64,000 bases of DNA from an uncultured Bacteroidia bacterium (GTDB lineage: Bacteria; Bacteroidota; Bacteroidia; Bacteroidales; F082). Positions 1 to 64,000 of this stretch are shown here, one piece after another; position 1 is the stretch's first letter; each line of letters starts with the position of its first letter. The notes under the pieces are model-generated. The model was not told where the DNA came from. It ran no database searches and saw only the letters and a list, made by a program, of their open reading frames with translations. A program made the position numbers and the translations under genes. The stretch spans positions 159,054 to 223,053 of the forward strand of contig CADBZW010000004.1 of NCBI GenBank assembly GCA_902799345.1, read 5' to 3'.

Positions 1-511
1 TGACCACGGCCATGATGATGGTCGAAAAGGTGATGACCTTGGTGGTGCTGATGCCGACATAGAAAGAGCGGAACAGGAAGTTGAACACCACGAACATGAT
101 GCCGAACTGCCTGAATTTCAAGTATTCGTTGGCAGCAGCATAGATGTTTTCCGATTCGATGATGACATGCAACAGCCTATGGCTGAAGAAGAACAAGATA
201 CTGAACAGCAAAAGTCCCAACCCCAGTACAAACAAGGCTCCATGTTGAAACACCACGCCGATTTTGCTAAAGTTACCCTCGCCATACCGCCGCGCGATGA
301 AAATCTGTATGCCGATGGCAAAGCCCATCGCCAAGGTGGTGAAGACGAAGTAATACAAGCCCGCCATCATGGAGGCACTCAGCTCGATGGTGCCTAGGTG
401 CCCTAAGAAAGCAGTGTCGGTGAAGGTGATGATGGTCTGCGCCAAGTTGCCCAACATGATGGGGTAAGCGATGCGCCAGATCTCGCGGTTCGAAACGGTG
501 GTTTTAATCAT
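1..511 (-). CDS. MATE family efflux transporter (N-terminal part, cut by window edge)
   Basis: About 170 N-terminal residues are visible, beginning MIKTTVSNREIWRIAYPIML and running off the left edge. MATE proteins are twelve-helix inner-membrane antiporters that expel drugs or metabolites in exchange for Na+ or H+. The visible part has the family start (basic N-terminus, then an IAYPIMLGNLAQTI helix and the TDTAFLGHLG segment at the end of helix 1) and three to four further hydrophobic segments. A TAATTTTG box on the same strand lies only a few bases upstream of the ATG, so the transcript may have almost no leader. The substrate cannot be inferred. Confidence 0.88.
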   Translation of the reverse strand, partial: MIKTTVSNREIWRIAYPIMLGNLAQTIITFTDTAFLGHLGTIELSASMMAGLYYFVFTTLAMGFAIGIQIFIARRYGEGNFSKIGVVFQHGALFVLGLGLLLFSILFFFSHRLLHVIIESENIYAAANEYLKFRQFGIMFVVFNFLFRSFYVGISTTKVITFSTIIMAVV

Positions 512-515
512 GCGG

Positions 516-523
516 CAAAATTA
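516..523 (-). promoter_or_regulatory. Bacteroidota -7 box for the MATE gene
   Basis: Reads TAATTTTG on the - strand (TAnnTTTG consensus), immediately upstream of the ATG at 511. The predicted start point almost coincides with the start codon, suggesting a leaderless or very short-leader transcript. Confidence 0.5.
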
Positions 524-710
524 GACATTTCATGGATTTGCTTCGCAAAGAAATATGAAATATTGACTAACGTCGAATCTTCGATTTCAACGTAGTTAAA
601 TTGTTCAAAAATCTATTTCAAAATCCGACAAAACACAAACCTTTGATTTTTAGAGATTATAATTAAGATTTTTGGCAGATTTCTCGCCCGCAGGGCGAAC
701 CCACAACAGG

Positions 711-2219
711 CTACTTTGAGCGAAGCGAAAAGAATGCCTTCCCCAGATGCTCCGAAATGTCAGAAGCAATCAAAGCCTCCTGCCCTATCTCGTCGGCGGC
801 GAGGTCGCCAGCGAGGCCGTGTAGATAGACACCCAACACAGCGGCTTCCTCGGGCGAATAGCGCTGCGCCAAAAGCGATAGGATAATGCCCGTCAACACA
901 TCGCCGCTGCCTGCCGTGGCCATGCCGGGATTGCCCGTGGTGTTGAAGAAGACGGTACCGTTGGGCATCGCGACGGTGGTATGTGCGCCTTTCACGATGA
1001 CGACGAGGTTGTATTTGGTGGCCAGTTCCCTTTGTTTCTCAAGGCGCTCAAACGAGGTCGAGGTCTTCCCCACCAAGCGTTCAAACTCCTTCGGATGCGG
1101 CGTCAGTATCGTTTTGGCAGGCAGGAACGGCAGCCAAGTCGGGTTGTCGGAGAGGATGTTCAAGGCATCGGCATCCATGACAAGCGGCACTTGCACCTCT
1201 TGAATCAGACGTTTCAAAGCGCGGACGGTGTCATCAGCCTTGCCCAAACCAGGGCCTACGCCTACAGCGGTAAAGGCATCCAAATGTCCAAAGGATGAGA
1301 AACAGGTTTCGGAGTCGTCAGAGTCAATCATCGCCTCTGGGATGGCGGTCTGCAAAGGCAGTTGAGCCACTTTGGGCAGGTGTACGCTCAACAGGCCGAC
1401 ACCCGTGCGCAGACAGGCTTTCGCGCCTAATAAAGCCGCACCCGTCTTGCCTTCGGAGCCAGCGATGAGCAAAGCGTGTCCGTAGGTGCCTTTGTGGGAG
1501 TATTTCGTGCGGTTGTGTAGTATCGGCTTCACCATCGCCTTGACGGTCAGCAGGTTGTTGGTCTCTACCTCTTTCAGATAGCGTGGGTGCAGACCGATGT
1601 CCAAGACCTCGAAGCGGCCCACATACGGGTCGTTTTCGGGCAGCAGGAACGCCAGCTTGGGGTTTTGGAAGGTCAGCGTGTAGTCGGCCTTGAAGATGAA
1701 GCCCAAGGCACTGGGGGCGTCGGCGAAAAGGCCCGAAGGGATGTCGATGGCCACGCGGATGGCCTTGGTCTGGTTGAGGTAGGCAATCAGGTCGGTGGTC
1801 ATGCCCTGCAGCGGACGGTTGAGGCCCGAGCCAAAGATGGCGTCGACCACCACATCGTTGGCGTCGACTTTCGGAAAGTCGTCCTCGGTGAGGATGTCGA
1901 ACATCGGCACCTTGGTCTCGTTCACGAGGCGGTAGTAGTTCACCTCACAGTCGTGGCTCATGCGGTCGCTGTAGCGCACCATAAACACCTGTGGGACAAT
2001 CTCTTGTTCATTAAGCAGTCGGGCCACCACGAGGCCGTCACCGCCGTTGTTGCCCATGCCACAGAAGATCTTGATGGTCTTCTCACGCGGCGCACGACGA
2101 TAAAGCCACTCAAAGACTTTGGTTGCCGCCCGTTCCATCAAATCGACGGACTCAATGGGTTCGTTTTCTATTGTGTATTTGTCCGCTTCGCGGATTTGTT
2201 CGACTGAAAGGATTTTCAT
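711..2219 (-). CDS. nnr: Bifunctional NAD(P)H-hydrate epimerase / ADP-dependent NAD(P)HX dehydratase
   Basis: 502 residues, the normal length for the fused repair enzyme. The N-terminal YjeF half (about 1-220) epimerises damaged NAD(P)HX; it has the GNNGGDGLVVARLL motif and DAIFGSGLNRPL. The C-terminal ribokinase-like half (about 225-502) dehydrates S-NAD(P)HX back to NAD(P)H using ADP; KGTYGHALLIAGSEGKTGAA, the LTPHPKEFERL segment and GNPGMATAGSGDVLTG (nucleotide site, catalytic Asp) are all present. It is cytosolic metabolite repair. The HAD phosphatase gene lies upstream on the same strand, 156 bases away, with tandem hairpins between them. A 6-bp hairpin (684-698) follows the stop. Confidence 0.95.
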   Translation of the reverse strand: MKILSVEQIREADKYTIENEPIESVDLMERAATKVFEWLYRRAPREKTIKIFCGMGNNGGDGLVVARLLNEQEIVPQVFMVRYSDRMSHDCEVNYYRLVNETKVPMFDILTEDDFPKVDANDVVVDAIFGSGLNRPLQGMTTDLIAYLNQTKAIRVAIDIPSGLFADAPSALGFIFKADYTLTFQNPKLAFLLPENDPYVGRFEVLDIGLHPRYLKEVETNNLLTVKAMVKPILHNRTKYSHKGTYGHALLIAGSEGKTGAALLGAKACLRTGVGLLSVHLPKVAQLPLQTAIPEAMIDSDDSETCFSSFGHLDAFTAVGVGPGLGKADDTVRALKRLIQEVQVPLVMDADALNILSDNPTWLPFLPAKTILTPHPKEFERLVGKTSTSFERLEKQRELATKYNLVVIVKGAHTTVAMPNGTVFFNTTGNPGMATAGSGDVLTGIILSLLAQRYSPEEAAVLGVYLHGLAGDLAADEIGQEALIASDISEHLGKAFFSLRSK

Positions 2220-2277
2220 ATTGCATCTGTTTTTATCACAAAACCAACAAAACCGTCAAAACTTTATTTCTAGGCAA

Positions 2278-2340
2278 GGAAAGCCCGCCAACCGGCGGCT
2301 TTCCAGCGGCAACACGGTTGTGGAGCCGCTCACACCTCTT
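2278..2340. repeat. Two adjacent intergenic hairpins between the HAD gene and nnr
   Basis: 2278-2289 pairs with 2294-2304 (GGAAAGCCCGCC with GGCGGCTTTCC, one bulged C). 2305-2309 pairs with 2336-2340 (AGCGG/CCGCT), with an inner CAAC/GTTG stem. Neither is followed by a T-run on the - strand, so they are not obvious terminators. They may be an intercistronic RNA structure. Confidence 0.4.
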
Positions 2341-2375
2341 ATTGTTTTGCAAGTTTTGAAGGTTTTGTGACATAA

Positions 2376-2969
2376 TTACAAATTGATTAGAGTTCTTTCC
2401 AGCTTATCTTTCCCCTCAAACAACAGCCCCGTAATTCCCAAAGCATTCGCCGCCGCCACATTATTCGGATTATCATCAATAAAAACCGTCTCCTCTGCCT
2501 TGATGCCGAAGCGCTGCAAGGCCAATTGGAAGATGCGCGGGTCGGGCTTCATCACCTTCTCGATGCCCGAAATCACCATGTCCTCCATGAGGTCGAGGAC
2601 AGGATAGACCGGCCGCACCAAGGCAAAGGTCTCCTCCGACCAGTTGGACAGCCCAAACACACGGAAACCTTTGTCCTTCAGTTCCTTGACCAATTCCTCC
2701 ATGCCTGGTATCTGTCCGCCCATCATCTTCATGAACTCGCCGTAATACAACTCAATTTCTTTCTTCCACTCGGGATGCTCGGCAATGAGTTCCGCAACGC
2801 CTTCCGCAATGGGTTTGCCGTTATCGTGCTGGGCGTTCCACTCGTAGGTGCAGATATGCGTGAGGAACCACTCGGCCTTGTCCACATCGCCGAAATAAGG
2901 GTCATAAAGGTAATGCGGGTTCCAGTCTAAGAGCACACCGCCATAGTCAAAGATGATGTTTTTAATCAT
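2376..2969 (-). CDS. HAD-IA family sugar-phosphate phosphatase (YihX-like)
   Basis: 197 residues. Motif I is IIFDYGGVLLDW (nucleophile Asp8; the usual second Asp is replaced by Gly, as in the YihX branch of HAD-IA). Motif II is FGLSNWS, and motif III/IV is KPDPRIFQLAL followed by FIDDNPNNVAAA. A helical cap lies at about residues 20-85. E. coli YihX removes phosphate from alpha-D-glucose-1-phosphate; substrate identity here is inference. The start at 2969 leaves 35 bases to the stop of the BRO-N remnant upstream. Cytosolic. Confidence 0.88.
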   Translation of the reverse strand: MIKNIIFDYGGVLLDWNPHYLYDPYFGDVDKAEWFLTHICTYEWNAQHDNGKPIAEGVAELIAEHPEWKKEIELYYGEFMKMMGGQIPGMEELVKELKDKGFRVFGLSNWSEETFALVRPVYPVLDLMEDMVISGIEKVMKPDPRIFQLALQRFGIKAEETVFIDDNPNNVAAANALGITGLLFEGKDKLERTLINL

Positions 2970-3004
2970 TGCTATCTGGGTTTTCGAGTTGTTTTTGAAT
3001 TAAT

Positions 3005-3340
3005 TTAAGCAACCTGTGCCATCCATTGCTTGAAAGGCTCTGCCTTGGGCGACGGGATGGATTGGATTAGACGAAAAAGTTGCTCTGTATCAGCGACATC
3101 CGTTTTGTATCTCTTGCCATCAGAAGACAACATTTTCAGTTGGTTACAATTTGTAACCGACTCGTTTCCTTCTTTTATCAATCTGTGTTTCAAGACTTTC
3201 CAATAGTTGCGAGGATTAGGGCTTTCCGTCAATACGGCAACCACATCAACGATGGAAAAATACCATTTCTCTGCCTCGTCGTCCCAAATGGCACGGACTT
3301 TCTTCTCCTCAAAGAGCTGGATTTTGTTATGCTGGGTCAT
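3005..3340 (-). pseudogene. BRO-N domain protein, truncated after the N-terminal domain
   Basis: 111 residues from the ATG at 3340 (MTQHNKIQLFEEKKVRAIWD). The BRO-N fold is recognisable: WYFSIVDVVAVLTESPNPRNYW, then LKHRLIKEG, and the DTEQLFRLIQSIPSPKAEPF tail. In relatives that I remember, the chain continues after 'KQWMAQVA' with a C-terminal half of similar size. Here a stop follows at once, and a HAD gene begins 35 bases on. BRO-N proteins are phage-derived DNA-binding or anti-repressor proteins. The open frame extends upstream to a TTG at 3472, but that would run through both promoters, so I use 3340. It may be a decayed gene or a minimal DNA-binding remnant. Confidence 0.65.
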
Positions 3341-3356
3341 AAATCTTATTTTGCTG

Positions 3357-3364
3357 CAAATATA
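3357..3364 (-). promoter_or_regulatory. -7 box for the BRO-N remnant
   Basis: TATATTTG on the - strand, 17 bases upstream of the ATG at 3340. It is divergent from the tex promoter about 40 bases away. Confidence 0.55.
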
Positions 3365-3398
3365 GTGAAAAATGCTGAAAAATACTGCAAGAAAATCG

Positions 3399-3406
3399 TA
3401 TTTTTG
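3399..3406 (+). promoter_or_regulatory. -7 box for tex
   Basis: TATTTTTG, 20 bases before the ATG at 3426, in the standard Bacteroidota promoter arrangement. Its position rules out the upstream in-frame ATG at 3372. Confidence 0.65.
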
Positions 3407-3425
3407 CACTCCTAAACCTGAAATT

Positions 3426-5561
3426 ATGCCCAACACCATTGACTTCGCCCCGCAAATCGCGCAGGAACTCAATCTGGCTGCACATCATGTGGCTAATGTC
3501 ATTCTCCTCTTCGACGAAGGCGCCACCATCCCTTTCATCGCCCGTTACCGCAAGGAAATGACAGGCACGATGAATGAAGAGAATGTGGCCGCCGTGCAGA
3601 AACGCCTCGAACAACTCGTTGAACTCCAGAAACGCAAGGAAAGCGTCATCGCCTCCATCTGCGAGCAGGAGAAACTCACGCCCGAACTGGAACAAAAGAT
3701 ATTGAACGCCAAGACTTTACAAGAAGTCGAGGATTTGTATCTCCCCTACAAGCCCAAACGCCGCACCCGCGCCGCCATCGCCCGAGAGAAAGGCTTGGAG
3801 CCGCTGGCCGCACAAATCATGGCGCAGAACGTCGACACGGTGGAACGCCTCGCGGCACGTTACGTCAACGCGGGCAAGGGTGTCAACGACGTGGAGGAAG
3901 CCCTGCAAGGCGCCAAGGACATCATGGCCGAATGGGTCTCGGAGAACATCAATGGGCGCAACCGCATCCGCAAGATTTTCCATATCCAGGGCGATATCAG
4001 TTCCGCCGTGGTCAAAGGCAAGGAAGAGGAAGGCAAGACCTACCAACAATATTTCGACTTTCGCGAGCCGATTTCAGAGGCGCCCTCGCACCGCCTGTTG
4101 GCCTTGTTCCGTGCCGAGGAAGAAGGCATGGTAAAGCTGAAAATCAAGGTGGATGACGATTTCGTGCTGAACTCACTGGAAAGCATCTTCCTGAAGAACG
4201 ACAACGAATCGTCGGAACTCGTGCGCGAGGCCATCGCCGACTCGTGGAAACGCCTCTTGGAGCCTTCCATCGAGACCGAGATCCGTAATTATTATAAGGA
4301 GAAGGCCGACGAGACCGCCATCCGCGTCTTCGCCGAGAACCTGAAACAGCTGCTCCTCGCCGCCCCCATGGGCCAGAAGCGCGTCCTCGCCATCGACCCT
4401 GGCTTCCGCACGGGCTGCAAAGTGGTGGTTTTGAGTGAAACAGGTGCTTTGCTTCACAATGAGACCATCTACCCTCACCCGCCCAAGTCGGACACAGTGG
4501 GCGCGATGCGCAAAATCAAGAGCCTCGTGGATGCCTACCGCATCAAGGTCATCGCCATCGGCAACGGCACGGCGGGACGCGAGACCGAGGACTTCATCCG
4601 CAGCATCAAGTTCGACCGCGACCTAATGGCCGTGATGGTGAGCGAGAGCGGCGCGTCGGTCTACAGCGCCTCGAAAATCGCCCGCGACGAGTTCCCTGAC
4701 TACGACATCACCGTGCGCGGCGCGGTCAGCATCGGTCGCCGACTGATGGACCCCTTGGCCGAGTTGGTGAAGATAGACCCGAAGAGTATCGGCGTGGGTC
4801 AATACCAGCACGACGTGGACCAAAAGAAACTCGGCGAGAGCCTCGACCAGACTGTGGAGAGCTGCGTGAACGCCGTCGGCGTGGAACTCAACACCGCCAG
4901 CCAACAATTGCTGTCTTATGTAAGCGGTGTCGGCCCAAGTTTGGCCTCCAACATCATCGCTTATCGCGAAGAAAAAGGCGGTTTCAAGAGCCGTAAGCAA
5001 CTCAAAGAGGTGCCTCGCCTCGGCGACAAGGCCTTCGAGCAATGCGCCGGCTTCCTGCGCATCCATAACGGCGACAACCCCTTGGACCAGAGTGCCGTCC
5101 ACCCCGAGAGCTACCACATCGTGGAGAAGATGGCCAAGACGCTGAACGTGAAGGTGAAAGACCTCATCGGCAACAAGGAACTCATCGCCCGAATCAACCC
5201 GAAAGACTTCGTTGAGGAGCATTTCGGCTTGGAGACCATCAACGACATCCTGGCCGAACTCGACAAGCCTGGCCGCGACCCGAGAAAGTCGTTCGAAGCC
5301 TTTGAGTTCGACAAGAACATCCGCGAAGTCAAGGACTTGCGCGCTGGCATGACCTTGAACGGCATCGTGACCAATATCACCGCCTTTGGCGCGTTTGTCG
5401 ACATCGGCGTGCATCAGGACGGCCTCGTCCACATCAGCCAGATGGCCGACCATTACATCAAAGACCCGAACGAGGTGGTGCATCTGAACCAAAAGGTGAA
5501 GGTCAAGGTTTTGGAGGTGGATGCCAACAGAAACAGGATCAGTTTGACGATGAAAATGTAA
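3426..5561 (+). CDS. tex: Tex family RNA-binding transcription accessory protein
   Basis: 711 residues from the ATG at 3426 (MPNTIDFAPQIAQEL); the frame is open further upstream, but the promoter lies between. Order of domains: N-terminal helical Tex region with FIARYRKEMTGTMNEE (about 35-50) and DLYLPYKPKRRTRA; YqgF/RNase H-like domain from about residue 318 (RVLAIDPGFRTGCKVVVL); helix-hairpin-helix pair (YVSGVGPSLASNIIAYRE, VPRLGDKAFEQCAGFLRI) at about 495-550; C-terminal S1 domain from about 640 (GIVTNITAFGAFVDIGVHQD). Tex binds nucleic acid and influences transcription and RNA turnover. It is complete and ordinary for the family. Confidence 0.96.
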   Translation: MPNTIDFAPQIAQELNLAAHHVANVILLFDEGATIPFIARYRKEMTGTMNEENVAAVQKRLEQLVELQKRKESVIASICEQEKLTPELEQKILNAKTLQEVEDLYLPYKPKRRTRAAIAREKGLEPLAAQIMAQNVDTVERLAARYVNAGKGVNDVEEALQGAKDIMAEWVSENINGRNRIRKIFHIQGDISSAVVKGKEEEGKTYQQYFDFREPISEAPSHRLLALFRAEEEGMVKLKIKVDDDFVLNSLESIFLKNDNESSELVREAIADSWKRLLEPSIETEIRNYYKEKADETAIRVFAENLKQLLLAAPMGQKRVLAIDPGFRTGCKVVVLSETGALLHNETIYPHPPKSDTVGAMRKIKSLVDAYRIKVIAIGNGTAGRETEDFIRSIKFDRDLMAVMVSESGASVYSASKIARDEFPDYDITVRGAVSIGRRLMDPLAELVKIDPKSIGVGQYQHDVDQKKLGESLDQTVESCVNAVGVELNTASQQLLSYVSGVGPSLASNIIAYREEKGGFKSRKQLKEVPRLGDKAFEQCAGFLRIHNGDNPLDQSAVHPESYHIVEKMAKTLNVKVKDLIGNKELIARINPKDFVEEHFGLETINDILAELDKPGRDPRKSFEAFEFDKNIREVKDLRAGMTLNGIVTNITAFGAFVDIGVHQDGLVHISQMADHYIKDPNEVVHLNQKVKVKVLEVDANRNRISLTMKM

Positions 5562-5573
5562 GCCAATAGATAG

Positions 5574-5581
5574 TATCTTTG
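5574..5581 (+). promoter_or_regulatory. -7 box for the first RND operon
   Basis: TATCTTTG, 22 bases before the adaptor ATG at 5604 and just after the tex stop. Confidence 0.6.
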
Positions 5582-5603
5582 CATCAACATAATATTTAGG
5601 TAT

Positions 5604-6623
5604 ATGAAATCAAGGTTTTTACTTATCGCATTAGCCATCACCGTATTATTGACTGGTTGCAACGAAAAACAATCGAAAATAAAGCATTTCGACCCGACCA
5701 TTCCTGTTGGAATTGCAGTCGTTGGAAACGTTGACGACAGCACATTCCGCAACTATGTGGGCAACGTTAAGAGCGAGATGAAACTGCCTCTTTCCTTCCC
5801 TTTGGGTGGCACTCTGACAGACATTTACGTCAAAAACGGGCAACACGTAAAACGCGGTACGCTGATTGCCCGCGTTGACGAAACCTCGGCCAAAAGCCTT
5901 CACGACGCATCCCTGGCCACGCTCAACCAAGCCGAAGACGGCTACAACCGCTTGAAACAGCTGCACGAAGCCGGTGGCATCCCCGACGTGCGATGGGTGC
6001 AAATGGAAACCGACCTCGAAAAGGCCCGACAGAGCGAAATATCAACGCGCAAGCACTTGACTGAATGCACCTTGCGAGCTCCGCAAGATGGTTTTATCAG
6101 CATGGAAGAACACACTATAGGCGAAAGCATGAAGCCCTCGGAGCCCTTCTGTCACCTTATCAATATGGACAAGATGGTGGTCGAGTTTTCCGTCCCAGAA
6201 AAGGAAATCGGCATCATCCAAATCGGCGACAAGGCCGAGGCCACCTTCCCTGGCCTGGACAACAAGAAAAAGACCATTGAAATCTTTGACAAGTCGTTCG
6301 TTTCCAATCCGTTTGGTCACACCTATAACATCAAGGCGAGAATCCCCACCGACGACAAAGACATCCTCCCCGGCATGGTAGCCAAGATTCGCCTAGCTCT
6401 ATCAGAGTCATCAGGCATCGTTGTGCCTTCGTCGTGCGTCATCACGATGCCGGAAGGTGCGGATGTGTGGGTATTCCAAAATGGCTTAGCCCATCGACGC
6501 AACATCAAGGTGGGTGGTTTCGTGAAAAACGGCATCATGGTGGAAAGCGGCCTCAACAGCGGAGACACTATAATTACCGTGGGCCACCAAAAACTATACA
6601 ACGGAGCCAAAGTATCGTTCTAA
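5604..6623 (+). CDS. RND efflux periplasmic adaptor (membrane fusion protein), lipoprotein
   Basis: 339 residues with a lipoprotein signal (MKSRFLLIALAITVLLTGC; lipid Cys19), so it is anchored to the inner membrane facing the periplasm. It follows the HlyD/AcrA layout: a first beta-barrel and lipoyl half (GGTLTDIYVKNGQHVKRGTLIARVDE), a short alpha hairpin (about 90-150), the second lipoyl half (CTLRAPQDGFISMEEHTIGE), and a barrel/membrane-proximal domain ending KVSF. It connects the permease encoded next with the TolC channel two genes on; 13 bases separate it from the permease gene. Substrate unknown. Confidence 0.92.
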   Translation: MKSRFLLIALAITVLLTGCNEKQSKIKHFDPTIPVGIAVVGNVDDSTFRNYVGNVKSEMKLPLSFPLGGTLTDIYVKNGQHVKRGTLIARVDETSAKSLHDASLATLNQAEDGYNRLKQLHEAGGIPDVRWVQMETDLEKARQSEISTRKHLTECTLRAPQDGFISMEEHTIGESMKPSEPFCHLINMDKMVVEFSVPEKEIGIIQIGDKAEATFPGLDNKKKTIEIFDKSFVSNPFGHTYNIKARIPTDDKDILPGMVAKIRLALSESSGIVVPSSCVITMPEGADVWVFQNGLAHRRNIKVGGFVKNGIMVESGLNSGDTIITVGHQKLYNGAKVSF

Positions 6624-6636
6624 ACCTATTTGCACC

Positions 6637-9600
6637 ATGGCTCAGAAAAGAAACATCATTGAGGGAGCGATGCGCAACTATACGCTCGTGTTCTTCTTCA
6701 TGGCTGTCATCGTCATTTTCGGCTTCATCTCGTTGCCCAAGCTCAAGAAAAACGAATTTCCCGAAGTGACCATCCGCCAAGGTGTGGTAGCAGTCATCTA
6801 TCCAGGCGCCACCGCCGACGAAATAGAGCAGCGCGTGGCCAAACCCGTCGAGCAATACTTGTTCACCTTTACCGACGTCGACAAGCAAAAGACCTATTCG
6901 CAATCAAAAGACGGCTTTTTAATCATCTTTGTCTCGCTGGTACCTGAGGCAAAAGACCCAAAAATGACATGGTCGCGGATGCGGCAAGGGCTGACTCTCT
7001 TCCAGCGCACCGACTTGCCCCAAGGCGTGTTGGCTACCGCTGTCCTCGACGACTTCGGCAACGCCTCCTCCCTACTCCTCGCCATCGAGAGCGAAGAACG
7101 CTCGCCGCGGGAGTTGCGTGAATTTGCCGACCGCCTATCGGAACGCCTGCGCAACATCCCGGACATGGGCAACATCAAGATTATTGGCGAGCAAAAAGAG
7201 GAAATCGCCATCTACATGGACCCCACGCGCATGACGCAATACGCCGTTTCGCCTTCCATGATCACTGCAGAACTGGCCGCCCATAGCCTGCGCACCATCA
7301 CAGGCATGGCCGACAACAAGGACGGCTCGGCAGTCATCCACGTCAATGTGCCTTACGACGACATCTACGAGCTCTCGGAACTCATCGTTTTCGCCGACCC
7401 CGTCACGGGGCAGGTTATCCGCTTGCGCGACGTGGCGCGCCTCGAGCGACGCTACCAAGAAGCTTCGAAATACATCCAGTATTCCGACAGCATCGTCGAT
7501 GGCAACCAGTGCCTCATATTCTCGACGGAAATGCGCCCTGGACACAACGTGGTTGAATTTGGCAAACAAGTCAACAAGGAAATCGAGACCTTCCTCGCCA
7601 CCGCGCCGCCCGACATCAACGTACACCGCATCACCGACCTGCCTGTGGTGGTCAACAAATCGGTGCGTTCGTTCCTCAAGGACCTCATCGAAGCCATCAT
7701 CATTGTGATTTTGGTGATGCTGCTGCTCTTTCCCTTGCGCACGGCTTTGGTCTCCTCGACTTCGGTGCCTGTTTGCATTGCAGCAGCATGGGCTATCATG
7801 TATTTATTGGGTATAGAACTGAACACGGTCACTTTGGCTGCACTGATCGTCGTGCTGGGCATGATCGTGGACGACTCCGTGGTGGTCATCGATGGTTACA
7901 CTGACTTGCTCAATTCTGGCCATTCGCGCTGGTATTCGGCGGCTGTCTCCACTCGCAGCCTGATGACCTCGATGCTCATCGCCACCTGCTCCATCTCGTT
8001 CATGTTCTTCCCCATGCTCTCGCTGATGAAAAACACCAATATGGGCGACTTCATCGGCATGTTCCCGTGGGCCATCTTCATCACGCTGACGTGCAGTTTC
8101 CTGTACGCCATCTGGGTCATTCCCTACCTCTCGGCGAGAATCATCGGACCGGCCAATCCCAACAAGCGCTCGAAACTCGAAAAAATACAAGCCAAGTTCT
8201 TCGACCTACTGCAAAACTCCTACAAGAAGCTTTTGGACCTATGCTTCCGATTCAAGTGGGGCACCATCATCGTTTCGGTGGTTTCGGTGGCCGTTGGCTT
8301 GTTTTTCCTAACCAAAATCAACATCCAGATGCTGCCCAAGGCGGAACGCGATAGTTTTGCCGTCGAAATCCATCTGGCCGCTGGAAGTTCCATCGAGAAA
8401 ACCGCCTCAGTATCCGACTCGTTGACCAAAATCCTTTTGGCCGACAAACGTGTAAAGTCTGTCACCGCGTTCCTTGGAATGGCCTCGCCGCGTTTCCACA
8501 TGACATACGCTCCCGAAGCCTTGCCCACATCGGCTTACGCCCAGTTTATCGTCATCACCAAATCCGAAAAGGCAACCAAGGACATGATGAAAGAGTATTC
8601 ACAGAAATACGAGAACCATTTCCCTTTGGCGCAAATCCGCTTCAAACAAATGGACTATCAAGTGGTGAATGCGCCCGTGGAATACTATCTGATGGCCGAC
8701 GACTACGACAAAATCAGCCCCATCAAGGACTCGCTCATCGCCTTTTTGAAGCAAGACCCCGAATTGTTTTATGTCCATTCCGACTACGACCACACAGAGG
8801 AAGTCGTGGAGGTGGACCTCAACATCGACGAAGCCAACCGCCTCGGCGTAACCCAGGCAATGCTTTCGGTATATCTCTCAAGCGCACTTTCGGGCAACCA
8901 ACTGGTCTCGATGTGGGAACACGGCTATAATCTTCCCACCACCGTCTACACCGAAGGTCTTCACGACATTAATTATGAAGAAATTGGCGATATGCTGATA
9001 CCCACTTCTCGTCCTGGTGTTTGGGTGCCGCTACGTCAAGTGGCCGACATCCATCCCCGATTCCAGCACGACAACCTGACCCACCGCAACGGTCGCCGAT
9101 GCATTACGGTGACGGCCGACGTAATGCCTGGCTACAGCCAGCTGAACCAATTCAAAAAAGTCAATGAGTACTTGGACTATTTGAAAGCAATAGGCTTGTC
9201 TAATGACGTGGTCATCGAGGAAGGCGGTTCGATGGCAGTCACCAAAGCCACAATGCCCACGCTGCTGATGTCAATCTTGGCAGCCATAGTGGTGATGTTC
9301 ATCGTACTCATCATCCATTACAAGAGAATCGGCATTTCGTTCCTCTCCATCTCGGTATCGCTGCTGTGCATCTTCGGCGCCATGTTTGGCCTTTGGCTTT
9401 TCGGCCTCGACCTTTCTGTAACCGCTATGCTTGGCATCATCTCACTCATCGGCATCATCGTGCGCAATGCCATCATCATGTACGACCATGCGGGCGAATT
9501 GCGAATGAAGGAACACATCAGCGTGCACGAAGCCGCATACGAAGCCGGTTTGCGCCGCATGAGGCCCATTTTCCTCACCTCGGCCACCACTGCCTTGGGC

Positions 9601-9849
9601 GTCGTGCCGATGATTCTGGCCAAGACCCTGCTTTGGGAACCGATGGGTGTGGTGATTTGCTTTGGCACCATTTTCACCTTCCCCTTGGTCGTCACCGTGC
9701 TGCCCGTGGCCTACTGCCTCGCCTTCGATGCGGGCGAGCGCGATGAGAAACGCCGCAAGAAACTCAACCAACGCTTCCACCAACGCCTCGACGAACGCGA
9801 CAAGCGCAACGTGGAAATGAACAAAAGATTCGAAAACAAAAAACCATGA
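6637..9849 (+). CDS. RND efflux permease (AcrB/HAE1-like)
   Basis: 1070 residues with the two-fold RND layout: helix 1 (YTLVFFFMAVIVIFGFISLP), a large periplasmic loop, helices 2-6 with the proton-relay motif LGMIVDDSVVVIDGY (paired Asp in helix 4), a second loop and a second helix bundle (LGIISLIGIIVRNAIIMYDH). It works as a trimeric proton-driven pump in the inner membrane, handing substrate to the TolC-like channel. The C-terminal tail is basic and its stop overlaps the next ATG by 4 bases (ATGA), so translation is probably coupled. The family is clear; I cannot assign drug versus metal specificity, although the lack of Met-rich clusters argues against a Cus-type metal pump. Confidence 0.95.
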   Translation: MAQKRNIIEGAMRNYTLVFFFMAVIVIFGFISLPKLKKNEFPEVTIRQGVVAVIYPGATADEIEQRVAKPVEQYLFTFTDVDKQKTYSQSKDGFLIIFVSLVPEAKDPKMTWSRMRQGLTLFQRTDLPQGVLATAVLDDFGNASSLLLAIESEERSPRELREFADRLSERLRNIPDMGNIKIIGEQKEEIAIYMDPTRMTQYAVSPSMITAELAAHSLRTITGMADNKDGSAVIHVNVPYDDIYELSELIVFADPVTGQVIRLRDVARLERRYQEASKYIQYSDSIVDGNQCLIFSTEMRPGHNVVEFGKQVNKEIETFLATAPPDINVHRITDLPVVVNKSVRSFLKDLIEAIIIVILVMLLLFPLRTALVSSTSVPVCIAAAWAIMYLLGIELNTVTLAALIVVLGMIVDDSVVVIDGYTDLLNSGHSRWYSAAVSTRSLMTSMLIATCSISFMFFPMLSLMKNTNMGDFIGMFPWAIFITLTCSFLYAIWVIPYLSARIIGPANPNKRSKLEKIQAKFFDLLQNSYKKLLDLCFRFKWGTIIVSVVSVAVGLFFLTKINIQMLPKAERDSFAVEIHLAAGSSIEKTASVSDSLTKILLADKRVKSVTAFLGMASPRFHMTYAPEALPTSAYAQFIVITKSEKATKDMMKEYSQKYENHFPLAQIRFKQMDYQVVNAPVEYYLMADDYDKISPIKDSLIAFLKQDPELFYVHSDYDHTEEVVEVDLNIDEANRLGVTQAMLSVYLSSALSGNQLVSMWEHGYNLPTTVYTEGLHDINYEEIGDMLIPTSRPGVWVPLRQVADIHPRFQHDNLTHRNGRRCITVTADVMPGYSQLNQFKKVNEYLDYLKAIGLSNDVVIEEGGSMAVTKATMPTLLMSILAAIVVMFIVLIIHYKRIGISFLSISVSLLCIFGAMFGLWLFGLDLSVTAMLGIISLIGIIVRNAIIMYDHAGELRMKEHISVHEAAYEAGLRRMRPIFLTSATTALGVVPMILAKTLLWEPMGVVICFGTIFTFPLVVTVLPVAYCLAFDAGERDEKRRKKLNQRFHQRLDERDKRNVEMNKRFENKKP

Positions 9850-11195
9850 AAAAGACCTCTTTCATCGCGATCATCATTGTCTTTCTGGCGATGAGCCTCA
9901 AAGCCCAGAACCCCGTGCTGACCTTGGACTCGTGCTTCGCCTTGGCCAAGGCCAACAACGCACAATTGAAGACAGACCAAATGGAAATCCAGAAAGCACA
10001 AGAGGTGAAGGCACAAGTGTTCACCAAATATTTCCCTCAGGTGTCGATTTCATATTTAGCCTACTACGCCGCCCATCCCATTGTCAAATATGGCGTCAAC
10101 GACATTCAGAACGACGAATTAGGGCGATTTCTTTCGGAACTCATCACTGCACTCAATAACCCTGATGGGCCAGGTCTTCATCTCCCCACCGAAATCAACC
10201 TGATGAAATATGGCCAGGGCATGAACGCGACCGCCATAATGCCCATTTACGCTGGCGGACGCATCAAGAATGGGAACCAATTAGCCCATCTGGGCATCGA
10301 GGCCGCCCAACTGAAAGCCGAGGTCTCGGAACGCGACTTGTTGGAGAACATAGAGTCGTCATATTATCTTGTGCTCGGATTGCAAGACAAGGTAAACACC
10401 TTGGAATCGGCCTTGGCCCTTACCGACAGCCTCGAACACATCGTGGACGTGGCCTTGAAAGCGGGACTCATCACCAAGAGCGACAAGCTCCGCCTCGCAC
10501 TAAAACAAAACGAACTTAAAGCCAAGCAGATGCAACTCAGCAACGGCATTGTTTTGGCCTCGCAACTCCTTTGCCAGCAAATCGGCATCGACTATCCCGA
10601 AACCGGTTTGGTTTTGGACACAACCGACCTCAAGGCGATGCAACCCATGCTCACGGTGGAGCGTGAAAACTTTGTGCGTCCGGAGCATCAGCTTCTTCAG
10701 CTTCAGATTGATGCAGAAGCCCTTCGGCGAAAACTGACCTTCGGCGAGGCACTTCCCCAACTCGGTATCGGCGGAATCTTTTCCTATGGCAACCTCGTCC
10801 GCGGCTACAAGGGCAATGCCATCGCCTTCGCACAACTGTCAGTTCCACTCACGCAATGGTGGGAAACCTCTCACAAACTAAAGGAACACGACCTGAAAAT
10901 CAAGGAGGCGGTGTTGATGCAAAAAGACCTGACAGAAAAGATGGTGCTCCAAACCCAACAAGCCTACAACCAAATGGTGGAAGCTCTGTCTTTGATGGAG
11001 TCAGACCAAGCCGCCTTGGAAATGGCCAAAGAAAACTACCGCCTCGCCGAACTTAACTACCGCGCAGGCATGAACACCATCGCCGACGTGCTGGAGGCCA
11101 ACGCCCTTTTGCTGCAAGCCGAGAATGCCATCACCGACCGGAAAATCACCTACCTCACCGCCCGACGCAGATACCATGATTTGAGTGGGAAATAA
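9846..11195 (+). CDS. TolC family outer membrane efflux channel
   Basis: 449 residues with a signal peptide (MKKTSFIAIIIVFLAMSLKAQ), then LTLDSCFALAKANNAQLKTDQ, typical of the OEP fold start. Two long helical repeats (about 135-240 and 330-440) and beta segments make the trimeric channel. The C-terminal repeat carries NYRAGMNTIADVLEANALLLQAENAITDRKI, the classic OEP helix. Third gene of the pump operon, overlapping the permease by 4 bases. Confidence 0.93.
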   Translation: MKKTSFIAIIIVFLAMSLKAQNPVLTLDSCFALAKANNAQLKTDQMEIQKAQEVKAQVFTKYFPQVSISYLAYYAAHPIVKYGVNDIQNDELGRFLSELITALNNPDGPGLHLPTEINLMKYGQGMNATAIMPIYAGGRIKNGNQLAHLGIEAAQLKAEVSERDLLENIESSYYLVLGLQDKVNTLESALALTDSLEHIVDVALKAGLITKSDKLRLALKQNELKAKQMQLSNGIVLASQLLCQQIGIDYPETGLVLDTTDLKAMQPMLTVERENFVRPEHQLLQLQIDAEALRRKLTFGEALPQLGIGGIFSYGNLVRGYKGNAIAFAQLSVPLTQWWETSHKLKEHDLKIKEAVLMQKDLTEKMVLQTQQAYNQMVEALSLMESDQAALEMAKENYRLAELNYRAGMNTIADVLEANALLLQAENAITDRKITYLTARRRYHDLSGK

Positions 11196-11314
11196 CCGAG
11201 AAGGTCAAATGACTTTCAAAAAAAGCTATTGTTGGTTCCTTGCACTGCTTCGTTGCGCAATGGATATTCATCCATCTTTTTGGAAAAAAACTTGCTTTTT
11301 CACAATAAAGCAAC

Positions 11315-11322
11315 TATTTTTG
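11315..11322 (+). promoter_or_regulatory. -7 box for the C10 protease gene
   Basis: TATTTTTG, 30 bases before the ATG at 11352. It lies inside the longer open frame that starts at 11229 and so argues for the 11352 start. Confidence 0.65.
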
Positions 11323-11351
11323 CCATCGAAACAACAAATAACACGAATCAG

Positions 11352-13790
11352 ATGAAAAACGCTTTTTTACTTTGCATCATCCTATTCGGGCTACTCCTTT
11401 CATCAATCGCTCGCCCTATTGACCTCCAAACGGCACAGTCCGTCGCCGTTAAGTTCATGGGTGGCAGCGACGCTCAACTAGTCTCCACTTATCAAACGGA
11501 CAAAAGCGTCGCCGCTTTCTATGTATTCAACACCACGGACGGCTTCGTCATCGTGGCCGCCGACGACTGCGAAACGCCCATCATCGGCTATTCGCATGAA
11601 GGCCAATTTGACCTGAACAACGTCCCCGTGCAGATGGAGAACTATCTTCAAGATTTCGTCGCAAGAATTCAATACGGCATTGAAAACCAAATCGACGCGA
11701 ACGAAACCACTGCAAGGCAATGGGCGTTAGTGAAGGCTATAGGAAAACTCAACGACAACAAAGCCACCCAAGCCGTCGGCCCCTTGCTGTCCGAAAACTG
11801 GCACCAAGGCTGCCTCTACAACAGCCTCTGCCCCGAAATGAGCGGCCCTTGCGGCCGTGCCGAAACGGGCTGCATCGCCGTGGCCATGGGTCAAATCATG
11901 AACTATTGGAAGTACCCCACAACGGGATGGGGCTCACATTCCTATTCCAACGCAGGCGTCACCCTTTCCGCTGACTTTGGCAACACCACCTACGACTGGG
12001 ACCACATGCCCGACTCGTTGACCGCAGCTTCAACCGAAGCAGAAATCCAGGCCGTGGCCACACTGCTATACCATTGCGGCGTTGCGGTGAATATGAAATA
12101 CACATCCAATGGCTCTAGCTCTGATTCAGGTGACGTTCCTAAAGCGCTGATACGATATTTCAATTATTCAAGGCGTCTCCATATCGAATCACGCAGTGAT
12201 TACAGCGACGAAGAATGGCTTTCCATGCTAAGGGCCTGTCTCGACTTACAGCAGCCTGTATATTACGGAGGCAAAGGCGACCAAGGCAGCCATGCCTTCG
12301 TTTGCGACGGCTACGACGACAACGACCTACTGCACTTTAACTGGGGCTGGGGACGTGCCAACGGCTATTTCGCCTTGGGGAACCTGAACCCCATCGGATA
12401 CAGCTTCAATGAAAAAAACTTCGCTATCCTCGACATCAATCCCCAATACGAGCCATGGACCGTGTCTGCCACGGCATATCCGCCCACCCTTGGCACCGTT
12501 GAAGGCAATGGCGAGTACCACCTCGGTGAGCAATGCACGCTAACTGCAGTGCCTAACGACAACAGCACGTTTAGCTATTGGAAAAAAGGCGAGGTTATCA
12601 TTTCCTACAACACGTCATACTCGTTTGCGGTCAATGGCGACATCAACGACATCGAAGCGCACTTTTCCCTCAAGACCCTTAAGGAAATACAAGCATTTCA
12701 TGCACCCGACACGAGTGACGTGAACAGTCCATACGTCAACTTGACTTGGAGCTATGACAGTATCCATGAATGGAGCCTTTTGAAACAATTGGAAATCGAC
12801 GGAGAAGTGAGAGGTGTGACCACAGATGGTGAATACCTCTATACCAATCATAACAGATACGATGACTCGGGGAAACCAATAGCAGTACTGAGAAAATACA
12901 CCGCGGATGGCGATTTGGTGGATATGTTTGAACTAGAGGACGCCTACACCCTCAACACAACAAGCGACGGCAGTTTTATTTATTTCGGGAACAACAACAT
13001 TTACTCCTTGTATCTTTATATGACCGACTTCACCCACAAAACCATAGTGGATAGCATCAACATGAACTATAGACCTGATTATTGTGCATATGATGCCGCA
13101 AACGACAGTTTCTGGTTAAATGAGTTATCCAAGAAAAAAATAGTGCTTGTTAACCGTCAAGGCGAAATCATCTGCAGCGGACCTACATTGCCAAGCCACA
13201 ATAGTATTAAAGGATTTGGCAGCATCATCGCTGAAGACGGTAACTCACATTTGCTGATGATTGAAAACCATAATGTTACAGATTACAACACCTCCGACGG
13301 AAGTATCACCAACAGTTACGAGCTTCCATTTGATTACTCAAGCACTACAAAATGCGCTTGCATTGGAAAATACGAGGGCAAAGATGCCTTGTTTTTTGTC
13401 CCACAAAATTACTATTCTGACAATAGTGTAATCTATATTTTCGAAATTGATTGTCACTTTGCTCGAGTTAAGCACTATCATCTATATCGTAGCGATAGTA
13501 ATGGGAACATCGTGACCCTTGACGACGAATCTACTGGCACATCCTTCATCGACTCAACATGGAACGACGCCCCTGCAGGCATGTATCGTTTCGGCATCAG
13601 CGAGGTGTATTTCAACGACACCGAATCAGAAATCATTTGGTCCGACTTCATTGAAAAGACGGATTATGGCATCGAAGAAGGCCTCGACGACACGATGGAC
13701 CCGTCGGTAAGGAAAGTCATTGAAGACGGACATATCGTCATCATCAAGGACGGGAAACGATATAGCATCACGGGGCAGCAGCTGAATTGA
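11352..13790 (+). CDS. Secreted C10 (streptopain-like) cysteine protease
   Basis: 812 residues from the ATG at 11352, which begins a signal peptide (MKNAFLLCIILFGLLLSSIA). An N-terminal Spi/SpeB-type propeptide follows (AQSVAVKFM ... DGFVIVAADDCETPIIGYS, about 20-110). The catalytic domain has the nucleophile Cys174 in TGCIAVAMGQIMNYW and His314 in GSHAFVCDGYDDNDLLHFNW, the usual C10 pairing. After about residue 360 comes a long region with a beta-rich module (TLGTVEGNGEYHLGEQCTL), then propeller-like strands (GVTTDGEYLYTNHN, TTSDGSFIYFGNNN), and a short tail DGKRYSITGQQL, a style common at the ends of secreted Bacteroidales proteins. Probably an exported protease activated by removal of its propeptide. 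The role of the C-terminal half is unknown. Confidence 0.9.
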   Translation: MKNAFLLCIILFGLLLSSIARPIDLQTAQSVAVKFMGGSDAQLVSTYQTDKSVAAFYVFNTTDGFVIVAADDCETPIIGYSHEGQFDLNNVPVQMENYLQDFVARIQYGIENQIDANETTARQWALVKAIGKLNDNKATQAVGPLLSENWHQGCLYNSLCPEMSGPCGRAETGCIAVAMGQIMNYWKYPTTGWGSHSYSNAGVTLSADFGNTTYDWDHMPDSLTAASTEAEIQAVATLLYHCGVAVNMKYTSNGSSSDSGDVPKALIRYFNYSRRLHIESRSDYSDEEWLSMLRACLDLQQPVYYGGKGDQGSHAFVCDGYDDNDLLHFNWGWGRANGYFALGNLNPIGYSFNEKNFAILDINPQYEPWTVSATAYPPTLGTVEGNGEYHLGEQCTLTAVPNDNSTFSYWKKGEVIISYNTSYSFAVNGDINDIEAHFSLKTLKEIQAFHAPDTSDVNSPYVNLTWSYDSIHEWSLLKQLEIDGEVRGVTTDGEYLYTNHNRYDDSGKPIAVLRKYTADGDLVDMFELEDAYTLNTTSDGSFIYFGNNNIYSLYLYMTDFTHKTIVDSINMNYRPDYCAYDAANDSFWLNELSKKKIVLVNRQGEIICSGPTLPSHNSIKGFGSIIAEDGNSHLLMIENHNVTDYNTSDGSITNSYELPFDYSSTTKCACIGKYEGKDALFFVPQNYYSDNSVIYIFEIDCHFARVKHYHLYRSDSNGNIVTLDDESTGTSFIDSTWNDAPAGMYRFGISEVYFNDTESEIIWSDFIEKTDYGIEEGLDDTMDPSVRKVIEDGHIVIIKDGKRYSITGQQLN

Positions 13791-13801
13791 AAATGAATTT
13801 G

Positions 13802-13809
13802 TATTTTTG
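13802..13809 (+). promoter_or_regulatory. -7 box for the beta-barrel protein gene
   Basis: TATTTTTG, 60 bases before the ATG at 13870, just after the protease stop. Confidence 0.55.
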
Positions 13810-13869
13810 CAGCGCGTTTCGCAATAAAAGCGCGACAAATCAGTTTATCCTATCAAACCGAGAGATAAT

Positions 13870-14709
13870 ATGAAGAGATTCAGAATAATTACCGTTTTAT
13901 TGGCCTTGTTGGTTGCCGCTCCCACCCTGCTGCACGCCCAAATCATCAAAGGCGAGGTGTTCTTTGGCGGCAACGCCTGTCAGGTGGACGGCGACGAATG
14001 CTATGGCTTCAAGAAATTCGGTGTTCACGCCGGCGCTGGTGCCTTAATCCCCATTTTCAACTCATCAGGACTTAATTTGGACGTCGGTCTCGAAGTACTA
14101 TTCAACCAGAAAGGGGCGTACAAACGCGACAGTATCACGCACAACAGCACCTTCCCTTATGCCTACAACCTAAAGCTCAACTACGCAGAGATTCCCTTGA
14201 TGCTGTATTTGACCGACAAGGACAGGTATAGCCTGGGGGTCGGCGTTTCCTACGGGCGTGTCGTCTTCCTCGACGAGAAGCAAAACGGCATCTCGACAGG
14301 CATCGGCCTAGGCGACGGCAAACTGCATTGGAAAGAAGACGATGACACTAGGCCTGACATCGGACGTATCGACGACATCAACGAATTAGATGCCATCGTC
14401 CGCTCCGTCGGCATCCCCGACACCATCGGCATTGCTTCCGTCATCGACAACTCCCATACCTACCGCGCCCACGACTTCAACATCTGCGCCAGTTTGAGGG
14501 TGCGCCTTTGGGAAGGCATCCATGCAGAACTACGTTACCAGTACTCGCTGCGGCCCCTCCGTTATAGGATGTTCTACGAAGACGCCGACCTCACTCTCGC
14601 CAACCAAATCCGCACACAATACAACAACAGCATTACGCTGAGGGTGGTCTACATCTTCAACGAACACCGGAGCAAGGCGAACAAGGCCTCGTCGAAGGTG
14701 GAACAATAG
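13870..14709 (+). CDS. Small outer membrane beta-barrel protein (PorT-like)
   Basis: 279 residues: signal peptide ending LLHAQ, then amphipathic alternation typical of eight- to ten-strand barrels (FGVHAGAGALIPIF, LNLDVGLEVLFNQKGAY, KLNYAEIPLMLYL, YSLGVGVSYGRVVF) and a last strand ITLRVVYIF followed by a short polar tail. A variable insert sits at about 145-195. This matches the outer-membrane-beta-barrel/PorT-like group common in Bacteroidota. No catalytic residues are visible and function is unknown. It has its own promoter, and a large inverted repeat follows it. Confidence 0.75.
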   Translation: MKRFRIITVLLALLVAAPTLLHAQIIKGEVFFGGNACQVDGDECYGFKKFGVHAGAGALIPIFNSSGLNLDVGLEVLFNQKGAYKRDSITHNSTFPYAYNLKLNYAEIPLMLYLTDKDRYSLGVGVSYGRVVFLDEKQNGISTGIGLGDGKLHWKEDDDTRPDIGRIDDINELDAIVRSVGIPDTIGIASVIDNSHTYRAHDFNICASLRVRLWEGIHAELRYQYSLRPLRYRMFYEDADLTLANQIRTQYNNSITLRVVYIFNEHRSKANKASSKVEQ

Positions 14710-14717
14710 GACCTCTT

Positions 14718-14793
14718 GAGCTGTCATACCATGGCAGCCGCACATGTTCAACACATTCGGTTGCCCAATTCGGCTGCCACGATGTGACAGCCC
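14718..14793. repeat. 23-bp imperfect inverted repeat between convergent genes
   Basis: Left arm 14718-14740 and right arm 14771-14793 match inverted at 19 of 23 positions, with a 30-base loop. It fills the gap between the beta-barrel gene (+) and trmN6 (-) and could act as a terminator on both strands, but it lacks a T-run. A remnant of a small mobile repeat is an alternative. Confidence 0.6.
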
Positions 14794-15506
14794 TACAGCC
14801 CCAAATAATAATCCTTAAGGAATTCCTTGTATTGTGCTGTGAAACGCATTTCCGCATCACGGATGGTGAAGGTCTCCTCTTGAACCACAACGTTTTTTGA
14901 AAAGCCCATCTCCAAATTGACGCGGTTGGGCTCACGGCCCTCAATGGGGACGATGGTCATGCGCTTGTGCAAGCGAAGTCCCGCTTTTTCGGTTTCCTCC
15001 AAAAACACATCCGACACATCGTAAGGCAGCACCACCGCCATCCGGCCTTGTGGATTCAGCAGTCGGCATGCCTCGCGGCAAAGAATGGCATACGACAGGC
15101 CAGCGTCGTTGTGGCGTGCTCGACTCTTACGCTCAGAGTCACATTTGGAGAAACGGTTGAAAAACGGCGGGTTAGAGACGATGACGTCGTATCTTTTGTC
15201 CGTTTTGAAATCAACGACGTCGGTGCAATAGGCTCTCAGATGGTCGCGCCACTGCGAAGCCTCGAAATTGACCGTCGCTTCATCAATGGAAGCCTTGTCG
15301 ATGTCTACGGCTTCCACTTGCGCCACGCCTTTTTGCGAGAGCATCAACGGTAGCAGTCCACAGCCTGTGCCAATATCCAGCACAATGTCGGTAGGCTTCA
15401 CCTCCACCCAACGTCCAAGCAAAATGGCATCGGTCCCCACCTTCATCGTCGAACGGTGATGGTAGAGGCTGAAATGCTTGAAGTGGAAGGGACGTGCGTC
15501 GGTCAT
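14793..15506 (-). CDS. trmN6: tRNA1(Val) A37 N6-methyltransferase
   Basis: 237 residues, a Rossmann-type class I methyltransferase. The SAM motif is VLDIGTGCGLLPLMLSQKG and the N6-adenine motif is NPPFF. The N-terminal start MTDARPFHFKHFSLYHHRSTMKVGTDAILLG is characteristic of the YfiC/TrmN6 family. It modifies A37 next to the anticodon of a valine tRNA in E. coli; the exact target in this phylum is inferred. The start overlaps the end of rimM by 4 bases, so the pair forms one operon of ribosome and tRNA maturation genes. Confidence 0.92.
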   Translation of the reverse strand: MTDARPFHFKHFSLYHHRSTMKVGTDAILLGRWVEVKPTDIVLDIGTGCGLLPLMLSQKGVAQVEAVDIDKASIDEATVNFEASQWRDHLRAYCTDVVDFKTDKRYDVIVSNPPFFNRFSKCDSERKSRARHNDAGLSYAILCREACRLLNPQGRMAVVLPYDVSDVFLEETEKAGLRLHKRMTIVPIEGREPNRVNLEMGFSKNVVVQEETFTIRDAEMRFTAQYKEFLKDYYLGL

Positions 15507-16033
15507 TGCAAATACATGTCTATCAAGCCTTCCGGTGCGGTGATCTGAAGTATTTTCTTGTCGCGGTCGACATTTTGAATCACCTGGTCTAAAATCGGGA
15601 TGAGAATTTCCTTCTTGCCTTTCATCACCTGCAGGATGGCCTGTGTGGGGTATTCGAGCACCTCGGCGACGGGGCCTAACTCGCCTTTCTCGGTGTCGAC
15701 CACCATGAAGCCCACAATCTCATGGAAATAAAACTGCTTGCCGCTGAGTTTAGGCAGCATCTCCATGGGCAGGTAAACGACTTTCCCGACGAGGTTCTGC
15801 GCCTGCTCAATGGTCTTGATGTCCTGCACCTGGACAAAGAACTTATCGCCATTGGGTGTGATTTTCTCCACGAAGAAAGGCGTCAACACCTTGTTGATTT
15901 CGAGGAAGAAATGCTTCATTTCGAGGTAGGCAGAGGGGGCATCAGCCTCGATTTTCAGGGTCACCTCACCTTTCAAGCCGTGCGTCTTGACGACCTTGCC
16001 GAGGTAAAAACAATCTTCTTTTCTCATATTCAT
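15503..16033 (-). CDS. rimM: Ribosome maturation factor RimM
   Basis: 176 residues, the usual size. The N-terminal RimM barrel starts FYLGKVVKTHGLKGEVTLKI and the C-terminal PRC-barrel holds FHEIVGFMVVDTEKGELGPVAEVLEYPTQAILQV and ILIPILDQVIQNVD. RimM binds S19 and helps assemble the 30S head. In many bacteria it sits with rpsP and trmD; here it is followed by trmN6 only. Its transcript starts behind a box at 16117-16124 and carries a repeat-rich leader of about 75 bases. Confidence 0.95.
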   Translation of the reverse strand: MNMRKEDCFYLGKVVKTHGLKGEVTLKIEADAPSAYLEMKHFFLEINKVLTPFFVEKITPNGDKFFVQVQDIKTIEQAQNLVGKVVYLPMEMLPKLSGKQFYFHEIVGFMVVDTEKGELGPVAEVLEYPTQAILQVMKGKKEILIPILDQVIQNVDRDKKILQITAPEGLIDMYLQ

Positions 16034-16100
16034 TGACTCGGGACGCGGGACTTCGGGACGCGGGACAATGGACTCGTGTCCCGTGTCTCGCGGTCTCGCG
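16034..16100 (-). repeat. Repeat-rich leader of rimM
   Basis: Two copies of GGGACGCGGGAC-type sequence (about 16038-16064 on the + strand) are followed by inverted copies (GTCCCGTGTC, about 16076-16086). The rimM mRNA leader can therefore fold into GC-rich hairpins, in contrast to the A/T-rich promoters on either side. Confidence 0.55.
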
Positions 16101-16116
16101 TCTTTTTAATTTGCTG

Positions 16117-16124
16117 CAAAGGTA
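16117..16124 (-). promoter_or_regulatory. -7 box for rimM-trmN6
   Basis: TACCTTTG on the - strand, about 84 bases upstream of the rimM ATG. It is divergent from the permease promoter. Confidence 0.5.
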
Positions 16125-16133
16125 ATAATTTCC

Positions 16134-16141
16134 TAATTTTG
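16134..16141 (+). promoter_or_regulatory. -7 box for the ArsP_2-type permease
   Basis: TAATTTTG, 20 bases before the ATG at 16161. Confidence 0.55.
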
Positions 16142-16160
16142 CAGCCCAATTTTTCAACCC

Positions 16161-17285
16161 ATGCACGATTTTCTCCATTTGTTTTTGGATGTGCTGAGAA
16201 ACAGCGTCTTAATCACTGGTCTTGTGATTATCATGATGCTGATGATCGAGTATGTCAACATCCATTCGCACGGGAAATGGTTCACGCGGCTGCGCCAGAA
16301 CCGGTTTGGGCAGGTCGTGCTGGGTGCGGGTTTGGGCATCATCCCGGGCTGCATGGGCGGTTTCGCCGCCGTGACGATGTATTCGCACAAACTGTTGAGC
16401 TTCGGCGCCTTGATTGCCATGATGATAGCCTCGTCGGGCGACGAAGCCTTCGTCATGCTCGCCATGTTACCCAAGGAGGCCTTGTTGCTGATGGGCATCT
16501 TGTTTGTGGTGGCCATCGTTGTCGGTTGGCTCGTCGACAATTGCTTCCATCGTTTGCCTTTTATAGATTCCCGAGGGAATGACATAAAAGGCAAACATAA
16601 AGAAGGCTGCGACGACGGCTACCAAATCCACCATGAGGACGAGGAACACGAGGCGGTGGAGAAAGCCACTTTCCGTAACCTCAAGCGCGCCAGCGCGGAA
16701 CGCATCGCCTTGCTTTTGGGCGTCATCCTCTTCATCGTAGCCTTGGCCTTCGGCATGCTGGAACACGAGCATGAGCACGAGGAGGCCGTGGAGACCCTAC
16801 ACCATCATCTCAACATCTTCGACGAGTATTGGATGAACCTCATCTTCGCCGTCGTCAGTTTGTTTGTGGTGTGGTTCATCGCCACGGCGCCCGAGCATGT
16901 CGTCAAGGAGCATCTCTGGGAGCACATCATCCAGAAGCACTTCCTCAGTATCTTCCTCTGGACCTTCGGTGCCTTGTTCGTCATCCAAGTCGGGCTGCAT
17001 TACTTTGACATCGAGACACTTATCAGCAAAAGCATCCCTTGGATGATATTGTTGGCCGTGCTCATCGGCATCATTCCTGAAAGCGGACCGCATTTGCTGT
17101 TTGTCACTTTGTTTGCCACGGGTGTGGTGCCGTTTTCGGTGCTGTTCGCCAGTTCGATTTCGCAAGACGGACACGCCTCGTTGCCGCTTTTGGCCGAGAG
17201 CAAAAGGAGTTTCGTCAAGGCAAAGATTATCAACGCTTTGGTGGCGGCGATTTGCGGGTATTTGTGTTATTTTATTGGTTTCTGA
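16161..17285 (+). CDS. Putative metal/metalloid permease (ArsP_2-like, 'putative manganese transporter' family)
   Basis: 374 residues with about ten hydrophobic segments, for example LITGLVIIMMLMIEY, VVLGAGLGIIPGCMGGFAAV, IALLLGVILFIVALAFGML, LIFAVVSLFVVWFI, WMILLAVLIGIIPESGPHLLFVTLF. The two GIIP-G/S motifs in the two halves (GCMGG and ESGPH) show an internal repeat, as in ArsP-type permeases. The central loop (about 135-220) is rich in His, Asp and Glu (DGYQIHHEDEEHEAVE; EHEHEHEEAVETLHHH), as expected of a metal-binding loop. The family is annotated as manganese or arsenical efflux by similarity; the ion here is unproven. Confidence 0.75.
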   Translation: MHDFLHLFLDVLRNSVLITGLVIIMMLMIEYVNIHSHGKWFTRLRQNRFGQVVLGAGLGIIPGCMGGFAAVTMYSHKLLSFGALIAMMIASSGDEAFVMLAMLPKEALLLMGILFVVAIVVGWLVDNCFHRLPFIDSRGNDIKGKHKEGCDDGYQIHHEDEEHEAVEKATFRNLKRASAERIALLLGVILFIVALAFGMLEHEHEHEEAVETLHHHLNIFDEYWMNLIFAVVSLFVVWFIATAPEHVVKEHLWEHIIQKHFLSIFLWTFGALFVIQVGLHYFDIETLISKSIPWMILLAVLIGIIPESGPHLLFVTLFATGVVPFSVLFASSISQDGHASLPLLAESKRSFVKAKIINALVAAICGYLCYFIGF

Positions 17286-17306
17286 TAGAAGTATCAAAAT
17301 AATTCC

Positions 17307-17314
17307 TATTTTTG
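17307..17314 (+). promoter_or_regulatory. -7 box for the TPP riboswitch transcript
   Basis: TATTTTTG, about 13 bases before the first riboswitch base, placing the whole aptamer in the 5' leader. Confidence 0.65.
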
Positions 17315-17326
17315 CACCCGAAAAAC

Positions 17327-17413
17327 AAAGGGGTGCCTTTCCTGCCTTGGCAGGTGAAATCGGCTGAGATCATACCCTCTAACCTGATTCGGGTAATGCC
17401 GGCGTAGGGATTG
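17327..17413 (+). ncRNA. TPP (thiamine pyrophosphate) riboswitch
   Basis: The THI-box landmarks appear in order and spacing: AAAGGGGTGCC, a variable P3 stem (CCTGCCTTGGCAGG), GGCTGAGATCATACCC, AACCTGATTCGGGTAATGCC, and CGTAGGGA closing the P1 side. It senses thiamine pyrophosphate and normally lowers expression of the gene after it when the vitamin is plentiful. The receptor ATG lies 50 bases downstream. No clear terminator hairpin is seen between, so control of translation is more likely than attenuation. Confidence 0.93.
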
Positions 17414-17462
17414 GATATTTTCAACCTCCCCTTCAAATTTAATAAAACTAAAAGCTCAAAAG

Positions 17463-19886
17463 ATGAAAAGATTCTTTTTTGGCATCGCTGCATTGTTCAT
17501 TGCAGCCCATGTGAATGCACAAAACAACGAAGTGGTGTACGACACCACAAAGTTTGAACAGCTTAACGAGGTGGTAGTCAGCGGCGTGCGCATGCAGAAA
17601 AACGCCCCATTCTCCGCCACCAACATCGAGAAGGTGGAACTCAACGATTTTTCGAAAACCGGCCATGAGTTGCCTTTCCTCTTCGCCAAGACGCCCGGCG
17701 TCATCGCCTGGAGTGAGAACGGCGTTGGCTCGGGCACCTCTTATATGCGCATCCGTGGCGCCGGCGACTCGCGCATCAACGTCACCTTGGACGGTGTGTC
17801 GCTCAACTCGCCCGAAGACCAATGCGTGTTTTGGGCCAACATGAACAGCTACGGCTCCCTGCTCAGCTCGGTTCAGATCCAACGCGGCGTGGGCACATCC
17901 ACCAACGGCGACGGCGCCTTCGGTGGTACGATATCATTGACCTCGGCCACGCCTTCCTTCGTGCCGAGTGCCGAAGTCACAGGCTCCTACGGCTCATTTA
18001 GCACCACCAACTTCGGCGCCAAGGCCTCCACGGGCCTCCTGTGGAAACACCTCATCATCGACGGCGCTTTCCACCAGACCAACACCGACGGCTTTGTCCA
18101 CGGCACCAAAGGGCGCAGCGGCAGCTACTACGGCGGCCTCACCTGGATGGGCAAGAACTTCGTCATCCGCTATAAGAACATCGGTAACTTCGAGAGGACC
18201 GGCCAAGCCTGGAACGGCGTGACGGCTGGCAACAACGACATGAGCCTCATGGATGGCACCTACGGCATCCCCACGGGCATCAAGACCTACGCCGATATGT
18301 ATAAGGTGGGTCTGGGACAGTTCAACTCGCTCTATGAATACCTCGTCACCGACGAGGACGGCAACTTCGTCCAGGATGAAAACGGCAACTACATGACCCA
18401 ACGCTACCAAATGAACGACGGCACCTACTGGGACCGCACCACCGACAACTTCTGGCAAAACCACAACCTTCTCTCCGCCGCCTGGGAGATCAACGAGCAC
18501 TGGGCGACCACGGCCACACTGCACTACACCTACGGCTACGGCTATTATGAGGAGTTCCGCCCCAACAACAAGCTCTCGAAGTTCGGCATGACCTATTACG
18601 ATGCTGAAGGCAACCAAGTGAAAAAGACCGACTTCGTCCGCAAGAAAGGGTTGCGTCAGGACACCTACGGCCTCGTTTGGTTCACCCGCTACAAGGACGA
18701 GCACTGGAACATCATCGGCGGCATCTCGGCCCAAAACTTCAAAGGCAACCACTTCGGCTACGTGACCTACATTGCCCACCCTGGCGTAGCAGAAAAATAC
18801 CTCTCCAACGGCGACTACAAATACTACGACTCCGACGCCTCCAAGTTCGACGGCAATGCCTTCATCAAGGCGGCCTTCACCTTCTGCGACCATTGGACCG
18901 TCTTTGGCGATATGCAATTCCGCTATGTGGACTATAAGACCAACGGCATCAATGACAAGTTCTACGAAGAAGACAGCCAATACTACAACCAGGAGCTTGA
19001 CATCCACGAGAAATACCCCTTCCTCAATCCCAAGGGCGGTGTCTCCTTCGACATGGATGGCCATCACGCCTACGCCTCCGTGGCTTGGAGCCATCGCGAG
19101 CCTGAGCGCAACAACTTCACCGACAACGGCTCCTACCCTTTCCCAAGACCCGAGCAACTCCTCGACTATGAGTTAGGTTACAACTACAACGGTCGCATCT
19201 GGCAAGCCGGCGCCAACTTCTATTATATGGACTACACCGACCAGTTCGTGCAGACAGGTGCCGTCAGCGACATCGGCGAGGCCTTGACCACCAACATCAA
19301 GGACTCGTACCGCATGGGCGTTGAGCTGCAGGCTGGCGTGAGCCCCACCAAGTGGTTGACCATCGAGGCCAACGCCGCCTTGAGCCGTAACAAAATCAAG
19401 GACTTCGACGAGGTGGTTGAGAATTGGGACGACTGGGAAGGCAACACCGACGCCCACGGCAATGCCTACGATGGCGACGGCTACGATGTCATCCACTACG
19501 ACAACTCCACTTTGGCTTTCTCGCCTTCGGCCATCCTGAATGGCTTCATCACCTTCCATTATAAGGGCTTCGAGGCCGTTTGGCACACCAACTACGTCTC
19601 AAGGATGTATCTCGACAACACCCAGAACCTCGACCGTTCGTTGCCGGCTTTCTCCACGTCAAACGTGAAGTTCAGTTACACCATGAAACCAGCAAGTCTC
19701 CCGAAGGAAGCCGTTATCAGCGTAAGTTTCAACAACATCTTCAACAAGCGCTATGCTGCCAGTGGCTGGGTCTACTCGGCCATCTGCGACAGCTACGGCC
19801 ACCCCAACGACAACCGCTACTACCAAATCGGCTTCATCCCGATGGCAGGTTTCAACGTCATGGGGAATCTAACGCTGAAATTCTAA
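17463..19886 (+). CDS. TonB-dependent outer membrane receptor, probably for thiamine
   Basis: 807 residues: signal peptide (MKRFFFGIAALFIAAHVNAQ), a TonB box-like stretch and plug domain (EVVVSGVRMQKNAPFSATNI; FAKTPGVIAW; YMRIRGAGDSRINVTLDGVSL; VQIQRGVGTSTNGDGAFGGTI), then a 22-strand barrel of about 600 residues ending MAGFNVMGNLTLKF. It has no N-terminal carboxypeptidase-regulatory domain and no SusD partner follows, so it is a vitamin- or siderophore-type receptor. The TPP riboswitch in its leader points to thiamine or a precursor as ligand, as known for Bacteroides thiamine receptors. The inner-membrane partner PnuT is not adjacent. Confidence 0.9.
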   Translation: MKRFFFGIAALFIAAHVNAQNNEVVYDTTKFEQLNEVVVSGVRMQKNAPFSATNIEKVELNDFSKTGHELPFLFAKTPGVIAWSENGVGSGTSYMRIRGAGDSRINVTLDGVSLNSPEDQCVFWANMNSYGSLLSSVQIQRGVGTSTNGDGAFGGTISLTSATPSFVPSAEVTGSYGSFSTTNFGAKASTGLLWKHLIIDGAFHQTNTDGFVHGTKGRSGSYYGGLTWMGKNFVIRYKNIGNFERTGQAWNGVTAGNNDMSLMDGTYGIPTGIKTYADMYKVGLGQFNSLYEYLVTDEDGNFVQDENGNYMTQRYQMNDGTYWDRTTDNFWQNHNLLSAAWEINEHWATTATLHYTYGYGYYEEFRPNNKLSKFGMTYYDAEGNQVKKTDFVRKKGLRQDTYGLVWFTRYKDEHWNIIGGISAQNFKGNHFGYVTYIAHPGVAEKYLSNGDYKYYDSDASKFDGNAFIKAAFTFCDHWTVFGDMQFRYVDYKTNGINDKFYEEDSQYYNQELDIHEKYPFLNPKGGVSFDMDGHHAYASVAWSHREPERNNFTDNGSYPFPRPEQLLDYELGYNYNGRIWQAGANFYYMDYTDQFVQTGAVSDIGEALTTNIKDSYRMGVELQAGVSPTKWLTIEANAALSRNKIKDFDEVVENWDDWEGNTDAHGNAYDGDGYDVIHYDNSTLAFSPSAILNGFITFHYKGFEAVWHTNYVSRMYLDNTQNLDRSLPAFSTSNVKFSYTMKPASLPKEAVISVSFNNIFNKRYAASGWVYSAICDSYGHPNDNRYYQIGFIPMAGFNVMGNLTLKF

Positions 19887-19891
19887 ACACA

Positions 19892-20908
19892 ATGATTACC
19901 AACGCATCCATTCACTTCGTAGGCAACAAATCAGCCGAAGAAGGAACGATAATCTCCACTTCAAGGATGGCTCTCGACGACGGGATGAGAGCCATCCTTG
20001 AAAACCATTTCCTCACCCCTTTCACCTCCGAGGAATACTTCCAGCTCTACCACGACAGCGGGCTGGAATACAACGTCGTCTACGGCGCCGTGACCCAGAT
20101 ATTCGATGCCCCTGAGACGCTCTACGAGCAGTCCGTCAACCTGGCCAAATACCTCTATGACCAAAGCACGCACCCGAAGATCAAAGGCGGCGAGTTTTAC
20201 GTGGTCTATTTCAAGGACTGCTTCGTCGGCGGTGAGACGGCCGATGCCGTGGGCCTCTTCAAGTCGGAGAACAAAGACTCCTTCCTGAAGGTCCTCATCG
20301 GCGGTGGCGGCTTCAGCCTCGACTGCGAGCAAGGCATCCCCCTCAAGAAACTCGACAAGGGCTGCCTCGTCTTCAACAAAGACCGCGACAACGGCTTTGT
20401 GGTGGCCGTGGTCGACAACACCAACCGAGGCTTCGAGGCGCAATACTGGATGGACGACTTCCTGCACCTCCGTCAGCGCAAGGACGAATATTCCAACACA
20501 CACAACGTGATGGCCATGGCCAAGAGCTTCGTCACACAGGAGCTGCCCAAGTCGTTTGAGGTCACCAAGGCCGACCAAATCGAGCTGTTGAACAAGTCAT
20601 TGCAGTTCTTCAAGGAGAAAGACACCTTCGACATGGAGGCGTTCGCCCAAGAGGTCATCGAGCAGCCCGAGGTGATTGAGAGTTTCCAAGAATACAAGCG
20701 CAACTACGAGTCGGAAAACGACATCAGCATCGACGACAGCTTCGCCATCTCGAGCTACGCCTTCAAGAAGCAACAGCGCAGCTACAAGCGCGTCATCAAC
20801 CTCGACAAGAAGATCCAGATCATCATCAACGGTAACCGCGACCACATCGAGCAAGGCGAAGATGAGCGCGGCAAATACTACAAGGTCTATTACCGGGAGG
20901 AAGAATAA
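19892..20908 (+). CDS. Nucleoid-associated protein (NdpA/YejK family, 37 kDa)
   Basis: 338 residues from the ATG at 19892, five bases after the receptor stop, so it may be read from the same transcript. The family shows as MITNASIHFVGNKS, then YFKDCFVGGETADAVGLFKSENKD and FAISSYAFKKQQRSYKRVINLDKKIQIIING. E. coli YejK is a spermidine-nucleoid-associated protein; the molecular function is still poorly known. The last 19 bases overlap the 3' end of preA on the other strand. A frame open further upstream (to 19580) lies within the receptor gene and is not used. Confidence 0.85.
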   Translation: MITNASIHFVGNKSAEEGTIISTSRMALDDGMRAILENHFLTPFTSEEYFQLYHDSGLEYNVVYGAVTQIFDAPETLYEQSVNLAKYLYDQSTHPKIKGGEFYVVYFKDCFVGGETADAVGLFKSENKDSFLKVLIGGGGFSLDCEQGIPLKKLDKGCLVFNKDRDNGFVVAVVDNTNRGFEAQYWMDDFLHLRQRKDEYSNTHNVMAMAKSFVTQELPKSFEVTKADQIELLNKSLQFFKEKDTFDMEAFAQEVIEQPEVIESFQEYKRNYESENDISIDDSFAISSYAFKKQQRSYKRVINLDKKIQIIINGNRDHIEQGEDERGKYYKVYYREEE

Positions 20909-22386
20909 AGAGGATTGGGTTTCGCAATGCGTTTCGCCACACCGATGGCGCCTGTAGGACAGACAAGTCGGCAGAGATGGCAGCCTACGCAACGCTTTCC
21001 GTCGAGATGCGGCTGACGCATGTCGGCATCGAAGGTGATGGCCTGATGGCCGCCGTCTTGACAAGAGGTATAGCAGCGGCCGCAGCCGATGCATTTCTCA
21101 CGGTCGAAGGTGGGATACACGATAGTGTCGCGGTCGAGGTTAGTGGGTGTGTCGAAATTAGGCAGCTCCTCTCCTACCAGATTCGACAGGTGCTCGATGC
21201 CGCGTTCAGCCATATAGTTTTGCAGCCCCAACACAAGGTCGTCGATGATGCGGTAGCCATACTGCATCACGGCAGTGCACACCTGCACGTTGCTGCAGCC
21301 CAGCTGGATGAACTCCAAGGCGTCGCGCCAAGTCTCGATGCCGCCAATGCCACTCAGCTCGATGCGTTTGCCATTGTTGGTGGCAGTGAAAATGGGGTTT
21401 TTCGCCATTTCAAGGATATGGCGCAAGGCGATGGGCTTCACGGCACGGCCCGAGAGTCCGGAGACGGTCTTCTTGTTGGCCACGGCGCCACGGTTGTTCA
21501 TCGTCACGCTCTTGATGGTGTTGATGGCAGACACCGCATCGGCGTTGGCAAAGTGGGCGGCCATGGCGGGCTGGTTGATTTGAGTGATGTTGGGTGTCAT
21601 CTTGGGGATGACAGGTATCTTGACATTATGCTTCACATAGGACGTGTAGAACAGCACCAGTTCCGAGTTCTGTCCCACGTCGCTGCCCATGCCAGCCAAC
21701 TTCATCTGCGGGCAGGAGAAATTCAGCTCCACCGCGTCGACGCCAGCCTCCTCGGCCATTTTCGCCAGCGTGACCCACTCCGTCTCGGCGTTGCCCATGA
21801 TGGAGGCGACGACGACTTTGTTGGGATAGTCCTTTTTCAACCTCCGCAGGATGTCGAAGTCCACCTCCACGGGGTTCTCGCTCAGTTGTTCCATGTTACG
21901 GAAGCCGAAGAAATCGGAGAGACCCGGCTCGTTGACGGCATCGAAGCGCGGCGACACCTCGCGGATGTCCTCCATGCAGATGGTCTTGTAGAACACGCCC
22001 GCCCAACCTGCTTCGAAGGCACGAGCCACCATCTCATAGTTGGTGCAGATGGCCGACGAGGCGAGGAAGAAGGGATTCTCGCAATGGATGCCGCAGAAGT
22101 CGATGGCGAGGCTGGGAAGTTCCTTTTGTGGCTTCGTGCCTTTGACGGCTTCCGCCAGTTCCCTGATGCGGATAGGCCAATCGTAGTGGATGCAGGCCGC
22201 TTCGGCGGCTTGCAGCTCGGCATCGCTGCATGGGTCGAGCCACTGGCCAGCGACGGCTTCGTTGCCGAATCGTATGGCGCGTATGGCGCGCGCCGGGTCT
22301 CCGTTCTTGCAAGCCTTGCTGCAAGGTGCATCGGCGCAGAGCAGACAGCGTGCCGCCTCTTCTTGGATATGCATAGTTTTGTTCAT
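20890..22386 (-). CDS. preA: Dihydropyrimidine dehydrogenase subunit PreA-like, with extra N-terminal Fe-S module
   Basis: 498 residues from the ATG at 22386 (MNKTMHIQEEAARCLLC). Parts: an N-terminal cysteine cluster (CLLCADAPCSKACKNGDPAR) resembling the Fe-S entry domain of PreT/GltD; a dihydroorotate-dehydrogenase-like FMN barrel (IDFCGIHCENPFFLASSAIC; VDAVELNFSCPQMK; GLSGRAVKPIALRHI; SGIGGIETWRDALEFI); and two C-terminal [4Fe-4S] motifs (CIGCGRCYTSCQDGG, CVGCHLCRLVCPTGAI). PreA with PreT reduces uracil and thymine with NAD(P)H. No preT follows, so the electron donor is elsewhere. The upstream in-frame ATG at 22488 would include the promoter and is rejected. Confidence 0.88.
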   Translation of the reverse strand: MNKTMHIQEEAARCLLCADAPCSKACKNGDPARAIRAIRFGNEAVAGQWLDPCSDAELQAAEAACIHYDWPIRIRELAEAVKGTKPQKELPSLAIDFCGIHCENPFFLASSAICTNYEMVARAFEAGWAGVFYKTICMEDIREVSPRFDAVNEPGLSDFFGFRNMEQLSENPVEVDFDILRRLKKDYPNKVVVASIMGNAETEWVTLAKMAEEAGVDAVELNFSCPQMKLAGMGSDVGQNSELVLFYTSYVKHNVKIPVIPKMTPNITQINQPAMAAHFANADAVSAINTIKSVTMNNRGAVANKKTVSGLSGRAVKPIALRHILEMAKNPIFTATNNGKRIELSGIGGIETWRDALEFIQLGCSNVQVCTAVMQYGYRIIDDLVLGLQNYMAERGIEHLSNLVGEELPNFDTPTNLDRDTIVYPTFDREKCIGCGRCYTSCQDGGHQAITFDADMRQPHLDGKRCVGCHLCRLVCPTGAIGVAKRIAKPNPLYSSSR

Positions 22387-22408
22387 AGTAAATGGTGTTT
22401 TTCGGATA

Positions 22409-22416
22409 CAAAAGTA
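22409..22416 (-). promoter_or_regulatory. -7 box for preA
   Basis: TACTTTTG on the - strand, 22 bases upstream of the ATG at 22386. Confidence 0.6.
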
Positions 22417-22536
22417 AAAATAAATTGGATTTGGAACCATAAAAACACCATAAACCAAAGCCAAAAACTTTGTCCTATAAGCGTCCAACTATCTGTCAGG
22501 AGTGAATGGTTATACCCATCATTGAATAATGGAACC

Positions 22537-22603
22537 CTAGTCTAACCCTTGGGTAACCCAAAACTAAGCCAAGACTAAGCCAAGACTAACCCTTGGGTAA
22601 GGC
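22537..22603. repeat. Short direct repeats between GDPD and preA
   Basis: TAACCCTTGGGTAA occurs twice (about 22541 and 22587), flanking two copies of a CCAAGACTAAG unit. Together with the 100 bases before them they fill the gap between the GDPD stop and the preA promoter. No gene is seen here. Confidence 0.5.
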
Positions 22604-22656
22604 AAGTCAGACAAAAAACGCCACCGACTGGAGGACAAAACAGTGCCTCGCACGAT

Positions 22657-23487
22657 TCATTCCTTCTCCATTTCCAGCCAGCTCCGCATATCATAAGGAT
22701 AATCCGTGGTGATGTAGTCCACCCCCAATTGCAGCATCTCCTTGGCTTTTTCGGGCGCATTGACGGTCCACACGTTGACGGTCATGCCCAGGTCATGGGC
22801 TTCCTTCACCCATTCGGGATGGGCGTCGAACTTGCTCCAGTGATAGTCGATGTCGGTGATTCCCTTGTCTTTCAGTTGTTTGGGCGAGAGGTCGCCTTCG
22901 AGGTAGGCCACGGGGACGTCGGGCATGAGCTGTGACAGCATGACACAGGCGTCGAGGTCGAACGAGATAAAGAAAACTTCGTCGTGAAGCTGGTGTTTCC
23001 CTATAGCTTCGATGATTTGTCCGATCAGGTGGCAGCGTTGGACGGACGATTCCAGCGGCTTGACCTCGAAAAACAGTCGTCTCTGTTTTTTACTCTGCTG
23101 TTGGCTCTTGAGGGCTTGGCTGCATGCGGCCAGAAACGCATCCATGGTGGGCACGGGTTCGCCGTTTCTCAGGGTGAAAGCGGACAGCGCTCGCAGTGTG
23201 TCGTAAGGGGTCTCGCAAATACGGTGGCCTTGCATGATGGCGTCGTGGAAGACGATGGTGACATCGTCGGAGGTGATTTGCACGTCGAACTCGGTGCCGT
23301 CGAAGCCTTGTTTGAGGGCCAGTTGCATGGCCGCGATGCTGTTTTCGGCCGCGCTTTCAAACTGGTGGAAGCCACGATGGGCGATGATGCCCGGCTTCTT
23401 GGTCTTGGAGACCTTAAAAGTCTGTTGGGCGTTGAGGCCCATGGGGACGATGACCATTGCAATGAGGAAAAGAAGGAAACGTTTCAT
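22657..23487 (-). CDS. Glycerophosphodiester phosphodiesterase, exported
   Basis: 276 residues from the ATG at 23487: signal peptide (MKRFLLFLIAMVIVPMGLNAQ), then a TIM-barrel GDPD domain with the catalytic HR in IIAHRGFHQFESAAENSIAAM, the metal-binding EFDVQITSDDVTIVFHD, and FFEVKPLE. The end VNVWTVNAPEKAKEMLQLGVDYITTDYP is the usual GDPD tail. It hydrolyses deacylated phospholipids (glycerophosphodiesters) to glycerol-3-phosphate and an alcohol, probably in the periplasm. Its promoter lies only about 40 bases from the first CRISPR repeat and points away from it. Confidence 0.92.
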   Translation of the reverse strand: MKRFLLFLIAMVIVPMGLNAQQTFKVSKTKKPGIIAHRGFHQFESAAENSIAAMQLALKQGFDGTEFDVQITSDDVTIVFHDAIMQGHRICETPYDTLRALSAFTLRNGEPVPTMDAFLAACSQALKSQQQSKKQRRLFFEVKPLESSVQRCHLIGQIIEAIGKHQLHDEVFFISFDLDACVMLSQLMPDVPVAYLEGDLSPKQLKDKGITDIDYHWSKFDAHPEWVKEAHDLGMTVNVWTVNAPEKAKEMLQLGVDYITTDYPYDMRSWLEMEKE

Positions 23488-23517
23488 AATGGGCATAGCA
23501 AGTAGTGATTTCGGACA

Positions 23518-23525
23518 CAAAAATA
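23518..23525 (-). promoter_or_regulatory. -7 box for the GDPD gene
   Basis: TATTTTTG on the - strand, about 30 bases before the ATG at 23487 and 38 bases left of the first CRISPR repeat. This leaves little room for a conventional leader at this end of the array. Confidence 0.6.
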
Positions 23526-23563
23526 GCAATAAATAGTTATAAAAGCCCATTTCAATGAATTAT

Positions 23564-26411
23564 GTTGTGAATTGCTTGCATTTATCTTGTATCTTTGCTC
23601 TTTGAAACAACTTTCTCGGCTGTACGGTCGAAGTTCATCTTGTTGTGAATTGCTTGCATTTATCTTGTATCTTTGCTCTTTGAAACAACAATACTCACCA
23701 AAGAACACATTGTTGGCAAGTTGTGAATTGCTTGCATTTATCTTGTATCTTTGCTCTTTGAAACAACACTGACTACTTCTACGGAAGACGGGTAGCAAGT
23801 TGTGAATTGCTTGCATTTATCTTGTATCTTTGCTCTTTGAAACAACCAATGTACTACTCAATCATCTAACGCCATGGTTGTGAATTGCTTGCATTTATCT
23901 TGTATCTTTGCTCTTTGAAACAACATGCGCGAGGCACACCAGGAAGCCGCTTCAGTTGTGAATTGCTTGCATTTATCTTGTATCTTTGCTCTTTGAAACA
24001 ACGAGAAATGCGGCAAGTCCGTTGACACTGTGGTTGTGAATTGCTTGCATTTATCTTGTATCTTTGCTCTTTGAAACAACAGCGGCAATCTCCTTGGCGA
24101 TGATGGTGTCGTTGTGAATTGCTTGCATTTATCTTGTATCTTTGCTCTTTGAAACAACGCTCCAAAGTATGCTTGTACCGAAGAGGTGGTTGTGAATTGC
24201 TTGCATTTATCTTGTATCTTTGCTCTTTGAAACAACCGTCGATGCCGCGCATCATGGCCGCAAACAGTTGTGAATTGCTTGCATTTATCTTGTATCTTTG
24301 CTCTTTGAAACAACCTTGGGCGTCGGTGACGGCTTCGAGGTTCGTTGTGAATTGCTTGCATTTATCTTGTATCTTTGCTCTTTGAAACAACTTCGCCATT
24401 ATAAAACTCTATGTCAATATGGTTGTGAATTGCTTGCATTTATCTTGTATCTTTGCTCTTTGAAACAACCCGTAAGCACGAAATCCCGAACCCCAACCGT
24501 TGTGAATTGCTTGCATTTATCTTGTATCTTTGCTCTTTGAAACAACATTTTTGACCAAGACACGGCGAGCCTTTACGTTGTGAATTGCTTGCATTTATCT
24601 TGTATCTTTGCTCTTTGAAACAACTCTTCTATATGTTTGAAGCGAGCTGTCTGTGTTGTGAATTGCTTGCATTTATCTTGTATCTTTGCTCTTTGAAACA
24701 ACTTTCGCCGGTATGGCCATGCAGGAACTTTTGGTTGTGAATTGCTTGCATTTATCTTGTATCTTTGCTCTTTGAAACAACGGTTCAAGGCGAAGCCAAC
24801 ACTGCACACTGTTGTGAATTGCTTGCATTTATCTTGTATCTTTGCTCTTTGAAACAACACCATGCGTTTGACCGCCTTTCAAGTGCTTGTTGTGAATTGC
24901 TTGCATTTATCTTGTATCTTTGCTCTTTGAAACAACTGCGACATACAGTGCGACATGTTCGACAACGTTGTGAATTGCTTGCATTTATCTTGTATCTTTG
25001 CTCTTTGAAACAACGACCTCGTTGGTCGACATCGTGACCATAGTGTTGTGAATTGCTTGCATTTATCTTGTATCTTTGCTCTTTGAAACAACGTCGAAGA
25101 CTTCGACGACCTTTTGAAAGTAGTTGTGAATTGCTTGCATTTATCTTGTATCTTTGCTCTTTGAAACAACTCTTCAGGTGTAAGGCTATCAAACTCGTTT
25201 GTTGTGAATTGCTTGCATTTATCTTGTATCTTTGCTCTTTGAAACAACGTGGCCCGTTGGCTTCGCAGCCGAGCAGATGTTGTGAATTGCTTGCATTTAT
25301 CTTGTATCTTTGCTCTTTGAAACAACCCTCGTAGCCAACATAATGCTCAGCCAACTGTTGTGAATTGCTTGCATTTATCTTGTATCTTTGCTCTTTGAAA
25401 CAACTTGACGACAACGGAAACGTTATACCAAAAAGTTGTGAATTGCTTGCATTTATCTTGTATCTTTGCTCTTTGAAACAACTTGTCCGAGTTGGGTTGG
25501 AACCCAACACTTGTTGTGAATTGCTTGCATTTATCTTGTATCTTTGCTCTTTGAAACAACTATACAAGATACTAAGTTTGAAAGAAAATAGTTGTGAATT
25601 GCTTGCATTTATCTTGTATCTTTGCTCTTTGAAACAACTTATCAATTACAGCCATTGGTGGAAGTAGGTTGTGAATTGCTTGCATTTATCTTGTATCTTT
25701 GCTCTTTGAAACAACACCCGTCTCTGACATTCCTGCATGACGCAAGTTGTGAATTGCTTGCATTTATCTTGTATCTTTGCTCTTTGAAACAACCGTGCGA
25801 ACAAACATTTCTATATAGTCTGCGTTGTGAATTGCTTGCATTTATCTTGTATCTTTGCTCTTTGAAACAACCGGAATCAGGCAACGAAGCAGCATCAGCA
25901 GTTGTGAATTGCTTGCATTTATCTTGTATCTTTGCTCTTTGAAACAACTAATCATAATTAGTTTGATTTAGGAGGCCGTTGTGAATTGCTTGCATTTATC
26001 TTGTATCTTTGCTCTTTGAAACAACTCATCTTACGCGGAGAAGGCACAATCGAAGTTGTGAATTGCTTGCATTTATCTTGTATCTTTGCTCTTTGAAACA
26101 ACATATTATGACAACGGAACTTGAACAAGCCGTTGTGAATTGCTTGCATTTATCTTGTATCTTTGCTCTTTGAAACAACCGTGGCGTTGTGTCACGATTG
26201 CCACAAGGGTTGTGAATTGCTTGCATTTATCTTGTATCTTTGCTCTTTGAAACAACGATTGGCTCGTCGGGGAAATCAAGTCAAACGTTGTGAATTGCTT
26301 GCATTTATCTTGTATCTTTGCTCTTTGAAACAACTGAAACACATAATTTATCAACCGAGAAATGTTGTGAATTGCTTGCATTTATCTTGTATCTTTGCTC
26401 TTTGAAACAAC
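23564..26411 (+). CRISPR. Type II-C CRISPR array, 37 repeats of 48 bp, 36 spacers
   Basis: The repeat starts GTTGTGAATTGCTTGCATTT and ends CTCTTTGAAACAAC (48 bases). I located 37 starts, from 23564 to 26364, with no base change that I could find. Spacers are 29-31 bases, all different. The strand is set to + because the tracrRNA (32208-32294, +) carries an anti-repeat to the first 25 bases of this strand's repeat, and because bases 27-34 of each repeat read TATCTTTG, a Bacteroidota -7 box whose start point would fall just before the next spacer. The array converges on cas2. The 76 bases before the first repeat show no + strand TAnnTTTG box. A hairpin terminator follows at 26464. Open frames running through the array (MLAFILYLCSLKQ repeats) are not genes. 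Confidence 0.98.
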
Positions 26412-26463
26412 ACGATATGTGTAAAACAAAGAGCCATAGCAATTTAGAAGTTGTTTCCGAAAA

Positions 26464-26495
26464 GAAAAATCCCACCCGAAAGAGTGGGATTTTTC
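26464..26495. terminator. Bidirectional terminator between CRISPR array and cas2
   Basis: Perfect 12-bp stem (GAAAAATCCCAC with GTGGGATTTTTC), 8-base loop, with A-runs and T-runs on both sides, so it can end transcripts from the array (+) and from cas9-cas1-cas2 (-). Confidence 0.85.
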
Positions 26496-26519
26496 TTCGT
26501 TTTGACCAGTTTTGCCTAT

Positions 26520-27766
<1,247 letters not shown>

Positions 27767-27854
27767 TGTAGATACTATAGTCGCTTTGGTCCTTAAGAAA
27801 CGATATTTCTAGCCTTGGATTAGTTTGATGTTGGTCATATGCATAATTCTTTGT

Positions 27855-30800
27855 TTAATACTCTCCAATAGAAACAATTTGACCAATATGATTAATTCGA
27901 ACTTTTACAATTCCACGAAGCCCTTCAGCATTTCTAACCCTTTTCCAAGTGATATCCCTTAAAAAAGTATTTTCGTCCACAATTGTTTCAAGATGATGCC
28001 TAAAATAATAGTCTTTTGTCGCCATTTTCTGAACCCTAAACAAATTAGGGCTAATCAAAGCATAATTCTCGGGATTTTTATACCAAACCTCATCATAGTA
28101 CAAAGGATTGAAAACTAAATTGCCTTGCTCGTCATAACGAGGAAACACGAAATACTCATTTTGCTTCATGGTAAACATGAATCGCCAGCCTTCCTCTTTC
28201 TTGTATTCCTTGTCGACAATTGGGAAACCTTGTATAGCTCGCGATGTTGCTTCATAGAACGACACGATTACTTCATCCAACTCATATTGCGGTTCGCCCT
28301 TGCCGTCCAACAATTGCTGTCCATTCTTATCCAATTTAGGCTTACGGTAAATAGCCACATGATGGTTATTGCCCGTATTCACAAAGTCAACGGGTTGAGT
28401 TTTTCCTTTTTCATCCAAAATCAATTGACCGTCTTTGTCGCGTTTGTCGTGAAGTGATTCAGCATTACTAATGCCCGTAATAGTAACCCGCTTTATGGCA
28501 ATACCCTTTTCTTTATTGAGCCAAATGGGATTGTCATCCAGATTGGAGAATGCTTTCTTAGCATCGCCTCCAAAAGTATCCAAACGCTCTTGAAGAATTT
28601 GACGGGTATGAGCATCGACTACTTTTTCAACCTTCAAATCAGGTGTTATTTCTTTCCTAATAGTATAGATAGTTTCAAAAGTCACAGTCTTAATCTTCTC
28701 GGGAACTTGAATCGTATGCAAATCATTCAACCAGACCGGATTCTTCTCCAATGAATTTTTCCCTGTAAAAGCCTTTTTAGCATCACCATCACACTGCTGC
28801 AAACGGGCAAGAAGTGCTTCACGATACCGCTTATTTGTTACGGTATTGATCTTTTCGACATTAAAAGAAGCATTCACCTTTTCTTCTTTGGTAACATATC
28901 TCTTGCAACTACCGAAAACAGTTTCCAAATGCAACTGCCCTCGAGGTGTAAGTTGTATCTTCTTGTTTCTTCCATTCTTGGTTTTGGACACGTTCACGTT
29001 TTGTGTAACCACCTTGTTTTTCGCTTTAATTGATACCAAGATAGCTTCCAGTTGCCGTTTCGCCTCAGCCCTAAACTCTTCCAAAGGCATAGGAGCATTG
29101 AATCGAAGCTTACCGTGACTATCACGATGCAATTCTTTTCTTTCAATAGCATACACCGCAGCTGAACGCTGGTCTTTGTCAAGCAAAGAAAGTTCAACCA
29201 TATCCAAATCAATATAATCATCTACACCTTTTTGAACCCTTGCATTCAAATTGTTCAAATATTGAATGAAACTACGTTTTGTAAAGGCAATCGTCAAGGC
29301 ATCCATGGCATGATGACGATGGTCATTACGCTTGGTCCAATCCTTGATTCGGCGAATACGCTGTCCATCACGGCCTTCGATGATTTCTGTAAGTCCTAAT
29401 TGGTTGTATTTATCCCAATTAAGCTCCTGCATCACATCAACCAGTTGCCAATCCTCACGTAAACGATCGGTAATGCTACCTGTGGTCGGAACAACAAAAC
29501 GCACTATCTCCTCCAATATCTCACGCGCTTTCTTGGCAATGTATTGTGAATCACGCAAGTCTCGATTAATAAAACCACTTGGAATATCAGCCTCTTTCAT
29601 TAAGAGTTTATCTCTTTTGGTCTTGCTTATAACCTTTTTGTTATATAAGTTCTCAATCCTATTAACGTACTCTTCTGCGCCTTGTGCTCCGTATTTTTCA
29701 TTCACAAAATCCATTGCCGTGGCATTGCCTTTGTCGAGATTAACCTGACGAACTTCGAGCGTCTTGTTTGAAAACGAATCGTCAAACAACTTAGCTTGAG
29801 GGATGATATGTTCAATGTCAAATTCCTTACTGAACAACTTCTCACGAGGAATGTAGGTATTGGAATACAATGTCTTATATCCATTCATTTCAAGTTCCTC
29901 ATAGAGCTTATACCTTATGATGTCATTGCGGCTAACGTGTTCCAAATTGAAAGGTTCTCCTTGCAATACTTTTACATACCCTTCGTGCAGCCTAGTTGTT
30001 TCATTGATTGACTTAGTCATTTCCTCGCGTTCCTTGGCCGACTTTTTCAATTCACGAGCTAATTCGATACGTATTTCATCAGGTTTTCCATATTCATCAA
30101 TGATAGCGTTCACCACATTTACCATCTGGTTCAAAATCTTCTCCACCACTGGATTTCGCAAGCTATTACGAGGCAATAAATCCAATTTGTCTTTCAACAC
30201 TTTGTTTTCAATCTCCTCTTTAGTGAACGAGTTCTTCGAATGTCGATAACCAGCATATTCACAGGCTACACTATATTCAAGTCCATCTTTCAAATGGGGA
30301 AGAATCTTACGGATGGCTTTACTACTTAAGTTGCCATAATCATCCGGGAAAACCACTCCTGCCAAAATTGTAGCAAAATCTTTGTCAAAGCCAAACTGGT
30401 CATGCAATTTTTGGATGAGGTTTGCATTACCCAACTCCGACTTGTCGCCCTCATACGAGTACAACAAATGCCATAATTTGAACATAGGCTGCTGTTCCAA
30501 GGCATGGCCTTCAAGACTTGAATCAAAATACAATATTTCTGTATTGATTCCCAATCCAGCAAACACCTCAACGACACTCTCAATAATCTTACTCGATGAC
30601 ATTTTTGTAAAATCCAGGTCATCATGACCACTCATTTCGATGATGGTCTTATAAGCTTCCAGCAACTCTGCTTGTGTTTGATTGCCTTCCAAGTCTTTAT
30701 AATTAAGGTCGTAATCTTTTTGATTGCCAAATAACAATTTCAGTGCTTCTGCCTTAGAAATTTTCTCGCGATAATTGAGTTCTGCAAATAGTTTTTCCTT

Positions 30801-32114
30801 CTCTTCTTGGAACAAGAAACGTTTTGGCGTTGTTTTTCCCCACACCTGCATGTTGTTCAAAACCTGCCAAATCTTGAATTCTTGGAACAAGGGTGAAGAT
30901 TTAGGGCACACGCGCAAACCTATTGTCTTGGTCTTCTTTTTGCCATCAATCTCCACTTCAATTTGACGGCTCTCAAACTCACAAAAAGAGATTAAACCTT
31001 TTTGGGATTTAAGTGGCCTCTGATAAAAAATGACGATGTCACGTATTTCTTTCTTCAGTTCAGGATTCAATTCCTTATGAAATTTGGCTTGTGTTTTCCA
31101 AATTGTCTCAAACTCATTAAGATAATCTTGCCGATAGAACACTTGGTTCTTCAAACTATAATTTGGGTTCTTCTCCAGCTGTGCCATTTGATATTGGCCA
31201 ATAGTTTGATGATTGAAATACAATGCTTTACTTCTATCGCTAATGTCGCCAAGATAACCGCTGGCATTGCTAATTTGACCATTGACTTCTTGAAGTACAA
31301 CCATCAATTCTTCCAAACCCAATTTTTGCGTAAGCGCATCAACCCGCCATTGGTAGTTTTCTATCTTCAAATCTTGACCTTTTGTAGAACGTTTTACCCC
31401 TTCTATTTTGAACAATCCAATGCAAAGAGACCAAGTCTGTTTCTTATTCTTCCCAATCAATTCATTAAACAATTTGTCCGTGAGCAATGTCGGATAATAT
31501 TGTTTTTGACTCGCCCAAATTCTCTCAAACTCGTTTTGCAAATCAGAACGATAAAACTCAGGCAAATAACGTTTACCACTTTTTAGCAATTGCAATGAAA
31601 GCTGTCCTGGCGTTAGGTTTTCTTCATACAACTTTTTGGCTATCTCCATTCCATCAATTAGTTGTCCTTCTTCTGTAGACTTTGCTTTGCGGCTGCTTTT
31701 GTATCCTCTTTTCTTATTAATCATCAATAATACTCGAGCAAATTCTTCCAAGGAAATCTCTTTGGAAGCAGCTTTAGCCCTCAAACGATAGATTTCAAAA
31801 GTGGTTTTGTTTCCATTTTCCGACAACACAGTCTCATCATCAATAAAACCACTCTCTTTTAAAACTTCTATCAAATTCTCACGACGCAATTTGTACCTTT
31901 GAAGATTTCGTCGCATACTGCGTTTTAATGTGCGAGTTGCATTAGTAGTAATTGGTTTTCCTTTCTCAAAATTGGTTTGCTCATCTACCGTCAAGGGGTT
32001 AACCCTAACTCCCAATTTTATGATTGATGATTTTTCGGCTTCACTTTCAGCCTCATTCACCACAGCCCAGCCAATGCTGTTGGTGCCTAAGTCAAGTCCT
32101 AGTATTTTCTTCAT
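27855..32114 (-). CDS. cas9: Cas9 RNA-guided endonuclease, type II-C
   Basis: 1419 residues. RuvC-I is KKILGLDLGTNSIGWAVV (Asp8). An arginine-rich bridge helix follows (TRTLKRSMRRNLQRYKLRRENL). RuvC-II is IRIELARELKKS (Glu684). HNH is EFDIEHIIPQAKLFDDS (His769). RuvC-III is HHAMDALTIAFTKRS (Asp938). All catalytic residues are present, so both strands should be cut. No csn2 or cas4 is nearby, making the operon cas9-cas1-cas2 (II-C). The protein is longer than Neisseria or Campylobacter II-C Cas9, the extra length lying in the recognition lobe and a long C-terminal PAM-interacting part. The likely promoter is at 32146-32153, 32 bases before the ATG. Confidence 0.98.
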   Translation of the reverse strand: MKKILGLDLGTNSIGWAVVNEAESEAEKSSIIKLGVRVNPLTVDEQTNFEKGKPITTNATRTLKRSMRRNLQRYKLRRENLIEVLKESGFIDDETVLSENGNKTTFEIYRLRAKAASKEISLEEFARVLLMINKKRGYKSSRKAKSTEEGQLIDGMEIAKKLYEENLTPGQLSLQLLKSGKRYLPEFYRSDLQNEFERIWASQKQYYPTLLTDKLFNELIGKNKKQTWSLCIGLFKIEGVKRSTKGQDLKIENYQWRVDALTQKLGLEELMVVLQEVNGQISNASGYLGDISDRSKALYFNHQTIGQYQMAQLEKNPNYSLKNQVFYRQDYLNEFETIWKTQAKFHKELNPELKKEIRDIVIFYQRPLKSQKGLISFCEFESRQIEVEIDGKKKTKTIGLRVCPKSSPLFQEFKIWQVLNNMQVWGKTTPKRFLFQEEKEKLFAELNYREKISKAEALKLLFGNQKDYDLNYKDLEGNQTQAELLEAYKTIIEMSGHDDLDFTKMSSSKIIESVVEVFAGLGINTEILYFDSSLEGHALEQQPMFKLWHLLYSYEGDKSELGNANLIQKLHDQFGFDKDFATILAGVVFPDDYGNLSSKAIRKILPHLKDGLEYSVACEYAGYRHSKNSFTKEEIENKVLKDKLDLLPRNSLRNPVVEKILNQMVNVVNAIIDEYGKPDEIRIELARELKKSAKEREEMTKSINETTRLHEGYVKVLQGEPFNLEHVSRNDIIRYKLYEELEMNGYKTLYSNTYIPREKLFSKEFDIEHIIPQAKLFDDSFSNKTLEVRQVNLDKGNATAMDFVNEKYGAQGAEEYVNRIENLYNKKVISKTKRDKLLMKEADIPSGFINRDLRDSQYIAKKAREILEEIVRFVVPTTGSITDRLREDWQLVDVMQELNWDKYNQLGLTEIIEGRDGQRIRRIKDWTKRNDHRHHAMDALTIAFTKRSFIQYLNNLNARVQKGVDDYIDLDMVELSLLDKDQRSAAVYAIERKELHRDSHGKLRFNAPMPLEEFRAEAKRQLEAILVSIKAKNKVVTQNVNVSKTKNGRNKKIQLTPRGQLHLETVFGSCKRYVTKEEKVNASFNVEKINTVTNKRYREALLARLQQCDGDAKKAFTGKNSLEKNPVWLNDLHTIQVPEKIKTVTFETIYTIRKEITPDLKVEKVVDAHTRQILQERLDTFGGDAKKAFSNLDDNPIWLNKEKGIAIKRVTITGISNAESLHDKRDKDGQLILDEKGKTQPVDFVNTGNNHHVAIYRKPKLDKNGQQLLDGKGEPQYELDEVIVSFYEATSRAIQGFPIVDKEYKKEEGWRFMFTMKQNEYFVFPRYDEQGNLVFNPLYYDEVWYKNPENYALISPNLFRVQKMATKDYYFRHHLETIVDENTFLRDITWKRVRNAEGLRGIVKVRINHIGQIVSIGEY

Positions 32115-32145
32115 AAGTCAACTATTTATCAATTCAAATTTTTGT

Positions 32146-32153
32146 CAAAATTA
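32146..32153 (-). promoter_or_regulatory. -7 box for the cas operon
   Basis: TAATTTTG on the - strand, 32 bases upstream of the cas9 ATG. It lies 42 bases from, and diverges from, the tracrRNA -7 box. Confidence 0.65.
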
Positions 32154-32194
32154 GTATTTTTTTCAAAAAACTCTTGCAGTATTGGAAAAATACC

Positions 32195-32202
32195 TATTTT
32201 TG
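32195..32202 (+). promoter_or_regulatory. -7 box for tracrRNA
   Basis: TATTTTTG on the + strand. The start point expected about 6-8 bases later falls just before the anti-repeat. Confidence 0.7.
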
Positions 32203-32207
32203 CAGCA

Positions 32208-32294
32208 CAAGATATGCAGCAATTCACAATAAGGATTATTCCGTTGTGAAAACATCAAGTTCGGGGCGATTTCGGTCGCCTCGTCTTTTTTTGC
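32208..32294 (+). ncRNA. tracrRNA
   Basis: Begins with an anti-repeat at about 32208-32230 (CAAGATATGCAGCAATTCAC...). Its last 11 bases (GCAATTCACAA) pair without a break with repeat bases 2-12, then 11 more pairs form with repeat bases 13-26 around bulges (22 pairs in all). A nexus-like stretch (AAGGATTATTCC, 32231-32242) follows, then a hairpin GGCGA/TCGCC (32265-32280) and a T-run (32286-32292) acting as terminator. It guides crRNA maturation and Cas9 loading. It is transcribed divergently from cas9 and in the same direction as the array. The ends are predicted from sequence only. Confidence 0.88.
32265..32292 (+). terminator. Rho-independent terminator of tracrRNA
   Basis: Five-pair stem GGCGA/TCGCC with a six-base loop; after TCG, seven T follow. 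It also forms the 3' hairpin of the mature tracrRNA. Confidence 0.75.
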
Positions 32295-32387
32295 CCAAAT
32301 CTCGTCGCTTTTCATTCCTTTTTTCTTAATCCGCGCCAAAAATACAACCCATCTGTTTCAAAACATGAAACACTTACGATTTTTTTC

Positions 32388-32395
32388 TAATTTTG
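32388..32395 (+). promoter_or_regulatory. -7 box for the WYL regulator
   Basis: TAATTTTG, 21 bases before the ATG at 32416. It lies inside the longer open frame that starts at 32365 and so decides the start. Confidence 0.6.
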
Positions 32396-32415
32396 TCCCC
32401 AAAATACAATGGATT

Positions 32416-33318
32416 ATGAGAAACACCGACACTTTCAGACAGTACACGTGGCTTGTCAACACCATACAACGAGCCAAACGAATCAGCCTCGAACGTATCT
32501 GTCAACAATGGATCATCAGCGATTTAAACGACGGGAAGCCTTTATCTCGCACCACTTTCTACCGACTTCGGCAGTCCATCGGAGATATGTTTGGCATCCA
32601 TATCGAATGTGATAATCTGAACCAATACTACATCAGCAACCCAGAAACACTTTGTGACAACACCACCCAAAACTGGATGCTCCGCACACTTACGGTTAAT
32701 GGCATCTTATTAGATAGCCTCTCCATCAGAAACCAAATTTTACTGGAAGACATCCCCGCAGGCCTCGAACACCTCGAAACCATCATCACAGCCATCAAAT
32801 GCCACCACACCCTGCAAATGGGTTACCAGAAATTCAGCGACTCAGAGCCATACACCACTCTAATTGAGCCTTATTGCTTGAAACTTTTCCACCAACGCTG
32901 GTACCTGCTCGGCAAAAGCGAAAGGAAAGGCGGTGCCATGGCCATCTATGCCCTCGACCGTATGACGGAATTAACCGAAACAAATGCACCATACGAATTA
33001 GCCGTCGATTTCGACGCCGAGACCTTTTTCAAGAATTATTTCGGCGTGTTCATCGGTGAAGAAACCACTGTCCAACGCATTGTCTTACGAGCCTATTGCA
33101 AGATGCCCAACCTGCTGCACACTCTTCCCTTGCATCACTCACAAAAAGAAATAAGCAAGACCGACACATACACAGATTTTGAATACCATCTCGTCCCAAC
33201 CTTCGATTTCCGACAAGCCATTTTAAAAGAAGGCAATGAATTGGAAGTGGTCGAACCACTTTCGTTAAGAAATATGATTCATGATGAGTTGGTTGAGGCA
33301 TTGAAAAAATATGAATAG
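32416..33318 (+). CDS. WYL-domain transcriptional regulator
   Basis: 300 residues from the ATG at 32416 (MRNTDTFRQYTWLVNTIQRA). The N-terminal winged helix (about 5-75) has SRTTFYRLRQSIGDMFGIHI. The WYL domain (about 120-210) includes TLIEPYCLKLFHQRWYLLGKSERKGGAMAIYALDRM, where HQRWYLLG replaces the canonical WYL. A WCX-type C-terminus (about 220-300) ends SLRNMIHDELVEALKKYE. Such proteins are ligand-responsive DNA-binding regulators, several linked to CRISPR or phage defence. It lies directly after the tracrRNA, so control of cas9/tracrRNA is plausible but inferred. Its stop touches the stop of the convergent aldolase gene with no gap. Confidence 0.85.
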   Translation: MRNTDTFRQYTWLVNTIQRAKRISLERICQQWIISDLNDGKPLSRTTFYRLRQSIGDMFGIHIECDNLNQYYISNPETLCDNTTQNWMLRTLTVNGILLDSLSIRNQILLEDIPAGLEHLETIITAIKCHHTLQMGYQKFSDSEPYTTLIEPYCLKLFHQRWYLLGKSERKGGAMAIYALDRMTELTETNAPYELAVDFDAETFFKNYFGVFIGEETTVQRIVLRAYCKMPNLLHTLPLHHSQKEISKTDTYTDFEYHLVPTFDFRQAILKEGNELEVVEPLSLRNMIHDELVEALKKYE

Positions 33319-34350
33319 CTATTGCCTCTTCATCATCTCCCGCAACAGCCCCACAAACTGCGCGATGTCGTCCTCGGTGGTGTCGAACGCACACATCCAG
33401 CGGACCACGTCGGCGTCTTCGTCCCAGTCGTAGAAGAAGTAATGGTTTTGCAGTTCCTTCCACACCTTGCGAGGCAGCTGGGCAAACACACCGTTGGCCT
33501 GCACGGGATAGACGACCTTCACGCCGGGGATGTCCTTCACCGCCTTATAGAGCAGCTGCGCCATCTTGTTGGAGTGCTCGGCGTTGCGCTTCCATAGGTC
33601 GTTGTCGAAATAGGCGTCGAACTGCGCCGCGATGAAACGCATCTTCGAGCAGAGCTGCATGGCCTGCTTGCGGCGGTATTTGAAGTCGGGGCAGATGTCG
33701 GGGTTGAGCAGCACCACCGCCTCCCCCATCATCAGGCCGTTCTTGGTGCCACCAAACGACACGGCATCCACGCCAAGGTCGGTGGTCATCTCCTTGAAGG
33801 TGCAACCCAAGGCCACGGCGGCGTTGCCCAGACGGGCGCCGTCGATATGGACGTACATGTTGTATTCCCTCGCCAGCCCCACGATGGCCTTGATCTCGTC
33901 CAAGGTGTACAAGGTGCCGAGCTCCGTCGGCTGCGTGATGCTAATCAACTTGGGCTGCGAGTGGTGCTCGAAGCCGAAGCCATGCAAGCGCGTCTTGATC
34001 AGCTCGGGCGTCAGCTTGCCGTCGGGCGTGTCTACCGTCAGCAGGCGGCAGCCCACGACGCGCTGTGGCGCGCCACATTCGTCGACGTTGATATGGGCGG
34101 TCTCGGCACACACCACGGCCTCATGCGAATGGACCATGGCATCGATGCAAAGGGTGTTGCACCCCGTGCCGTTGAAGGCGAAAAACACCCTCGCCTGCTC
34201 GCCAAACAGCTGCTTGAACTTCCGTTCCGTTGCAGCACAATATTCATCATCGCCGTAGGCCAAGGCGTGTTCTTGGTTCACTCGGGCGATGGCTTCCAAC
34301 ACCTCGGGACATACGCCCGAATGGTTGTCGCTTCCGAATCCTCGTTTCAT
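33319..34350 (-). CDS. ltaE: Low-specificity L-threonine aldolase (PLP)
   Basis: 343 residues from the ATG at 34350 (MKRGFGSDNHSGVCPEVLEAIARVN). Fold type I PLP enzyme: GDDEYCAATERKFKQLFG, FFAFNGTGCNTLCIDAM, HIDGARLGNAAVALG (Asp binding the PLP ring) and SFGGTKNGLMMGEAVVL (Schiff-base Lys). It splits threonine or allo-threonine to glycine and acetaldehyde. An in-frame ATG 36 bases upstream (34386) would add MSTEQLPTEQLI, encoded by a CAGTTGTTCAGTTG repeat tract, so I prefer 34350. Confidence 0.92.
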   Translation of the reverse strand: MKRGFGSDNHSGVCPEVLEAIARVNQEHALAYGDDEYCAATERKFKQLFGEQARVFFAFNGTGCNTLCIDAMVHSHEAVVCAETAHINVDECGAPQRVVGCRLLTVDTPDGKLTPELIKTRLHGFGFEHHSQPKLISITQPTELGTLYTLDEIKAIVGLAREYNMYVHIDGARLGNAAVALGCTFKEMTTDLGVDAVSFGGTKNGLMMGEAVVLLNPDICPDFKYRRKQAMQLCSKMRFIAAQFDAYFDNDLWKRNAEHSNKMAQLLYKAVKDIPGVKVVYPVQANGVFAQLPRKVWKELQNHYFFYDWDEDADVVRWMCAFDTTEDDIAQFVGLLREMMKRQ

Positions 34351-34357
34351 AATCAGT

Positions 34358-34384
34358 TGTTCAGTTGGGAGTTGTTCAGTTGAC
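34358..34384. repeat. CAGTTG/TTCAGTTG short repeats upstream of ltaE
   Basis: Copies of TCAGTTG separated by short spacers, the same motif as at 35928-35963 and (opposite strand) 55130-55164. They lie in the 5' leader of ltaE. Confidence 0.5.
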
Positions 34385-34535
34385 ACGACCCATAGCCTAT
34401 ACCGTCATTGCGGACTTGATCCGCAATCTCCTGAACGAAAAGGGTATCCTTCTTGCTCAGGAGATGGCGGATGTCCCTCCGCCATGACGGTCATAGAAAG
34501 TATCGTTTTCTATTATCACAGAGTCTCATAGTCAA

Positions 34536-35921
34536 TTAAACCATCTTTTTTGCTTCTTCCAGTATCATATTGGCAAAGCGTTCGGCTTCGGCCTCGGTCT
34601 TGCCTTCGCTATAAATGCGGATGATAGGCTCAGTGTTCGACTTACGCAGATGCACCCAGCCTTCCTCGAAGTCGATCTTCACGCCGTCGATGGTGGTCAC
34701 CTGCTCGTTCTTGAACTTCTCGGCAAACTTGGCCAGGATGCCGTCCACATCGGTGGTAGGCGTCAGTTGGATCTTGTTCTTCGACATGAAATAGGCGGGA
34801 TACGTCTTCTTCAGTTCGGAGCACTTCACCTTCTTCTCGGCCAGCTGGGTGAGGAACAAAGCCGTGCCGACGAGGGCGTCGCGGCCATAGTGCAGCTCGG
34901 GATAGATGACGCCGCCATTGCCTTCGCCGCCGATGACGGCACCCACTTCCTTCATCTTCTCCACCACGTTGACCTCGCCCACGGCAGCGGCAAAGTACTG
35001 CTGTCCATGCTTTTGGGTGACGTCACGCAAGGCACGCGTCGACGACAGGTTGCTCACCGTCGGGCCGGGGGTGTGCTTCAGGATGAAGTCGGCCACCGAC
35101 ACCAAGGTGTATTCCTCGCCAAACAGCTCGCCGTCTTCCTTGACGAAGACCAGACGGTCGACGTCGGGGTCGACGACCACGCCGAAGTCGCAGCCCTGCT
35201 CCTTGACGTAGCGGCAGATGTCGGTGAGGTTCTGCGCCAACGGCTCAGGCGTATGGGCGAACTTGCCCGTAGGCTCGCAGTTGAGTTCGAGCACCTCTTT
35301 CACGCCGAGGGCACGCAGCATCTTGGGGATGGCGATGCCGCCCGTCGAGTTGACCGCATCCACGGCCACCTTGAAGTTGGCTTTCGCAATCACCTCCTTG
35401 TTGACCAGCGGCAGCTGGCACACCATCTCCACGTGTTTGTCCATCCAGCCATCCACCTGTTGATAGCTGCCGATTTCCTCGATCGGGACGAAGTCGAAGT
35501 CGTCTTTGGCGGCCACGTCGAGCAGCCAGGCACCTTCGGCGGCGGAGATGAACTCGCCCTTCTCGTTGAGGAGCTTCAGGGCGTTCCACTGGGCAGGGTT
35601 ATGGCTGGCCGTCAGGATGATGCCGGCGTCGGCTTTCAAGCCCGTCACGGCGATTTCGGTCGTCGGGGTGGTGCTCAGGCCGATGTCGAGCACGTCGGCG
35701 CCCATAGCTTGCAGGGTGCCACAGACCACCTGATTGACGAGGAATCCCGACAGGCGGGCGTCGCGGCCGACGACGATACGCGGGCGCTTCACCCCTTTAT
35801 GATGTTGCACGAATTTGACGAAAGCAGCGGTGAATTTCACCATGTCGATTGGCGTGAGGTTGTCGCCCGGCTGGCCGCCAATGGTACCACGGATGCCGGA
35901 TATGGATTTGATTAGGGTCAT
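34536..35921 (-). CDS. glmM: Phosphoglucosamine mutase
   Basis: 461 residues, alpha-D-phosphohexomutase fold. Start LIKSISGIRGTIGGQPGDNLTP; phosphoserine loop GIILTASHNPAQWNALKLL; metal loop VVDPDVDRLVFV; sugar loop GGEGNGGVIYP; phosphate loop LRKSNTEPIIRIYSEG. It converts glucosamine-6-phosphate to glucosamine-1-phosphate for UDP-GlcNAc and the cell wall. A phosphomannomutase activity cannot be excluded from sequence. It is not in an operon with glmS or glmU here. Confidence 0.9.
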   Translation of the reverse strand: MTLIKSISGIRGTIGGQPGDNLTPIDMVKFTAAFVKFVQHHKGVKRPRIVVGRDARLSGFLVNQVVCGTLQAMGADVLDIGLSTTPTTEIAVTGLKADAGIILTASHNPAQWNALKLLNEKGEFISAAEGAWLLDVAAKDDFDFVPIEEIGSYQQVDGWMDKHVEMVCQLPLVNKEVIAKANFKVAVDAVNSTGGIAIPKMLRALGVKEVLELNCEPTGKFAHTPEPLAQNLTDICRYVKEQGCDFGVVVDPDVDRLVFVKEDGELFGEEYTLVSVADFILKHTPGPTVSNLSSTRALRDVTQKHGQQYFAAAVGEVNVVEKMKEVGAVIGGEGNGGVIYPELHYGRDALVGTALFLTQLAEKKVKCSELKKTYPAYFMSKNKIQLTPTTDVDGILAKFAEKFKNEQVTTIDGVKIDFEEGWVHLRKSNTEPIIRIYSEGKTEAEAERFANMILEEAKKMV

Positions 35922-35927
35922 ATTTAT

Positions 35928-35989
35928 CAGTTGTTAGTTGTTCAGTTGTTCAGTTATTCAGTTGTAGAGACGCCGATTTATCGCGTCTC
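35928..35989. repeat. CAGTTGTT tandem tract plus hairpin upstream of glmM
   Basis: Four spaced CAGTTGTT-type units (about 35928-35963) are followed by a hairpin GAGACGC/GCGTCTC (35967-35973 with 35983-35989). The tract sits between the EEP gene end and glmM. The hairpin has no T-run on the - strand. Confidence 0.5.
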
Positions 35990-35998
35990 CACATTTTA

Positions 35999-37102
35999 TT
36001 ATTCGTTTATCGCAAAATCCAAAATGATTGGATAATGGTCTGAGGCCTTCCAGCGGTGTCGTTTGAAATCAAGTGGTGTCACGCCGTCGTTGGCCCAGAC
36101 GTAGTCGATGCGCAGCAGCGGCAACTTGCCGGCGTAGGTGGGCTTGATGCCGTGTCCCACCTTGGTGAAGGTGTCGACGAAGCCCGCTTTTTGCATCTGG
36201 CGGTAGTTGTACGACAGCGGCGGTTCGTTGAAGTCGCCGCAGACGATGACGGGGCCTTCAATCGGGGTCAGCCCCTCAAGCACTTTTTGCAGTTCCTCAC
36301 TGCGACATTGAAAGGCGAAATTCAGCTTATGCACTAAGGTCTTCCCCAACGCCTCAAGTTCTTGCCGCTCTTGTGGCGTCGTCAGGCTCTCAATCTCGCT
36401 GTCGGTAATCATATACGAAAGCAGGTGGACGTTGGCGACGTGGAACTTGCCCTTGTCGCCCGCATCTACCGAGACCATCACGCCGTATGTGTTTTCCTTG
36501 GCGAAGTCCGACACATCCGACACCTTTTCGATGGGATACTTGGAGAAGACGACATTGCCGGCATAGTTGTTGTGTCTATTGTAATAAACATATTGAAATC
36601 CAGCCTCTTCCGCAAAGATATCGATACATTTCTGTCTCGTCACACCACTTTTAAACCCCGCAAACTCTTGGCAACACAAGAGGTCAGGATTCTGTTCGCG
36701 CACCATGTCCATGACCTGATTGGCGAAGTCCTCCTGTTTCACCCCACCATCGACATGCTTGAAGTTGTGCACGTTATAACTCATGATGCGGATGCTACTA
36801 TCTGCCTCCACCTTCTTACCTCTTGAATACGACTTGCTGAAACCCGGAATGGCGATCATCAAGGCAAGCACCGCTATCCATGCCTTGCGTGATTTCATCA
36901 ATAGCAACAGAATGAGTATCAATATGTTATAAAAAAGAATTCCCCAAAACGCCAAGCCAAAAAACGTGGTCCAGATGAAGCGATTCGGGTTGACATATGC
37001 GTTGAGGACGCTGAGTGCCATGGCCACCAAGCCGATTAGAGCCAAGAGCGACAAGATAAACACAATTAGTTTCCCGAAAAAACCTCTCTCTCGCCTTTCC
37101 AT
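35999..37102 (-). CDS. Membrane-anchored endonuclease/exonuclease/phosphatase family protein
   Basis: 367 residues from the ATG at 37102 (MERRERGFFGKLIVFIL), two bases after the rhomboid stop. Three hydrophobic helices come first (about 9-30, 41-62, 68-85), then an EEP domain: IRIMSYNVHNFKHVDGG, DLLCCQEFAGFKSG, VIVCGDFNEPP, LRIDYVWAND and the catalytic SDHYPIILDFAINE. The domain probably faces the periplasm. Family members cleave phosphodiesters in nucleic acids, lipids or nucleotides; the substrate is unknown. The arrangement mutL-rhomboid-EEP on one strand suggests one transcript. Confidence 0.87.
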   Translation of the reverse strand: MERRERGFFGKLIVFILSLLALIGLVAMALSVLNAYVNPNRFIWTTFFGLAFWGILFYNILILILLLLMKSRKAWIAVLALMIAIPGFSKSYSRGKKVEADSSIRIMSYNVHNFKHVDGGVKQEDFANQVMDMVREQNPDLLCCQEFAGFKSGVTRQKCIDIFAEEAGFQYVYYNRHNNYAGNVVFSKYPIEKVSDVSDFAKENTYGVMVSVDAGDKGKFHVANVHLLSYMITDSEIESLTTPQERQELEALGKTLVHKLNFAFQCRSEELQKVLEGLTPIEGPVIVCGDFNEPPLSYNYRQMQKAGFVDTFTKVGHGIKPTYAGKLPLLRIDYVWANDGVTPLDFKRHRWKASDHYPIILDFAINE

Positions 37103-37103
37103 G

Positions 37104-37937
37104 TCACTTGCTGTTTTTAAAAAGAAAATCCTTCTCTTCTTTCGACAAGCTTTCGTAACCGCTCTTGGCGACCTTGTCGAGGATGGCGTCGATGTCGCGC
37201 TCTTTCTGTGCCTTTTGGTAGTTGTACTCCTCATCCGAACGCGGCACCTTGTCGTAGACCTCCTCGTAACGCGTATATTTCTTGCGGTTTTTCAATGAAT
37301 TAAACCAGTTTTTTATGCTGAAATCGCCCGTCATACCTCCATGCCTTTTCCAATAAAGGATGATAAGGAAACCTATCAACATGCCTCCTAAATGCGCAAA
37401 ATGCGCTATACCATCCGTAGAGCGGAAGATGCCTTCGAAAAGCTCGATAACAATCATACCGATGATGAACCACTTGGTTCTTATAGGAACAAGGAAATAC
37501 AAATAAATATAGTTGTTTGGCCACATCATGCCGAAGGCTAACAGAAGTGCGTAGACAGCACCTGACGCACCCACTGAAACATGCGCCCCTGGTACCAACA
37601 TATTGAGCAATCCAGCACCAATACCGCAAACAAGATAATAGAAAAGGAATCGTTTGGATCCCCAAAAGTTTTCAAGCGCCGAGCCAAACATCCACAACGA
37701 GAACATGTTGAAAAACAGATGGTCGAAACTGCCGTGCATGAACATATAGGTCAGCGGCTGCCAAATACGGAATAAGCCTGTCGATAAGCTCCAAATTCCT
37801 AAGTAATAATTCAGATTGATGATGCCTTGCTTCAGCAACACATAATAAGCAAAATACATCAACACGTTGATAATCAGCAGGTGTTTCACTATGGTGGGCA
37901 ACACCTTGAAACCAGTAGGACTGTATTGTTCGTTCAT
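37104..37937 (-). CDS. Rhomboid family intramembrane serine protease
   Basis: 277 residues with six or more membrane helices: LLIINVLMYFAYYVL, WQPLTYMFMHGSFDHLFFNMFSLWMFG, FLFYYLVCGIGAGLL. The catalytic Ser125 is in VGASGAVYALLLAFG, and His182 is in AHLGGMLIGF (AHxxGxxxG). It has a cytosolic tail rich in Lys, Arg and Tyr (about 205-277). It cuts membrane proteins within the bilayer; the natural substrate is unknown. Its start overlaps the end of mutL by 4 bases. Confidence 0.93.
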   Translation of the reverse strand: MNEQYSPTGFKVLPTIVKHLLIINVLMYFAYYVLLKQGIINLNYYLGIWSLSTGLFRIWQPLTYMFMHGSFDHLFFNMFSLWMFGSALENFWGSKRFLFYYLVCGIGAGLLNMLVPGAHVSVGASGAVYALLLAFGMMWPNNYIYLYFLVPIRTKWFIIGMIVIELFEGIFRSTDGIAHFAHLGGMLIGFLIILYWKRHGGMTGDFSIKNWFNSLKNRKKYTRYEEVYDKVPRSDEEYNYQKAQKERDIDAILDKVAKSGYESLSKEEKDFLFKNSK

Positions 37938-39739
37938 TTGAATTGTTCCTCCATATTCATTACAACATAAATCTTTTTTCCATTGGGTGCGACTTCGGCA
38001 ACGCTACATGCAAACAGCTGGTCGACAAGGTTTTGCATCTCCAACTCAGAGAGTTTGGTCTGTGCCTTGATGCAAAGCTGCGACGCCATCGTCTTGGCCA
38101 GGTTGAGTTTCCTATCCAGCTGCAAGTCGGTGCGGTTGATCTTATAGTTGTCCAAAACCTTCTCCAACAGCGCCACGGCATCGCTACCTTCTGCGTCGGC
38201 GGGCGTGCCGTTAATCATAAAGGTCGTAGGATTGACTTGTTCCAACACGAAACCCAGGTTTTCCAACTCAGGCAGCATCTCTTTCAACAGCGAGGCGTCG
38301 TTCAGGTTGAGCGTCAAGGCCTGCGGAAACAGCTCCTGCTGCGAGATGCCGTTGTTATTCTCCATCTCTTTCAGGTATTTCTCGAACAGCACCCTGAAAT
38401 GTGCCAGGTTTTGGTCGACGACCAACAACCCCGACTTCACCGCCGTGACGATATACGACTGGTTCACTTGCAGATACTGCGATTTCGTTTCCTGCTTCGG
38501 CTCGGCAGGCTCTTCCTCCATGTCGGTACGATCGCCATAGAGTACACGCCAGTCGCCAGGCGTGTGATAGCTCTCTTTGGGCATCGACGTGTCCCAATGC
38601 GTCTCACGTGGCGACGACTCTTTCCTGAAAGGATTGAAATTCGGGTCGATGGGCACATTAGGCATCGACAAAGGATTGCCCATACTCATCGCCAAGCCAA
38701 AGTCGTTGTTCAGGTCAGCCGACTCGTCGAAGTCGATCATCGGCGAGAGGTTATGTTGACCAATAGCCTTGCGCACCGCTGCGTGCATGATAGCATACAC
38801 CAGCTTGACATCCAAGAAGTTGACTTCGGTCTTAGTGGGATGGATGTTGATATCAATGTCGGCAGGATCCACCTCTATATTTAAGAAATAGCCCGGGAAG
38901 CTGTCCTTGGGAATCATCTCCATGTAGGCGTTCTCAATGGCATGATGCAGGTAGGCGTGTTTGATAAATCGCTTGTTGACAAAGAAATACTGCTCGCCAC
39001 GGGTCTTCTTGGCATATTCCGGCTTGACAATATAGCCGTCGATGCGCACGCGTTCCGACTCCTGTTTGACGGGCAGCAGGCGTTCCTCATAGTTGCTGCC
39101 AAACAAGCCCATGATACGTTGCTTGAGGTTGCCGGGATAAAGATGATAGATTTCCTTGCCGTCGCTGATGAGTGTAAAGCCAATCTCGGGGTTCATCAGC
39201 GTGACGCGGGTGAACTCCTCCACAATGTGCCGCATCTCGGCTTGGGGCGACTTGAGGAAGTTGCGGCGTGCCGGGACGTTATAGAACAGGTTCTTCACCG
39301 TGAACGTGGTGCCAGGCTGCATGGGCACGAGGGTTTGCTCCTTCACCACCGACCCTTCGTTGACAATCTTCACGCCCACTTCGTCTTCTTTGCGGCGCGT
39401 CTTCAGCTCCACCTGCGCTATGGCGGCGATGCTGGCCAAGGCCTCGCCACGGAAACCCATGGTGCGGATATTAAACAGGTCCTCAGCCTTGCTAATCTTG
39501 GAGGTGGCATGACGCTCGAAGCAAAGGCGGGCGTCAGTCTCCGACATGCCACAGCCGTTGTCGACGACCATGATCATCGTCTTGCCTGCGTCTTTCACGA
39601 CGAGGTCGATTTGCGTGGCGCCGGCGTCCAAGGCATTCTCCATCAGCTCTTTGACGGCTGAGGCAGGGCGTTGGATCACCTCGCCTGCCGCAATCTGGTT
39701 GGCGACGCTGTCGGGCAAAAGTTTGATGATGTCAAGCAT
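37934..39739 (-). CDS. mutL: DNA mismatch repair protein MutL
   Basis: 601 residues. GHKL ATPase N-terminus: IIKLLPDSVANQIAAGEVIQRPASAVKELMENALDAGA, MVVDNGCGM, ATSKI, TMGFRGEALASIAAIA. A variable linker lies at about 340-420. The C-terminal dimer domain starts around 425 (QYLQVNQSYIVTAVKSGLLVVDQNLAHFRVLFEKYL). The endonuclease motif DQHA(X)2E(X)4E is not intact (VDQNLAHFRVLFEKY), so the nicking activity common in non-E. coli MutL may be lost. It acts with MutS. Confidence 0.95.
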   Translation of the reverse strand: MLDIIKLLPDSVANQIAAGEVIQRPASAVKELMENALDAGATQIDLVVKDAGKTMIMVVDNGCGMSETDARLCFERHATSKISKAEDLFNIRTMGFRGEALASIAAIAQVELKTRRKEDEVGVKIVNEGSVVKEQTLVPMQPGTTFTVKNLFYNVPARRNFLKSPQAEMRHIVEEFTRVTLMNPEIGFTLISDGKEIYHLYPGNLKQRIMGLFGSNYEERLLPVKQESERVRIDGYIVKPEYAKKTRGEQYFFVNKRFIKHAYLHHAIENAYMEMIPKDSFPGYFLNIEVDPADIDINIHPTKTEVNFLDVKLVYAIMHAAVRKAIGQHNLSPMIDFDESADLNNDFGLAMSMGNPLSMPNVPIDPNFNPFRKESSPRETHWDTSMPKESYHTPGDWRVLYGDRTDMEEEPAEPKQETKSQYLQVNQSYIVTAVKSGLLVVDQNLAHFRVLFEKYLKEMENNNGISQQELFPQALTLNLNDASLLKEMLPELENLGFVLEQVNPTTFMINGTPADAEGSDAVALLEKVLDNYKINRTDLQLDRKLNLAKTMASQLCIKAQTKLSELEMQNLVDQLFACSVAEVAPNGKKIYVVMNMEEQFK

Positions 39740-39742
39740 AGC

Positions 39743-40051
39743 TTATTTCCCCATCAATCCACGAACCACATTGGTCATCAGCGGCGTACAGAAGATGAAA
39801 TAAAACAGGAAGGCCACAAACACGCCCAGCACGATTCTGCGAATCAGTTTGGTCCGTTGTTCCTCCTTGCTCTCCTCGTCTTTTTGTACGCTCCAACTCT
39901 TGCGCATCTTGATGCGGAGTTGCTCTTCGTGTGTCAGTTTCGAGTCGAGGCCTGCAGCGGCCTTCTTCTCTTCCCACTCTTGCATTTCGGGGTCGAAATA
40001 GCGGGGTCTATAGTTGAATTTCTTGGGGTTATGCCGATAAAAGAATCCCAT
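39743..40051 (-). CDS. Small single-pass membrane protein, conserved next to mutL
   Basis: 102 residues. Start MGFFYRHNPKKFNYRPRYFDPEMQEWEEKK, a charged middle (KMRKSWSVQKDEESKEEQRTK), then one hydrophobic helix (IVLGVFVAFLFYFIFCTPLM) near the C-terminus, so it is probably tail-anchored with the charged part in the cytosol. I recall similar short proteins in Bacteroidota but no known function. It ends 3 bases before the mutL ATG and is surely co-transcribed with it. Confidence 0.75.
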   Translation of the reverse strand: MGFFYRHNPKKFNYRPRYFDPEMQEWEEKKAAAGLDSKLTHEEQLRIKMRKSWSVQKDEESKEEQRTKLIRRIVLGVFVAFLFYFIFCTPLMTNVVRGLMGK

Positions 40052-40085
40052 GGTCTTTCGTTTTTTTAGTATTTATAGATACCTA

Positions 40086-40457
40086 TCATTCTGGGTATTC
40101 GCCATCCTCTTCACCTGAGGTGTCCATCTCGTCGTCGCTGAGGTTTTTGTCGCATTCGAGTGTGGACCACTTGCCGTTCCAAGTGGCTTCGAGCCGGGTG
40201 AGCATCTCGTCGAGTTGGCTGATTTCACCGTCGGGGATAGCGGCCGATTGCATCAGGTTGTCCAAGTCGGAGCGCAAGCCCAGGATGCCGAAGTTCAGCA
40301 TCTGCAAGTCGTCGCAATCAGAGGTGGCATTGATCTCATTTTCAATGGTTAGCACTTCTTGTTCCATGTCCTTGAACTGTTTGGAGACATGGTTTCCGCA
40401 AGAGCAGAAGTACAGTGCCAAAGCCGTCAACGCCATGATGATAGATAGTCTTTTCAT
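40086..40457 (-). CDS. Small lipoprotein of unknown function
   Basis: 123 residues with a lipoprotein signal (MKRLSIIMALTALALYFCSC; the Cys followed by Gly is the likely lipid site). The rest is helical and acidic, with heptad-like pattern (FKDMEQEVLTIENEINA; LRSDLDNLMQSA; LDEMLTRLEATW) and a very acidic end (DDEMDTSGEEDGEYPE). I know no family for it. The promoter box is at 40484-40491, and it runs toward the mutL operon. Confidence 0.65.
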   Translation of the reverse strand: MKRLSIIMALTALALYFCSCGNHVSKQFKDMEQEVLTIENEINATSDCDDLQMLNFGILGLRSDLDNLMQSAAIPDGEISQLDEMLTRLEATWNGKWSTLECDKNLSDDEMDTSGEEDGEYPE

Positions 40458-40483
40458 GAGTATGGATGTATTCGTTCAGGCTT

Positions 40484-40491
40484 CAAAAGTA
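40484..40491 (-). promoter_or_regulatory. -7 box for the small lipoprotein
   Basis: TACTTTTG on the - strand, 27 bases upstream of its ATG. Confidence 0.55.
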
Positions 40492-40808
40492 CGCAAAAAA
40501 ATCGAGACTAGGCCCAAAACAGATGAAGAAATTCGTTTGGGTCCATTTTCATTTTCAATAAGGTGAAAAATGCAGGATGAAACGAGGTTAGAATCTACTC
40601 ACAATAATTTAAAAATCAAATCTTTATAAGTTATAAACAAAACATGTTGATTTCTTTTGGTGAAAAACAAAAAAATGTTTGCAAAAAATGGCTCGGCAAT
40701 TCAAAGTAATGCCTTATATTTGCAGGGTCTTATAGACTGCAGAAAACGAAAATGAGCACAACTAAAACAAATACAATCAACTCAATTATTAACATTAAAT
40801 TATTATCT
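40492..40808. other. Intergenic region with the leader of the Oar-like receptor
   Basis: No gene. A/T-rich DNA up to the -7 box at 40715, followed by an untranslated leader of about 80 bases. The frame is open from an ATG at 40752 (MSTTKTNTINSIINIKLLS), but a signal peptide begins only at 40809, so the earlier ATG is unlikely. No known RNA motif is recognised. Confidence 0.5.
40715..40722 (+). promoter_or_regulatory. -7 box for the Oar-like receptor
   Basis: TATATTTG, giving a leader of about 80 bases before the ATG at 40809. Confidence 0.6.
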
Positions 40809-43800
40809 ATGAAAAAGTTACTTACTTTTTTCGTGGCTATGATTGCCTCCATTAGCTTGATGGCCCAGGTGACCACTTCGAGCATCAGTGGAAAAATCAC
40901 GGACAACAACAAGGGTACGCTTCCGGGCGCCACGGTTGTTGCCACGCACACCCCTTCGGGTTCGCAGTATTATGCTGTGGCCGATGCCAACGGTAACTAC
41001 CGTTTGCTCAACATCCGTCCCGGTGGCCCCTACACGATTGAGTATCGTATGGTCGGTTTCCAGACGGTGAAACAAGAAGGCGTCGTTGCCAACCTTGGTG
41101 AGACCAAGATCTTAAACGTTCGCCTGAACGAAGAAGCCATTGGCTTGGGCGAAGTCTCCGTTGTGGCCGATGCCATCTCCAATGGCATGGACAGCGACCG
41201 CGCTGGTGCCACCACGGCCATCAGCAACGAGCAGATCAATACCCTGCCCACCATCTCACGTAGCTTGAACGATGTGTTGTCCCTGACGCCTCAGGCTGCT
41301 GCCACTTCCAACGGCCTGGCCATCGGTGGTGGTAACTATCGTCAGTCCTACGTCACTGTCGACGGTGCTGCTTTCAACAACGCCTTCGGTATTGGCGGCA
41401 ACCTGCCTGCTGGCGGTAGCCCCATCTCCTTGGACGCTCTTGAGGCCATGACCATCAATGTCACGCCTTTCGATGTCCGTCATAGCGGCTTCACTGGCGG
41501 TGCCATCAACGCCGTCACCAAGAGCGGTACCAACAACTGGCACGTCAGCGTGTATGACTACTTCACCAACAACGGTCTCACTGGCTCCAAGTTCGGCAAA
41601 AAGGACGAATTCGGCAACTATCCCGACCGTCTGGCCATCGCCAAGTCTTTGGACAACACCGTTGGCGTCAGCGTTGGCGGTCCCATCGTGAAGGACAAAT
41701 TGTTCTTCTTCGTGAACTTCGAATACCAGAGCGACGTTGACCCCGGCCAAACCCACTTTGCCCGCAACAGCGAAGACGACGAATTTGGCGGTGCCACGCA
41801 ATACAACCGTCCTACGGTCGAAAAGATGGAAGAAATCAGCGACTATCTCCAAAAGACCTATGGTTACAACCCCGGTCGTTACCAGAACTACAGCGCCAGC
41901 ACTCCTGACTACAAGTTGCTCGCCCGTTTGGACTGGAACATCACCGACAAGGACAAGTTCAACATCCGTTATAGCATGGTGAAGAACAAGTATTCATCCA
42001 CTCCTTCAAGCTCCATCAACCCGCTCTCTAGCTCGGTCTACAACCGTAACACCTACGGCCGCACCTCTGACTACGCCCTGTATTTCGAGAGCAGCCGTTA
42101 TTTCCAAGAGCAAAACTTCAGCTCCGTAGCAGCCGAATGGAATCACAGCTTCGCAAGTGGCCGTGGCAACAACATGTTGCGTGCCACCTACTCACACCAG
42201 AATGAGCCTCGTAGCTTCGTGGGCGACCTCTTCCCCACCGTCGACATCCTTGAACCTCTGGAAGATGGCACTCCTGCCGTTTACACATCCTTCGGCCCCG
42301 ACCCATTCACATACGGTAACCTCCGTGAAGTGCAGACCGCCGTCGTCACCGACGAAGTGAGCTATGCCACTGGCATCAACAACTTCACCTTCGGCGCCCA
42401 ATACGAGTTCGACCACACGAAGAACGGCTACATGCAAGGTGGTGCCGGTTACTATGTGTACAACTCATGGGAAGACTTCAAGAACAACGCCGATCCTCGT
42501 GCCTTCGCCATTACATATGGTAACAATGAAAACCACGAGCAGGTGTATCCCTCCTTCAATTACATGCAAGGATCACTGTATGCCCAAGACGAAATGACCC
42601 TCAGCGAGCGTTTCAAGCTCTCTCTCGGTCTCCGTGTCGAAATGCCTTACTATCCTTCTATCGCCAGCTATAATACCAACATCGAATTCGACAGTTTGGC
42701 TACGGTTGAGTCGTTCTACACCAATGCCAACGGCGAAGCAGTGCCTTCCACCATCTATGGACTCTCTACTGCCGACATGCCTAAGGCTCGTGTGAACTTC
42801 TCGCCCCGTTTGGGCTTCAACTGGGACCTCACCGGCGAGCGTAAGTACATCATCCGTGGTGGTTCAGGCCTCTACACTGGCCGTCTGCCTTTCGTGTGGA
42901 TCGTTTCCACCGTGGGTAACTCCAACTGCTTGCAGAACCAATACATCAACAGCAACACTGAGACCCAAATCCACTTCCCGGAAGCTGGTCACACGAATCC
43001 TGAAGGCATCATCGCCGCCAACAGCAACTTACTGCTGACGGGTGACCTGCCGGCTCCTCAGTCCACCACCATCATGGACAAGAACCTGCGTATGCCTCAA
43101 TCCTGGAAGAGCAGCTTGGCCTTCGATATCACCATCCCTGGCGACATCAAATTCACTGCTGAAGGCATCTACAACAAGGACATCACCTCTGTTGCCGTCA
43201 CCAAACTCGGCATTGTTCAAGATGGCACCATCCAACTCCCCGGCGAACCTGGTGAAAGAATCGTCTGGAAGAGCGAAGGCATCAACAACTCGCTTAACAG
43301 AGCTGTCACTCCTTATTTAATTACCAACACCGACAAGAAGAACAACGGCTACTACTACAGCATCACTGGTCAGTTGAGCAAGGACTTCAAGTGCGGTCTC
43401 AACTTGATGGCTGCCTACACTTATGCTGAAGGCAAGAACGTCACTGACGGTATCGGCGACCAAGTCACTTCTGCATACAACACCAACGCCTTTGGCATCA
43501 ACGGTTCCAATGTCCATGAACTGGGCTACAGCAGCTATGTCTCGCCTCACCGTGTGCTCTTCAACCTCGGTTGGACTTGGCACATTGGCCAACACACCAC
43601 TGAGACTGTCGGACTCTACTACGAAGGCTTCAACCACTGCTACATTGGCAACTACAGCTACACCCGTTACAGCTACACCATGACTAGCAATGTGAACGGT
43701 GACGGTGGTTCCAACAGCTTGGCCTACATCCCCACCGAAGCACAACTCTTCGCTGACAACTCGCCTTACACCAACCCTGAAGAATTCAACGACTTCATCA

Positions 43801-44141
43801 AGGCTGACAAGTATCTGAGCGCTCACCGTGGTATGTATGCCGAACGTGGTGGTGCCATTGCTCCTTGGAGACACACCTTCAACTTCAAGTATGAGAGAAC
43901 CTATAAATTCAAGGCTGGCCCGAGCATCAGCGCTGGCATCGACATCAAGAACCTCGCCAACCTGTTCTACAGAGGCTGGGGCAACATGCAGCGCCTAAGC
44001 AGCAGCGACATCGTGAAGCTCACCGGTAACGGCAGTGAAGAAACCCCCTACCAGTACACCTTCACTAATCCTACTTGGAATGTCTACGCAAGCACCTATT
44101 CCACTTGGTCGGCTGCTTTGAACCTCCGTTTCAACTTCTAA
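40809..44141 (+). CDS. Oar-like TonB-dependent receptor with carboxypeptidase-regulatory domain
   Basis: 1110 residues from the ATG at 40809, which opens a signal peptide (MKKLLTFFVAMIASISLMAQ). Next come a CarboxypepD_reg-like domain (SSISGKITDNNKGTLPGATVVATH, NYRLLNIRPGGPYTIEYRMVGF; about 25-105), a plug (LNDVLSLTPQAAATSNGLAI; DVRHSGFTGGAINAVTKSGTN), and a very large barrel ending SAALNLRFNF. The plug pattern and size match Oar/OmpA-related TonB receptors, whose ligands (peptides or proteins are proposed) are poorly known. Arg is often CGT and Gly GGT here, unlike neighbours, suggesting strong expression. Two terminators follow. Confidence 0.9.
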   Translation: MKKLLTFFVAMIASISLMAQVTTSSISGKITDNNKGTLPGATVVATHTPSGSQYYAVADANGNYRLLNIRPGGPYTIEYRMVGFQTVKQEGVVANLGETKILNVRLNEEAIGLGEVSVVADAISNGMDSDRAGATTAISNEQINTLPTISRSLNDVLSLTPQAAATSNGLAIGGGNYRQSYVTVDGAAFNNAFGIGGNLPAGGSPISLDALEAMTINVTPFDVRHSGFTGGAINAVTKSGTNNWHVSVYDYFTNNGLTGSKFGKKDEFGNYPDRLAIAKSLDNTVGVSVGGPIVKDKLFFFVNFEYQSDVDPGQTHFARNSEDDEFGGATQYNRPTVEKMEEISDYLQKTYGYNPGRYQNYSASTPDYKLLARLDWNITDKDKFNIRYSMVKNKYSSTPSSSINPLSSSVYNRNTYGRTSDYALYFESSRYFQEQNFSSVAAEWNHSFASGRGNNMLRATYSHQNEPRSFVGDLFPTVDILEPLEDGTPAVYTSFGPDPFTYGNLREVQTAVVTDEVSYATGINNFTFGAQYEFDHTKNGYMQGGAGYYVYNSWEDFKNNADPRAFAITYGNNENHEQVYPSFNYMQGSLYAQDEMTLSERFKLSLGLRVEMPYYPSIASYNTNIEFDSLATVESFYTNANGEAVPSTIYGLSTADMPKARVNFSPRLGFNWDLTGERKYIIRGGSGLYTGRLPFVWIVSTVGNSNCLQNQYINSNTETQIHFPEAGHTNPEGIIAANSNLLLTGDLPAPQSTTIMDKNLRMPQSWKSSLAFDITIPGDIKFTAEGIYNKDITSVAVTKLGIVQDGTIQLPGEPGERIVWKSEGINNSLNRAVTPYLITNTDKKNNGYYYSITGQLSKDFKCGLNLMAAYTYAEGKNVTDGIGDQVTSAYNTNAFGINGSNVHELGYSSYVSPHRVLFNLGWTWHIGQHTTETVGLYYEGFNHCYIGNYSYTRYSYTMTSNVNGDGGSNSLAYIPTEAQLFADNSPYTNPEEFNDFIKADKYLSAHRGMYAERGGAIAPWRHTFNFKYERTYKFKAGPSISAGIDIKNLANLFYRGWGNMQRLSSSDIVKLTGNGSEETPYQYTFTNPTWNVYASTYSTWSAALNLRFNF

Positions 44142-44160
44142 TCGGAAGGTTTCTCAATCC

Positions 44161-44190
44161 AAAAAGCACCTCGTTTCGAGGTGCTTTTTT
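44161..44190 (+). terminator. Terminator of the Oar-like receptor gene
   Basis: Thirteen-pair stem AAAAAGCACCTCG/CGAGGTGCTTTTT with a three-base loop and seven T. It is 20 bases after the stop. Confidence 0.9.
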
Positions 44191-44210
44191 TGTTGCCCAT
44201 GGGGCATAAC

Positions 44211-44243
44211 AAAAGCGGGATGAGCTTGACTCATCCCGCTTTT
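44211..44243 (-). terminator. Terminator of the DUF349 gene
   Basis: Perfect 14-bp stem AAAAGCGGGATGAG/CTCATCCCGCTTTT, loop of five bases, 21 bases after the DUF349 stop. It is symmetric, so it could also back up the receptor terminator. Confidence 0.85.
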
Positions 44244-44263
44244 CGTCTATGAAGTGCGCTTCT

Positions 44264-46252
44264 TTATTCCTCAGCGATCTTCAGCTTCTCTTCAAGGACC
44301 TTGAGGTCTTCCTTGGCCTTGTTGATTTTCTTCTCGATCTCGGCTCGCATCATCTCAGAATTCTTGCTGTTGGAGAAGAAACCAATGTTGTTTTCCATGG
44401 CTGCGATTTCGTCGCGCAGCTTCTGGATGCGAGTCTGCAACTTGTTGCCTTCCCTACGCACGCGGTCGCCAGCGTTCGGGTCGTCCTTCCAAGTCTCCAT
44501 CATCTCACGGAAGTCGTTAGTCGAAGCCTCGTTCTGGTTCTTGCGCATCGTATCGAAGAAGCCGTCGATGAGTTCGCGGTACTCCTTATTAATAGCATCC
44601 TTGTGCTTCATGGGCACGTAGCCGATTTCGATCCAACGCTTCTGGAAGGCCTTGATGGCATCCATGTTCTCGTTGCGGTTGGGGCCCACTTGGAAGGCCT
44701 TGATTTCCTCCAGCAGGGCTTTCTTGGCAGCGAGGTTGGCTTCCTCTTCGGTGCGGCGACCGCTGAAGTGCTCGTTCTTGCGGGTGAAGAAGGTGTCGCA
44801 AGCGGCGCGGAAACGCTTCCAAATCTTGTCGGCATGACGCTTCGGCACAGGGCCGATGGTCTTCCATTCTTCCTGGAGCTTCTTCATCTGCTCGGTGGCA
44901 TTCTTCCATTCGGTCGACTCCATCAAGGCTTCGGCTTCGATGCAGAGCTGGGTCTTACGTTCGAGGTTCTCGGTCTGACGGTCTTTCAAGCCAGCGAAGA
45001 AAGCCTTCTTCATGGCGAAGAACTTATCCATGGCGCCACGGAAACGCTGCCATATCTCTTCGTTCTCCTTCTTGGCGGCAGGGCCGATGGTCTTCCACAC
45101 GCCGAAGATCTCGGACAGCTCGTCCGACTTCTTCTGCCAGGCATTGACGCTGGTATAGTCTTCGGCAATCAACTCTTCAGCCTTTTCGCACAAGGCCTTC
45201 TTGGCTTCGAGGTTGCCGGATTGTTCTTCTTCGATTTGGGCGTAATGCTCGCGGCGGATTTGGTTGATCTTGTCGGTAGCGGCCTTGAAGCGTTCCCAGA
45301 TCTCGTCTTTCTTATCTTGCGGCACCGGGCCGACTTCCTTCCATTCCTCATGCAGTTTCTGCAGGGCTTTGAAAGCCTTGGTGATGGCCTTCTCGTCGAG
45401 GAGTTCCTCGGCTTTCTCACAGAGTTCGATCTTGGCGTCGAGGTTCTTCTTCATGTCGAGGTCACGCAACTCGCGGCCGATACGGACCTTGTCGAAGAAC
45501 TTCTCCACGAGGAAGTGGTAGTTGTTCCAGAGGTTAGAGTTCTCGGCAGCCGGCACGGGGCCGATTTCCTTCCAGCGGTCTTGCAGGGCGCGGAAGTCGT
45601 CGTAGGTCTTCTTCAGCGTGTCGTCGGAGGCGATGATCTCCTTCAACTCATCGAGGATGGCTTGCTTCTTGCTCAGGTTCTCGACCTTTTGTTTCTCAAG
45701 GTCTTCATTCTGCTTGGCGCGGTTGGCCTTGAAGATGCCGAAGGCGGCGTTGAAACGTTGTTCGACGGGGTCTTCCACGTGTTGGAAGCTCTCAGCCTCG
45801 CCACCGCCTTGGATGAACTGGCTGAGTTCGTTGTCCATATCTTCCTTGTTCAACTTATTGAAATGGAGACGAATGGCAGCAACTTTGTCCTTGATCTTCT
45901 GGACATCGGCATCCTGCACGAGTTCTTCGAGCATGGTCACCAGTTGCAGTTTGTTGAGACCGTCCAATTCGTTGTTGTCTTCAACCAGTTCTTCCTCGTC
46001 TAGTTCAGGGTTTTCCACCATTTCTGGAAGCACCTCTTCGTCCATGGGAGCGGGCTGGTCTAAGGCTCCGACCACGAGGGTATGGGCCTCAACTCTCACC
46101 TTGCCGGGCAGGATGCTGGGTTGAATCAATTTGACAATCTTCTTTTTCTCGTTACCGTCGATGGCTTTCTTGGTAGCCTTCGTCGTCATCGTTTCATTCT
46201 CAATACCTTCCTCAGCGGCAGGGTTTTGAGTCATTTGTTCGTTGTTTTCCAT
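44264..46252 (-). CDS. DUF349 protein with five tandem repeats
   Basis: 662 residues, acidic and almost wholly helical. An acidic N-terminal region (about 1-180) is followed by five DUF349 units of about 75 residues, each with a W+xIGPVP...IWxxFxxAxDxFF core: RWKEIGPVPAAENSNLW, EWKEVGPVPQDKKDEIW, VWKTIGPAAKKENEEIW, EWKTIGPVPKRHADKIW, RWIEIGYVPMKHKDAIN. The last unit is degenerate. No signal or membrane segment; cytosolic. The family is common in Bacteroidota and also occurs in Actinobacteria and Proteobacteria; its molecular role is not known to me. Confidence 0.9.
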   Translation of the reverse strand: MENNEQMTQNPAAEEGIENETMTTKATKKAIDGNEKKKIVKLIQPSILPGKVRVEAHTLVVGALDQPAPMDEEVLPEMVENPELDEEELVEDNNELDGLNKLQLVTMLEELVQDADVQKIKDKVAAIRLHFNKLNKEDMDNELSQFIQGGGEAESFQHVEDPVEQRFNAAFGIFKANRAKQNEDLEKQKVENLSKKQAILDELKEIIASDDTLKKTYDDFRALQDRWKEIGPVPAAENSNLWNNYHFLVEKFFDKVRIGRELRDLDMKKNLDAKIELCEKAEELLDEKAITKAFKALQKLHEEWKEVGPVPQDKKDEIWERFKAATDKINQIRREHYAQIEEEQSGNLEAKKALCEKAEELIAEDYTSVNAWQKKSDELSEIFGVWKTIGPAAKKENEEIWQRFRGAMDKFFAMKKAFFAGLKDRQTENLERKTQLCIEAEALMESTEWKNATEQMKKLQEEWKTIGPVPKRHADKIWKRFRAACDTFFTRKNEHFSGRRTEEEANLAAKKALLEEIKAFQVGPNRNENMDAIKAFQKRWIEIGYVPMKHKDAINKEYRELIDGFFDTMRKNQNEASTNDFREMMETWKDDPNAGDRVRREGNKLQTRIQKLRDEIAAMENNIGFFSNSKNSEMMRAEIEKKINKAKEDLKVLEEKLKIAEE

Positions 46253-46310
46253 TTCAGTTCGTTTTTATGTTCAAGGAAGCGCCTTGACCCTATTATACAT
46301 TATAAGCGTG

Positions 46311-46318
46311 CAAATATA
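46311..46318 (-). promoter_or_regulatory. -7 box for the DUF349 gene
   Basis: TATATTTG on the - strand, about 60 bases before the ATG at 46252. The stretch from here to the tRNA promoter at 46511 holds no gene that I can support. Confidence 0.55.
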
Positions 46319-46510
46319 GGAATTTTTTGAAAGGCAGTACTAAAAATCGTTATTTTTTTGGTTTTTAGTAGTTTCGTCATGTCGAGGCAGGGGTTTCGGC
46401 GCGGCGGGACGAAAATTTCACTCGGTTATGTATCATATTGTAATTCAACGAATAACATATTTTCTGTAAAAAAAGTGGTAAAAAATGCTTGTGGGTAATG
46501 GAAAAAAGCC

Positions 46511-46518
46511 TACTTTTG
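46511..46518 (+). promoter_or_regulatory. -7 box for tRNA-Ser
   Basis: TACTTTTG, 20 bases before the tRNA. Confidence 0.6.
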
Positions 46519-46537
46519 CACCGCAATTCACAGCCGA

Positions 46538-46626
46538 GGAGAGGTGGGTGAGTGGCTGAAACCAACAGTTTGCTAAACTGTCGTATCCCGCAAGGGGTAC
46601 CGGGGGTTCGAATCCCCCCTTCTCCG
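46538..46626 (+). tRNA. tRNA-Ser (anticodon GCT)
   Basis: 89 bases. Acceptor GGAGAGG pairs with CTTCTCC (one G-T). The anticodon stem ACAGT/ACTGT holds loop TTGCTAA with anticodon GCT at 46572-46574. A long variable arm (CGTATCCCGCAAGGGGTAC) marks the class II tRNA. The T arm is GGGGG TTCGAAT CCCCC. Reads AGC/AGT codons. CCA is not encoded. Confidence 0.96.
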
Positions 46627-46637
46627 CGAAGAAAAAA

Positions 46638-46663
46638 GACGATGGTTGCATCGTCTTTTTTTT
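46638..46663 (+). terminator. Hairpin with T-run between the two tRNAs
   Basis: GACGATG/CATCGTC stem, four-base loop, then eight T, flanked by six A on the left. It lies 11 bases after tRNA-Ser and directly abuts tRNA-Pro. Confidence 0.8.
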
Positions 46664-46738
46664 CGGGGTATGGCGCAGTCCGGCTAGCGCACCTGCTTTG
46701 GGAGCAGGGGGTCGAAGGTTCGAATCCTTTTGCCCCGA
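46664..46738 (+). tRNA. tRNA-Pro (anticodon TGG)
   Basis: 75 bases. Acceptor CGGGGTA pairs with TGCCCCG. The anticodon stem CCTGC/GCAGG holds loop TTTGGGA, anticodon TGG. The T arm contains GGTTCGAATCC. No encoded CCA. It starts one base after the T-run of the preceding terminator, and no separate promoter is evident. Confidence 0.95.
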
Positions 46739-46748
46739 CATGAAAATC

Positions 46749-46781
46749 AAGGAGTTACAAGGGTTTGTGACTCCTTTTTTT
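46749..46781 (+). terminator. Terminator after tRNA-Pro
   Basis: Twelve-pair stem AAGGAGTTACAA/TTGTGACTCCTT (one G-T), four-base loop, then a T-run. Confidence 0.8.
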
Positions 46782-46907
46782 GGGCCTTTTCAGAAATCAG
46801 GACACAAAAAGGACACGCTTTTTCGAAACATCTCCTATCGCTTTCCTATACTTTTTAGTAACTTCCTCAACCATTTAGAACATAGAACAATCTCTGGGCA
46901 AACGACA

Positions 46908-46987
46908 TTTGGCCTAATTGGTGAATGATTTTTTGGCCAAATGGGTGAACGATTTTTGGCCAAACGGGTGAACGATTTTTGGCCAAA
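46908..46987 (+). repeat. Ladder of four TTTGGCCAAA palindromes, 23-24 bp apart
   Basis: Perfect palindromes at 46932-46941, 46955-46964 and 46978-46987, and a one-base variant (TTTGGCCTAA) at 46908-46917. Each is followed by a GGGTGAACGA-like spacer, giving a 23-bp tandem unit repeated about 3.5 times. The ladder ends about 25 bases before the -7 box of the DUF4143 ATPase gene. It may be an array of operator sites. Confidence 0.85.
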
Positions 46988-47012
46988 CGGGTGAACGCAA
47001 AAAGGATTTTTG

Positions 47013-47020
47013 TATTTTTG
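47013..47020 (+). promoter_or_regulatory. -7 box for the DUF4143 ATPase
   Basis: TATTTTTG, 23 bases before the ATG at 47044, downstream of the palindrome ladder. Confidence 0.65.
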
Positions 47021-47043
47021 CGTCACAATTTAAACAAAAAAGT

Positions 47044-48318
47044 ATGGACAAGACCTATAAGAAAAGAATAGCTGACAAGCTGTTAGAGCGTAAGTTGGCA
47101 GGCAAAGGGGCTGTGCTCATCGAGGGCGCAAAGTGGTGCGGAAAGACCACTACGGCGGAGCAGATTGCCAAGAGCGTGAAGTATATGACGGAAACAGGTA
47201 TGGTGGACCAAAACATCAAAATGGCAACACTGAATCCGAAGTTGCTGTTGAAAGGTGAGTTTCCCCGGCTTATCGATGAATGGCAAATTGCCCCTCAGTT
47301 GTGGGATAGCATTCGGTTTGAATCAGACCATGGCCCGCTGGGTCAGTTTATTCTGACAGGCTCTGCGGTTCCTGCTGACATGAGCAAAGTGGTTCATTCG
47401 GGAACAGGACGCATTGGATGGCTGAGGATGCGCCCCATGAGCCTTTGGGAGTCGCAAGAATCGACCGGCGAAGTTTCGCTGGCTGAATTGTTCGAGTCAC
47501 CCAAACAGGTCGGTGCTGTCAACAATATATCCATTGAGCAGCTGGCTTTCCTGACTTGCCGCGGTGGTTGGCCATTGGCGGTCGATATGGAAAACGAGAT
47601 AGCCTTAGACCAAGCGTTTGACTACGTGGAGGCTGTTGAGAAACGTGATATCTCGAAGGTGGATGGCGTGGAGCGCGACCCCGTAAGGGTTCACCGCCTG
47701 TTGCGCTCACTGGCACGAAACCAAGGAAACCAAGCATCGTGTGGCACCATCAGGGCAGATTTAATCGCTAATGAGTCGGACGCTTTGTCGGAAGACACCA
47801 TTGCATCGTACATCAAGGCTTTGAAAGAGATTTTTGTGGTTGAGGATAGCGAGGCATGGAATCCCAACCTGCGGAGCAAGACAGCGATACGGACGAGCGA
47901 CACGCGGTATTACACCGACCCATCAATTGCCACCGCTGCACTAGGCATCGGCCCGCACGACTTGGTGAACGACTTGAATACGTTCGGTTTGATTTTTGAG
48001 ACGTTGGCTGTGCGTGACCTCCGTGCCTACGCCGAGGCTCTTTATGGCAAAGTGTACCACTTTAGGGACAAGAACGGGCTGGAATGTGATGCGGTGGTGC
48101 ATCTGAGGGATGGGCGTTATGGTCTGGTTGAGATAAAGCTGGGTGGCGATGACCTCATCAATGAAGGCGCGGCATCATTGACGGATCTTGCAGGCAAGAT
48201 TGACACAAATAAAATGAAGGAGCCGTCATTCATGATGGTGCTTGTGGGCGTGGGAATGTATGCTTACCGCCGTGAAGACGGAGTGTTTGTTGTGCCCATA
48301 GGATGCTTGAAAGATTAA
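47044..48318 (+). CDS. AAA-type ATPase with C-terminal DUF4143 domain
   Basis: 424 residues. Walker A is VLIEGAKWCGKTTTAEQI (the usual final GKT with Trp-Cys before it). Walker B-like is FPRLIDEWQIAPQLWDSI, then ILTGSAVP (sensor) and TGRIGWLRMRPMSLWES. A helical/winged region (about 200-280) follows, then the DUF4143 domain with the nuclease-like core LECDAVVHLRDGRYGLVEIKLGG (Asp...Glu-x-Lys, PD-(D/E)XK style). This family is frequent in Bacteroidota and archaea, often patchily distributed; its function is unknown. It stands alone, behind the unusual palindrome ladder, and ends 26 bases from the convergent C69 gene. Confidence 0.88.
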   Translation: MDKTYKKRIADKLLERKLAGKGAVLIEGAKWCGKTTTAEQIAKSVKYMTETGMVDQNIKMATLNPKLLLKGEFPRLIDEWQIAPQLWDSIRFESDHGPLGQFILTGSAVPADMSKVVHSGTGRIGWLRMRPMSLWESQESTGEVSLAELFESPKQVGAVNNISIEQLAFLTCRGGWPLAVDMENEIALDQAFDYVEAVEKRDISKVDGVERDPVRVHRLLRSLARNQGNQASCGTIRADLIANESDALSEDTIASYIKALKEIFVVEDSEAWNPNLRSKTAIRTSDTRYYTDPSIATAALGIGPHDLVNDLNTFGLIFETLAVRDLRAYAEALYGKVYHFRDKNGLECDAVVHLRDGRYGLVEIKLGGDDLINEGAASLTDLAGKIDTNKMKEPSFMMVLVGVGMYAYRREDGVFVVPIGCLKD

Positions 48319-48344
48319 GATCTCATTATTCTATCGTACTAACC

Positions 48345-50045
48345 TTACCTCTCCCGCCGCTCAATGACCTGTTTCAGCTTATACCGGTCACCCGTGGACT
48401 TCCCGATGGCGTCAATGAACTGTCGGTCGTAACCAGGAGTCTCGTAACCCCAACGGGTGAACTTGCCATCCTCTCCTACCCTTTTCACAACCTGGTCGTT
48501 GTACTTTACGATGAGGTATTTCGCCAGCTGGCCCCAACGTTGCATCATCTTTTCAGTGTAAGCGATGCTCTTCTTGTTGAGATAACTCTGTCGGTCGGCA
48601 GGCATCATGTCCTTGATGGCCACAAGCACGCTGTCCTGGTCGGCAAAGTAATAGTCCTCCAGCTCGTTCTGGGCATTGCGCAAGTCGCCGACCATCATCG
48701 AATAGCGCGGATAGACCATGTTGGCCACCCAGTTGTTCATCCAGAAAGCCGACTGGTCGCTGAACTCGTTGCGCTGGTTGTTCTCAGGACGGAAGGCATC
48801 CGGCACTTGGGTGATACAGCAATAGAGCGGCACGTAGGCCACCATGTTGGCGTCGTCGCAGTTGAACCAGGTGACGCCACCCACGTCGTTGGGCAGCCAT
48901 GAACGCATCTGGCACGTCATGGTGAAGCCGCTTTGTTGTGTGGCGATGGGACGCTCGCGGTAGTAGTCTGTGCTGTCGCTGTCACGGAAGTGCATGGGCA
49001 GCGGACGGATGGGCATTCCCCAAGGGCCAGCGGTCATGTCGGCGGTCATATCGAGAGGCGTGCCTTCGAAATGGTCGCGCATATCGGCCTGTAAGTCGCG
49101 CAGCGAGAGCGGCTTGTCGGGCTTGATCCACAACGGCAGGTGGTCACATTGGTCGAAGTCGCCATTGATATAAGGCAGGTATTTGTCCATCTCGTCGTGG
49201 CTGCAGTGATGGCGGAAGAAGCTCCACACTCGGGCATCGGCGTAGCGCACGTTCTCGAAGTCGATGGGGCAATAGGCATCACGGAACGAGAAGTCCTCGT
49301 CCCTGCCCTCAAAGAAGCCCCATTCCTTCGCAAAGCTGATGACGTCGGCGGCATAGACACATTCCACCTCGGGGCGGTTGATATGCTTGAGGTTCTTGCT
49401 GCTGATGCTAATGTATTTCCCTTTCTTCTCCAACGGGAACTGCCTGATTCTGCTCAGGTTGGCATGGGCGCAGATGCAGTCGTCGGGGATGCGCAAGGCC
49501 ACCCATACGGCGCCCTTGTTGCCGGGCCCCTTCCCTATGATCTCCATAATCCAGGCCTCGTTGGGGTCGCAGATGGTGAGCGTCTCGCCGCTGCTGTTGT
49601 AGCCGTATTCCTCGACCAATTCAGCCATGCACTTGATGGCCTCACGGGCTGTCGCCGAACGCTGCAATGCCAGTCGCATCAGGCTGAAATAGTCGAGCAG
49701 CCCTTCCTGGTTGACCAAGACGAGCCTGCCGTCGAAGGTGGTCTCCACGATGGTCACCTGCTTCTCGTTCATCAGGCCGACGACATTATAAGTGTATTCC
49801 ACCTGTTTCACATATTGCCCTGCGTGGGATGGTCCCCAGCCGTGGATTTCAATCAGTTCGCCCGCCTCGTGTCGTCCGGAGGGACAATAAAACAGCGAGC
49901 CTGCGAAGCCGAAGCCGTCGCAGTTGTAGGTACACATCACGCTGCCGTCGGCAGAGGCTTTCTTGCCGACAATGAGGTTGGTGCAGGGCCATGCCACGTT
50001 GACGCACAAGGCCACAAACAGAGTAAGGAGAAGGAGTCTTTTCAT
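48345..50045 (-). CDS. C69 family dipeptidase (Ntn hydrolase), exported
   Basis: 566 residues. The signal MKRLLLLTLFVALCVNVAWP is followed directly by the catalytic Cys21 in CTNLIVGKKASADGSVMCTYNCD; removal of the signal would expose this N-terminal nucleophile. Other family marks: EIHGWGPSHAGQ, MNEKQVTIVETTF, TICDPNEAWIMEIIG, NLSRIRQFPL, and VAYVPLYCCITQVPDAF. Members cut dipeptides such as those from gut proteins. It is longer than Lactobacillus PepD but typical of the Bacteroidales form. A terminator of the YegP-like gene lies 19 bases upstream. Confidence 0.92.
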   Translation of the reverse strand: MKRLLLLTLFVALCVNVAWPCTNLIVGKKASADGSVMCTYNCDGFGFAGSLFYCPSGRHEAGELIEIHGWGPSHAGQYVKQVEYTYNVVGLMNEKQVTIVETTFDGRLVLVNQEGLLDYFSLMRLALQRSATAREAIKCMAELVEEYGYNSSGETLTICDPNEAWIMEIIGKGPGNKGAVWVALRIPDDCICAHANLSRIRQFPLEKKGKYISISSKNLKHINRPEVECVYAADVISFAKEWGFFEGRDEDFSFRDAYCPIDFENVRYADARVWSFFRHHCSHDEMDKYLPYINGDFDQCDHLPLWIKPDKPLSLRDLQADMRDHFEGTPLDMTADMTAGPWGMPIRPLPMHFRDSDSTDYYRERPIATQQSGFTMTCQMRSWLPNDVGGVTWFNCDDANMVAYVPLYCCITQVPDAFRPENNQRNEFSDQSAFWMNNWVANMVYPRYSMMVGDLRNAQNELEDYYFADQDSVLVAIKDMMPADRQSYLNKKSIAYTEKMMQRWGQLAKYLIVKYNDQVVKRVGEDGKFTRWGYETPGYDRQFIDAIGKSTGDRYKLKQVIERRER

Positions 50046-50063
50046 GGGATTAGTTTTAAAAAC

Positions 50064-50090
50064 AAAGGAACGGCGAGGTGCCGTTCCTTT
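50064..50090 (-). terminator. Terminator of the YegP-like gene
   Basis: Perfect 11-bp stem AAAGGAACGGC/GCCGTTCCTTT with a five-base loop; on the - strand it is followed by GTTTTTAA. It sits between the YegP-like stop and the C69 start, so the two are probably separate transcripts. Confidence 0.8.
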
Positions 50091-50112
50091 CGATGACTTA
50101 GCCGATGGCTAC

Positions 50113-50451
50113 TTATTTCCCTTCCGTCATGTCGACGATAGGAGCCTCGGGGGCGTTCTTCTGCACCGATGCGATGCCGTTCTTCATATTCACCTCGTTG
50201 GCATACATCTGGCTCGAGCCGATGATTTGGCCGTTGCCAGCCATCAGGTTGAAGTAAGGCTTGCCGTTGGAAGCGACCTTCTTGTCGAAACGTTTCTCTT
50301 CCATGCAGTTCTTTTTCACGGATTCCACGCCGTTGAGGCACGAGGCCTTGGTCTTGTAGCCTTCGCTGGTGAGGATGACTTGGCCGTTGGTGGCCTTCAG
50401 ATTGAACTGGAACTCGCCGTTCTTTCTGGTAGTAATAACAAATTTACCCAT
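50113..50451 (-). CDS. YegP-like protein with two DUF1508 repeats
   Basis: 112 residues: two copies of a roughly 45-residue unit, GEFQFNLKATNGQVILTSEGYKTKASCLNGVESVKKN and GKPYFNLMAGNGQIIGSSQMYANEVNMKNGIASVQKN. Each is the beta-beta-beta-alpha DUF1508 fold. No signal or membrane segment. The function is unknown; E. coli YegP is its best-known relative. Its promoter box is at 50483-50490. Confidence 0.9.
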   Translation of the reverse strand: MGKFVITTRKNGEFQFNLKATNGQVILTSEGYKTKASCLNGVESVKKNCMEEKRFDKKVASNGKPYFNLMAGNGQIIGSSQMYANEVNMKNGIASVQKNAPEAPIVDMTEGK

Positions 50452-50482
50452 AATTCTCTGTTTTTAAGGTTGGTTTACGCTG

Positions 50483-50490
50483 CAAATATA
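50483..50490 (-). promoter_or_regulatory. -7 box for the YegP-like gene
   Basis: TATATTTG on the - strand, 32 bases before the ATG at 50451. Confidence 0.55.
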
Positions 50491-50528
50491 CATTTTTTCA
50501 TTCGCATCACAACAAAAACATGATTTTT

Positions 50529-51245
50529 TCACTGCAAACGTGACAAAAGCTCGTCACGATAGCTGGCACCCACAGGAACCTTGTTGCCCGCCACTGTGAC
50601 ATCCGACTTGTCAAGGTCCTGGATATGCTTGAACGATACGATGTAAGACTTGTGGACGCGCACAAAACGGTCCTTGGGCAGCAGCTCCTCCAAGTCCTTC
50701 AACGCAAACAAGGCCGTGATGCGGCGTTGTGTGGTGTGGAAGGTGACGTATTCGTGCTGTCCCTCGATGAAGAGCAGGTCGTCATAGTTGATTTTGTACA
50801 GCTTATAGTCGGCCTTCACCGTGATGAAATCGTTCGACTTGCTGATGTCGGCGGCCTGTTTTGTGGTCTCTTCGGCCTTGGGCTGCACGTTGCCGATGGC
50901 TTTGCGGACGGCTTGGAAGAAACGTGGGAAGTCGAAGGGCTTGAGGAGATAGTCGACGACGGCCAAGTTGAAGGCATCGACGGCATATTCTGAATAGGCC
51001 GTGGTGAAGATGACGGCAGGCTTCTTCTCGAGGCCCTTCACCAGCTCCATCCCCGTCAGGTCAGGCATCTGGATGTCAAGCAGCATGATGTCGACCGTAT
51101 TGTTCGCCAGGGCTTCCATCGCCTCGAAGGCATTGGAGCAGGTGGCCACCAACTGCAGCGACTCCACTTTGGAGACGTAGTCCTGCAACAGTTTACGGGC
51201 CAGGTATTCGTCGTCAACGATGATCACATTGTATTTCTCGTTCAT
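50529..51245 (-). CDS. LytTR-type response regulator
   Basis: 238 residues. Receiver domain: VIIVDDEYLARKLL, phospho-acceptor Asp57 in DIMLLDIQMPDLTG, Thr in AVIFTTAYSEYAVDAF, Lys in YLLKPFDFPRF. A linker (about 120-140) is followed by a LytTR DNA-binding domain (DFITVKADYKLYKINYDDLLFIEGQHEYVTFH ... DRFVRVHKSYIVSFKHIQ). Its gene overlaps the kinase gene by 4 bases, so the two form a two-component system. The divergent RND pump operon is a candidate target, by position only. Confidence 0.94.
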   Translation of the reverse strand: MNEKYNVIIVDDEYLARKLLQDYVSKVESLQLVATCSNAFEAMEALANNTVDIMLLDIQMPDLTGMELVKGLEKKPAVIFTTAYSEYAVDAFNLAVVDYLLKPFDFPRFFQAVRKAIGNVQPKAEETTKQAADISKSNDFITVKADYKLYKINYDDLLFIEGQHEYVTFHTTQRRITALFALKDLEELLPKDRFVRVHKSYIVSFKHIQDLDKSDVTVAGNKVPVGASYRDELLSRLQ

Positions 51246-52327
51246 AGTTCTATCTTGACTTTATAGATTCCTTTATCTTGTTCTATATCAAAAACATAAT
51301 CCTCTCCATAGTGCAGCATCAAACGTTGCTGTACGTTGACCTGTCCGATGCCCGACTTCTTCGGCTCGGTGACAGGCACCAGCGGCTTCGCATTCTCGGC
51401 CACCGTATTCTCCGCCTCGAAACGAAACTTGTTGCCCTTTTGCTGAACCCTGACGTGCACGTAACCATCGGGGTGCGTCTCCAAACGGCTGTATTTGAAG
51501 CAGTTCTCAATGATAGGTTGCAACAGCATGGGCGCAATCATGAAGTCTTCCTTCTCCACCTCTTGTTCCAGCACCACATCGCGAGGACCGGCCATACGCA
51601 TCATCTGGAAGTTGATGAAGTTCTCGACATACTTGATTTCTTTACTCAACGGTATCGTATCAGCTTGGCAATCGACAAGCACATAACGCAACATCTCGGA
51701 GAGCTTCAGCACGCCATCGGCAGCATTCTCGTCGCGTGTGTAAACCATTGAATAGATGTTATTTAACGCATTAAACAAGAAATGCGGGTTGATCTGCGAC
51801 TTCAGGTAACGCAGCTCCATGTCCAGCTTCTCGCTTTTCAGCTTGTCGGAGATGACTTTCTCCTCGTCTTCCTTGCGTTGGTAATAGAAAATCACCGCGA
51901 GGGCATAAATGGTGATAAACCAAACCAAACGCACCAAGTAAGACAAGACAAAACGAGAAATCTCAAAAATATCGGCAAACGGCTCCCCGACGATGAAATG
52001 CAACAAGCAGACATCGAGCAATATCGAAGCAAACGACCACAACGGGATGACAAAAATCGACGACAAGATGAAAAGCACCAGCCTGTTCTTTTTCAGCATA
52101 TAGGCTATCAACACCTTATTGATGATGGCCACCAAAAGCACTACCATGCCCACAAAACAGGCTGAACTGGCCAGCCTGAAAAGATAGTTTTGGTTGGAAT
52201 GGACGGCAAAAAAGATAATGAACAGCAAGACCCAAATCACACCCCATTTGTAGAGGCGTTCCATCAAACTGAGATTGGTGGCAGGCAAGACTGGCAAAGT
52301 CGGCAAAGTCCTTTTCTTCATCTCCAT
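51242..52327 (-). CDS. LytS/YehU-type sensor histidine kinase
   Basis: 361 residues from the ATG at 52327 (an ATG at 52321 is equally possible given the promoter box at 52339). Four membrane helices (about 25-150: WGVIWVLLFIIFFAV, SSACFVGMVVLLVAII, FILSSIFVIPLWSFASILL, LVRLVWFITIYALAVIFYY). Then the His_kinase motif RYLKSQINPHFLFNALNNIYSM with the phospho-His, and an ATPase domain with MLLQPIIENCFKYS (N box) and KKSGIGQVNVQQRLMLHYG (G box). No extracellular sensor domain is evident; the signal is probably sensed in the membrane. Confidence 0.93.
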   Translation of the reverse strand: MEMKKRTLPTLPVLPATNLSLMERLYKWGVIWVLLFIIFFAVHSNQNYLFRLASSACFVGMVVLLVAIINKVLIAYMLKKNRLVLFILSSIFVIPLWSFASILLDVCLLHFIVGEPFADIFEISRFVLSYLVRLVWFITIYALAVIFYYQRKEDEEKVISDKLKSEKLDMELRYLKSQINPHFLFNALNNIYSMVYTRDENAADGVLKLSEMLRYVLVDCQADTIPLSKEIKYVENFINFQMMRMAGPRDVVLEQEVEKEDFMIAPMLLQPIIENCFKYSRLETHPDGYVHVRVQQKGNKFRFEAENTVAENAKPLVPVTEPKKSGIGQVNVQQRLMLHYGEDYVFDIEQDKGIYKVKIEL

Positions 52328-52338
52328 GATTTTGAATG

Positions 52339-52346
52339 CAAAAATA
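52339..52346 (-). promoter_or_regulatory. -7 box for the LytS-LytTR operon
   Basis: TATTTTTG on the - strand, close to the kinase start codon. Confidence 0.55.
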
Positions 52347-52529
52347 AGACGAATCGGCAAACCAACGACCGCTTTTCAACGAAATTATTGAAAATGTCAA
52401 CAAAGGAATGTTTCAAATTTATCGACAAAATCAAGCATTTGGTTGAGATGTCCATTTATTTGAAATAAAAAAAACGCCGACCATATAATTTTTCGCCCAA
52501 ATCTCCGTCTATAGAAATACAATTATTCC

Positions 52530-52537
52530 TATTTTTG
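52530..52537 (+). promoter_or_regulatory. -7 box for the second RND operon
   Basis: TATTTTTG, 42 bases before the TolC ATG at 52580. About 180 bases separate it from the divergent kinase promoter; no further motif is recognised there. Confidence 0.6.
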
Positions 52538-52579
52538 CACCTTTATTAATAAAGCGACTATCATTTGAGACAAGAATTT

Positions 52580-53926
52580 ATGAAAAGATTGTTTTTCAGT
52601 ATTTTATCATTTACAGCAATAAGTATATTCCCTCTTTTGGCGCAAGCTCAAGACAGCCTTTCGATGAACACGGGAATCCTGCAACTCACTCTTGACCAAG
52701 CCTTGGAGATTGCCCTCTCCGAAAGCAACACCATCAAAATCGCCGACATGACCGTCGAAAAAAGCGGCTATGCGAAGAAAGGCAGCTATGCCGCGCTCTA
52801 TCCCAACGTCAACATCAACGGCTCCTACCAACGCACCTTGCTGAAGCAGGTGATGGTGATGGAAATGCCTAATCCTATAACCGGTGAGACTCAAACGGCG
52901 GAAATCAAAATGGGCCGCGACAACAACATCAGCACCTCGGCCTCGGCGAGCATGCCTTTGGTGAACGCCTCGTTGTGGGAGAGCCTCAAGCTGTCGGGCA
53001 TGGACGTGGAGATGGCGGTGGAGCAAGCCCGTTCCTCTAAAATCGCCATGGTGAAGCAGGTGAAACAGGCCTTCTATGCCGTGCTGCTTGCACAGGAATC
53101 GTATAACGTCATGAGCCAAGTCTACGAAAACGCTCAGAAAAACTTCGAGAAGACCGACCAACGCTATAACGTAGGCAAGGCCTCGGAGGTGGAACGCCTG
53201 CGTGCCCAAGTGACGATGCTGAACGCCGAACCCAACGTGTCGAGTGCCGAAAACGCCGTCCTCTTGGCCACCTGGCAGCTGAAAGCCGTCATGGGCATCG
53301 ACCTCGGCACCGAGATGGAAGTGGTCGGCAACCTGAACGACTACACGAAGATGATGCTCACGCCATACGCCTCGGAAGAAGACCTCAGCGGCAACAGCTC
53401 CCTCTTGCAACTCGACATCCAAGACCGTATGCTTGAATCGACCTTACGCATGCAGAAAAGGCAATACATCCCAACGCTGGCAGCAAGCATCAACTACAAC
53501 TACAGCGCCATGGGCGACGACGAGCTGCGTTGGTTCCCCTCCTCCACTGCTGCCCTGAGCCTTAGCATCCCCGTCTTCGACGGACTCCAAAAACACTACG
53601 CCATCAAGCAGACCAAGGTGACGCGCAACATGCTCGCCTTGCAACGCGAAGACACCGAACGCAACTTGCGAATCGCCATCCGCAACTTCAACGACCAAAT
53701 GGCCCTCTGCGTCAAAAACTACGAAGCCGCAAACGCCACGGTGGGCATCGCACAGAAGAGCTACGACATCTCCGAGAAGATGTTCGAAGTCGGCAAGGCC
53801 ACACAAGTCGAGCTGAACGACGCACAAGTCTCGCTGATGCAAGCACAACTCACCCAGGCACAAGCAGTTTACAACTTTATGGTCACTAAAGCCTCGCTGG
53901 ATGAACTTATTGGAAAAGAAGAATAA
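52580..53926 (+). CDS. TolC family outer membrane efflux channel
   Basis: 448 residues from the ATG at 52580 (signal MKRLFFSILSFTAISIFPLLAQAQ). OEP features: LTLDQALEIALSESNTIKIADMT, the helical repeats at about 140-240 and 350-445, and FEVGKATQVELNDAQVSLMQAQLTQAQAVYNFMVTKASLDELIG. First gene of the second pump operon (channel-adaptor-permease order, the reverse of the first pump operon). Confidence 0.92.
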   Translation: MKRLFFSILSFTAISIFPLLAQAQDSLSMNTGILQLTLDQALEIALSESNTIKIADMTVEKSGYAKKGSYAALYPNVNINGSYQRTLLKQVMVMEMPNPITGETQTAEIKMGRDNNISTSASASMPLVNASLWESLKLSGMDVEMAVEQARSSKIAMVKQVKQAFYAVLLAQESYNVMSQVYENAQKNFEKTDQRYNVGKASEVERLRAQVTMLNAEPNVSSAENAVLLATWQLKAVMGIDLGTEMEVVGNLNDYTKMMLTPYASEEDLSGNSSLLQLDIQDRMLESTLRMQKRQYIPTLAASINYNYSAMGDDELRWFPSSTAALSLSIPVFDGLQKHYAIKQTKVTRNMLALQREDTERNLRIAIRNFNDQMALCVKNYEAANATVGIAQKSYDISEKMFEVGKATQVELNDAQVSLMQAQLTQAQAVYNFMVTKASLDELIGKEE

Positions 53927-53929
53927 AGC

Positions 53930-53995
53930 TGTCAGCTATCAGCCGTCAGCTATCAGCTCAGTTCCTGAAAGCTGATTGCTGAGAGTTGAAAGCCA
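53930..53995. repeat. CTATCAGC-type intergenic repeats, copy 1
   Basis: GTCAGCTATCAGCCGTCAGC and inverted/variant copies (GAAAGCTGATTGCTGA) fill the gap between the channel and adaptor genes. Related tracts occur at 55068-55130 and 58312-58376. Confidence 0.7.
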
Positions 53996-54035
53996 TTTTT
54001 GAATCTTTAAATCTTTGAATATTAAATCCTACCCC

Positions 54036-55064
54036 ATGAAATACCTCAAACTTAGTATCATCGCTTTTGCCGTTGTCGCCATGATGACGGCTTGCGGACA
54101 AAAAGACAAGTCCACTGCCACTCCAGAGCAAAACGCCCCTCAGGCCGCTCCCGTGGTCAGCGTCATCACGGCACAGGCCGAAGACGTCGAAATCACCAAC
54201 ACGTTCACTTCCAACATCGAGCCTTTCGCCACCAACAACATCGTTTCGCAAACGGCGGGCCGTATCGTGAGCATCAAGGCTGAAGTGGGACAACAAGTGC
54301 GCAAGGGGCAACTCCTCGCCACCATGGACGACGTCAACTTAGCCAAGACACGTATGCAGTATGTCAACGATTCGACGGAACTCAGCCGCATCACAGAGCT
54401 TTATAAAATAGGTGCCGTTTCGCAAGCCGACTACGACATGGCCCGCCTCGGCCTCAACGTCACGAAAAAGACCTACGAGAACTTAGCCGAAAACACTTAT
54501 TTAAGAAGCCCCATCAACGGCGTGGTGACTGCCCGAAACTATGACAAAGGCGACATGTACAGCATGCAGATGCCCATCTTCGTTGTTCAGCAAATCCAAC
54601 CCGTCAAGATGCTCATCAACGTGTCGGAAACACTGTTCACCAAGATCAGCAAGGACATGGACTTTGAAATCACCGTTGAGTCGTACCCTGGCGAGACCTT
54701 CCAAGGCAAGGTGAACCTCATCTACCCCACCATCAGCGCATCGACACACACCTTCCCCGTTGAGGTCATCTGCCAAAATGCCAACCAAAAATTGCGTCCT
54801 GGCATGTTTGCCCGTGTGACCGCCAACTTCGGCACCGACCACCATGTGGTTGTCCCCGACGGTGCCGTGGTCAAGCAACAAGGCTCGGGCGAGCATTTCA
54901 TTTACGTGCTACAACCTGACAACACGGTGAAATACCAGCTCGTGGAAGTCGGCAAGCGTCTCGGCAACAGATATGAAATCGTCAGCGGTATCAACGAAGG
55001 CGACAAGATTGTCACCGAAGGACAGATTCGTTTGAAGGACGGAGTGAGTGTTACGGTAAAATAA
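54036..55064 (+). CDS. RND efflux periplasmic adaptor, lipoprotein
   Basis: 342 residues from the ATG at 54036. Lipoprotein signal MKYLKLSIIAFAVVAMMTAC (lipid Cys20). HlyD/AcrA-type domains: lipoyl half IVSIKAEVGQQVRKGQLLATMDD, a short hairpin, second half NTYLRSPINGVVTARNYDKGDMYSM, beta-barrel FEITVESYPGETFQGKVNLIYP and a membrane-proximal domain (VVVPDGAVVKQQGSGEHFIYVL ... EGQIRLKDGVSVTVK). It couples the permease encoded downstream to the TolC channel encoded upstream. Confidence 0.93.
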   Translation: MKYLKLSIIAFAVVAMMTACGQKDKSTATPEQNAPQAAPVVSVITAQAEDVEITNTFTSNIEPFATNNIVSQTAGRIVSIKAEVGQQVRKGQLLATMDDVNLAKTRMQYVNDSTELSRITELYKIGAVSQADYDMARLGLNVTKKTYENLAENTYLRSPINGVVTARNYDKGDMYSMQMPIFVVQQIQPVKMLINVSETLFTKISKDMDFEITVESYPGETFQGKVNLIYPTISASTHTFPVEVICQNANQKLRPGMFARVTANFGTDHHVVVPDGAVVKQQGSGEHFIYVLQPDNTVKYQLVEVGKRLGNRYEIVSGINEGDKIVTEGQIRLKDGVSVTVK

Positions 55065-55067
55065 ATA

Positions 55068-55164
55068 GCTATCAGCCGTCAGCCATCAGCCAAGTTGCTG
55101 ACTGCTGAAAGCTGATTGCTGAAAGCCACTGAACAACTGATTAACTGAACAACTGAACAACTGA
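55068..55164. repeat. CTATCAGC-type repeats, copy 2, followed by CTGAACAA tandem units
   Basis: GCTATCAGCCGTCAGCCATC and GCTGAAAGCTGATTGCTGAA units, then four CTGAACAACTGA-like units up to the permease ATG at 55166. The tract is the leader of the permease gene. Confidence 0.7.
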
Positions 55165-55165
55165 C

Positions 55166-58100
55166 ATGAGTCTACAACGTACAGCAGTAAATAACTCGGT
55201 GACGACGGCCTTGGTGTTTGTCGCCATCGCCATTTTCGGCATCTATTCCTTGATGAACCTCTCCATCAACCAACTTCCCGACATGGAGACGAACTTCATC
55301 ATGGTGCTAACCAACTATCCAGGCGCCAGCGCAGAAGATATAGAGACCAATATCTCCAAGACTTTGGAGAACACCCTCAACGCCGTGCCCGACCTGAAAC
55401 ACCTCTCCTCCACTTCGCGCGAGAACACCTCGGTCATCTCCATGGAGTTTGAGAGCGGCATCGACATTGAGGAAGCCACCAATAACGTGCGCGACAAGCT
55501 CGACATGGTGCGAAACTACCTACCCGACGGCGCCACCAACCCCGTGATTTTCAAGTTCAACGCGGAAGACATGCCTATCATGCTGCTCAGCGTGACGGCA
55601 GAAGAGAGTCTGCCTGCCTTGGAGAAAATCATCGACGACCGCATCACTACGCCTTTGGCGCGTGTGAGCGGCGTGGGTACGGTGTCGGCTAGCGGTGCCC
55701 CGAAACGTGAGATCCAGGTCTACGTTGATCCCAACAAACTGGAAGCCTACAACCTGACCATCGAGTCGATTTCGTCGACCTTGATGTATGAGAACCAGAA
55801 CATTCCTTCGGGCTACATCGACATTGGCTCCAACACCTACAATTTGCGCGTCGAGAAGCAGTTCCGTTCCGCCAAGGAGATGGAGGACATCGTGGTAGGC
55901 TCTCGCAACAACGCCCCTGTCTATCTCCGCGACGTGGCTCGCGTGGTTGATGGCCCTGAGGAACGCTCGCAAGAGTCGTTCAGCAACGGCGTGCAAGGTG
56001 CCACCATCGTGATCCAGAAGCAAACCGATGCCAACGCTGTCAACGTCATCAAAGGTATCAAGAAACAGCTTGCCGTAATCGAAAAGACCTTGCCCTCCGA
56101 CGTGAAAGTCACCATCATCGTCGATGGTTCCACCAGCATCATCAACTCCATCGGAAGCTTGCGTAGCACCATCTTCATCACCTTCCTGTTGGTCATGCTC
56201 GTGGTGTTCGTCTTCCTCGGTCGCTGGCGCGCCACCTTCATCATCGTCTTGGCCATCCCGATTTCGTTGCTGGCATCGTTGATTTACCTGTTTGCCACGG
56301 GCAACACTCTGAATATCATCTCCATGTCGGCACTATCCATCGCCATCGGTATGGTTGTCGACGACGCCATCGTGGTGTTGGAAAACATCACCACGCACAT
56401 CGAACGTGGTTCAAAACCCAAAGAGGCCGCCGTACACGCCACCCAGGAAGTGCAGTTGTCGGTCATCGCCTCCACGCTGACCATGCTTGCCGTGTTCCTG
56501 CCGCTGACCATGATCAAAGGCACGGCTGGCGTGATGTTCAAGCAGTTGGGTTGGATCGTCTCCATCATCATGATTGTGTCAACTGCCGGTGCCTTGACCT
56601 TGGTGCCGATGATGTGCTCGAAAATGCTTGTGATGAACCCGCACGAAAGCAAATTTCACAAAGCCATCTTCCGCCCCATCAACAAGGCCTTGGATGCCAT
56701 CAGCAACGGCTATGCCCGCCTCATCAACTGGGCCGTCAACCACCGCAAGCTTGTGTTCTTCGGCATGTTAGGATTGTTTGTCATTTCGTTGGTACTGCTT
56801 TTACCCAACCTGAAGACAGAGATGATGCCCAAGGGCGACTCGGAGCGTCTCTCCATCAGCATCGAATTGCCGGTGGGTACGGGTCAAGAGGTCACTGGAG
56901 CCTTTGCCAAAGAGTTGGCTGACGACTTCATGGCCATGCCTGAGGTCAAGATTTGTAACTACAGCTACGGTCAGGCCGACTCCGACAACGCCTTTGCCTC
57001 GATGCGTAACAACGGTACACACATCATCTCGTTCAACCTGCGTATCGGCACCAAGACCGAGCGCCGCAAGGCTGGGATGCGCACCTCGACGGAAATCGCG
57101 GAAGAGATCCGTACCAAGCTCAATGCCATTCCAATGATCAAGAAAGCCAACGTCAGCGAAGGCGGTGGCGGCATGGGTGGCATGAGCACCGTCCAGGTGG
57201 AGATTTATGGCTATGACTTCGGCACCACTGACCGCGTTGCCAACGAAATCGCACAGAAGCTCCGCGACAAAGGCATCAAGCAGGTCATCGTGGGCCGCGA
57301 CGAGTACACTCCGGAATACCAAATCGACTTCGACCGTGAGAAGCTGGCCCTCAACGGCATGAACAGCTCAACCGCTGCCACTTACGTCAAGAACCGCATC
57401 AGCGGCTCGGTCACCTCTTATTATCGTGAGGACGGCGACGAGTACGACATCCGTGTGCGTTATGCCCCCGAGTTCCGCACCAGCATCGAGGACATCGAAG
57501 ACATCAAGATCTACAATGGCTATGGTCAGGCCGTCCGCGTGGGCGACTTAGGCACCGTGGTCGAGACCTTGACCCCGCCTCAAATCCAACGTAAGGACCG
57601 TGAGCGTATGGTCAGCGTGACCGCCGTCGTAGGTAAAGGCATGGTGCTAAGTGATGTCGTGAAGATGGCCCAAGAAGTGATTGACGACACCGAGATTCCT
57701 TCCGAAATCATGACCAAAATCGCTGGTGACTACGAGACCCAGCAGGAAATGTTCGGCGACCTGATCACCCTGCTCATCCTCATCATCATCTTGGTTTACA
57801 TCGTGATGGCCGCCCAGTTCGAGAACCTGATGAAGCCTTTCGTCATCATGTTCTCCGTGCCGTTCACCTTCACGGGTGTGTTGCTTGGCTTGTGGGCCAA
57901 CAACGCCGCCTTGGGTGTCATGTCGTTGGTCGGTATCCTGATTCTGATGGGTATCGTCGTGAAGAACGGTATCGTGCTCATCGACTACACCACACTTTTG
58001 GAGGAGCGCGGTGTCGAGGTGAAAGAAGCCACAGTGAAGGCCGCCCGTTCGCGTCTGCGCCCTATCTTGATGACCACCCTGACCACAGTGCTGGGTATGA

Positions 58101-58300
58101 TCCCCATGGCCATCGGTCGTGGCGAAGGTGCCGAGATGTGGAACGGCTTAGGTATCACCGTTGCTTGGGGTCTTACCGTCTCTACACTTATCACTTTGTT
58201 GCTCATTCCTGCTTTGTACTGCTCACTTGAAACCAGAGCTGTGCGTAGAAAGAGAAGAAAAGCAGAGGAAGCGTTGACGAAAACGGAGAATATTAGATAA
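55166..58300 (+). CDS. RND efflux permease (HAE1/AcrB-like)
   Basis: 1044 residues with the full RND architecture. Helix 1 is ALVFVAIAIFGIYSLMNLSI; the porter loops contain LPDMETNFIMVLTNYPGASAEDIE; the helix 4 proton-relay motif is AIGMVVDDAIVVLENITTHIERG. The second half carries MSLVGILILMGIVVKNGIVLIDY and ends ALYCSLETRAVRRKRRKAEE. Gly-rich EGGGGMGGM at about 675 lies in the second periplasmic loop. Substrate not predictable. Co-directional with the channel and adaptor genes and probably co-transcribed despite the roughly 100-base repeat-filled gaps. Confidence 0.95.
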   Translation: MSLQRTAVNNSVTTALVFVAIAIFGIYSLMNLSINQLPDMETNFIMVLTNYPGASAEDIETNISKTLENTLNAVPDLKHLSSTSRENTSVISMEFESGIDIEEATNNVRDKLDMVRNYLPDGATNPVIFKFNAEDMPIMLLSVTAEESLPALEKIIDDRITTPLARVSGVGTVSASGAPKREIQVYVDPNKLEAYNLTIESISSTLMYENQNIPSGYIDIGSNTYNLRVEKQFRSAKEMEDIVVGSRNNAPVYLRDVARVVDGPEERSQESFSNGVQGATIVIQKQTDANAVNVIKGIKKQLAVIEKTLPSDVKVTIIVDGSTSIINSIGSLRSTIFITFLLVMLVVFVFLGRWRATFIIVLAIPISLLASLIYLFATGNTLNIISMSALSIAIGMVVDDAIVVLENITTHIERGSKPKEAAVHATQEVQLSVIASTLTMLAVFLPLTMIKGTAGVMFKQLGWIVSIIMIVSTAGALTLVPMMCSKMLVMNPHESKFHKAIFRPINKALDAISNGYARLINWAVNHRKLVFFGMLGLFVISLVLLLPNLKTEMMPKGDSERLSISIELPVGTGQEVTGAFAKELADDFMAMPEVKICNYSYGQADSDNAFASMRNNGTHIISFNLRIGTKTERRKAGMRTSTEIAEEIRTKLNAIPMIKKANVSEGGGGMGGMSTVQVEIYGYDFGTTDRVANEIAQKLRDKGIKQVIVGRDEYTPEYQIDFDREKLALNGMNSSTAATYVKNRISGSVTSYYREDGDEYDIRVRYAPEFRTSIEDIEDIKIYNGYGQAVRVGDLGTVVETLTPPQIQRKDRERMVSVTAVVGKGMVLSDVVKMAQEVIDDTEIPSEIMTKIAGDYETQQEMFGDLITLLILIIILVYIVMAAQFENLMKPFVIMFSVPFTFTGVLLGLWANNAALGVMSLVGILILMGIVVKNGIVLIDYTTLLEERGVEVKEATVKAARSRLRPILMTTLTTVLGMIPMAIGRGEGAEMWNGLGITVAWGLTVSTLITLLLIPALYCSLETRAVRRKRRKAEEALTKTENIR

Positions 58301-58311
58301 ACTAACCATAA

Positions 58312-58376
58312 AGCTGTCTGCTATCAGTTCCGTCCAAACCATGCTGACGGCTGATAGCTGACGGCTGATAGCTAAA
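58312..58376. repeat. CTATCAGC-type intergenic repeats, copy 3
   Basis: CTGCTATCAG, then two tandem GCTGACGGCTGATA units, partly inverted relative to copies 1 and 2. They end 8 bases before the ATG of the PII-like gene. Confidence 0.7.
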
Positions 58377-58383
58377 GAATATC

Positions 58384-58677
58384 ATGAAAGCCATCCTAAT
58401 AACCTATAACCAAGCCTACTACGACGAAATCGCCAAGGTGCTGAACGACAACGGCACGAAGGGCTTCACCGAATGGAATGAAATCAAAGGCCATGGCAGC
58501 GACACGGGCGAGCCGCACTACGGCACCCATGCCTGGCCGACCTTGAACAACGCCATCATCAGCATCGTCGACGACGACAAGGTGGACGGCATCCTCAACC
58601 AGCTGCACGAAAAAGACCTCAAGACCCCAGATTTGGGGCTGAGGGCTTTCTGCTGGAATATCGAGAAAATGATTTGA
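58384..58677 (+). CDS. Small PII-like protein
   Basis: 97 residues, no signal. Predicted beta-alpha-beta-beta-alpha-beta order fits a PII/CutA-type ferredoxin fold: MKAILITYNQAYYDEIAKVLNDNGTKGFTEW, a loop with GHGSDTGEPHYGTHAWPTLNNAIISIVDDDKVDGILNQLHE, and DLGLRAFCWNIEKMI. The uridylylation Tyr of GlnB is not evident. Some PII-like proteins lie beside transporters and bind nucleotides or metals. Placement after the RND permease suggests a link, but this is inference. Confidence 0.65.
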   Translation: MKAILITYNQAYYDEIAKVLNDNGTKGFTEWNEIKGHGSDTGEPHYGTHAWPTLNNAIISIVDDDKVDGILNQLHEKDLKTPDLGLRAFCWNIEKMI

Positions 58678-58701
58678 GGGATTTCCTGTTAATCCTGATT
58701 A

Positions 58702-58947
58702 TCAGAGCCATTTGGCGAACATCGTTTTGAATTCATCCATCTGCACAGTTTCGCCACGGTCAGCGGTGGCAATCTCCTCCTCAATGTCGGGAGTCACCTG
58801 GAGAATGCCTTCAACGACATCGGCATAGTCTATATCATCGGGCAGAACAAATGTTTCCTGTTCTGCTAATGCCGCTGCTGGTTCACTGGCTATGCAGAGA
58901 TCACCCGTCTCTTCTTCCTTTGGATATTTCTTGGTGTTATTATCCAT
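58702..58947 (-). CDS. Small acidic protein of unknown function
   Basis: 81 residues from the ATG at 58947 (MDNNTKKYPKEEETGDLC); an ATG 21 bases upstream lies on the promoter box and is rejected. Very acidic middle (VLPDDIDYADVVEGILQVTPDIEEEIATADRGETVQMDEF) and a C-terminal helix ending KTMFAKWL. The last part resembles small antitoxin-like proteins, but no toxin gene is adjacent. Divergent from mcrB across about 300 bases. Confidence 0.5.
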   Translation of the reverse strand: MDNNTKKYPKEEETGDLCIASEPAAALAEQETFVLPDDIDYADVVEGILQVTPDIEEEIATADRGETVQMDEFKTMFAKWL

Positions 58948-58965
58948 GTTGAGTCCTTTTGGTTG

Positions 58966-58973
58966 CAAAGATA
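58966..58973 (-). promoter_or_regulatory. -7 box for the small acidic protein
   Basis: TATCTTTG on the - strand, 19 bases before the ATG at 58947. Confidence 0.6.
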
Positions 58974-59190
58974 CAACAAAAGCAAAATATCACACCACAT
59001 TCTTGTCATTTTTATTGAACAATTGGTGGATGCTGTCCACAAACACGAATTACCATAAATGAACCACGAATTTCCCATTAATCATGCGGCTTCCGCAATT
59101 GTCTGTTTTCGCATTGCAAATGTCCATATTCTCCACTTCCGTATTAACATGAGAAAGAACGAAATCTTGTGAGATAATATAATTATAGTC

Positions 59191-59204
59191 AATGATATAT
59201 CATT
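59191..59204. promoter_or_regulatory. 14-bp perfect palindrome over the mcrBC promoter
   Basis: AATGATATATCATT, 13 bases upstream of the mcrB -7 box, so it overlaps the -20 to -35 region. An A/T-rich 10-bp palindrome (TATAATTATA) lies 3 bases before it. A candidate operator. Confidence 0.5.
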
Positions 59205-59217
59205 AGAAAACAATCGC

Positions 59218-59225
59218 TATCTTTG
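59218..59225 (+). promoter_or_regulatory. -7 box for mcrBC
   Basis: TATCTTTG, 18 bases before the mcrB ATG at 59244. Confidence 0.65.
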
Positions 59226-59243
59226 CACGAATAAAAACCATAG

Positions 59244-62009
59244 ATGAAAATGGACAAGATTTACATCAGGGAAACTCCTCATGGCACCTTTTCATGTGAC
59301 ATAGACATAACTGTTACAGAGTGGCAAAACATTCTTAAAAATAAGAAACTGACCACGGATAACTATATGACAGCTTTGATGGCTTTCTATAGTGAGCCAG
59401 GCCATAAGGCCACTTGTCAGGCTCTTGGCTTGAAACATTATGGCAATGTCGTAGATGCGCAAAAGTTCAATTCGTGGATTACACAATTTGGAAAGGCTGT
59501 TGTCAAACACCTTAATCGTTTCCATGTGTATAATTCGGATGGGGATGATAAGGAGCGATTTTGGCCAATTGCCATGGGTAAGGGTACTGAGCTGGATACA
59601 GGACACTTTGAATGGACTTTGCGGCAAGAATTGGTGAAAGCCATTGAGAATCTTGGATGGAATAATCATCGAACATGGATTCCTTTTTTTGAAGAAATGG
59701 CAGATAGGCTTTTGCCATATAAGAATAGAAGGAAGGAGTTGTTGGAATTGGTTTACGGGCTTGATAGCAAGTTTGTAGGCTATATTAGAGACGATGACGG
59801 AGGACACATGACGGATTTGGATCCTTTCTCGGTGTTAGCCATCATTAACAGAGGCATTACAAATCAGAACCGTTTTTACATTTGTCAGTATTTCAAGGAA
59901 AAGCTAAGTATAGAAGCTGAAGTGCCTTCGGATTTTGACGGTGTTCCTGTTGTGAACAACATGATGGCGGTTTTCTTTTGGCGCGAGAATGTGAATAAGG
60001 ATGTAGAACCATTGTGGGAACTGTTTGAAGCAGTGATAAAAAATGATGAAGCATTGTTTGCAAAATGCTTTGATATTGTGTGCAAACAGCAGGGAATTAA
60101 GTGGAATATCACGATGGGTTGTTATTGGATTAGGCCGTATGATTACATTGCGCTTGATTCACGCAATCGAGAGTATCTTCCAAAATTGGGAGTTTCCTTG
60201 TTCAAGGAAAGCCAAATTGATTCTACGCATTATTTGAATGTGCTTCATGCAGTGAAAGACAAAATAGCAAAGCGGGAGATAATGGAAAAAGATATTCCAG
60301 CAATATCCTATCATGCATGGGTTAGAAGTGGTGATGAAGACAGGAAGTATTGGCTCGTTGGCTATAGCTTTGGCGGTAATGAGTCGCAAATTGAGCGGTT
60401 TAAGGAGGATGGTATTTGGGAAGGAGGTTTTGACGAATCTGCAACAGGCGACCAAAAGCTGATGGCTTTGGCCAAAACCATTAAGGAAGGCGATGTCATC
60501 ATCTTAAAATCATCAGAGACAAAAGGTAAGAACCATGATCTTCCTTTCCTGAGGGTAAAAGGGATAGGAATGGTTACAGGAAATGTGACGACCTATAAGG
60601 TTGGGCAATATACACGATGCAAATGCAGCGTGAAATACTATAGTTTTGATCAAATAGACTTTGACGGCAACATATATGGTGCTTACCGAAAGACCATACA
60701 TGTTGCAGACAGCAAAGTGCAAGATATCATCGATTATGCCAACGGCATACTAAACGGAGAAGCTATGACACCAAAGAAATACCAAGCCTACATTGACTTA
60801 CTGAACGAAAACTATAATCTTGTGCTAACAGGAGCACCAGGCACAGGCAAGACTTACATGGCGCAAGCCATAGCCGACGAGATGGGCGCGGAATCGATGT
60901 TTGTGCAGTTCCATCCTTCGTTTGACTATACGGATTTCGTAGAAGGCTTGCGACCCATAGAGAAACTTGACGGACAAATGGGATTTGAGCGGAAAGATGG
61001 TGTGTTCAAGGAGTTTTGCCGCAAGGCCATCAAGAACATGGTGGACTCGGAAAAGAGCGTTGGAGACCTGACCAAAGAAATCTCGTGGGAAGAGAAGCTT
61101 CAGCAGCTTATTGATGACTCCATCGAGAAGGGCACCAAGTACACGCTTGCGACAGGAGGCAGTTTTACTATCGTTGAAAACAGGGAGCACAGCGTTGTGG
61201 TTCACAACGAGCAGAACGAGAAAACCACGCAAGTATTGGTCAATACAGACGAGATTCTGGAGCTGCTTGTACAGGAGGTGCCGCTCAACAATGTGAAGGA
61301 CATCCGTAACCATTTTAATAGAAAGTTTGGCACTCAACCTGATTCATACGCTTACATCATAACAAAGGCTGTTAGAGCTATGAAGCAAAAGACGGCGACA
61401 GCGGATGCTGCCAAGGTGCTTCGCAAGCCATTCGTTTTCATCATCGATGAAATCAACAGAGGTGAGGCTTCGAAGATCTTTGGCGAGCTGTTCTATGCCA
61501 TCGACCCGGGTTATAGGGGCAAGAAAGACCACATGGTGCAGACGCAGTACCAGAACCTTGTTCCTGATACGGATGTGTTTGCCAAGGGATTCTACGTGCC
61601 TGAGAATGTTTACATACTGGCCACGATGAATGACATCGACCGCTCGGTGGAAAGCATGGACTTTGCGATGCGCAGAAGGTTCACGTGGAAAGAGGTTACT
61701 CCAGAGGACACACAGGACATGCTTGACCCGTTGCCGTGTGCAGATGAGGCCAAGGCTGCCATGAAGCGTTTGAACGAGGCCATAGCTGCCACGGATGGAC
61801 TTGGTGCAGCCTACAGCATAGGTCCGTCGTATTTCTTGAAGCTTGGAGAAAACGGAGGTGATTTCAATAAGCTCTGGGGAATGAACATTGAACCTCTGCT
61901 GAAGGAATACCTTCGTGGCTTCCGCAAATCGAAGGAAATCCTAGACAAGTTCTGCAAGACTTATTTTGATACAAAAGAGGCTACGGAAGAGCTAATCGAT
62001 GAGAATTAA
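59244..62009 (+). CDS. mcrB: McrB-type GTPase/AAA subunit with long N-terminal extension
   Basis: 921 residues, about twice E. coli McrB. The motor domain is clear: Walker A LTGAPGTGKTYMAQAIAD (about 528), QFHPSFDYTDFVEGLRP, Walker B FVFIIDEINRGEASKIFGEL (about 731), and NVYILATMNDIDRSVESMDFAMRRRFTW. The first ~500 residues hold at least two regions. One (about 25-135) has YSEPGHKATCQALGLKHYG and HFEWTLRQELVKAIEN, recalling N-terminal domains of other modified-DNA restriction proteins. The other (about 355-505, HAWVRSGDEDRKYWLVGYSFGG ... KTIKEGDVIILKSS ... RVKGIGMVTGN) looks PUA/EVE-like and may read a modified base; both assignments are inference. It drives translocation for the McrC nuclease. 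Overlaps mcrC by 11 bases. Confidence 0.92.
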   Translation: MKMDKIYIRETPHGTFSCDIDITVTEWQNILKNKKLTTDNYMTALMAFYSEPGHKATCQALGLKHYGNVVDAQKFNSWITQFGKAVVKHLNRFHVYNSDGDDKERFWPIAMGKGTELDTGHFEWTLRQELVKAIENLGWNNHRTWIPFFEEMADRLLPYKNRRKELLELVYGLDSKFVGYIRDDDGGHMTDLDPFSVLAIINRGITNQNRFYICQYFKEKLSIEAEVPSDFDGVPVVNNMMAVFFWRENVNKDVEPLWELFEAVIKNDEALFAKCFDIVCKQQGIKWNITMGCYWIRPYDYIALDSRNREYLPKLGVSLFKESQIDSTHYLNVLHAVKDKIAKREIMEKDIPAISYHAWVRSGDEDRKYWLVGYSFGGNESQIERFKEDGIWEGGFDESATGDQKLMALAKTIKEGDVIILKSSETKGKNHDLPFLRVKGIGMVTGNVTTYKVGQYTRCKCSVKYYSFDQIDFDGNIYGAYRKTIHVADSKVQDIIDYANGILNGEAMTPKKYQAYIDLLNENYNLVLTGAPGTGKTYMAQAIADEMGAESMFVQFHPSFDYTDFVEGLRPIEKLDGQMGFERKDGVFKEFCRKAIKNMVDSEKSVGDLTKEISWEEKLQQLIDDSIEKGTKYTLATGGSFTIVENREHSVVVHNEQNEKTTQVLVNTDEILELLVQEVPLNNVKDIRNHFNRKFGTQPDSYAYIITKAVRAMKQKTATADAAKVLRKPFVFIIDEINRGEASKIFGELFYAIDPGYRGKKDHMVQTQYQNLVPDTDVFAKGFYVPENVYILATMNDIDRSVESMDFAMRRRFTWKEVTPEDTQDMLDPLPCADEAKAAMKRLNEAIAATDGLGAAYSIGPSYFLKLGENGGDFNKLWGMNIEPLLKEYLRGFRKSKEILDKFCKTYFDTKEATEELIDEN

Positions 62010-63324
62010 CCTGACAGATAATAACATCGGGCAACCTAAAGCGGAAGAGTTCCTGCGGAAGGATGTTGCTGCCTTATTCCCCATAGCGGATAAGACTGTT
62101 GCGGAGCTGTGTAGGGAGAATGAGAACCTGCTCATCTTCCCATATAGCATCGAAACGTCGGATGATAGGGTGGGCGATGCTTCTGTCATGACTATATTGA
62201 ACACCAGCGACCCTGATAAGGTGCGCATCACGACAAACAATGTGATGGGCTTTATCAGCGTTGGCGACCTTCAAATCAAGATACAATCGAGATTTGATGC
62301 AGGGCGGGATGACTTTCTGCTCCACTATATGCTTCAACGTGTGTTGTCGTTCAATCTGTTTGACTTGAACCACAACAACGAGCAGGAAGACGTGTTTGAC
62401 TTTGTCATGTTCATGTTCCCCTATTTCCTGAAAGCGGCCATGTGCCAAGGCATCTACAGGGAATACCAGAATTACAGGCACAATGATGCCAATGTAAAGG
62501 GTGCCATAGATGTCGGTATGCACATTGCACAAAACATTCCTTTTGTAGGCAACATAGCCTATTCGACGAGGGAGTACAGCCACGACAATGATATGACTGA
62601 GCTCATCAGGCATACCATTGAGTTCATGAAAACGAAGAAGTATGGCCAGGCGGTGCTGAACATCGACAGAGAGACCAAGGAGAATGTGGATGCCATCGTG
62701 GAGCATACGCCTTTGTATAACAAGGGCGATCGAGGGAACATCATCAGCAAGAATCTGCGTTTGCGAATGCATCCCTACTACACTGAATATCGACCGCTGC
62801 AAACCTTGTGTTTGCAGATCCTGCGGATGGAGGAGGTGAAGTATGGGGAGAGTGATGATGTGATATGTGGCATCCTGTTCGATGGTGCCTGGCTGTGGGA
62901 GGAATATGTCAACACGGTGTTGGACGGCTTGGGATTTGTCCATGCCGAGAACAAGAAACGCAAGAATAGCATTCATTTGTTTGAGGGTGGCAGCGGTGTC
63001 AGATACCCTGATTTCTATAAGGATGATTTTGTGCTTGATGCAAAGTATAAGCGGCTGGGAAGCTATGAGAAGGTTTCAAAGGTTGACCCAGACGATGTGC
63101 ATCAGGTTATGGCCTACATGACCACACTTAAAGCGACAAGAGGTGGATTTGTCGCGCCTTTGATGCAGACGCAGCAGAAGGTGCCGACAGCGCTGCTTAA
63201 AGACAGTGCTTCGGCGTTATCCATATTTGGAATAGAGGTATGTAAGACTGCTTCATCGTATGGGGATTTCTGTGAGAAGATGAAGGACATGGAGCGGGTT
63301 TTTGTTGAATCATTGAAATTGTAA
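61999..63324 (+). CDS. mcrC: McrC nuclease subunit
   Basis: 441 residues. The N-terminal half (about 1-200) is the McrB-binding beta-rich part: NVMGFISVGDLQIKIQSRFDAG, then FVMFMFPYFLKAAMCQGIYREY and NVKGAIDVGMHI, as in other McrC proteins. The PD-(D/E)XK core is at about 330-350: VRYPDFYKDDFVLDAKYKRL, followed by DDVHQVMAYM. With McrB it cuts DNA carrying modified cytosines (or another modification). Start ATG at 61999 lies inside the end of mcrB. The catalytic residues appear intact. Confidence 0.93.
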   Translation: MRINLTDNNIGQPKAEEFLRKDVAALFPIADKTVAELCRENENLLIFPYSIETSDDRVGDASVMTILNTSDPDKVRITTNNVMGFISVGDLQIKIQSRFDAGRDDFLLHYMLQRVLSFNLFDLNHNNEQEDVFDFVMFMFPYFLKAAMCQGIYREYQNYRHNDANVKGAIDVGMHIAQNIPFVGNIAYSTREYSHDNDMTELIRHTIEFMKTKKYGQAVLNIDRETKENVDAIVEHTPLYNKGDRGNIISKNLRLRMHPYYTEYRPLQTLCLQILRMEEVKYGESDDVICGILFDGAWLWEEYVNTVLDGLGFVHAENKKRKNSIHLFEGGSGVRYPDFYKDDFVLDAKYKRLGSYEKVSKVDPDDVHQVMAYMTTLKATRGGFVAPLMQTQQKVPTALLKDSASALSIFGIEVCKTASSYGDFCEKMKDMERVFVESLKL

Positions 63325-63375
63325 AAACCCATTTTTTACGTAAGATGTGATAAACATCAAACATGTGGCGGATCT

Positions 63376-64000
63376 TCACCCCACCATCCCCAAAATCACC
63401 TCTGGCTCAATGCTCATTTCAGTAATAGCACAAAGTCCTGCACCCATATCCTTCAAACTGGCGCCCAACAGAAAGACTTTGTCATCGATAATCAAGAAAC
63501 GGTCGTGGTTGCGGTGGGGCAGTTGGATAAACTCTATTTCTGGATATTGGGTGTTGTGTTTCTTCAAGTCGGTGAGGAATTGTCCGTTATAGCGTGTGTA
63601 GATGGTCGCCGAAACACCGTCGACCCTCTTTGTGAGCATGGAGAGCACTCGGTCGTCAACGTAGTTGTCAATCAGGACGATTCTTTGTTGAGCACTCCGA
63701 ACAAGGTCGGAGATATACGCCCATGCATCCCAGACACAGCCCGTGGGGAAAACTTGCTCTGGGAGGAGTTTTGGATGATGCTCTTCTATCTTGTCGAGAA
63801 TCAAATCGATTTTTTCGTCTGTTTCGATTTGGTGCCTTTCCAGATGGGCTATACGCATCAAAACGGCAGCATTCTGAATCATAAACCGTCGCATGGCTAC
63901 AAAGGCATTCATAATTCTTATACTTACTTCTATGGCGATAGGACTATGTAGAACAGATGATAACTGTGCAATGCCTTGTTCCGTGAACACGTATGGAAGA
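63376..64000 (-). CDS. ORF6N-domain protein with C-terminal PLD-like region (5' end outside window)
   Basis: About 207 C-terminal residues are visible; the frame is still open at 64000 (LPYVFTEQGIAQLSSVLHSPIA), which is the end of an ORF6N domain, a phage-type DNA-binding module. A coiled region follows (AHLERHQIETDEKIDLILDKIEEHHP), then a domain with RIVLIDNYVDDRVLSMLTKR and HRNHDRFLIIDDKVFLLGASLKDMG. The latter resembles a phospholipase-D-like half-site (HxR in place of HxK, GAS downstream). Its biochemical activity is unproven. It is convergent with mcrC, 51 bases from it. Confidence 0.75.
   Translation of the reverse strand, partial: LPYVFTEQGIAQLSSVLHSPIAIEVSIRIMNAFVAMRRFMIQNAAVLMRIAHLERHQIETDEKIDLILDKIEEHHPKLLPEQVFPTGCVWDAWAYISDLVRSAQQRIVLIDNYVDDRVLSMLTKRVDGVSATIYTRYNGQFLTDLKKHNTQYPEIEFIQLPHRNHDRFLIIDDKVFLLGASLKDMGAGLCAITEMSIEPEVILGMVG

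Follow-up and report, generated by a model that had tools for sequence, protein, structure and literature searches.

In an uncultured Bacteroidia bacterium (Bacteroidales, F082), each of the 37 repeats of a CRISPR array very probably contains its own promoter for the next guide RNA, written in the dialect of the phylum, as judged from comparison of sequences. The array lies in a stretch of 64,000 nucleotides of contig CADBZW010000004.1 (hereafter the window). We have considerable confidence in our reading as a whole, namely that of a II-C repeat which would do two jobs, as a handle for the tracrRNA and as a Bacteroidota promoter whose box was probably replaced once.

In the mechanism that we propose, the 5' part of the repeat (about positions 1–28) would be the tracrRNA-pairing handle for the crRNA of the preceding spacer, and the 3' part, beginning at position 27, would act as a promoter of Bacteroidota type, read with the primary sigma factor, for the crRNA of the following spacer. 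With a start predicted near repeat positions 39–42, each RNA would comprise the last 7–10 bases of a repeat and the spacer and run into the next repeat; it would then pair with the tracrRNA and be trimmed. The sigma70 −10 box would have been swapped for that of the host in what was probably a single event, close to the base of one Cas9 clade of Bacteroidota.

Results

A −7 box in every repeat of the array

The array (positions 23564 to 26411, + strand) is made of 37 identical 48-nt repeats and 36 spacers of 29–31 nt, and no further copy of the repeat was found when up to 8 substitutions were allowed. The repeat reads GTTGTGAATTGCTTGCATTTATCTTGTATCTTTGCTCTTTGAAACAAC and has TATCTTTG, a match to TAnnTTTG, at its positions 27–34; as the original prediction had it, the match is exact in 37/37 copies. 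In the first repeat this box occupies 23590 to 23597 and in the last one 26390 to 26397 (both + strand); the latter would face the leader, the downstream spacer being absent. Mapped starts of Flavobacterium psychrophilum have the box at −12 to −5 (according to excerpts of PMC9723704), and with this spacing the promoter of the first repeat would start at 23602 to 23605 (+ strand, repeat positions 39–42). Every repeat would present a putative promoter element of host type to the next spacer. A Neisseria-type, sigma70-like box was not found at the 3' end of the repeat, which ends in GAAACAAC, and a sigma70 scan of positions 23400–26620 gave 6 sites against 6.8 in shuffles.

Exact TAnnTTTG occurs 39 times on the + strand inside the array (37 in repeats and 2 in spacers) and 23 times on the + strand of the window outside it; the − strand has 25 in the whole window and 0 inside the array. 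The 76 bases before the array had been said to be free of the box, which is right, because there is no exact + strand TAnnTTTG between 22374 and the array, that is, over 1.1 kb upstream. The − strand of this leader-distal flank (23488 to 23563) has one box, at 23518–23525, facing the neighbouring gdpd gene. The gdpd box falls within the longest ORF (22657–23550), and the start of gdpd is more likely an inner ATG, with its first base at 23487, than the start of that ORF.

On the − strand follow cas2 (TIGR01573, 26520 to 26903), a type II cas1 (TIGR03639, 26852 to 27766) and cas9 (TIGR01865, 1419 aa, 27855 to 32114), all over the cut-off. Together with a tracrRNA predicted near cas9 from its anti-repeat, this set of genes is as in type II-C CRISPR-Cas. 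A csn2 search gave no match in the genome and none in the control genomes either. The original proposal that RNase III processing would become dispensable finds no support here; an RNase III gene is present in the genome, and the predicted tracrRNA pairs with repeat positions 1–28 (see below).

TAnnTTTG as a probable promoter signal in this genome

The use of the motif by the host was studied in a 389-kb sample of its genome (the window plus 17 stretches). The density of TAnnTTTG was 3.46 per kb in 162 upstream regions as compared with 0.378 per kb over the 17 stretches, and its enrichment in upstream regions reached 7.8-fold in this genome, 3.2- and 2.2-fold in the pooled upstream regions of other Bacteroidota loci and 1.4-fold, near expectation, in loci of other phyla (best 80 of 540). 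Within the upstream regions of the genome 90 boxes were on the forward strand and 49 on the other one, part of these 49 presumably being promoters of divergent genes; the strand bias in the pooled regions of other Bacteroidota was slight (143 vs 135 and 106 vs 98). The window ORFs at 5604, 11352, 13870, 16161, 40752, 47044, 52580 and 59244 are preceded by the same box, as are cas9 (TAATTTTG, 32146 to 32153, − strand), the predicted tracrRNA, a TPP riboswitch and a tRNA pair.

Upstream boxes are flanked mostly by T, T, C or T, G before and by C after (68 percent), and the repeat box by C, T, T, G before and C after. Its flank score exceeds that of 46/72 boxes upstream of genes in the same genome and of 165/186 other TAnnTTTG sites in the 17 stretches; judged by these scores, the repeat box is probably more than a chance match. 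Gaps of 19–22 nt between a TTG and the box are commoner in the upstream regions than most other distances (n = 78, with 11 at a gap of 22, 7 at 19 and 7 at 32). The TTG at repeat positions 2–4 stands at a gap of 22 from the box, which fits the spacing of the host −33 TTG. By its TAnnTTTG −7 box the repeat thus qualifies as a candidate promoter for the Bacteroidota primary sigma factor.

The box in repeats of Bacteroidota and of other phyla

Related systems were collected by Cas9 searches (TIGR01865) in overlapping sets of genomes from the phylum (395 genomes, 65 positive including our own, E up to 1e-20), the class (395 genomes, 91 positive at 1e-40) and the order (393 genomes, 149 positive at 1e-40). 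The first set of 66 loci was made up of the window and 65 loci taken from the 64 positive genomes of the phylum other than our own, the second of 80 loci hand-picked from the class and order matches for assembled length and spread, and the third of the best 80 of 540 loci from named genomes of many phyla. Arrays were detected in 56/66 loci of the first set, 67/80 of the second and 53/80 of the third (best 80 of 540). Two Bacteroidota loci (L213 and L236) as well as non-arrays or fragments in L125, L157 and L170 were dropped before counting. The repeats counted were 131 from Bacteroidota (87 long, meaning 44–49 nt, and 44 short) and 41 from other phyla (best 80 of 540), the latter 36–37 nt long, all from loci defined by Cas9 plus an array, whatever the subtype (II-A, B or C). 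Repeats of other phyla were oriented by the array converging on cas9, with no use of the box, and those of Bacteroidota by a 5' consensus. Dereplication was done at 85 percent.

After dereplication, exact TAnnTTTG was present in 31/62 long Bacteroidota repeats in forward orientation and 1/62 in reverse complement, as compared with a mean of 4.19 and a maximum of 11 in 300 dinucleotide shuffles. The corresponding number for other phyla was 0/34 (from the best 80 of 540 loci; Fisher 3.6e-8). Enrichment over shuffled repeats of a Bacteroidota −7 box facing the next spacer had been set as a check, together with a comparison of this phylum with others, and for the long Cas9-array repeats the counts are in favour on both points. 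Without dereplication the box was found in 48/87 long, 5/44 short and 0/41 other-phyla repeats (best 80 of 540). The idea of a phylum-wide box stood for the window's order, where 38/47 long repeats have it, but not for the rest of the phylum (10/40 long repeats) or for the 36-nt Bacteroidota repeats (3/25, dereplicated).

Among the exact boxes of long repeats, 28/31 lie 18–22 nt past the TTG at positions 2–4. In the 56/62 long repeats that could be anchored on the box, its fixed letters carry 1.15–2.0 bits, a figure inflated by the anchoring itself, and the next seven bases 0.01–0.26 bits. The exact box is missing from 31/62 long repeats, and 26 of these have, at some place in their sequence, a version of it with a single letter changed; with one mismatch allowed, 57/62 long repeats match, and the shuffles do nearly as well (mean 42.1, maximum 53). 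Near variants outside the window's order include TAnnTTAG, TAnnTTCG and TTnnTTTG, and the first two cannot be called promoters, because they are not enriched in the pooled upstream regions.

Several short repeats deserve mention. Spacer bases completing a TG after the 36-nt Bacteroidota repeats showed no bias (+1, p 0.18; +2, p 0.13). The related 36-nt repeats of L074, L078 and L079 (GTTGCGGATTGG...GCCGACAAC) have TAnnTTTG at position 21, perhaps a third layout of a repeat promoter. L042, L055, L110, L114 and L165 have 36-nt repeats starting with GTTGTGGTTTGATTAAAGATTAG in an array that is co-directional with cas9 instead of converging on it; such loci include named Flavobacterium, Polaribacter and Flavobacteriaceae records.

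Polarity of the array and the upstream-promoter explanation

The flank between the last repeat and cas2 (26412 to 26519, + strand) is alike in two loci of the same genus (scores of 93 and 45, for a shuffled maximum of 22), whereas the scores of the left flank with the same two loci, 14 and 16, stay below that maximum. The leader is accordingly on the cas2 side, and not in the left 76 nt, where the original prediction had looked for a box. No clear likeness was seen with four more distant loci (right flank 14–24, left flank 15–17). The last repeats, at the cas2 end, have no mismatch in any of the 78 long arrays (of 86) that were counted, and the first ones, at the far end, are often mismatched and decayed on their 5' side. 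In Riemerella, spacers are added at the cas2 end (excerpts of PMC6008519). From the flank scores, the unmutated cas2-end repeats and spacer addition in Riemerella, it follows that the array is oriented such that transcription would proceed from the older spacers to the newer ones and toward the leader, the direction described for II-C generally (excerpts of PMC12080349). A terminator-like two-way hairpin (AAAAATCCCAC/GTGGGATTTTT, about 26465–26494), noted by eye and unlisted by the scan, lies between the array end and cas2 and would be fit to stop transcription from both sides.

A single long precursor made from an upstream promoter, the box being in the repeat by chance or by inheritance, appears improbable to us. 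Some room is left for it because host promoters need not match TAnnTTTG exactly, several variants of the −7 motif being reported (excerpts of PMC9723704), and the 47-bp repeats of Riemerella are described as having no promoters, one being predicted in the cas2-side flank (in the available part of PMC5006608). That flank, however, comes after the array when read in the direction of the crRNAs, and the 1.1 kb upstream of the array lack an exact + strand box. Moreover, the box of long repeats is enriched in the forward orientation and not in the reverse one, and is absent from the sampled other phyla (best 80 of 540 loci).

Decay of the first repeats

The 5' decay of first repeats has already been published for II-C in general (excerpts of PMC12080349). 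In 41/74 long arrays the first intact repeat is preceded, at the distance of one spacer, by a remnant, and 1 was found in control windows. The box could be scored in 35 of these truncated first repeats; its start was kept in 28 and cut in 7, one of which (L018) has an indel past an intact box, whereas uniform breakpoints would be expected to cut 14–15 (P 0.003–0.010). In 66 first copies, changes affected 260/1565 positions before the box, 1/396 of its fixed letters and 16/983 positions after it (fixed letters against after-box, p 0.054). A looser acceptance of copies gave 360/1542, 5/390 and 17/968, respectively (p 0.64). The bases past the box are thus conserved to about the same degree as its own letters; some of the extra copies taken under this rule look like chance matches, and it is with the rule dropped that 7/35 boxes are cut. 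The TTG 18–22 nt before the box may be conserved for pairing only, because just 9/32 decayed first repeats retain it. Loss of the 5' half in 35/73 first repeats, against loss of the 3' half in 0, was rejected as evidence: a copy that was bad in both halves did not pass the acceptance rule, and the zero is partly a product of this. The same 5' decay is seen in 12/29 first copies from other phyla (best 80 of 540 loci).

The way in which first repeats survive agrees with selection on a putative promoter half, although the bases after the box are kept as well and the TTG mostly is not. An alternative role of the conserved 3' part would be in spacer integration, through recognition by Cas1-Cas2, and we regard this as very unlikely. 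It is true that the last repeats, those copied at integration, show no mutation in any of the 78 arrays counted and that the ends of repeats seem conserved, but the first repeats, which integration does not use, keep their 3' part while losing the 5' one, and integration leaves unexplained that the box follows the host promoter consensus by phylum.

The tracrRNA and the limits of pairing

The predicted tracrRNA (32207 to 32292, + strand; ends set by eye) has its anti-repeat from 32207 and a terminator-like hairpin with a T run at about 32286–32292, and is preceded by a −7 box, TATTTTTG, at 32195 to 32202 (+ strand). If this box is at −12 to −5, the RNA would start at 32207, the first base complementary to the repeat. 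No tracrRNA family came up in the Rfam gathering scan, whose entries were two tRNAs and the TPP riboswitch. The computed duplex between tracrRNA and repeat covers repeat positions 1–28 (−30.0 kcal/mol) and ends short of TTTG; this part of the box has no partner here, because the predicted tracrRNA starts where pairing starts. In L180, of the same genus, the last 28 bases of the repeat are identical to those of the window repeat and positions 15 and 18–20 differ; its anti-repeat also differs from that of the window.

Using an anti-repeat followed by TAA[AG]G as the criterion, tracrRNA genes were found in 82/87 long loci, 53 of these 82 having an exact box that ends 2–11 nt, mostly 5–6 nt, before the anti-repeat. 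Repeat and tracrRNA boxes co-vary if the tree is ignored (40/6/13/23, Fisher 2e-6); we do not claim this co-variation, because it is not significant on independent pairs of the tree (median p 0.125). That the box region is conserved because it belongs to the crRNA:tracrRNA duplex or to a site for RNase III, and not as a promoter, is hardly credible: pairing does reach the first two box letters in the window locus, and box columns 0–2 are opposite complementary DNA in 51–74 percent of the scored long loci, but TTTG is partnerless here, the three T columns match at 21–31 percent (two of them) and 49 percent (one), and the last column, G, which matches at 83 percent, lies by our reading of the offsets opposite the promoter DNA of the tracrRNA gene itself.

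Evolution of the repeat box

A Cas9 tree (FastTree, unrooted, with long-branch warnings) was built from 151 systems, those among the 172 whose Cas9 frame was usable. On this tree 82/84 long-repeat systems share a single group of Bacteroidota, with a support of 99 and 85 rows, whose remaining three rows (L026, L035 and L040) have 36-nt repeats with a near-box at position 23 or 24, and the 30 other-phyla rows (from the best 80 of 540 loci) are on one side of a branch with support 98. The long-repeat state takes five changes on the tree. In L051 and L059 the repeats are long, but Cas9 groups with that of short-repeat systems; an exchange of array and cas9, or a separate lengthening, is possible in these cases.

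Convergent evolution with the Neisseria strategy, as originally put forward, is rejected as the simplest reading. Because 30/34 other-phyla repeats (best 80 of 540 loci) have at their 3' end a TAnAnT that resembles a sigma70 −10 box, and nearly all long-repeat systems belong to a single Cas9 group, one old strategy with a rewritten box is simpler; it looks like one inherited promoter-in-repeat strategy, the box of which was rewritten for the host.

Discussion

In the II-C system of Neisseria meningitidis the array and the cas genes are convergent, as here, and Zhang et al. in 2013 are said to have located an extended −10 box in the terminal nine bases of its repeat, with starts in the spacer. 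The box described here differs, being a TAnnTTTG at positions 27–34 of a 48-nt repeat, with a start that is predicted to lie within the repeat. For Neisseria and Campylobacter, promoters carried by the repeats are known (excerpts of PMC12080349 and PMC7038990), and N. meningitidis likewise has a promoter per repeat and short crRNAs from these internal promoters (excerpts of PMC5006608 and PMC7038990). In the same phylum as our bacterium, the II-C arrays of Flavobacterium columnare and F. psychrophilum are transcribed toward the leader, and repeat-borne promoters have been proposed for them on the basis of a TTG 33 or 35 bp before the spacer, unlike the TAnnTTTG considered here. RNA-seq reads fall inside these arrays (eight in F. 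columnare), and TAnnTTTG is named, in the parts available of both papers, only for the F. psychrophilum cas9 gene (PMC8092290, PMC10309648). We found no statement on TAnnTTTG inside CRISPR repeats in the literature searched, the coverage of which leaves out most subscription journals and includes some papers as excerpts.

Also close are the II-C systems of Riemerella anatipestifer and Prevotella intermedia, with 47-bp repeats, cas9, cas1 and cas2 (excerpts of PMC5006608, PMC6008519 and PMC5608340). The P. intermedia repeat, as given in PMC5608340, has TATCTTTG at position 24. The available part of the Riemerella paper (PMC5006608) reports no promoter in the repeats, unlike our reading, and that of the P. 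intermedia paper (PMC5608340) raises the possibility that spacers located behind a transposase gene in the array are inactivated by this gene.

A broader proposal can be made only tentatively, and we would not yet lean on it: the II-C repeat may be a two-part element whose promoter half has been rewritten for the Bacteroidota sigma factor. The 10–12 extra bases of the long repeats of the phylum would house the whole −7 box and the start site upstream of the spacer, and crRNAs would thereby have full-length spacers and a 5' repeat remnant, while the transfer of arrays between phyla would be limited by promoter dialect. Our main reading, a promoter in each repeat, would provide a testable reason for the long, 46–48 nt repeats in the Cas9 arrays of many Bacteroidota. 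It would also revise two published readings, that of promoterless repeats in Riemerella and that of a transposase inactivating the distal spacers of P. intermedia. Finally, it predicts that such arrays can do without a promoter in the leader, and that they may not function in a host whose sigma70 is of the ordinary kind.
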